Shown here: positions 1 to 25,976 of the stretch, one piece after another
Layout of the letters: every line of letters begins with the position of its first letter
Position numbering within the stretch: the first letter of the stretch is position 1
IMG/VR virus record: IMGVR_UViG_3300035698_002494
Span: 1-25,976 of that record
Length of the DNA stretch: 25,976 nucleotides
Reading direction: 5' to 3' (one strand)
From: a virus
The notes under the pieces: generated by a model
Told to the model about the DNA's origin: nothing
Seen by the model: only the letters and a program-made list of their open reading frames with translations
The model's database searches: none
Program-made: the position numbers and the translations under genes

Positions 1-954
1 ACAAACGAACAAACTGGTCTAGCTGAAATTGCTTATGTCGGTGATAAGCCTTGGCATGGTCTTGGCCAAGAGTTACAGAAAGGCGCATCAATCGAACAAT
101 GGGTTACGGCAGCTCAGATGGATTGGAGCGTTGAAGGTACTCCTGTAGAATTCAAGACTCCTGATGGCCGTAAGAATTTTAATGGTCAGCAAGTTTTGTA
201 TCGTTCAGATAGCAACAAGCCGTTAAGTGTTGTGAGCGAAGACTTCAGAGTTGTGCAGCCTAAAGAGGTACTTGAGTTCTTCCGCGATCTAGTTGAGATC
301 TACGACATGAAGTTGAGTGTAGCTGGTGTACTCTTCAATGGTAAGCGTTTCTGGGCTACCGCAGAGACGGGTCGTGTTGGTGAGATCCTTCCAGGGGATG
401 AGGTTCGAGGTCAATTGGTCTTGATGACTGGAGTGGATGGTACATTGGCTACTTCTGCTAAGTTTGTTTCAACTCGTGTTGTGTGCAACAACACTCTGCA
501 GATTGCTGTTGGTGAGGAAGGTGGTCGTCAGGCTCGCCGTACACACCGTCAGACTTTTGATGCTCGTGAAGTTAAGTTAGACTTGGGTTTATTGGACAAT
601 GCTTGGGCTAATTACATTGAGTCGATGCAGAAGCTGACTAATGTAAAGATGAGCGATGATGCAGCATTCAATTTCTTCAAGGAGCTTGCTGGAAAGCAGA
701 AAGAGCAAGAGCAAGATGCAGAAGTATCTCGTGCAACAACTCGTGCAGTAGATGACTTGATGCACCGTCTTCGTCATGGTCTTGGTGCAGACTCGGGTCG
801 TGGCACTGCTTGGAATGTCCTCAACGCTGTAACTGAGAAGTACACTCACGGCACTGCTCGTCGTGATTCTAATCGTCAATTTGTCAACAGCCTGTATGGT
901 GCCGACTCATCGATGAAGAACAAAGCAGTAGATATGTTGCTTGCGATAGCATAA
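1..954 (+). CDS. DUF932-family phage protein, 5'-truncated by window edge
   Basis: The reading frame is open from base 1 without a start codon, so the true start lies upstream; 317 residues are visible. The first visible part contains the WHGLG motif (residues 18-22 of the visible part), typical of the DUF932 / TIGR03299 'phage/plasmid-like' family, followed by alternating beta-rich segments and a charged helical C-terminal third. A later ATG at 118 would cut off the WHGLG motif and has no good ribosome-binding site, so it is rejected as the start. The biochemical function of DUF932 proteins is not established; they are common on phages and plasmids. The gene is followed at once by a strong hairpin terminator, so it ends a transcription unit separate from the queE cluster. 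Confidence 0.85.
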   Translation, partial: TNEQTGLAEIAYVGDKPWHGLGQELQKGASIEQWVTAAQMDWSVEGTPVEFKTPDGRKNFNGQQVLYRSDSNKPLSVVSEDFRVVQPKEVLEFFRDLVEIYDMKLSVAGVLFNGKRFWATAETGRVGEILPGDEVRGQLVLMTGVDGTLATSAKFVSTRVVCNNTLQIAVGEEGGRQARRTHRQTFDAREVKLDLGLLDNAWANYIESMQKLTNVKMSDDAAFNFFKELAGKQKEQEQDAEVSRATTRAVDDLMHRLRHGLGADSGRGTAWNVLNAVTEKYTHGTARRDSNRQFVNSLYGADSSMKNKAVDMLLAIA

Positions 955-960
955 GAGTTA

Positions 961-992
961 GGGATCCAAAGTTGATTTGGATCCCTTTCTTC
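961..992 (+). terminator. Rho-independent terminator after the DUF932 gene
   Basis: A perfect 10-bp inverted repeat (961-970 with 976-985) closes a 5-nt loop (GTTGA) and is followed by the T-rich tract TTTCTTC. It starts six bases after the stop codon at 952-954. It separates the DUF932 gene from the queE cluster. Confidence 0.85.
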
Positions 993-1001
993 ATATATAA
1001 T
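972..1001 (+). promoter_or_regulatory. Possible sigma70-type promoter upstream of queE
   Basis: TTGATT (972-977), an 18-base spacer and a perfect TATAAT (996-1001) lie about 30 bases before the queE start. The -35 box overlaps the terminator hairpin. A new promoter is expected here because the terminator cuts off upstream transcription. It resembles the TTGAnn-17-TATAAT promoters elsewhere in the window; the spacer is one base longer. Confidence 0.5.
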
Positions 1002-1031
1002 TCTTCAATACATTATATTAAAGGATGATCA

Positions 1032-1889
1032 ATGTCAAAGATTAAAGTAGCTGAGTTATTCTATTCTATCCAGGGTGAGGGTAGATATATGGGCGTTCCC
1101 TCAGTGTTCCTTCGTACGTTTGGATGTAACTTCAAGTGCGCGGGGTTTGGTATGCCACGTGGTGAGCTTAGCACAGAAGCCGATGAAGTAGCACATACTC
1201 ATAAAAAGATTGAAACCTTTTTAAAGTATGAAGATTTGCCGTTAGTAAGTACAGGGTGTGATAGTTATGCATCATGGCATCCTGACTTTAAAGATCTAAG
1301 CCCTATGTTGACAAGCGATGCCATTGCTGATCGTATAGCTGAAATCTTACCCTTTAAAGTATGGGGTGATGAGCATCTAGTAATTACAGGTGGTGAACCT
1401 TTGTTAGGATGGCAACGTGCTTACCCTGACTTATTAAGTCATCTTAAAATGTATGGTCTTAAAGAAATTACATTCGAAACAAATGGTACGCAAAAGTTAA
1501 CTGAGGACTTTAGACGTTACTTAGGAGAGTGGACAGCCGAATGGTGGGATAGAGAAATAACATTTTCAGTGAGTGCAAAATTGCCATGTTCTGGTGAAGC
1601 GTGGGTTGATGCTATCAGACCAGATGTTGTATGCGAATATGAACAGGTCGGTACTACATACTTGAAGTTTGTTATCGCCACGGAACAGGATTTTGCAGAT
1701 GCAGTGATTGCCACACAGGAATATCGTGAGGCTGGATTTAAAGGTCATGTGTATTTAATGCCTGTAGGTGGCGTAGAAAGCGTTTACGTATTAAACAGTC
1801 GTAACGTAGCAGATATGGCAATGAAACATGGTCTACGGTATAGTGATCGACTTCAAATTCCCTTATTTTCCAACGCATGGGGTACATAA
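1032..1889 (+). CDS. queE: QueE-like 7-carboxy-7-deazaguanine synthase (radical SAM)
   Basis: QueE converts 6-carboxytetrahydropterin to 7-carboxy-7-deazaguanine (CDG), using S-adenosylmethionine and a [4Fe-4S] cluster. The 285-residue protein has the QueE N-terminal signature SIQGEGRYMGVPSVFLRTFGC (residues 12-32) and the radical-SAM GGEP motif (120-123). The expected compact cysteine cluster is unusual: C32 and C36 form CxxxC, but the next position is Phe (CAGF) and the third cysteine appears only at C76, in GCDSYASW, which resembles the usual CDTxxAW. About 37 residues therefore appear inserted inside the cluster-binding loop. Start chosen at the ATG behind AAAGGATGA. First gene of the deazaguanine cluster. 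Assignment is strong at family level; activity with the split motif is inferred. Confidence 0.88.
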   Translation: MSKIKVAELFYSIQGEGRYMGVPSVFLRTFGCNFKCAGFGMPRGELSTEADEVAHTHKKIETFLKYEDLPLVSTGCDSYASWHPDFKDLSPMLTSDAIADRIAEILPFKVWGDEHLVITGGEPLLGWQRAYPDLLSHLKMYGLKEITFETNGTQKLTEDFRRYLGEWTAEWWDREITFSVSAKLPCSGEAWVDAIRPDVVCEYEQVGTTYLKFVIATEQDFADAVIATQEYREAGFKGHVYLMPVGGVESVYVLNSRNVADMAMKHGLRYSDRLQIPLFSNAWGT

Positions 1890-1928
1890 TGACACTCACG
1901 CTAGCCGAATAATGATTAAGGAAATGTG

Positions 1929-2375
1929 ATGGAAGATAAACTATATTACACTTGGGAATATATACACCGACTGTCCCTTGATGTAGCTGATGCTATAATA
2001 AAAGACCATACCGACTTTAGCTACATTGCTGCTGTATCAAGAGGTGGACTAATTCCGGGTGTGTTGTTAAGCCACTACATGGATCTACCTCTTGTACCCA
2101 TTGAATGGTCTACTCGGGATCATCAACAACAAACTCACTACCTCACAATAAACGAGGATATTGCTGCTGGTAAAAAAATCCTTCTTGTTGATGACATCAA
2201 CGACACTGGAAGAACCTTTGTTGAGCTTTTACAGGATTGGGAATATAATCCAGAGGGTGGTAATGTGATTACAGCTTCTGTTTTTCAACGTAGTACCACA
2301 CAACAACCATCAAATTACTATGCAAAGCTCCTCAACACTAATGATTGGGTAGTTTTTCCTTGGGAGAAGAAATGA
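1929..2375 (+). CDS. Phosphoribosyltransferase (hypoxanthine/xanthine-PRTase-like)
   Basis: Type I phosphoribosyltransferase fold of 148 residues. The PRPP-binding loop VDDINDTGRT (residues 87-96) is intact, and an upstream SRGG (37-40) matches the PPi-binding loop of purine PRTases. Such enzymes join a purine base to PRPP, but the substrate cannot be read from sequence. A GTG three bases earlier is in frame, yet AAGGAA at 1918-1923 is correctly spaced only for the ATG at 1929. The stop overlaps the queD start (ATGA). Its position between queE and queD suggests it acts on a purine or deazapurine base, or feeds GTP for FolE; that is inference. It could equally be a general purine-salvage gene. 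Confidence 0.8.
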   Translation: MEDKLYYTWEYIHRLSLDVADAIIKDHTDFSYIAAVSRGGLIPGVLLSHYMDLPLVPIEWSTRDHQQQTHYLTINEDIAAGKKILLVDDINDTGRTFVELLQDWEYNPEGGNVITASVFQRSTTQQPSNYYAKLLNTNDWVVFPWEKK

Positions 2376-2872
2376 TACAACCTATAGCATATAAATACAC
2401 TTCAACAAAAGAATACATTGATGCCTTTCCTGTTGCCTATAGACAATGGAAAGCTGACAGCCATTGCAACCTGATTCATGGATATTCTTTTAGTATGAAG
2501 TTCTACTTCGGCACTAATGACCTGGATGTCCGTAACTGGGCAGCTGACTATGGTGGTCTCAAAGAATTAAAAAACATCCTTCAAGATCAGTTTGATCATA
2601 CGTTACTTGTAGCTGAAGATGACCCTGAGTTAGAAACATATAAGTTGTTAGAATCAAAGAAGATGGCTAAACTAACTGTGATTCCTAAGCTAGGGTGTGA
2701 GAGTTTGGCTGATATGCTCTATCGATTTGTCAATGGAGTGTATATTCCCGACTATTGGGGTCCAGGTGAGGCCAGTCGTCTTTGGTGTTATCGTGTAGAA
2801 GTACGTGAGACCCAGAGTAACATGGCTTGGCGAGAAGGACATCGCGAATGGGCAGAGAACTTGTTGGATTAA
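2372..2872 (+). CDS. queD: QueD-like 6-carboxytetrahydropterin synthase homologue
   Basis: Member of the PTPS/QueD T-fold family, 166 residues. QueD makes 6-carboxy-5,6,7,8-tetrahydropterin from dihydroneopterin triphosphate, the FolE product. The catalytic-cysteine/zinc region reads HCNLIHGYSF (31-40): the Cys and the first His of Cx3HGH are kept, but the second His is Tyr38. The usual FxAAH zinc histidine reads FPVAY (19-23), again with Tyr. The following DYGGLKELKNILQDQFDHTLL (59-79) matches the family's D(F/Y)xxLK...LDHxxL segment, and E110 fits the conserved C-terminal Glu. The ATG overlaps the upstream stop; a longer in-frame start at 2345 lies inside the PRTase gene and is rejected. 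Family is clear; zinc binding and activity need testing. Confidence 0.82.
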   Translation: MIQPIAYKYTSTKEYIDAFPVAYRQWKADSHCNLIHGYSFSMKFYFGTNDLDVRNWAADYGGLKELKNILQDQFDHTLLVAEDDPELETYKLLESKKMAKLTVIPKLGCESLADMLYRFVNGVYIPDYWGPGEASRLWCYRVEVRETQSNMAWREGHREWAENLLD

Positions 2873-2881
2873 GGAAAAATA

Positions 2882-3076
2882 ATGTTTAAATGGGTAGCCG
2901 ATGGTATATATGATGATCAATCAGTACTTACCAGATATGAGATGAACGCAGGTAAGCCTCGAACTGTAATTAGTAAGATGTGGATAGATGCAGGAGGACC
3001 TGAGGATATTGATCCTAAGTTTAAACTTCCTTGGGGCACGTATCCAGATATGCCTCAAAAACTAAAGAAGCTCTAA
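2882..3076 (+). CDS. Small hypothetical protein, 64 aa
   Basis: A 64-residue frame with a good ribosome-binding site (AAGGAAAA, ending just before the ATG) lies 9 bases after queD and before the folE leader. The product is soluble-looking, rich in Trp, Asp and Pro, with a C-terminal basic tail (PQKLKKL). No family is recognised. Spacing and direction fit co-transcription with queD. Its last codons overlap TCTAAATA (3072-3079). Confidence 0.65.
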   Translation: MFKWVADGIYDDQSVLTRYEMNAGKPRTVISKMWIDAGGPEDIDPKFKLPWGTYPDMPQKLKKL

Positions 3077-3188
3077 ATAGTAAAGCAACAAAGTTATCCG
3101 ATGGTTGCACCGTTAGGTTTTTCATCGGCAAGAGCTGACAGCCCTTCTTTCCTTTTGCTGTCGTTAAATTAACTCGAAGGAGAATTGC
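3077..3188 (+). promoter_or_regulatory. Structured folE leader with SD-complementary loop
   Basis: This 112-base gap holds two perfect 6-bp hairpins. The first is CCGATG (3098-3103) with CATCGG (3123-3128), with a possible inner ACC/GGT helix (3109-3111 with 3116-3118). The second is GACAGC (3137-3142) with GCTGTC (3157-3162), with a 14-nt polypyrimidine loop. That loop contains CCTTC (3143-3147), exactly complementary to GAAGG (3176-3180) in the folE Shine-Dalgarno sequence. This suggests translational control of folE by occlusion of its SD. I cannot match it to a known riboswitch class; THF and preQ1 classes would make metabolic sense. Confidence 0.45.
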
Positions 3189-3857
3189 ATGTCTAAAAAT
3201 CACCCTCAACTTGGTGAAGAAGTAAACGCCCATCTGACGTCTCTTGGAATCAATACACCAACGACCGACAAGGTCCTTGCTGATCGTAATGAAAAGATTC
3301 AAAAGATTGCAGCTCTAACAGCTGAAATGCTTGAAGTACTTGGCCTGGATATTGCCGATGACTCATTAGAAGAAACACCACTGCGTGTTGCTAAGATGTA
3401 CGTTGATGAGATCTTCTCTGGTCTTCGTACTGATACATTTCCTAAATGTACAACTGTGGAAAATAAGTTTTGCCAGGGTGACGAGTTTGTTCTCGAAAAG
3501 AACATTACTTTATACTCTGATTGTGAGCATCACTTACGTCCAATTATTGGTAAAGCTCACATTGCTTATATTCCCGGTAAACGTGTGTTAGGGTTATCAA
3601 AGCTCAATCGCATTACACAGTATTTCGCTCAACGGCCTCAAGTACAAGAACGATTGAACCAACAAATTGCACATGCAATTGCTTTTATTACAGAGTCACA
3701 GCATGTGATGGTTGTGATTGAAGCAGCTCATACTTGTGTTTCACAGCGTGGCATTAAAGATACAAATAGTTCTACAGTGACTGCAACGTGTCTAGGTATG
3801 TTTGGTGTAACTAACTCTGCTCTTCGTAAAGAAGTAATGAGCAACATCAACCGATAA
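3189..3857 (+). CDS. folE: GTP cyclohydrolase I
   Basis: FolE converts GTP to 7,8-dihydroneopterin triphosphate, the first step shared by folate and 7-deazaguanine synthesis. The 222-residue length is the same as E. coli FolE. Zinc ligands are visible as C112 and H115 in the SDCEHHLRP segment and C183 in AAHTCVSQRG; H114 and H181 fit the catalytic histidines. The GLSKLNRITQYFAQRPQVQE region (135-154) is almost identical to the E. coli type. Preceded by a strong AAGGAG-type site. It supplies the QueD substrate, so it fits the queE-queD-dpdA cluster; phage folate supply is the alternative role. Its leader suggests separate translational control. Confidence 0.96.
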   Translation: MSKNHPQLGEEVNAHLTSLGINTPTTDKVLADRNEKIQKIAALTAEMLEVLGLDIADDSLEETPLRVAKMYVDEIFSGLRTDTFPKCTTVENKFCQGDEFVLEKNITLYSDCEHHLRPIIGKAHIAYIPGKRVLGLSKLNRITQYFAQRPQVQERLNQQIAHAIAFITESQHVMVVIEAAHTCVSQRGIKDTNSSTVTATCLGMFGVTNSALRKEVMSNINR

Positions 3858-3875
3858 TTAAAGGACTATTATATT

Positions 3876-4355
3876 ATGAGTGATCGATTGACTACAGAAT
3901 GGACTCCAACAGCAGCAGGCGCCTTTGGTGCAACTGGCGTAAAGGGAGATGAAGGTGAACAGTTCATGTGTAAGGTGTTCGAGACTTGGGGGTGGGAGTG
4001 TACTGCCCACCCCTCATCCTTTGGCCACCAGGTAGGTGGTGTTGACATCACCTTTCGCAACCCCTCCTGGTATAACTCCTATACAGCCGACATTAAAAAC
4101 AACCTCAATATATACGGTGCGTTTTATGTCGAGACTTACGACGAGGGTTGGTTGTTTAATCCCAAAAAAGTGTGTGATCGAATCTGGCACTGTAACCCAC
4201 AGACAGGCTGGATGGCCTGGTATGACCGTAACGAGATGAAACGTTTCATTGTATCTAAGGGATTGAGGAACACAGGACTTTATAAGATCGGAGCTCGTGA
4301 TAGAGTTGACTTCGTTACACGTAGACGGTATAATGTAACGAAGTCGGATCAATAA
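3876..4355 (+). CDS. Unknown protein, possible PD-(D/E)XK-fold nuclease-like
   Basis: A 159-residue protein rich in Trp and Tyr. The arrangement GDEGEQF (24-30), GVDITF (55-60) and ADIKNN (71-76) fits the PD-(D/E)XK pattern: an acidic helix residue (E26 or E28), D57, then D72-x-K74. This is a pattern match by eye and not a firm family assignment. The rest (WHCNPQTGWMAWYDRNE, 104-120) looks like a conserved globular core. Immediately after folE (18-base gap) and upstream of the T-fold-like and transglycosylase genes, so co-expressed with the modification cluster. It could be a nuclease sparing modified phage DNA, a base-modifying accessory, or unrelated. The end of the gene carries a strong promoter (4306-4334). 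Confidence 0.7.
   Translation: MSDRLTTEWTPTAAGAFGATGVKGDEGEQFMCKVFETWGWECTAHPSSFGHQVGGVDITFRNPSWYNSYTADIKNNLNIYGAFYVETYDEGWLFNPKKVCDRIWHCNPQTGWMAWYDRNEMKRFIVSKGLRNTGLYKIGARDRVDFVTRRRYNVTKSDQ
4306..4334 (+). promoter_or_regulatory. Sigma70-type promoter inside the end of the upstream gene
   Basis: TTGACT (4306-4311), a 17-base spacer and perfect TATAAT (4329-4334). Expected transcription start is near 4341, about 45 bases before the gene at 4386. It would drive the T-fold-like gene and the transglycosylase independently of folE. Confidence 0.7.
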
Positions 4356-4385
4356 TTTGATAATGTTTTATTTGAAGAGATAATT

Positions 4386-4775
4386 ATGACACTAACAACA
4401 AAGCTTAATCGCATTTGGGTGACCTTTGAAAAAGAAGGCATCCACAAGTATCCAGCAGCTCTAACTGACCCAGCACTAGCCACAGGCGACGAGTATGATG
4501 TAAGTTTCCTTGGATATCCACACCGACACATCTTTCACTTCCTTGTTGTCATTGACGTCTTTCACAACGACCGAGACATTGAGTTCATTCAGTTTAAACG
4601 TTGGTTAGAAAACCTTTTTGATAAGGGGACTCTCGATCTCGATTACAAGTCTTGCGAGATGATTGCTGACGATGTCGCAAACGAAATTCACAAACGCTAT
4701 CCTGACCGCTCTATGATTGTATCAGTTGCTGAAGATAATGAGAACGGAGCAATCAAACATTATGAGGTTGAATGA
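4386..4775 (+). CDS. Conserved phage-type protein, possible T-fold (QueD/FolB/QueF-like)
   Basis: A 129-residue protein with a compact pattern: GYPHRHIFHFLVVIDVFHND (43-62), a long basic-aromatic helix (IQFKRWLENLF), then a CEMIADDVANEIHKRYPDR helix (90-108) and a final strand with AEDNENGA (115-122). The His cluster (H46, H48, H51, H60) followed by alternating strands and two helices recalls T-fold enzymes such as QueD and dihydroneopterin aldolase, but I cannot prove homology. It sits between folE and the transglycosylase, with a start overlapping the next gene's start region (ATGATG), so it is probably translated with it. If it is a T-fold enzyme, it may process a pterin or deazaguanine intermediate. 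No specific reaction is claimed. Confidence 0.72.
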   Translation: MTLTTKLNRIWVTFEKEGIHKYPAALTDPALATGDEYDVSFLGYPHRHIFHFLVVIDVFHNDRDIEFIQFKRWLENLFDKGTLDLDYKSCEMIADDVANEIHKRYPDRSMIVSVAEDNENGAIKHYEVE

Positions 4776-5641
4776 TGATTAATTTTTGCCATATTGTACC
4801 AACAAAATACCTTCCAATCGTACAACAATACGATGTGCATCTATTACTTGCACACCTAATTGAGGAAGATGAGACGTATCGTAACTTCTACATCAATTTG
4901 AAGAAGAAGAAGCCTCAAGTTGTATATCATTTAGACAATTCTGCGTTTGAAATGTTCAAACGGGGTCATCCTATGTATAATTCTGAAAAACTAATTCAGA
5001 TGGGTGAGCTAGTTGGTGCAACCTCAATCGTCATGTCCGACTATCCAAAAGAGCATTGGTCAAAAACAGTAGAGTCAGCTGAAAGGCTCATGTCTAACCT
5101 CAAGTCTCGGAAGTTCAAAACATTCTTCTGTCCACAGTCAGAGTTGGGTGATCTTGAAGGTCTAATGAGGTCCTTTCAGTGGGCTCTTCAAACTCCATCA
5201 ATCGATTATATTGGGATTTCAATCCTCTCCTGTCCTATCGCCCTTGGTGTGAATGAAACGAAGTATGATGATGGGTCACGTGACGAAGCCTTCCGTATGC
5301 AGCGATACCTTTCTCGATACGCAATATTTAAAGAGTTGAATTCTCGTGGGTTATTGAGTACACGCGCTTACAAGAGATTTCATTGCTTAGGTATGACTGA
5401 AGGTCCTAATGAGATAGAACTTCTATCACCTTTTCACAAGCACATCTATTCATGGGACAGCTCATCAGCCGTGTGGCATGGTATTAATAACATCCAGTAC
5501 GATGGTAGTCCAACAGGTCTTACCAAGGGCAAGCTTGATCTGGAAGTAGACTTTAATCACGTCCCAACAATTACAATTGATACAATGTCAAAAATTACGT
5601 ATAATATGTCTGTGATTGACGAAATGTGTAGAGGTGAGTGA
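4772..5641 (+). CDS. TGT-fold protein, probable DpdA-type DNA guanine transglycosylase
   Basis: A 289-residue protein (288 if the second ATG at 4775 is used; GAGG at 4764-4767 suits it slightly better). Features of the tRNA-guanine transglycosylase TIM barrel: LDNSAFE (54-60) at the place of the DSGGFQ motif, making D55 the likely general acid/base; SDYP (89-92); PQSE (121-124); IGISILSCP (147-155) as substrate-pocket loop; HCLGMTEG (204-211); and SWDSSSAVWHG (227-237) resembling the nucleophile region, with D229 as candidate nucleophile. A tRNA-type zinc site (CxCx2C) is not visible. In phages this fold next to folE/queD/queE is typical of DpdA, which replaces guanine in DNA with a 7-deazaguanine. 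DpdA is favoured over a tRNA enzyme because of context and missing zinc site. Confidence 0.72.
   Translation: MMINFCHIVPTKYLPIVQQYDVHLLLAHLIEEDETYRNFYINLKKKKPQVVYHLDNSAFEMFKRGHPMYNSEKLIQMGELVGATSIVMSDYPKEHWSKTVESAERLMSNLKSRKFKTFFCPQSELGDLEGLMRSFQWALQTPSIDYIGISILSCPIALGVNETKYDDGSRDEAFRMQRYLSRYAIFKELNSRGLLSTRAYKRFHCLGMTEGPNEIELLSPFHKHIYSWDSSSAVWHGINNIQYDGSPTGLTKGKLDLEVDFNHVPTITIDTMSKITYNMSVIDEMCRGE
5577..5605 (+). promoter_or_regulatory. Sigma70-type promoter before the dNMP kinase gene
   Basis: TTGATA (5577-5582), a 17-base spacer and perfect TATAAT (5600-5605), inside the 3' end of the transglycosylase gene. Predicted start near 5612 leaves a leader of about 29 bases before the ATG at 5641. 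Confidence 0.65.
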
Positions 5642-6198
5642 TGAGTTTAGTTATTGGATTGTGTGGTGCCAAAGGATCTGGTAAGGACCAATTCTTCAAG
5701 GCTGCAAAAGAGGCCTTTCCTCTTCACAATATCAGAAAGATTGCTTATGCTGACCCAATCAAAGAGGAGGTGTCAAAGATCTTCGAGTTAACGGACGAAC
5801 AATCTTATGACGCTTTCAAACGAACATCTGTGAACTTCAATATCTTTTTTACTCATAGTGTACCTGGTCGGCAAGTAGTTCGAGAGATTGGTATGCTAAT
5901 GCGTCGATATGACGAGCAACAGTTTGTAAGATATGTCGAAGATCAAATTGCATCAGACCCATCTGCAATCTGGTGTATAACTGACCTCCGATTTCAGAAC
6001 GAGCTTGAGTCAATTAATCGTATGGGAGGAGTTGTGGTTAAGATTAAAAGATCTGGTGTCAACTTTGATGGTCATGTGACAGAGACAGAGTTTGAGGATG
6101 ATGTGTGTGATTTTATTGTACACAACCACAATCTAACTCTAAGAGAATACAACAAATGTGTTGTAGAAGAAATGCACAATATATTGGAAGTGATGTGA
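5641..6198 (+). CDS. Deoxynucleoside monophosphate kinase (T4 gp1-like)
   Basis: P-loop kinase of 185 residues. The Walker A loop is GAKGSGKD (9-16). The central RQVVREIGMLMRRYDEQQFVRYVEDQI segment and the following WCITDLRFQNELESI strand-helix match phage dNMP kinases of the T4 gene 1 family, which phosphorylate dNMPs to dNDPs for DNA synthesis. An in-frame GTG three bases earlier exists; the ATG at 5641 has better spacing from GAGGTG. Its start overlaps the stop of the transglycosylase gene. In this context it could also accept a modified deoxynucleotide, as T4 gp1 accepts hydroxymethyl-dCMP, but a DpdA route modifies DNA after synthesis and would not need this. Confidence 0.85.
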   Translation: MSLVIGLCGAKGSGKDQFFKAAKEAFPLHNIRKIAYADPIKEEVSKIFELTDEQSYDAFKRTSVNFNIFFTHSVPGRQVVREIGMLMRRYDEQQFVRYVEDQIASDPSAIWCITDLRFQNELESINRMGGVVVKIKRSGVNFDGHVTETEFEDDVCDFIVHNHNLTLREYNKCVVEEMHNILEVM

Positions 6199-6214
6199 TA
6201 CAAAGGAGAATACT

Positions 6215-6757
6215 ATGAAACATATTATGGGAAAAGGTTCGACATCATCCCTCAGTAACGTACAAGAGGGTGACATTCAACCTAATGCTACAGATCTTCG
6301 GTTGGATAGAGTATTTAAAATCAATACACAGTTGTTTACGTTATGTAACGATCTTAAAGACCATCGTGGTAGTGTTGAGATCCAGCCTGATACCGAGTCT
6401 TACTTTAACCTTACAGAAGGACACTACGAGGTTGTGATGGAGAATACCATCAGCGTTGGAGAGGGTGAAGCAGGGTGGGTAATTACTCGTTCAACTCTAA
6501 ATCGTAACGGGTTGTTCTTGACATCAGGTCTTTATGATTCTGGATATTCAGGACCGATGATGGCAGTATTACACGTTAACTGTGGTGCTGCTAGGATTAA
6601 AAAAGGAACTCGTGTTGGTCAGTATATAAGTTTCGACGCAGAGATGCTTCATGCTTACGACGGATCGTATGGGTTCGATCGATCTGGTCAACCTAAACCT
6701 GAGCATCAGAAGTTGTATGGTATCGGTAAATCACATGATCAAAAGTATGGAGCTTAA
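6215..6757 (+). CDS. dUTPase/dCTP-deaminase superfamily protein
   Basis: 180-residue member of the trimeric dUTPase/DCD fold. The IQPNATDLRL stretch (21-30) is the dCTP-deaminase signature, and RSTLNRNGL (92-100), LYDSGYSG (106-113) and KGTRVGQYISF (130-140) are the RSSLxxxGL, (I)DxGYxG and PGxRIGQ motifs. D108 fits the water-activating Asp of dUTPases. The catalytic Glu of dCTP deaminases, expected ten residues after this Asp, is Val118. dUTP hydrolysis is thus more likely than dCTP deamination. A strong AAAGGAGA site sets the start. It lies directly before the clamp gene (2-base gap), so nucleotide-pool and replication genes are co-expressed. Confidence 0.82.
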   Translation: MKHIMGKGSTSSLSNVQEGDIQPNATDLRLDRVFKINTQLFTLCNDLKDHRGSVEIQPDTESYFNLTEGHYEVVMENTISVGEGEAGWVITRSTLNRNGLFLTSGLYDSGYSGPMMAVLHVNCGAARIKKGTRVGQYISFDAEMLHAYDGSYGFDRSGQPKPEHQKLYGIGKSHDQKYGA

Positions 6758-6759
6758 TA

Positions 6760-7422
6760 ATGAATCTATCTAAACAAACAATCGCTTTATTTAAAAACTT
6801 TGCAGGCATCAATAGTAACCTATCGATCAAAGCTGGTAACAAACTCACAACTGTATCTGCAGGTAAGAACATCGTGGCACAAGCTGATATTACTGAGATG
6901 TTCCCTGTTGACTTTGGTATTTACGATCTCAATGAATTCTTGGGTGCGATGTCATTGTTTGACAACCCTAACCTGGAGTTTGATTCAAAGTGTGTAACAA
7001 TTAAAGAAGGAAAGAACAGTGTTAAATACTATGGTGCTAATCAATCTATACTTACTCCTGTTCCCAATATTAAGCAGTTCCCCGAACCTGATATTGAGTT
7101 TGACTTATCTAGTTCAATGTTGGTGCAGATTCTACGGGTATCCTCGATTCTCCACGTACCCGACTTCTCTTTAGTTGGTAACGGTTCAACTATTACAGTT
7201 GCCGTTACTGATAAATCTAACCCAACAGGTAACACATTTGAGTCTGAACTTGGGTTGTCTGATAAAGAGTTTAAAGTCAACTTCAAAGTAGAAAACCTCA
7301 AGATGATCAATAGTGATTACCGAGTTTCGATTGGTGGAAAGAAGATCAGTAGGTTTCAATCAACATCTCAGCAATTAACTTACTATGCTGCAATTGAAGT
7401 TGACTCCACGTTTAGTTTCTGA
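6760..7422 (+). CDS. 45: Sliding clamp, DNA polymerase processivity factor (gp45)
   Basis: 220 residues, against 228 for T4 gp45. It opens with the T4-type MNLSKQTIALFKNFAGINSNL and keeps the FPVDFGIYDLNEFLGAMSLF (49-68) and YYGANQSIL (90-98) segments typical of gp45. The C-terminus ends in a YYAAIEVDSTFSF strand. The clamp is a trimeric ring loaded by gp44/62 that tethers gp43; in T4 it is also the activator of late transcription. First gene of the 45-44-x-62-regA array. A strong promoter lies across its 3' end (7400-7428). Confidence 0.95.
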   Translation: MNLSKQTIALFKNFAGINSNLSIKAGNKLTTVSAGKNIVAQADITEMFPVDFGIYDLNEFLGAMSLFDNPNLEFDSKCVTIKEGKNSVKYYGANQSILTPVPNIKQFPEPDIEFDLSSSMLVQILRVSSILHVPDFSLVGNGSTITVAVTDKSNPTGNTFESELGLSDKEFKVNFKVENLKMINSDYRVSIGGKKISRFQSTSQQLTYYAAIEVDSTFSF

Positions 7423-7428
7423 TATAAT
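7400..7428 (+). promoter_or_regulatory. Sigma70-type promoter upstream of gene 44
   Basis: TTGACT (7400-7405), 17-base spacer, TATAAT (7423-7428). It straddles the clamp stop codon and lies about 25 bases before the gp44 start, allowing clamp-loader and regA expression apart from the clamp. Confidence 0.75.
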
Positions 7429-7452
7429 AGTTCTTTGTGATGGAGTTATATT

Positions 7453-8391
7453 ATGAGTGATCAATTCTTATGGGTAGAACGGTATCGCCCTCAAACTATC
7501 AATGAGTGTATCCTACAGGAAGGTATAAAACAAACGTTTAAGGATTACATCTCGTCAGGTGAACTGCCTAACTTTCTTTTTTACGGTACAGCTGGAGTAG
7601 GCAAGACTACTGTTGCTCGAGCTTTATGCAACGAGATTGGTGCCGACTGTATGTTCATCAACGGTTCAGATGAGTCTGGTATTGATGTATTACGAAGTAA
7701 GATTAGAGGGTTTGCTTCATCGGTTTCATTGACGGATGCTAAAAAAGTAGTGATACTTGATGAAGCAGACTACTTAAATCCTCAGTCAACACAACCAGCG
7801 CTTCGAGGTTTTATTGAGGAGTTTGCTGACAATTGCAGATTCATCCTAACTTGCAACTTCAAGAACAGAATTATTGAGCCTCTACACTCAAGGTGTTCGG
7901 TGATTGACTTTAGGGTGTCTGGTAAGGATAAAATTGAGCTGGCTGGTCAATTCTTCAAGCGAGTTATGTCAATCCTCAACCAAGAGGGGATTGACTTTGA
8001 CAAGAAGGTTGTTGCAGAACTTGTACAAAAGCATTTCCCTGACTTTCGTCGAGTGATTAATGAAATGCAACGATATTCAGTATCTGGTAAAATTGACTCG
8101 GGTATTCTTGTAAATGTTAGTTCTGACTCCTTCAAACAGCTATATACTCTCATGAAGGATAAAAACTTCAGCGAGGTACGCAAATGGGCTTCCGCCAACA
8201 GCGATGGTGACACAGTTCGGATATTCAGAGAACTATACGATCACTCAAACATATTCCTGGAGCCAACAAGCGTACCTCAACTTGTTCTACTACTAGCAGA
8301 TTATCAATTCAAAGCTTCATTTGTTGCAGACCATGAGTTGAATTTAATGGCGTGTCTGACTGAGATTATGGGTGGATGTAAATTCTTATGA
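7453..8391 (+). CDS. 44: Clamp loader large (ATPase) subunit (gp44)
   Basis: 312 residues, close to T4 gp44 (319). AAA+ clamp-loader ATPase: Walker A GTAGVGKT (45-52), Walker B VVILDEAD (99-106), sensor-1 TCNFKNRI (133-140) and the SRC motif (146-148) whose Arg is the trans-acting arginine finger. WVERYRP near the N-terminus (7-13) is the standard RFC/gp44 opening. Four gp44 subunits with one gp62 open and load the gp45 ring. The stop overlaps the start of the following membrane-protein gene (ATGA). Confidence 0.96.
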   Translation: MSDQFLWVERYRPQTINECILQEGIKQTFKDYISSGELPNFLFYGTAGVGKTTVARALCNEIGADCMFINGSDESGIDVLRSKIRGFASSVSLTDAKKVVILDEADYLNPQSTQPALRGFIEEFADNCRFILTCNFKNRIIEPLHSRCSVIDFRVSGKDKIELAGQFFKRVMSILNQEGIDFDKKVVAELVQKHFPDFRRVINEMQRYSVSGKIDSGILVNVSSDSFKQLYTLMKDKNFSEVRKWASANSDGDTVRIFRELYDHSNIFLEPTSVPQLVLLLADYQFKASFVADHELNLMACLTEIMGGCKFL

Positions 8392-8708
8392 TTGAATATA
8401 TTGTAACAGGAATAGTATCATTTTACCTTGGATGGCTAACAGGAGGGATTATTGCCAAAATAATAGTTAGGCAACATCAAGATACGTTATTTGGTGCCTT
8501 GGAAAAAGAGTTAGATAAGGTAGTCCATGTTGGGGTTAAAAAAGACGATAATATGTTCTACGTATACAGAAAGGATAATCAAGAGTTTTTAGCTCAAGGT
8601 AAAACTCCCAGCGAAGTGAAGAATGTCCTTGAAAAGAATTATCCTGGAAAGACCTTTATATTATCTGAACACGAACTAAAAGAGGTGGATTTCAATGAAT
8701 CCCTTTGA
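8388..8708 (+). CDS. Small membrane-anchored hypothetical protein
   Basis: 106 residues. Residues 4-27 (YIVTGIVSFYLGWLTGGIIAKIIV) form one predicted transmembrane helix with glycines in a GWLTGG patch, followed by a basic, soluble domain (KKDDNMFYVYRKDNQEF, then LEKNYPGKTF) that looks like a small alpha/beta unit. Topology is probably N-out/C-in by the positive-inside rule. The gene overlaps gp44 by four bases and gp62 by fourteen, so it is translationally embedded in the clamp-loader operon. In T4, genes 44 and 62 are adjacent, so this is an insertion. Function unknown; a membrane tether for replication or a host-takeover factor are possibilities only. Confidence 0.75.
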   Translation: MIEYIVTGIVSFYLGWLTGGIIAKIIVRQHQDTLFGALEKELDKVVHVGVKKDDNMFYVYRKDNQEFLAQGKTPSEVKNVLEKNYPGKTFILSEHELKEVDFNESL

Positions 8709-9075
8709 TTTCGTGAACGCTATTACTTACAACAAGCAAGACTTGTTTAGCGATAGTCAAGCCAATAAAGATTACGTTCCTTTTATTGTAAACAGGGCCT
8801 TATCATACTTCCCAGATACTGTACTGTATGCTAATGAAATGAATAGGAGTAATACCATTCCAAAAGAATGGCAATTCAACTTCCTAAGATCATCTATACC
8901 CAAGCGCAAGCGTTTTAGTAAGTGGGCTAAGAAAAATCAAGATCCAGAAGCCTTATCTGTAGTTTGTGAGTATTATAAATACTCTTCGGAAAAGGCAATG
9001 GAAGCACTTTCCATCCTCTCTATTGAACAAATAGATTATATAAAACAACAAATGGATAAAGGTGGAAAATCATGA
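8695..9075 (+). CDS. 62: Clamp loader small subunit (gp62)
   Basis: 126 residues, clearly shorter than T4 gp62 (187). It retains the family core: VNRALSYFPDTVLYANEMN (32-50), KRKRFSKWAKK and the C-terminal SSEKAMEALSILS helix (97-109). The AGAGGTGG site at 8681-8688 supports the ATG at 8695, which lies inside the end of the preceding gene. The protein is the non-ATPase fifth subunit of the gp44/62 loader. Short gp62 versions are usual outside the coliphage branch as far as I recall. The stop overlaps the RegA start. Confidence 0.88.
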   Translation: MNPFDFVNAITYNKQDLFSDSQANKDYVPFIVNRALSYFPDTVLYANEMNRSNTIPKEWQFNFLRSSIPKRKRFSKWAKKNQDPEALSVVCEYYKYSSEKAMEALSILSIEQIDYIKQQMDKGGKS

Positions 9076-9497
9076 CGATAGACGTGATCTATTACGATTG
9101 GACTCCGGACTCGATGTTAGAGATTACTCTACCAACCCCGGACAACTTTCTAAAGGTCAAAGAAACATTAACTCGTATTGGTGTTGCCTCTAAGAAAGAT
9201 AAGAGGTTATATCAATCCGCACATATCCTGCACAAGCAAGGACGCTATTTTATCGTCCACTTTAAAGAGCTGTTCATTCTTGATAACAAAGACAGCAATA
9301 TTTCAGTGGGTGATATAGAACGCAGAAACGCAATTGCGATTCTGCTAGAGGATTGGGGGTTGTTAAAGATTGTTTCAAAACCAACCACCAATACTCAATC
9401 AGTACTCTCTCAGATTAAGATTGTATCCTATAAAGAGAAGAGTGGGTGGGAGTTAATCCCAAAATACAACATTGGACAAAGAAGGAAGGTGGATTAA
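9072..9497 (+). CDS. regA: RegA translational repressor of early genes
   Basis: 141 residues (T4 RegA: 122). From residue 16 the match to T4 RegA is close: LEITLPTPDNFLKVKETLTR, DKRLYQSAHILHKQGRYFIVHFKELF, RRNAIAILLEDWGLLKIV and a C-terminal WELIPKYNIG. RegA binds the start regions of selected early mRNAs, including replication genes, and blocks translation. About 15 extra residues precede the T4-type start (ATG at 9114); the upstream ATG at 9072 has a GGTGGA site and overlaps the gp62 stop, so it is preferred. Located directly after 62 as in T4. Confidence 0.95.
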   Translation: MTIDVIYYDWTPDSMLEITLPTPDNFLKVKETLTRIGVASKKDKRLYQSAHILHKQGRYFIVHFKELFILDNKDSNISVGDIERRNAIAILLEDWGLLKIVSKPTTNTQSVLSQIKIVSYKEKSGWELIPKYNIGQRRKVD

Positions 9498-9499
9498 AC

Positions 9500-9688
9500 A
9501 TGGAAGATACTAAACTCAATCTAGAACTATCTGTTGCTGAAGTTAATGCAATCCTACGCTCACTTGGCAAGCATCCGTTTGATGAGATCGCTGCTTTGAT
9601 TGCTAAGATCAAAGGTCAGGGAGAAACTCAGCTTGCAGAACTGCAAGGTGAAGAGGATCCTCAACAAGAAGTAGAATCAGCTAAATAA
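9500..9688 (+). CDS. Small conserved phage protein, 62 aa
   Basis: 62 residues starting at an ATG two bases after regA, behind AAGGAAGGTGG. An in-frame upstream start at 9446 lies within regA and is not needed. The core LELSVAEVNAILRSLGKHPF followed by a helix EIAALIAKIKGQGETQL resembles small phage proteins often seen near replication or structural genes, with a helix-turn-helix-like pair of helices; the tail is acidic (EEDPQQEVESAK). Function not known. It ends at TAAATA, where the hsp20 leader begins. Confidence 0.75.
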   Translation: MEDTKLNLELSVAEVNAILRSLGKHPFDEIAALIAKIKGQGETQLAELQGEEDPQQEVESAK

Positions 9689-9839
9689 AAATGTCCCTAC
9701 CTTGGGAACGTTGTCGTCACGTTAAATGGCGTCTGCGAAATTTCACTGCTTGGCATACTGAGCGCCGGATAAAGTAACCGGCAGTGCATTGCCTAATGGA
9801 ATGCACAATTAACCAACCTCGCTTAATAGGAGTATTAAT
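9689..9839 (+). promoter_or_regulatory. Multi-hairpin hsp20 leader; candidate RNA thermometer or structured RNA
   Basis: The 151-base gap before hsp20 holds successive hairpins: AACGT/ACGTT (9707-9711 with 9719-9723), GCTTGG/CTGAGC with wobble pairs (9748-9753 with 9758-9763), GCCGG/CCGGC (9764-9768 with 9778-9782), GTGCATT/AATGCAC (9784-9790 with 9800-9806), and TTAATA/TATTAA (9823-9828 with 9833-9838) whose four-base loop is the Shine-Dalgarno GGAG. An alternative helix CACTGC/GCAGTG (9744-9749 with 9781-9786) competes with two of them. No open frame of note is present. Because the gene is a small heat-shock protein, temperature-dependent opening is an attractive hypothesis; no known thermometer class is matched. 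Confidence 0.45.
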
Positions 9840-10364
9840 ATGTTTATTAGTAAACAAGGCACTTGGCCAGAGCTTAAAGATTTTGATAAGTTCTTTGTGG
9901 GATTTGAGGATCACATAAAAAGAATTCAGCAAGCTCATGATGGGATTGCAAAAAACATTCCCAACTACCCACCATATAACATCAAAAAGATTGCAGAAAA
10001 TAAGTATGCAATCGAGATTGCAGTTGCTGGGTTTGCAAAGTCAGATATTGAACTCGAACTAGATGGAGATAAACTTCACATCCGTGGCAAGTCTTCAGAA
10101 GATGAAACACATGTGACTGAGAACTACCTTTACAAAGGCATTGCTGCTCGTCCGTTTACGCGCACATTCATGCTGAATGATAATGTAGAAGTGAAGGCTG
10201 CAGCTTTTTGGAACGGGATGCTTAAAGTAGTATTAGAGCATATTATTCCAGAGCACAACAAGCCACGAAAGATTGATATTTCAGATGAACCTTCAACGGT
10301 GTCTGAGTTTGCTCAACACAATCAAAATCCTGTTCAACCTCAATTATTGACGGAACACAACTAA
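9840..10364 (+). CDS. hsp20: Small heat-shock protein, Hsp20/alpha-crystallin family (IbpA-like)
   Basis: 174 residues. An alpha-crystallin domain spans roughly 46-138: YNIKKIAENKYAIEIAVAGF, DIELELDGDKLHIRGKS and the NGMLKVVLE version of the AxxxNGxL signature (125-133). An IxI-type motif (IDI, 145-147) follows, used for oligomer assembly. ATP-independent holdases of this kind keep proteins soluble; in phages they may help capsid assembly or protect phage proteins during infection, which is inference. Hsp20 genes are common in cyanophages and other environmental T4-like phages but absent from T4. Structured leader upstream; a GC-rich hairpin follows directly after the stop. Confidence 0.93.
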   Translation: MFISKQGTWPELKDFDKFFVGFEDHIKRIQQAHDGIAKNIPNYPPYNIKKIAENKYAIEIAVAGFAKSDIELELDGDKLHIRGKSSEDETHVTENYLYKGIAARPFTRTFMLNDNVEVKAAAFWNGMLKVVLEHIIPEHNKPRKIDISDEPSTVSEFAQHNQNPVQPQLLTEHN

Positions 10365-10365
10365 C

Positions 10366-10397
10366 AGGAGAGGGCCCTTTCTTGGGCCCTCATTATA
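10366..10397 (+). promoter_or_regulatory. Hairpin bridging a Shine-Dalgarno to a start codon; may also terminate hsp20 mRNA
   Basis: AGGAG at 10366-10370 is followed by an inverted repeat: AGGGCCC (10371-10377), loop TTTCTT (10378-10383), GGGCCCT (10384-10390). Folded out, it leaves seven bases (10391-10397) between AGGAG and the ATG at 10398, ideal SD spacing. This resembles the T4 gene 25 arrangement. The stem can extend one pair (G10370-C10391) at the cost of the SD. There is no U-tract after the stem (ATTATAATGG), so a terminator role is less convincing. Confidence 0.55.
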
Positions 10398-10586
10398 ATG
10401 GTCTTAGTGAGATTTCAAACAACACGTTTTGGTAAATGGAAAGTACAGCTATCGTTCAATCAGGATGAACAACTATTTTTAGTTGTTGCTCTCAACACAA
10501 TAAACGATAATGTCATTGTTAGGTCCTTCCATGGTGAGATGGACGTAATTAAATTTGTTTCTTTTTTAGGTGAAAAATATGAGTAA
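10398..10586 (+). CDS. Small hypothetical protein, 62 aa
   Basis: 62 residues, mostly alternating hydrophobic strands (MVLVRFQTTRFGKWKVQL, QLFLVVALN) ending in a helix; no family is recognised. There is no SD right before the ATG, but the AGGAG at 10366-10370 would reach it across the GC-rich hairpin. The 3' end overlaps the next gene by eight bases, which supports real translation coupling. Confidence 0.6.
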   Translation: MVLVRFQTTRFGKWKVQLSFNQDEQLFLVVALNTINDNVIVRSFHGEMDVIKFVSFLGEKYE

Positions 10587-10875
10587 ACTAATGTTATATA
10601 AGTTGGTGTCGGGTGAAGAGTTAGTTGGTGAAGTAGTCCAAACATCGGAGCACTCTGTCGAAGTCAAAAATGCTGTGACCCTTGTGTATCAACAGATGGC
10701 CGAAGGTAAGATGTCGGTTGGATTTGCTCCGTTTATGCCTTATGCTGAAGGTAAGATTGAGATAAAAAATTCTGCGATTGCTGCTGGATCCTCACCAACA
10801 GAGCAGATTGCCAACGAGCACATGCGCGTCTTCTCAGGGATTGTAATTGCTTCTGCGGGCTCTAAATTCGCGTGA
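10579..10875 (+). CDS. Sm/Lsm-like small beta-barrel phage protein
   Basis: 98 residues starting at the ATG with AGGTGA at 10568-10573; an in-frame GTG at 10570 is part of that ribosome-binding site and is rejected. The sequence begins LMLYKLVSGEELVGEVVQTSEHSVEVKNAVTLV, the strand-turn-strand pattern of Sm-like barrels, and continues with GFAPFMPYAEGK and a C-terminal strand region. Comparable small proteins occur near replication genes of T4-like cyanophages. A role in RNA binding (Hfq/Lsm-like) is possible, but no RNA-binding residues can be named. Function remains unknown. Confidence 0.72.
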   Translation: MSKLMLYKLVSGEELVGEVVQTSEHSVEVKNAVTLVYQQMAEGKMSVGFAPFMPYAEGKIEIKNSAIAAGSSPTEQIANEHMRVFSGIVIASAGSKFA

Positions 10876-10885
10876 TTTCGGCCTG

Positions 10886-10914
10886 TTGCCCTATATTCAT
10901 TTAATTGGTATAAT
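10886..10914 (+). promoter_or_regulatory. Sigma70-type promoter before the 134-aa gene
   Basis: TTGCCC (10886-10891), 17-base spacer, perfect TATAAT (10909-10914), in a true 71-base intergenic gap. Predicted start near 10921 leaves about 26 bases of leader with AAGGAG before the ATG at 10947. It probably serves the 134-aa gene and the DNA ligase gene. Confidence 0.65.
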
Positions 10915-10946
10915 GGGGCATCAGTTAAGAAATCAAGGAGCTTACT

Positions 10947-11351
10947 ATGACCGAATTCACTTTTGACGAGAATGCAATTTCAGATCTGCACAAGGACGCT
11001 TATGGCTTCCGACCCGGCCAGTACTTTTGGGCTGACTGGGCAGAGGCTAGCGATCATGGTAAGCAGGAAATTTGGGACGAGTTGATCGTAGTTCTGCACC
11101 GCGCGGTAGCAGAAGAGGAAGAGAGCGAGCGCAGTGCAATTAGTGATTTTGAGCGTGACATTAGTCACAACATGGCTCATGGTGCTAAGGATCGTGCAAC
11201 TGCTATCTTCTGGATGCTGGACGGTTCACTTGAGGATTGGGATTTGGGTTATGGGAGTGAGTATGCTTGCTTCACCTTTGGGCTACCTTTTAGCATGCAA
11301 ACAGAGTTAAACCCAATCATTGACCAACTACGCATCCAGCGTTGCGTTTAA
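10947..11351 (+). CDS. Conserved phage hypothetical protein, 134 aa
   Basis: 134 residues, acidic. The N-terminal FDENAISDLHKDAYGFRPGQ (6-25) is a motif I recognise from hypothetical proteins of many tailed phages; no function is known. The middle is a charged helix (AVAEEEESERSAISDFERDI), followed by a helix-rich DRATAIFWMLDG and a hydrophobic FGLPF segment. No catalytic motif is evident. It follows its own promoter and is 13 bases upstream of the ligase, probably in the same transcript. Confidence 0.8.
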   Translation: MTEFTFDENAISDLHKDAYGFRPGQYFWADWAEASDHGKQEIWDELIVVLHRAVAEEEESERSAISDFERDISHNMAHGAKDRATAIFWMLDGSLEDWDLGYGSEYACFTFGLPFSMQTELNPIIDQLRIQRCV

Positions 11352-11364
11352 GGACAACTACATT

Positions 11365-12666
11365 ATGAGCATCAATCAAATATTTGTAGAGCTAGCTGCT
11401 AACAGCTCACGCAACTTCAAGATTCAACAGTTAAATAATCACAAAGATAATGAGCTGCTTAAGCACGTTTGCTTCCTTGCGCTTGATACTTTCACCCAAT
11501 TCTATATTCGCAAAATCCCCTCTTACACACCTGCAACAATTGACAAAGCTACCAGCTTAGACATGGCAGTGGATTGTCTCCACACCATATACCTCCGTCG
11601 AGTTACTGGAAATGCTGCCGTTAAATATCTAACGAATATGTTGTCTTCGCTGACTGAAGATGATGCTAAGGTTATCGAGCGTATCATTCAAAAAGACTTG
11701 AAGTGCGGTGTCAGTGAATCTACAGTCAATAAGGTATGGCCAGGTCTGGTACATGAATACCCTTGCATGCTTGCTTCCGCGTTCGATCAAAAACTAATCG
11801 ATAAAGTTAATTTTCCAGCTTATGTTCAACTAAAAGCAGACGGCATGAGATTCAATGCTGTTGTACGTGAAGGAACTGTTGAGTTTCGTTCACGTAACGG
11901 TAAAGACATTCAGATTGCTGATCCAACATTTGCTGAACCTTTTATTCTTATGGCTAATGGAGAGGATGTCGTATTTGATGGTGAGCTGCTTATTTGTGGC
12001 CAGCCCGGTGAATTTCTTGATCGTAAAACTGGTAATGGTATACTCAACAAGGCCGTTAAAGGGACACAGTCAAAAGCTGAGGGGGAGACAGTATATGCTA
12101 CGTTATGGGATCTAATTCCTTTAGTGGATTTCGAAGCTGGAGTGTGCAAAACTCCATACTCGATTCGCCTTCAGAAGTTAAACGTGTTGATCGAGGGAGC
12201 TAATGACCGAGTCAGTAACGTGTGGACCAAGGAAGTGGACACACTAGAAGAAGCTCAATCTCATTTTGAGCGACTTTTGTCTTTAGGACAAGAAGGCATC
12301 ATCCTGAAAACTAAAGACATGATTTGGGAGAATAAGCGTTCAAAGCACCAGATCAAATTTAAGGGTGAGCTTGAATGCGATCTCAAGGTCGTTGATTGGG
12401 TAGAAGGAACAGGAAAAAATAATGGACGTATGGGTGCTCTCGTTCTTGAGTCTGCTTGTGGTACTGTCAGGGTCGGTCTGGGTACGGGCTTCTCTGATGC
12501 TGATCGTGATTCCATTACTCGCGAATGCATCGGACGTATTGTGGCTGTTAAATACAATGCGCGAATTAGCGACAAGAGGAGAGGAGTTGATTCTCTCTTT
12601 CTTCCAGTATTTTTAGAGTGGAGGCTTGACAAGACTATTGCTGATACATCTGACTTGATTAAATAA
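11365..12666 (+). CDS. 30: ATP-dependent DNA ligase (T4 gp30-like)
   Basis: 433 residues (T4 ligase: 487). The nucleotidyltransferase core contains motif I LKADGMR (156-162) with the adenylated lysine K157, motif III VFDGELL, motif IV EGIILK and motif V KFKGELECDLKVV. An N-terminal helical domain of about 140 residues corresponds to the T4 ligase N-terminal domain, and the OB-fold domain follows motif V. It seals nicks at Okazaki junctions and in repair using ATP. The start at 11365 follows AAGGA; an earlier in-frame start at 11320 would overlap the previous gene and is rejected. Confidence 0.95.
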   Translation: MSINQIFVELAANSSRNFKIQQLNNHKDNELLKHVCFLALDTFTQFYIRKIPSYTPATIDKATSLDMAVDCLHTIYLRRVTGNAAVKYLTNMLSSLTEDDAKVIERIIQKDLKCGVSESTVNKVWPGLVHEYPCMLASAFDQKLIDKVNFPAYVQLKADGMRFNAVVREGTVEFRSRNGKDIQIADPTFAEPFILMANGEDVVFDGELLICGQPGEFLDRKTGNGILNKAVKGTQSKAEGETVYATLWDLIPLVDFEAGVCKTPYSIRLQKLNVLIEGANDRVSNVWTKEVDTLEEAQSHFERLLSLGQEGIILKTKDMIWENKRSKHQIKFKGELECDLKVVDWVEGTGKNNGRMGALVLESACGTVRVGLGTGFSDADRDSITRECIGRIVAVKYNARISDKRRGVDSLFLPVFLEWRLDKTIADTSDLIK

Positions 12667-12683
12667 GAAGTTGGGTGTATGAT
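12655..12683 (+). promoter_or_regulatory. Sigma70-type promoter upstream of DNA polymerase
   Basis: TTGATT (12655-12660), 17-base spacer, TATGAT (12678-12683), across the end of the ligase gene. Predicted start near 12690, about 18 bases before the polymerase start. Confidence 0.55.
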
Positions 12684-12707
12684 GACAGATCGATTATAGG
12701 ATGAAGA

Positions 12708-15212
12708 ATGTATACAAATGTATATCAAAGAGGTAACTCTCTCTACGTGAGGGGTGTTGAAGATGGGCGGAGGTTCAACCAAAAAGTTGACTTCCGTCCA
12801 ACTCTATGGGTCAAGGGAAAGTTAAAAGAGGCAGCAGACCAATGGCAGACATTAGATGACCAAGTGGTATACGCTGTTAAACCAGGATCGATGTACGATT
12901 GCAAGGACTTTGTTGAAAGGTATAAAGATGTCCACGGGTTTGAAGTTTACGAGTCTCCAGGTAACATCTATCAGTACATTGCTGACACATACCCACAAGA
13001 GATCCTTTCTATTCCTTTGGGGATGTCTATATTCACTATCGACATCGAGACAGAAACTGAACATGGATTCCCAGATCCCAAGGTTGCAGGAGAGCGAATA
13101 CTGTTGATCACCGTGAAGGATACTAAAGAGAAAAGTATCATAACTTGGGGAGCTCGAGAGTTTAGTGGTAAGATGGAGAACCTTGAATATCGATACTTCT
13201 CAACTGAGCAAGCTCTTCTGAAGGATTTCATCGTTTGGTGGCAACAGAATTGTCCTGATGCTGTTACGGGATGGAATAGTTCCTTGTTTGACTTGACATA
13301 TTTGTACAATAGACTCTGTAAAGTATTGAGTAGCACCCTTGCCAATAAATTAAGTCCTTGGGGACAGGTTAACCAACGAGAGGTTGATCTTGGAGGACGT
13401 ACTGCTCAAAAGACCTACATTGCTGGTGTAGCATCACTAGACTATCTTGACTTATACAAGAAGTTCACATACTCCGCTCAAGAGTCTTACAAGTTAGACT
13501 ACATTGCTTGGGTGGAGCTTGGTGAGCGTAAGCTAGAGAATCCTGGTAACACTTTCAAAGAGTTCTATACAAATCACTGGGACACTTTTTGCTATTATAA
13601 CATTCGAGATGTGGAGCTTGTTGATAGGTTAGATGCTAAGATGAAGCTTTTAGATCTTGCTTTAACAATGGCGTACGCAGCAAAGGTAAACTATGAAGAT
13701 GTGTTCAGTCCCGTCAAGACTTGGGACATCATCATTTACAATTACCTCAACGAGAAGAAGATTGTTGTTCCACCAAGGAAGGGTGGACAGAAAGATGGTC
13801 ACTTTAAGGGAGCGTATGTAAAGGATCCACTTATCGGCAAACACGACTGGTGCTGCTCTTTTGACTTAAATTCGCTATATCCTCACTTGATTATGCAATA
13901 CAACATGAGTCCCGAGACCATCATTGAAACACGTCTGGATACTTCTATTGACAAGTTGTTGAATAAGGAAGTTGACCTTTCTGGTGTGTATGATCAAGAC
14001 GTTGCAATGGCCGCTAATGGGTGGTGCTTCAGAAAAGATAAGAAAGGGCTGCTTCCAACTCAAATGCAGTTGTATTATGACAAGCGTGTGATCTACAAGA
14101 AAGAAATGTTGAAAGCCAGGCAGGAGTATGCCAACACTAAAGATCCTAAGTGGGAGGGAGAAATTAGTCGGCTAAACAATCTACAGATGGCTATGAAGAT
14201 TTTACTCAACAGTGCTTATGGCGCTATGGGTAACGCATACTTCAGATATTTTGATATGCGCATCGCTGAGAGTATTACAATATCAGGACAGCTATCGATT
14301 CGGTGGATTGCCAATAAGCTGAATGAATACTTCAATCAACTTCTTAAAACAGATAATGTAGACCGAATCGTGTTGATCGATACAGACTCTGTTGTGTTGT
14401 CTCTCAACGATCTTGTGCAAAAGGTTTACGGTGTAGACGGTAAGGTTAGTGTTCCAACAGATAAAGTTATTCAGTTTATGGATAAGGTTGCTGAAGACAA
14501 GATTCAACCCTTTATAGATGAGTCATATCAAGAGCTTGCTAACTACATGAATGCGTATGATCAGAAGATGCAGATGAAGCGAGAGAACCTTGTCGACACG
14601 ATGATTAGCGTATCCAAGAAGCGGTATGTGATGTCTGTATACAATTCGGAAGGTGTTCAGTATACCGAGCCTCAGTTGAAGGTGATGGGTCTTCAGATGG
14701 TCAAATCGTCTACCCCTTCAGTGATTAGAGATAAGCTAAGGGGATCTCTCACTGCAATCTTGTATGGCACAGAGGCCGATGTAAAGAATTATGTTGCCGA
14801 TTATAAGTCTGAATTTAGAGCTCTTACACCTGAACAAATTGCTTTTCCAAGGGGCATCTCGGACGTAAAGAAGTATCATAGCGATTCATCCATTTACAAA
14901 AAGTCTACTCCCATTCATGTTAGAGGAGCCTTACTATACAATCACTATATAAAAGCAAAGAACCTAACAAAACAATATCCGCTCATCCAAGAGGGTGATA
15001 AGATAAAGTTTGTCTATTTGAAGGTTCCTAATCCAATATACGAAGATTGTATATCGTTTGTTGATAAGCTACCTCCTGAATTAGAATTGTATGAATACAT
15101 CAACTATGATAAGATGTTTGAGAAGACATTTGAAGATGCTGTTCAGAACATCCTAAATGCATTAGGTTGGTCAACTACCCAACGATCAACATTAGAGGAC
15201 TTTTTCGAATAA
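12708..15212 (+). CDS. 43: Family B DNA polymerase with 3'-5' exonuclease (gp43)
   Basis: 834 residues (T4 gp43: 898). Exonuclease motifs: Exo I DIETE (112-116), Exo II GWNSSLFD (188-195), Exo III YYNIRD (296-301). Polymerase motifs: A DLNSLYP (386-392), B around KILLNSAYGAMGN (497-509), C DTDSV (558-562), then SKKRYVM. The C-terminus ends STLEDFFE, a short hydrophobic-acidic tail of the type that binds the gp45 clamp. It replicates the phage genome with the gp45 and gp44/62 factors found upstream. The stop shares one base with the next ATG (TAATG). All catalytic carboxylates look intact. Confidence 0.97.
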   Translation: MYTNVYQRGNSLYVRGVEDGRRFNQKVDFRPTLWVKGKLKEAADQWQTLDDQVVYAVKPGSMYDCKDFVERYKDVHGFEVYESPGNIYQYIADTYPQEILSIPLGMSIFTIDIETETEHGFPDPKVAGERILLITVKDTKEKSIITWGAREFSGKMENLEYRYFSTEQALLKDFIVWWQQNCPDAVTGWNSSLFDLTYLYNRLCKVLSSTLANKLSPWGQVNQREVDLGGRTAQKTYIAGVASLDYLDLYKKFTYSAQESYKLDYIAWVELGERKLENPGNTFKEFYTNHWDTFCYYNIRDVELVDRLDAKMKLLDLALTMAYAAKVNYEDVFSPVKTWDIIIYNYLNEKKIVVPPRKGGQKDGHFKGAYVKDPLIGKHDWCCSFDLNSLYPHLIMQYNMSPETIIETRLDTSIDKLLNKEVDLSGVYDQDVAMAANGWCFRKDKKGLLPTQMQLYYDKRVIYKKEMLKARQEYANTKDPKWEGEISRLNNLQMAMKILLNSAYGAMGNAYFRYFDMRIAESITISGQLSIRWIANKLNEYFNQLLKTDNVDRIVLIDTDSVVLSLNDLVQKVYGVDGKVSVPTDKVIQFMDKVAEDKIQPFIDESYQELANYMNAYDQKMQMKRENLVDTMISVSKKRYVMSVYNSEGVQYTEPQLKVMGLQMVKSSTPSVIRDKLRGSLTAILYGTEADVKNYVADYKSEFRALTPEQIAFPRGISDVKKYHSDSSIYKKSTPIHVRGALLYNHYIKAKNLTKQYPLIQEGDKIKFVYLKVPNPIYEDCISFVDKLPPELELYEYINYDKMFEKTFEDAVQNILNALGWSTTQRSTLEDFFE

Positions 15213-15805
15213 TGGATACGCAAGTAACAGAGTCTAAGCCTGGCCGTCACATTCGTGTGATGGAGTCTGGGATTGATGTGTCGGGAGTGTCACATCAACT
15301 AGAACAGTATCCAGATGATTGGGGAAGTCAACAAAATATACTTAACACTGGTGACGTGACTAAAGATTTAAACTTCCCTAAAATTGAAGCAACAGCTCTT
15401 CAGCTTGTACTGGGAGCTATTAGTGAACCTGGTCAGTATGTGGGCGATAGTGAAATCTGTGTACCCACTCCGGCCTTTCACAACCACACTGAAGTATTTC
15501 GAATTCTAGGTAATTACTTTAGAGATGTTAGTAGGTGTGCCTTTATCAGACTCAACGTTGGAGATAATGTTGGAGCTCATATTGATAAAGGAACCTATTA
15601 TTTAACGAGAGATAGGTATCACTTATCGATTCAGGGCAAATACAAATACTTCGTTGATGATGAATACGTGATAGTTGAACCAGGCATGTTGTTCTGGTTC
15701 AACAATAAGAAGTTACATGGAACAGAAAATCTAGGTAACGTGCCTAGAATAACATTCGTGTTTGATGTAAAAAATCCTGAGTACACTGTTGAGGAGATGG
15801 GATGA
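15212..15805 (+). CDS. Aspartyl/asparaginyl beta-hydroxylase-like 2OG-Fe(II) oxygenase
   Basis: 197 residues with a cupin-like double-stranded beta-helix. The Fe(II) site is visible as H123-x-D125 (GAHIDKG) and H169 (KLHGTEN), with R179 in VPRITFVFDV as candidate 2-oxoglutarate-binding residue. The segment RYHLSIQGKYKYFV plus EPGMLFWFNN is typical of the Asp_Arg_Hydrox family. The substrate could be a host or phage protein side chain; some phage 2OG oxygenases act on DNA bases, but their sequences look different. The ATG at 15212 overlaps the polymerase stop, which rules out a longer in-frame start at 15167. It is followed by an ATGA overlap with the next gene. Confidence 0.78.
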   Translation: MDTQVTESKPGRHIRVMESGIDVSGVSHQLEQYPDDWGSQQNILNTGDVTKDLNFPKIEATALQLVLGAISEPGQYVGDSEICVPTPAFHNHTEVFRILGNYFRDVSRCAFIRLNVGDNVGAHIDKGTYYLTRDRYHLSIQGKYKYFVDDEYVIVEPGMLFWFNNKKLHGTENLGNVPRITFVFDVKNPEYTVEEMG

Positions 15806-16080
15806 AATTTAATTACGTCATGGTTGAAAACAAAGCCAATGGCATGGAGGCAATAAAGTTGCTGGATGAACCGTTTGCAGGTATAGTATTCTCTTATGGT
15901 CAGATAAATGTAGATACTGAAGAGGATGATCATAAAATTAACATCAACTTTGAGTATGAATTACTAGATAAAGGATCCAAGGACTTTGGTAACATAGAAC
16001 CTTTTGAGCAGTATATTGGAAAGTTGTTAGAGCATATTATCCATTCTGGAATTGAACAAGAATCAAACACAATGCATTGA
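15802..16080 (+). CDS. Paralogue A of a ~92-aa protein family flanking uvsX
   Basis: 92 residues, acidic. It shares a clear pattern with the gene at 17149: EPFAGIVFSYG against GPYAGIVYKYG, then FEYELLDKGS against FEYELKDGS, and EQYIGKLLEHIIHSGI against IQHIGPILTELIEKGV. The conserved part looks like a strand-rich domain and a C-terminal helix. Function unknown. Start set by GAGGAGATGGG and by overlap with the upstream stop. It lies just before uvsX (8-base gap) and is probably co-translated with it. Confidence 0.75.
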   Translation: MKFNYVMVENKANGMEAIKLLDEPFAGIVFSYGQINVDTEEDDHKININFEYELLDKGSKDFGNIEPFEQYIGKLLEHIIHSGIEQESNTMH

Positions 16081-16088
16081 GGTATACA

Positions 16089-17162
16089 ATGAGCTTATTA
16101 GATAAAATTAAGAAGAACTCCACAATCAAAGATTCAGCTATACTTGCTGCATCGAAGTTCTTTACCAAAAAGGACATGATCCCAACATCAGTCCCAGCTA
16201 TCAATGTTGCACTATCAGGTAAGTTAGATGGTGGTCTTACACCTGGACTTACAATGTGGGCTGGTCCTTCGAAGCACTTCAAGACAATGTTTAGCTTAAT
16301 TATGGCTAAGAGTTATCTTGAGAAGTACCCTGAGTCAGTTCTCCTATTTTATGATTCAGAATTTGGAACTCCCCTCGATTACTTCAAAGCTCTGAGTATC
16401 GATATGGATAGAGTTGTTCACACACCTATCACAGATGTGGAGCAATTAAAGTTTGATATCATGCAACAGCTAAATGGTATTGAACGTGGTGATCGTGTTA
16501 TGATTCTAATTGACTCTATTGGAAACTTGGCGTCAAAGAAAGAAGTTGATGATGCAATGGATGGTAAGTCTGTTGCAGATATGAGTAGAGCAAAGCAGAT
16601 TAAGTCACTCTTTCGAATGGTGACCCCTCATCTAACTCTCAAAGATATTCCAATGGTCGTGGTAAACCACACGTACAAAGAGATCGGTTTGTATCCAAAG
16701 GATATTATTGGTGGCGGTACGGGATCATATTACTCAGCCGACAACATCTTCATTCTCGGCCGTCAACAAGAAAAGGATGGGGCAGAACTTGCTGGTTACA
16801 ACTTCATCATTAACGTAGAGAAGAGTAGATATGTACGAGAGAAATCAAAGATACCTATCACAGTGCGTTTCGATGGGGGTGTTTCTCGCTGGTCAGGCTT
16901 ACTTGACATGGCTTTAATATCAGGTCATGTTGTTAAACCTAGTAATGGATGGTATTCTCAAGTCGACACAGACACAGGTGAAATTGTGGATAAAAAATAT
17001 CGATTGAAGGATACTGACACCAAAGACTTCTGGTTCCCTATTCTTACAAATGCAAAGTTTCAAGAATGGGTTAAGACCAATTATCAGATATCGTCAGGCC
17101 AACTAATGACAGACCAAGACATTGACACGGAGCTTGGAGAGATTGAAGATGAAGCCATATAA
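16089..17162 (+). CDS. uvsX: UvsX RecA-like recombinase
   Basis: 357 residues (T4 UvsX: 391). It closely follows T4 UvsX: Walker A AGPSKHFKT (58-66), the LLFYDSEFGTP strand, VMILIDSIGNLASKKE as Walker B region, DMSRAKQIKSLFRMVTP, the VVNHTYKE and GGGTGSYYSAD loops and SGLLDMALISGHVVKP. UvsX forms filaments on ssDNA and drives strand exchange for recombination-dependent replication and repair. The ATG at 16089 is chosen; an in-frame TTG at 16077 would overlap the upstream gene. The C-terminal acidic tail is shorter than that of T4. The 3' end overlaps the second paralogue. Confidence 0.96.
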   Translation: MSLLDKIKKNSTIKDSAILAASKFFTKKDMIPTSVPAINVALSGKLDGGLTPGLTMWAGPSKHFKTMFSLIMAKSYLEKYPESVLLFYDSEFGTPLDYFKALSIDMDRVVHTPITDVEQLKFDIMQQLNGIERGDRVMILIDSIGNLASKKEVDDAMDGKSVADMSRAKQIKSLFRMVTPHLTLKDIPMVVVNHTYKEIGLYPKDIIGGGTGSYYSADNIFILGRQQEKDGAELAGYNFIINVEKSRYVREKSKIPITVRFDGGVSRWSGLLDMALISGHVVKPSNGWYSQVDTDTGEIVDKKYRLKDTDTKDFWFPILTNAKFQEWVKTNYQISSGQLMTDQDIDTELGEIEDEAI

Positions 17163-17427
17163 AATCATTGATAATCAATGGATAGAGTTGCTTGAAGGTC
17201 CGTATGCAGGTATAGTATACAAGTACGGACGAGTTGAGTTGTTAGAAGAGGTCGATGTGTTACGACTTAAGTTTGAGTATGAGCTTAAAGATGGCTCAAG
17301 ACTAAACAATGAGTTTATACAACACATCGGCCCTATTCTAACTGAGTTAATTGAAAAAGGTGTTAATTATAACTCCTTGGTATACACAGGTGGTGTTGAT
17401 GAGAATAGAGCAGAAAATTCTAGCTAG
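17149..17427 (+). CDS. Paralogue B of a ~92-aa protein family, in the T4 gene 40 position
   Basis: 92 residues, paralogous to the protein encoded just upstream of uvsX (shared PYAGIVYKYG, FEYELKDG and IGPxLTELIEKGV patterns). The ATG at 17149 lies inside the uvsX 3' end behind GGAGAG; an earlier in-frame start at 17122 would overlap uvsX further. In T4, the small gene 40 occupies the place between uvsX and 41, so this is positionally equivalent, but I see no sequence similarity to gp40 that I can defend. Its end overlaps the gp41 start by 29 bases. Confidence 0.72.
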   Translation: MKPYKIIDNQWIELLEGPYAGIVYKYGRVELLEEVDVLRLKFEYELKDGSRLNNEFIQHIGPILTELIEKGVNYNSLVYTGGVDENRAENSS

Positions 17428-18784
17428 TCTAATTCATAATGAAGAGTATTGTCGTAAGGTGGCTCCCTTTGTGGAGCCATCATATTTCCAAGAACGGTTA
17501 GAGAAAGTCGTTGCAGAAGAAACTCTTGGATTCTTTTCCAAGTACAACAAACTGCCAACACAAGATATTATCAAGATTGAACTAAACAACCGTAAAGACA
17601 TCACAGATAAAGAGCTGCAAGAAGCTCAACGTATTGTTGATATGTTACACAAGGATCGCACAGATGAGACTTGGTTGATAGAAAACACAGAGAAGTTCTG
17701 TAAAGACAGGTCAGTCTACAATGCCATCCTTGAGTCTATTAAGATCATTGATGGCAAGGATACAAAACTAACACAGGATTCGATCCCAAAGATCCTTCAA
17801 GATGCTTTGTCTATATCATTCGATCAGCATGTTGGTCACAACTACTTGGCTGACGCTAATGAGCGATACGACTTCTATCACCGTAAGGAAGAGAAAGTTG
17901 CCTTTGATCTTGACATGCTAAACAAGATTACATCTGGAGGCATGTCTAAGAAGTCGCTTAATGTAGTTTTGGCAGGTACTGGTGCGGGAAAATCTCTATT
18001 CATGTGTCACGTTGCATCATCCACCTTAATGCAGGGACGTAATGTACTATACATTACAATGGAGATGGCAGAGGAGAAGATTGCTGAACGTATTGATGCA
18101 AACCTAATGAACCTTTCAATGGATGAGCTTAAGGTTGTTGATAGAGCAGCTTTTACTAATAGAGTAGATAAGATATCCAAGAAGACACAGGGCAAACTGA
18201 TCATTAAAGAGTATCCTACTGCCTCAGCTCACTCTGGTCACTTCAGAGCTTTACTTGAAGAGATCAAGGGCAAGCTAGACTTTATACCTGATTTGTTAAT
18301 TATCGATTATCTAAATATTTGCTCTAGTGCCAGGTTAAAGATGGGTGCGTCTGTAAACTCGTACATGTACATCAAGTCCATTGCTGAGGAGCTTCGTGGT
18401 TTAGCTGTAGAATACAATATACCTATCCTCACTGCTACTCAGACAACGCGTGGAGGCTTCAATAATTCTGACGTTGAGCTTACAGATACTTCAGAGTCAT
18501 TTGGCTTGCCAGCAACAGCTGATTTGATGATTGCTTTGATTAGATCCGAAGAGTTGGACGAGTTAAATCAGATTATGGTCAAGCAATTGAAGAATCGATA
18601 TGCTGATCCCTCTTACTACAAACGTTTTGTTATAGGTGTAGATCGGTCCAAGATGAAGCTGTATGATTGCGAGGAGTCAGCTCAGACTGGATTGACTGAT
18701 TCAGGTCAAGATACCGGCCCAATATTTGATAAGAGCAACTTTGGTAAAAGAATGAAACCACAATCCTTTGAGGACTTTAAATGA
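17399..18784 (+). CDS. 41: Replicative DNA helicase, DnaB-like (gp41)
   Basis: 461 residues (T4 gp41: 475). N-terminal DnaB-type domain of about 110 residues, then a RecA-like motor with Walker A AGTGAGKS (192-199), the YITMEMAEEKIAERIDANLM segment, Walker B LLIIDYLNI, and the TATQTTRGG motif that contacts ssDNA and ATP. It is the hexameric 5'-3' helicase of the T4-type replisome. Start at the ATG behind AGGTGG (17388-17393); an in-frame TTG at 17351 is too far inside the previous gene. No T4 gp61-like primase is visible in the window. Last large gene of the replication block. Confidence 0.95.
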   Translation: MRIEQKILASLIHNEEYCRKVAPFVEPSYFQERLEKVVAEETLGFFSKYNKLPTQDIIKIELNNRKDITDKELQEAQRIVDMLHKDRTDETWLIENTEKFCKDRSVYNAILESIKIIDGKDTKLTQDSIPKILQDALSISFDQHVGHNYLADANERYDFYHRKEEKVAFDLDMLNKITSGGMSKKSLNVVLAGTGAGKSLFMCHVASSTLMQGRNVLYITMEMAEEKIAERIDANLMNLSMDELKVVDRAAFTNRVDKISKKTQGKLIIKEYPTASAHSGHFRALLEEIKGKLDFIPDLLIIDYLNICSSARLKMGASVNSYMYIKSIAEELRGLAVEYNIPILTATQTTRGGFNNSDVELTDTSESFGLPATADLMIALIRSEELDELNQIMVKQLKNRYADPSYYKRFVIGVDRSKMKLYDCEESAQTGLTDSGQDTGPIFDKSNFGKRMKPQSFEDFK

Positions 18785-18912
18785 TTAACGACAAATCACA
18801 GGTGAAGGATCAAATCTCCTTTATCCTTAACGGCAAACCAGTGGAGTTACCTAAGCTCGCAGAAGAGATTCCTATAGAGGACTTCCCCAAGGAACCTACT
18901 GATCCAGAGTAA
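18781..18912 (+). CDS. Small acidic hypothetical protein, 43 aa
   Basis: A 43-residue frame starts at an ATG overlapping the gp41 stop (ATGA) and runs to a TAA at 18910-18912. The product is hydrophilic and acidic, ending FPKEPTDPE, with a central strand-like QISFILNGKPVELPKLAEEI. The tight overlap, and the stop lying just before the next promoter region, support real translation. Function unknown. Confidence 0.55.
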   Translation: MINDKSQVKDQISFILNGKPVELPKLAEEIPIEDFPKEPTDPE

Positions 18913-18919
18913 TTTTATT

Positions 18920-18927
18920 GATAAATA
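18920..18927 (+). promoter_or_regulatory. Late-promoter-like box GATAAATA
   Basis: GATAAATA at 18920-18927 fits the T4 late box TATAAATA at 7 of 8 positions and the NATAAATA form described for T4-like cyanophages. It is the first such box after the replication block and sits 32 bases before the start at 18960, in one of the few true gaps. Confidence 0.45.
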
Positions 18928-18959
18928 TGTTATACAAGTAAAAAAATAAGAGACCCCTT

Positions 18960-19517
18960 ATGGCTATTGAAGTAACGCCCCTACAAAGAAAAAACATACA
19001 AGAACGCACGGTCGTTTATAATCCAACATACGTTAACGGTATGACAGAAAACGATGCAAAGGGGTCGTACGTATGCTTTTATATTTTAACAGAATCGCCC
19101 AACAAGGTCACTGCTTATGACGGACGGTCATGTGTAGTAACGCATTTAAATAAAGTGGCAAGATCCAAGCAATTTTCATTTATTAAGATAGGAAACTTCT
19201 CGAGTGGATCAAAAAGTAGATGGGAAAGCAACAAAAGCGATTTGATTAAGAATGATGGCAATCGATCTCCTGCAGCTAGATACAGCCAGGATATTCTCAT
19301 TGAATATCCTAATTTGTATTTGCACTTTATATTAGTCGTGGTATCTCCTGATACAGTTGAAAAGAATTTAGAGCAGGCATTACGGGGTACAGTTGTGGTG
19401 GATAATAAAGCAGATAAAATAACTGCTCCTCCTGGAAGATGGAGAACTCCAATTTCTCTATCTAATACTGCTACCCTTGCTAAGAAAATAAGTGACAAAA
19501 TCACATCTAAACTATGA
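18960..19517 (+). CDS. Hypothetical protein, 185 aa; weak GIY-YIG resemblance
   Basis: 185 residues, basic. Two segments faintly recall GIY-YIG/T5orf172-like proteins: YVCFYIL (37-43) and FSFIKIGNFSSGSKSRWESN (72-91), followed by EKNLEQAL as a possible acidic helix. The match is too weak for an assignment. The C-terminal part (KITAPPGRWRTPIS, then a basic helix) suggests nucleic-acid contact. It is the first gene after the late-like promoter box and overlaps the following HAD gene, so it belongs with the late-looking block. Unlike its neighbours it has no capsid-targeting-like N-terminus. Confidence 0.7.
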   Translation: MAIEVTPLQRKNIQERTVVYNPTYVNGMTENDAKGSYVCFYILTESPNKVTAYDGRSCVVTHLNKVARSKQFSFIKIGNFSSGSKSRWESNKSDLIKNDGNRSPAARYSQDILIEYPNLYLHFILVVVSPDTVEKNLEQALRGTVVVDNKADKITAPPGRWRTPISLSNTATLAKKISDKITSKL

Positions 19518-20149
19518 TGAGATCGTTCTCAGAATACCTTAGCGAACAGGCTACCTTTAATGACGGTAGCCTGACCATCTTTGATATTGATGAAACTTTA
19601 TTCCATACAACAGCTCAGATTGCTGTTAAGAAGGGTGGCAAGGTTGTTAAAAGTTTGTCCAATTCTGAGTTTAACACTTATATGTTAACGCCTGGAGAGT
19701 CGTTTGATTTTTCTGAGTTCCGTTCTGCTGATAAGTTTGCAGAATCTAAGCCAATTGGTAGAATGATTGAGAAGGCCAAAGCAATTTCAAAAGGGATTGC
19801 TCAAAAGCCGCTTTCACGAGTTATCATTCTTACGGCAAGAGCAGACTTTGACAACAAAGAGAAGTTTCTAGACGTGTTCCGTAATCACGGACTCGACATG
19901 AGCAAGATCCGAGTCGAACGAGCAGGTAACATTCTCAGTGACCATGACGTTGCCACAAAGAAATATATGATCATATACAACTACCTAAATACTAGGCAGT
20001 TCTCTAAAGTAAGACTATTTGATGATAGTATGGAAAACCTAAAAGTATTTTTGAAGTTGAGTGCAAGGTTTCCAACAGTAAAATTTGAGGCGTACTATGC
20101 TAAGCCTGATGGCTCAATAAAAACAATTAAGGAGAGGTTTAAATGTTAG
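19517..20149 (+). CDS. HAD-superfamily phosphatase with capsid-targeting-like N-terminus
   Basis: 210 residues. The HAD motif I is FDIDET (22-27; D23 nucleophile, D25 acid), motif II is ILTAR (serine/threonine position T), and a C-terminal LFDDSMEN provides the acidic motif IV; a lysine for motif III may lie in KKYMII. Size and motifs fit phage HAD phosphatases (polynucleotide 3'-phosphatase or nucleotidase type), substrate unknown. The first ten residues MRSFSEYLSE match the T4 capsid-targeting pattern with a gp21-like (L/I)xE site. Two ATGs are adjacent (19514, 19517); the second aligns the N-terminus exactly with that of its neighbours and is preferred. Confidence 0.82.
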   Translation: MRSFSEYLSEQATFNDGSLTIFDIDETLFHTTAQIAVKKGGKVVKSLSNSEFNTYMLTPGESFDFSEFRSADKFAESKPIGRMIEKAKAISKGIAQKPLSRVIILTARADFDNKEKFLDVFRNHGLDMSKIRVERAGNILSDHDVATKKYMIIYNYLNTRQFSKVRLFDDSMENLKVFLKLSARFPTVKFEAYYAKPDGSIKTIKERFKC

Positions 20150-21108
20150 GATTTTCAAGTTTTCTTATTGAAGGGGGTAATGTGTTTAAAGGACAGACAT
20201 CATCCATTGCTCTTGAGGACATTGAACCTACTCTAAATGCATACTTCGCTGAGCTAAAAAAGGTATTCCCTAAAAAAGCTAGTATATTCAACATGCAGCA
20301 TTTTCATCCCCTTGGTTCAGTTGGTAAGAAACCATTGTCAGGTGACATCGACTTGGGGATAGATGCTAAAGACCTACTCGACAGAGAAATGTCTCCCAAA
20401 GCAATGGCTATGTGGAACATCGATCACGCAAAAGTCCAAGAAGAATTCTTGAAGCTATCAAAGAGAGCTAAAACAGCTTTGCCTGAACAGTTAATGATGA
20501 AGGCATTTCTCAAACTGCTCACTCAATACATCAATCAGAAGGCTCCAAATCTACACACTGATGAGGCTAAGGTATCTGCTGGAAACATCTTTGGGGTGTA
20601 TCCTCAAATTGATAAGACAGGTAAAAAGTTAGGAACTGGCGTTCAAATCGATTGGATGGTTGGCGATCTGCAATGGTTGAAGTTCTCTTACTATTCGGCT
20701 GCCTATCCGGCAGGGTCGAATGTTAAGGGATTGCATCGTACACAACTCATGCTATCTGCTTTTCAGCAAGCTAACTTGTCGTTTAATCATGTATCCGGAG
20801 TCAAGGATAAAGATACTGGCAAGCTAATTGCGACAGATCCTACACGATCTCTAAAAGAATTATCGTTTCGTTTAGGTGTACCTCTTAACACCTCTGTGAC
20901 AGAAGATTACTACAAACTGCACGCTCAGCTTAAAAAGCACATGAAGCCTACAGATTACTCAGGGATGATTGATACTTACTTTAAAATTCTAGACCGTACC
21001 AGAGCAGATATACCTGACGACCTTCAAGCTGAATGGAAAAAACGTAAAACGCGATTGGGGCTGACAGGCAAGTTCTTACCCGATAACTCTAAACTGAAAG
21101 GCATGTAA
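20143..21108 (+). CDS. Pol-beta-fold nucleotidyltransferase, capsid-targeting-like N-terminus
   Basis: 321 residues. The nucleotidyltransferase signature is present: GS (58-59), then SGDIDLGID with D68 and D70, and a third carboxylate D170 in VQIDWMVG. A long helical C-terminal region follows. This superfamily moves NMPs onto nucleic acids, proteins or small molecules; the substrate is unknown. The N-terminus MLGFSSFLIE(GG) fits the capsid-targeting pattern with an LIE cleavage site. Start behind AAGGAGAGG, overlapping the HAD gene by seven bases. It has a divergent neighbour of the same fold immediately downstream, so the two may form a pair. Confidence 0.8.
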   Translation: MLGFSSFLIEGGNVFKGQTSSIALEDIEPTLNAYFAELKKVFPKKASIFNMQHFHPLGSVGKKPLSGDIDLGIDAKDLLDREMSPKAMAMWNIDHAKVQEEFLKLSKRAKTALPEQLMMKAFLKLLTQYINQKAPNLHTDEAKVSAGNIFGVYPQIDKTGKKLGTGVQIDWMVGDLQWLKFSYYSAAYPAGSNVKGLHRTQLMLSAFQQANLSFNHVSGVKDKDTGKLIATDPTRSLKELSFRLGVPLNTSVTEDYYKLHAQLKKHMKPTDYSGMIDTYFKILDRTRADIPDDLQAEWKKRKTRLGLTGKFLPDNSKLKGM

Positions 21109-22013
21109 TGTCTGGTTCAACAGGTGCTGATAGAATTAAAAGTAGAGAACACTTTAAACAGTTCTTGGTAAGCTATGAAAAAATAATGAAGAAGTATCCT
21201 GGGTTTGTATCAATCAAACCATCGGGCAGTTACAACTCTGATATGACTAAGGAAAGCTTTGGAGATATTGATCTTATCACCCATATCAAGTCGGACAAAG
21301 ATAAGGCAACAGTAAAGAAAGAACTTGCTGATTGGCTTGCCAAACTACCAGACTCAACTATTGTTCCTTTTAGATCAGAAAGATATAAAGGCAAGAAGTT
21401 TTTAAATACTGGTGAGATTGTTACGATTCGCTATCATGATCCAATTCTCGATTACAGTGTGCAGATCGACAACATCATTGCATTGGATCATACTGAAGCA
21501 CAGTTTAAAGGTGACTTCTTAGATATGCCAGCTGAACAGCAGGGTTTGGTATTGGGATTGGTTAAAGTAGCATCGATTGAAACTGAACCCTCTGTCTTAT
21601 TCAAGAAAATGGGTATCCGAGCACCTGCAGAGCTACCTAAAGATACAGAGTATGAATTCAACTTATCTAGCGTTGAATTACAACTGCGTAAGGTCACGTA
21701 CGAACCAGGTACATATAAACAAAAGAGTAGAGAGATTATTTGGAAGTCGCGTAACTTCAAAGACCTTGAAAAGTTACTGTACCAATACAACCTATCGTTA
21801 CCTTTCGATAAGTTACTTGCTCAGGCCAAATCAAAACTAAAGTCTAATCGCAGCGGTCAACGAATCAGTGGTGTGTTTAGGTCCATGGTGTCGGTCAAGT
21901 CTGGTGAAGTGGGCACTGACAAGGCCAAAGGTAAAGAAACAGCAATTCGTAAGATCAAACAAGCCTTTGGTGAAAACTTTCTAACCTTTGGCGATTACAT
22001 GAGAGATTCATGA
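21108..22013 (+). CDS. Second pol-beta-fold nucleotidyltransferase
   Basis: 301 residues. Motif GS (40-41), FGDIDL with D53 and D55, and third carboxylate D121 in VQIDNIIA reproduce the catalytic triad of nucleotidyltransferases. It shows the same layout as the previous gene (GS, DxD, QID), but the sequences are clearly divergent. The C-terminal half is very basic (KSREIIWKSRNFK, KSKLKSNRSGQR), consistent with nucleic-acid binding. No capsid-targeting-like N-terminus (MSGSTGADRIKS). It shares one base with the upstream stop. Substrate unknown; tRNA, DNA end or protein modification are all possible. Confidence 0.8.
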   Translation: MSGSTGADRIKSREHFKQFLVSYEKIMKKYPGFVSIKPSGSYNSDMTKESFGDIDLITHIKSDKDKATVKKELADWLAKLPDSTIVPFRSERYKGKKFLNTGEIVTIRYHDPILDYSVQIDNIIALDHTEAQFKGDFLDMPAEQQGLVLGLVKVASIETEPSVLFKKMGIRAPAELPKDTEYEFNLSSVELQLRKVTYEPGTYKQKSREIIWKSRNFKDLEKLLYQYNLSLPFDKLLAQAKSKLKSNRSGQRISGVFRSMVSVKSGEVGTDKAKGKETAIRKIKQAFGENFLTFGDYMRDS

Positions 22014-22042
22014 GTTGCGTGGTTTGGCGAGAGGTATACTGA

Positions 22043-22050
22043 CATAAATA
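22043..22050 (+). promoter_or_regulatory. Late-promoter-like box CATAAATA
   Basis: CATAAATA at 22043-22050 (7 of 8 positions of the T4 late box) lies in a 69-base gap, 32 bases before the ATG at 22083. That is exactly the box-to-start distance of the box at 18920 and its gene. Confidence 0.5.
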
Positions 22051-22082
22051 ACTAATAATACAACTTTATATAGATGGATTAA

Positions 22083-22886
22083 ATGAAAAAATACCGACAG
22101 TTGGTAGAATCCCTACCTTCCAAGACAGTCGTGCTTGCTTTTGGCAGATTTAATCCTCCAACAACTGGGCATGAACTAATTGTCCGTTTCGTCAAAAAAC
22201 TAGCTCAGCAATCTCGTGCTGACTACGTCATCTATGCATCTCGTACACAGGATAAGAAAAAGAATCCTCTCACACTAGATCGCAAACTCCACTATTTAAA
22301 CTTAATGTTCCCTAACACCAACTTCAAGAGTGCTAATGATCAAGAGCGCACCTTCATGGAAGCTGCTGCAGCTCTCAATAAGAAATATAAACACCTGATT
22401 ATGGTTGCTGGTTCTGATCGTGTCAACTCTTATAGAGAAACTCTTGAAAAGTATAATGGTGTAGATTACAACTTTGATAGCATTCAAGTCATAACAGCTG
22501 GCGAACGAGATCCAGATGCTGATGATGCATCTGGAATGACATCCTCTAAAATGAGATCAGCAGCAGTTAAGGGTGATTTCATCGAGTTTAAAAAAGGACT
22601 TCCTTCAAGAGTCAGAATGATAGATGCAAAGCGTCTAATGAATGACGTTAGGGAGGGTCTTGGACATGACGTAATTAAAGAACAAGTAAAACTCGTCGTT
22701 GACTCAATACGGGAAAGGTACTTCCGTAAAGAAATATACAATGTCGGTGATATTGTAGAGTCGATCAGTGGTGAGTCCTTTGAAATAGTAAAAAGGGGAA
22801 CAAATCACCTACTGGTTAAAGACGTTCAAGGGGTAGTACACAACAAATGGATAAACGAAGTATTCGAGGAAGCATCGAATGTTTAA
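22083..22886 (+). CDS. NadM-like nicotinamide-nucleotide adenylyltransferase fold protein
   Basis: 267 residues. The cytidylyltransferase-like fold is shown by FGRFNPPTTGH (20-30, the HxGH equivalent TTGH) and GMTSSKMR (151-158, the ISSTxxR equivalent). These motifs bind ATP in NMN/nicotinate-mononucleotide adenylyltransferases, so NAD synthesis or a related nucleotidyl transfer is likely. From about 218 there is a separate small domain, NVGDIVESIS...VKRGTNHLLVKD...HNKWINEV, an SH3-like barrel module I recognise from other phage late proteins. The N-terminus MKKYRQLVE(SL) fits the capsid-targeting pattern (T4: MKTYQEFIAE). A late-type box lies 32 bases upstream. Confidence 0.82.
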   Translation: MKKYRQLVESLPSKTVVLAFGRFNPPTTGHELIVRFVKKLAQQSRADYVIYASRTQDKKKNPLTLDRKLHYLNLMFPNTNFKSANDQERTFMEAAAALNKKYKHLIMVAGSDRVNSYRETLEKYNGVDYNFDSIQVITAGERDPDADDASGMTSSKMRSAAVKGDFIEFKKGLPSRVRMIDAKRLMNDVREGLGHDVIKEQVKLVVDSIRERYFRKEIYNVGDIVESISGESFEIVKRGTNHLLVKDVQGVVHNKWINEVFEEASNV

Positions 22887-24411
22887 TTTCAAACGCTATT
22901 ATACAACAATCAATGAGTCCACGATTAGATCAAAAGACTTTCCTAAGGTAGCCAGTGCTGTTACTCGGTACATGAGAAAACACGTCGGAAAGACATACTA
23001 CTATCCTACTCAAGAAGTGTTCACCTCAGGTGGTAAGGTAGGAGTGGGTGCTAGATTCTTTTTTGTTGGTAACAGATCCATTCGACTCAATTGGGTGAGG
23101 TCGATCGACAGCTCGCTTGGATTAGTTTCAATGGATTACTGGGATGGTATGAAAGCTGGTGCCAAACCAACACAACATATCACTTTCAATAGACAACAGT
23201 CATTAGTTAAAATTCTTCCCTTCATTAAAGACTTTATGTTAGGGCTTGTTCATACGTCCGGCGTCTTTGTGAACGAGGACATTGAGTCGGATGCTGAAAG
23301 TTTTTTAGCTGAAGCAGTATACACGCCTGATATTATTCTAAAGACCATTAGTAATACACTCAATGGATTGAAGATGGGTATTCAAATCCGTCAACAATCC
23401 TTAGAAGGTGGTAATAAAAAGTATGGTCCTAAGTGGAATGATGTTCAACGCATCATTCGTGAAATGTATCCTAATCTGTTTAATGCAAGACCCGGAAATA
23501 AACAACTCATCATTGATAAAGATGATGTAGAGAAGATTGATCCTAAAGCAATATTAGCTAAGGTAGTTGGGTCATCTGACAGCGTTGAGTTTACTGTATC
23601 TGCTGGCCGTCCTGAAACATATGAAGTAGAAGGTGTATCAGAGAGCGAAATTGACCGGATGACATACGAAGAGCAGCTCGATGCTCTAAAGACTGGTATG
23701 AGACTACTAATGTCTAATGCGACCAATGCTCTTTTCCTTGGTGGAAGAGGTGGTACTGGCAAGACTCAAACTGTGGAAGATATGCTACATGATGCTGGTA
23801 AGCGTGATGGAGAAGGATTCTTTAAGATTACTGGATCAGCTACCCCAACAGGGATCTATAGAATCCTTTTTAATCACCGCAAAGATATTATCCTATTTGA
23901 TGACTCTGACTCGGCTCTTAATGATCAAGAAGGACGTAACTTATTTAAAGCTGCATCAGACACTAAAAAAGTCAGAAAGATTAGTTGGATGAGAGGGGGC
24001 AAACAATTTGTTGACCCAGACGATTACGATGACGAAGCAGATAACGAGGATGTACTTCCGAGGTCATTTGAGTTCACAGGTAAGATTATTTTTATATCCA
24101 ATATGCCTTTGAACAAACTTGATCCTGACGGTGCCTTGCGTACTCGTGGATATGTTATCACCATTGACCCAACCAATGAAGAAATTTACAGCTTCATGGA
24201 AAAGATTGTTGACAAGATTCCATTGGATGTCAACTATACTTTATCAAAAGAAGATCGTATTGAAGTTGTTGAGGTGATTAAAGCGCGTAGAATTCCAAGT
24301 AAGACAGCTAACCTAAGAACTCTTGTTCGCGGTTTGAATACAAGAGCAGGAGTTGAGCAACAAGGCGGCTCAACTGAAGAGTGGAAGAAATTTGTTAAGA
24401 TGTTTGCATAA
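22879..24411 (+). CDS. AAA+ ATPase with capsid-targeting-like N-terminus
   Basis: 510 residues. The ATPase core is at about 275-440: Walker A GGRGGTGKT (288-296), Walker B DIILFDDSD (336-344), sensor-1 IIFISNMP (403-410) and RTRGYV (421-426) as arginine-finger region. The first 150 residues form a separate domain with no recognised family. The N-terminus is MFNFKRYYTTINE(ST), compatible with capsid targeting, and SFLAE(AVY) at 141-145 is a close match to the T4 gp21 cleavage site (FIAE/A), suggesting release of a ~365-residue ATPase. Substrate unknown: DNA remodelling or protein unfolding are possible. The start overlaps the previous gene by eight bases. Confidence 0.82.
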   Translation: MFNFKRYYTTINESTIRSKDFPKVASAVTRYMRKHVGKTYYYPTQEVFTSGGKVGVGARFFFVGNRSIRLNWVRSIDSSLGLVSMDYWDGMKAGAKPTQHITFNRQQSLVKILPFIKDFMLGLVHTSGVFVNEDIESDAESFLAEAVYTPDIILKTISNTLNGLKMGIQIRQQSLEGGNKKYGPKWNDVQRIIREMYPNLFNARPGNKQLIIDKDDVEKIDPKAILAKVVGSSDSVEFTVSAGRPETYEVEGVSESEIDRMTYEEQLDALKTGMRLLMSNATNALFLGGRGGTGKTQTVEDMLHDAGKRDGEGFFKITGSATPTGIYRILFNHRKDIILFDDSDSALNDQEGRNLFKAASDTKKVRKISWMRGGKQFVDPDDYDDEADNEDVLPRSFEFTGKIIFISNMPLNKLDPDGALRTRGYVITIDPTNEEIYSFMEKIVDKIPLDVNYTLSKEDRIEVVEVIKARRIPSKTANLRTLVRGLNTRAGVEQQGGSTEEWKKFVKMFA

Positions 24412-24424
24412 ACAAGGAAGAATA

Positions 24425-25852
24425 ATGAGTAATCAAGAACACTTACAAGAATCAGCGGCTACATCTTTTAACCAAAAGGTTAAACAGGCCCGTGTAGCCC
24501 ATGAAGCTGGTAATCATAAAAGAGCAAAGATGCATTTAGACGTGGCCCGTGAATCCATGTTGAGTGTAAGGTCTACAGACATGGGTAAGATTCAAAGTGC
24601 ATATAAAGATTACACAGAATTGCGTAAGCTGCATGAATCTGCGATTAAAGAAGATCTAACAAACAAAACAATCCGTCCCACTGATAAGATCAAAGTGGCT
24701 CGGGTTATTGCCGATATGCTTGGTGTTGACAAGGTTGAGTCGATGACTCCTGAAGCTGCTATCAACATGGGGTTGCGTAAGATTAAGAACAAACGTATGA
24801 CACCTGAACTTATCGGTGTACTACAAAAAATGCTCAATTTAGCTCAAGAAGTGGGTGTAAAGGTTGATATGTCTTTGATGCCAGCTTCAATGAAAGAAGA
24901 GATTCATGAGTCTGAAAAAGTTGACACAGATTCGAACTATAATGCAGCTAAAGGAATTCTTCGTATTAAAGACTTCAACAAGCTAAACAAAGTTGGTCAT
25001 GGTATTGTATCTCCTGCTGATGATCAACAAGATCGTCACATGAAGGTTAAATACAAGACTGAAGATATGGCGTCTGCAGATTACAAAGTCAATCCTGAGA
25101 CAGGACGTAAGTTTCGTGCTCATAAAATCGAATTTGCCAACAGCAGATCAAGAGGTAAACCCGGTGAAGATAATAAAGATGTGCAAGAGCAGTCCGTCGA
25201 TTATGACACCGGAGCTCGTAAAGAAAAAATGGCTAAGCAAACTGATAAAGCTAATTTAATATTACGTCATTCAAAAGAACGTGAAGCTCTGGCAACTCAG
25301 CATGACAATCAAAAGAAAGCCATGTCGGAAGAAGACGAGTATTCTGACTTTGAGATTTTAGATCTGTCAGACGATGAGTTAGATGCACTTGTTAATCAAG
25401 CTAACTTTGATGATTTGATTGATGTTGCCGACGACGATGAGGTAGTTATTGTTGATCCAGATACTGGAGAAGAAATAGATGACATGCCAGTTAATGAGGA
25501 AATGTTAGCTGAAGTGTTGTCGAGATCAGAAAGGATGAAAGCTCGCATTAGGTTTATGAGGACATCTGCAAAACGTCAACGCAAAATGCAAATTGCAATG
25601 AAGAGACGTGCTGATCCTAAAACATTAATAAAAAGAGCACGACGTATGGCAATCAAGCTTCTCAAGCAAAAGATTATGAAGAAACCTGTAGGCAAACTGT
25701 CTGTGGCTGAAAAGGAACGAGCTGAACGTATGATCAGTCAACGCAAAGCTTTAATTGGTCGTCTTGCTTTGAGACTTGTTCCAAAGCTAAGAAGGATGGA
25801 ATCAGATCGATTATTGGGTGTTAAAGCAATATCACCAGGAATAACAGTATAA
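24425..25852 (+). CDS. Acidic-basic bipartite protein, probable internal head/virion protein
   Basis: 475 residues in distinct blocks: a helical N-terminal part (1-165), a linker rich in charged residues, a strongly acidic stretch (302-360, EEDEYSDFEILDLSDDELD and DVADDDEVVIVDPDTGEEID), then a very basic C-terminus (364-461, repeats of SAKRQRKMQIAMKRR, KRARRMAIKLLKQK, RMISQRKALIGRLALR). A candidate gp21-type site EMLAE(VLS) at 359-363 falls exactly on the acidic/basic boundary, and HLQE(S) lies at 6-9. The basic domain would bind packaged DNA, as T4 internal proteins do. The start is at the ATG behind AAGGAAGAATA; a longer in-frame start at 24353 overlaps the ATPase. No enzymatic motif. Virion role is inferred. 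Confidence 0.75.
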   Translation: MSNQEHLQESAATSFNQKVKQARVAHEAGNHKRAKMHLDVARESMLSVRSTDMGKIQSAYKDYTELRKLHESAIKEDLTNKTIRPTDKIKVARVIADMLGVDKVESMTPEAAINMGLRKIKNKRMTPELIGVLQKMLNLAQEVGVKVDMSLMPASMKEEIHESEKVDTDSNYNAAKGILRIKDFNKLNKVGHGIVSPADDQQDRHMKVKYKTEDMASADYKVNPETGRKFRAHKIEFANSRSRGKPGEDNKDVQEQSVDYDTGARKEKMAKQTDKANLILRHSKEREALATQHDNQKKAMSEEDEYSDFEILDLSDDELDALVNQANFDDLIDVADDDEVVIVDPDTGEEIDDMPVNEEMLAEVLSRSERMKARIRFMRTSAKRQRKMQIAMKRRADPKTLIKRARRMAIKLLKQKIMKKPVGKLSVAEKERAERMISQRKALIGRLALRLVPKLRRMESDRLLGVKAISPGITV

Positions 25853-25976
25853 TGATCTCTTTTAGCCAATTCTTAGAAAAAGTTGAAGATCCTTGTTGGG
25901 ACGGATACAAGCAACTTGGAATGAAGAAAAAGAAAGGTGTAGAAGTACCTAACTGTATACCAGAAGAAGATCAAGC
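25852..25976 (+). CDS. N-terminus of a phage protein with CWDGYKQ module, 3'-truncated by window
   Basis: The frame starts at an ATG sharing one base with the previous stop (TAATG) and stays open to the window end (41 codons). It reads MISFSQFLEKVE followed by DPCWDGYKQLGMKKKKG and VEVPNCIP. The second part is a short module that I know from many phage late and virion proteins, where it usually occurs as a tail segment. The first twelve residues again fit the capsid-targeting pattern seen in upstream genes (FLE or KVE as possible cleavage site). The full length and function cannot be determined here. Confidence 0.75.
   Translation, partial: MISFSQFLEKVEDPCWDGYKQLGMKKKKGVEVPNCIPEEDQ

Follow-up and report, generated by a model that had tools for sequence, protein, structure and literature searches.

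The T4 internal proteins IPI, IPII, and IPIII carry the N-terminal leader MKTYQEFIAE. Mutagenesis of IPIII traced targeting largely to residues 4 and 7 and processing to residues 8 and 10, and Asp at position 10 stops processing but not targeting (PMC9026906). In T4-like cyanophages, earlier papers described an NMNAT/cytidylyltransferase as an unexplained virion protein, and the authors of the S-CREM2 (PMC10665884) and S-SCSM1 (PMC9602691) studies left undecided whether the enzymes are carried by the particle or co-purify with it. We found no link between this virion protein and the targeting sequence in the open-access literature, subscription journals being outside the search.

Here we analyzed a 25,976-base fragment with 35 genes from an IMG/VR virus record (hereafter, the window, meaning the whole stretch), whose gene order, together with PHROG matches to a clamp loader, DNA polymerase, UvsX, and a gp41-type helicase, assigns it to a marine T4-like myovirus. 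A block of enzyme genes (19517–25976) sits after the helicase region. Our analysis suggests that this block probably encodes head-packaged, gp21-processed enzyme cargo delivered to the next host, for which we infer the cleavage, ejection, catalysis, and role.

The enzyme block and its N-termini

The site of the block is occupied by a cytidylyltransferase gene and its neighbors in S-SM1, S-SZBM1, HTVC008M, and Melnitz as well. A contig 98–99% identical to the window (G001) runs 21 kb beyond the window end. Since genes were called with a simple purpose-made caller, some start codons may be wrong; since the window is a 26-kb fragment devoid of head genes, its own gp21 is out of view. Elsewhere in the window (1032–3857), consecutive genes for QueE-like, phosphoribosyltransferase, QueD-like, and GTP cyclohydrolase I proteins represent the 7-deazaguanine pathway, suggesting modified DNA.

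All genes of the block lie on the plus strand. The first (19517–20149) encodes a HAD-fold phosphatase with the DxDxT motif FDIDETL and a weak match to PHROG 415 (polynucleotide kinase, E = 6e-5); its canonical leader, MRSFSEYLSE (19517–19546), predicts a cut before Q11. A subgroup of HAD homologues (L331–L340, L346, L349, and L351) keeps F..F[IVL] with Gly in place of Glu (MKKINRFKNFIGSGTLTIFD) and is perhaps targeted and unprocessed. The second gene (20143–21108) encodes nucleotidyltransferase 1, of the Pol-beta/Pol X fold with the motif GSVGKKPLSGDIDLGID, which begins with MLGFSSFLIE (20143–20172) and has a predicted cut before G11. Nucleotidyltransferase 2 (21108–22013) is leaderless and begins M/SGSTGADR (here and below, a slash marks a predicted cut or the equivalent position), its start overlapping the stop of nucleotidyltransferase 1 (TAATG). 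Searches of Pfam, NCBIfam, and the PDB returned no enzyme name for the HAD protein or the nucleotidyltransferases; the name of the latter comes from the fold search only (Pol X/TUTase fold, Foldseek E = 5e-5), with the G[SG]..DxD motif kept.

The next gene (22083–22886) encodes a NadM-like protein of the cytidylyltransferase family (PF01467, E = 1.5e-6; phrog_3041, E = 2.5e-67). Its leader, MKKYRQLVE (22083–22109), is one residue short, with Glu at position 9 and a predicted cut before S10. Among the profiles, the superfamily PF01467 alone exceeded its cut-off; the NadM and NadR equivalog scores stayed below the curated cut-offs (TIGR00482, 20.4 bits against 112; TIGR01526, 16.6 against 341), and its designation as a proven NMN adenylyltransferase was therefore dropped. 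An AAA-type ATPase related to T4 NrdC.10 follows (22879–24411), with the leader MFNFKRYYTTINE (22879–22917) and Glu at position 13; its structure model was unusable (mean pLDDT 63). A 475-residue protein (24425–25852; phrog_23027, E = 9e-7) begins with MSNQEHLQE/S (leader, 24425–24451). The last gene (25852–25976) starts with MISFSQFLEKVE, which ends without (L/I)xE.

The preliminary description of this locus had presented five N-termini, all of which we recovered at their positions, as fitting the T4 leader or a slightly longer form of it. The fit is exact for MRSFSEYLSE and MLGFSSFLIE. The remaining three deviate from it in the window: the LxE is one residue early in the NadM-like protein, the leader is longer in the ATPase, and the 25852 protein has apparently lost its site of processing. 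Their relatives nevertheless bear canonical or near-canonical leaders, namely MKKYRQLVKE, MKNYKQFIKE, and MIDFLSFLKE for the NadM-like protein, MPLNFRSFLQE for the ATPase, and MLSFKEYLKE/ and MISFKEYLRE/ for the 25852 protein. The count of five carriers among seven genes had overlooked a sixth, the 24425 gene, whose relatives start with MKSFKETIKE/ or MKSFKQTINE/, and the protein called truncated is cut by the end of the record only, being whole (128 residues) in G001 at 6430–6816.

Residue by residue, the aromatic positions 4 and 7 are exact in the HAD protein and nucleotidyltransferase 1, are represented by an aromatic residue and Leu in the NadM-like protein, by F4/Y7 in the ATPase, and by F4/F7 (together with L8) in the 25852 protein, and are absent from the 24425 protein and nucleotidyltransferase 2. 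A leader end of the (L/I)xE type is present in the HAD protein, nucleotidyltransferase 1, the NadM-like protein, the ATPase, and the 24425 protein; it is absent from the 25852 protein (FLEKVE) and present in the relatives of the latter.

Frequency and conservation of the leaders

A strict pattern, M..[FY]..[FYLIVM][LIVM].E, was fixed from the T4 mutagenesis (positions 4, 7, 8, and 10), and its occurrence at internal Met residues (12 of 19,759) served as the chance estimate. The window contains two matches in its 35 genes compared with 0.02 expected (P about 2e-4). The first survey, of 15 contigs, gave 19 matches compared with about 1 expected; the form used in the preliminary description, M..[FY]..[FYL][LIVY].E, also gave 19, compared with 0.4–0.5 expected. 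In a wider set of loci, 76 of 4,741 genes were tagged (2–3 expected), a sample enriched by picking loci for homology to the carriers; counts in whole-genome isolates are therefore the cleaner test. Whole phage genomes yielded 0–3 strict matches each. A relaxed motif with variable spacing was dropped as stand-alone evidence (120 seen, about 70 expected): it also matched replication genes, namely DNA ligase and a small gene of the replication region, and the "slightly longer form" by itself is accordingly not discriminating.

The residues constrained in the leaders are those mapped in T4. A set of 80 cyanophage cytidylyltransferases has 21 different N-termini, in all of which M1, F4, F7, L8, and E10 are invariant; of the ten positions, variability is highest at the spacer position 9, and the codons of F4 and F7 vary synonymously. 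HAD homologues provide 10 further canonical leaders; in 11 distinct HAD leaders, selected for canonical length, F4, F/Y7, L/I8, and E10 are kept and positions 2, 3, 5, 6, and 9 vary. The conserved domain of nucleotidyltransferase 1 begins with GGN[VI]F, and its homologues either start M/GGN or carry varied leaders, of which ten distinct contexts all end in (L/I/V)xE/GG; given the Glu, the probability of L/I/V/M in all ten by chance is about 1e-6. Leaderless homologues also occur (MGGNVF and MSKTLVFAFGR). In the AAA homologues, (I/L)(N/T)E stays at a constant place and the preceding sequence varies. Across these homologues, the leaders act as separate, selected modules that are swapped or lost while the enzyme domain stays constant.

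The N-termini might instead be a shared peptide of some other role, such as membrane contact, uncleaved scaffold docking, or a translation initiation context, unrelated to gp21. Codon use is indeed nearly fixed at some leader positions, and some family members possess F..F without the Glu. Such a role would account poorly for the fixation of Glu at position 10, for the recurrence of LxE at domain boundaries within proteins, where it cannot serve as a start context, or for the fact that the pattern picks out T4 IPII and IPIII; we regard it as very unlikely.

Fusion proteins and internal LxE junctions

Nucleotidyltransferases 1 and 2 form a single protein in several relatives, with the junctions HLGE/SGSTGADR, NMTE/SGVAGADR, and KLTE/SGVAGASR. 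The window nucleotidyltransferase 2 starts precisely at the residue after the junction Glu; the start of this domain thus reads (L/M)xE/SG in the fusions and M/SG in the stand-alone form. Nucleotidyltransferase 2 is fused to the NadM-like protein in one contig (G010) and in Flavobacterium phage immuto. Elsewhere, a metallopeptidase-like or GNAT-like domain, both named by motif reading with no database match, precedes nucleotidyltransferase 1 and ends in VSE/, VME/, or IME/. In another contig (G004), the NadM-like protein is joined to a 24425-type protein via ..NFKQFAE/DIQPG, so that the leader is retained inside the fusion; the stand-alone 24425-type proteins start MKSFKETIKE/DVKPG and MKSFKQTINE/DIQPG. 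The AlphaFold model of the fused nucleotidyltransferase pair (mean pLDDT 84) has low confidence at residues 1–12 and 326–332, which cover both predicted cuts, as well as at one internal loop and the C-terminus.

These junctions suggest that some of the cargo may be synthesized as polyproteins of several domains that are cleaved at LxE sites within the chain, and that nucleotidyltransferase 2 may be a fragment separated at a site of this kind. The window domains themselves are separate genes, and no window polypeptide combines at least two unrelated effector domains, the mark of the polyvalent type.

Protease and head gene context

The gp21 protease (S77 family, PF03420) is encoded in 9 of 21 relative contigs, some of which also encode a leader-bearing nucleotidyltransferase. 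It was found in all nine T4-like isolates of one survey and in S-CREM2, S-SZBM1, and S-SCSM1, and it is absent from N4, SPO1, and S-CBWM1. The processing site of gp23 keeps the LxE in marine relatives, as in T4. AAA homologues with 61–65% identity to that of the window lie directly downstream of gp21-gp22-gp23 (gp22 and gp23 were named by reading the translations), with other tagged genes alongside. In addition, the head gene cluster of relatives contains a tagged Acb1 (anti-CBASS; L379:8323–8829 and L381:3991–4497; PF23474, E = 7e-14; PDB 7t26, E = 8e-7), with the leaders MKSFKSYLTE and MKSFKTYLTE, respectively. A remote Acb1-like relative, L391, has no leader and begins close to the residue that follows the predicted cut.

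Proteins of the DUF6267 family (PF19782, E = 1e-102; L007:2796–4028, L331:5555–6724, and relatives) also have canonical leaders. Some of them contain a KWDG motif resembling that of ligase-type nucleotidyltransferases, and in S-PM2 the family is fused to NMNAT with the leader absent.

The head context raises the possibility that packaging and processing prepare the tagged proteins for work inside the head, as core or scaffold partners or as factors for DNA ends or packaging, and that the host never receives them. This would suit the AAA homologues in the head operon behind gp23 and several tagged proteins that are small and devoid of recognizable enzyme domains. We consider it improbable: no function in an assembled head is obvious for SAM hydrolase, kinase, Acb1, or NMNAT, and tagged T4 proteins do get delivered (PMC9026906).

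Published virion proteomes

In T4, the strict pattern matches 3 of 258 genes, encoding IPII, IPIII, and gp61.1. The last (AF158101 18966–19130; L386) is a 54-residue protein annotated only as hypothetical, which begins with the perfect pattern MKTFKEFIKE/D and is a possible unrecognized internal protein; tagged 54-residue proteins are also found in G006 and G007. The single match in S-SM1 (185 genes) is the cytidylyltransferase, a relative of the window NadM-like protein, which was detected by mass spectrometry in purified virions as T4-GC190 (Sullivan et al. 2010, PMC3037559). The only match in Syn9 (186 genes) and one of the two in P-SSM2 belong to the same family. N4 and SPO1, both devoid of gp21, gave zero matches. 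HTVC008M, S-PM2, and G008 also gave zero; the code is therefore not universal or has looser forms.

In S-CREM2, exactly 3 of 192 called genes match, and all encode enzymes: a SAM hydrolase (MKDFDSFLEE), a kinase (MKRFDAFLTE, with a GTG start), and a cytidylyltransferase (MKNFSSFLTE). These are the three "regulatory" proteins of its virion proteome (PMC10665884); Fisher's test of the strict matches against all detected proteins gave P = 0.018. The NMNAT of S-SCSM1 has the leader MKSFLQFLKE and is present in virions (PMC9602691). The cytidylyltransferase of S-SZBM1, also present in virions, starts one residue short with MRFRQFIIE, and neither of the two strict-pattern proteins of this phage is among the 30 virion proteins detected (PMC9146016), which we counted against the idea. 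When S-SM1, S-CREM2, and S-SZBM1 were pooled, four of six strict matches were detected (P = 0.017), a modest link. In all, the NadM-like family has been reported in the virions of four T4-like cyanophages: S-SM1, S-SZBM1, S-CREM2, and S-SCSM1.

The detection in virions might instead reflect contamination by abundant cytosolic proteins, with a coincidental likeness of the motif; the S-CREM2 and S-SCSM1 authors themselves brought up contamination. Contamination would not single out the three S-CREM2 proteins that bear the tag, and coincidence would not give the excess of tagged genes described above, which was counted in a homologue-enriched sample. We therefore hold this explanation to be the least credible of all, and favor packaging of the tagged enzymes.

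Some features of these proteomes were noted separately. The Cas9-like gp12 of S-CREM2 was left uncounted because its RFASFMAE/A lies 17 residues in, behind a CTG codon. Unrelated cargo enzymes of S-CREM2 (OR473000 7704–10313 and 10579–12846) share a module of about 35 residues behind the leader (..LGL..DGHGxYxD..TGxxVAxT..GxLxFY..), which is also seen in the cytidylyltransferases of P-SSM2, S-SCSM1, and S-SM1; read by eye in the translations, it is perhaps a second packaging element. S-SZBM1 (OL473597; L414) has adjacent genes for small hypothetical proteins that start with MKSFKSFLSE (122311–122628) and MKTFKQYITE (122628–123125).

Discussion

The head packaging and processing put forward in the preliminary description are well supported by comparison: the pattern, the turnover of leaders, the LxE junctions, the gp21 of relatives, and tagged orthologues in virions all point the same way, with virion presence taken only from published work on orthologues. 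We propose that every precursor has a capsid-targeting sequence of the T4 type, that its aromatic positions 4 and 7 would bind the prohead core, and that gp21 would cut at L/I-x-E (positions 8–10), freeing the enzyme in the head. On infection, the DNA would bring with it into the cell the two nucleotidyltransferases, the NadM-like protein, the HAD protein, and the AAA ATPase. Nucleotides, NAD, or RNA ends would be their immediate targets, probably in the service of host takeover or counter-defence.

Because the tag is common to enzymes detected in cyanophage particles, these phages probably carry ready-made enzymes, including Acb1 in relatives, into the next host. The SAM hydrolase, kinase, and Acb1 that bear the tag in relatives make early host takeover or counter-defence the likeliest role of the cargo. 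Refilling of NAD during infection is another plausible guess on general grounds. More tentatively, marine and freshwater T4-like phages may use one N-terminal code to preload their heads with enzymes for counter-defence and nucleotide chemistry that can replace one another, some of them as polyproteins cut by the protease and Acb1 among them, although we would not yet bet on this generalization. If it is true, Acb1 would be delivered ready-made and immunity would be blocked before any phage gene expression; the leader code suggests that preloading is open to counter-defence enzymes, Acb1 among them. The leader also offers a mechanism for the question of the two proteome studies, whether virion NMNAT and other enzymes are cargo or contaminants. 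A ten-residue code can be searched for in any T4-like genome and would predict virion-delivered proteins, including T4 gp61.1.

Among known systems, the closest are IPI, IPII, and IPIII of T4, with which the block shares a ten-residue N-terminal leader (aromatic at 4 and 7, aliphatic at 8, and Glu at 10), constraints at the positions mapped by T4 mutagenesis, and a gp21-type protease in the relatives of the window. In contrast to the T4 proteins, the cargo here consists of enzymes and multi-domain polyproteins, several per genome and beside replication genes, and the leaders differ among themselves in both sequence and length. T4 Alt is likewise a head-packaged enzyme active at the start of infection, packaging being a prediction in our case; however, no ADP-ribosyltransferase domain was recognized in the block, and Alt is outside the strict-pattern matches of T4. 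The polyvalent proteins (Iyer et al. 2017, PMC5512222) resemble the block in their shuffled enzyme domains and proposed injection with DNA, but release here is apparently by the prohead protease of the phage at LxE instead of a built-in metallopeptidase, and the domains are also found as separately tagged genes. The virion NMNAT/cytidylyltransferases of S-SM1, S-SZBM1, S-CREM2, and S-SCSM1 belong to the same family as the window NadM-like protein, with a canonical leader in three of the four and one residue fewer in the fourth. The block thus appears to extend the T4 internal proteins to enzymes and polyproteins, as a well-supported but unproven cargo system.
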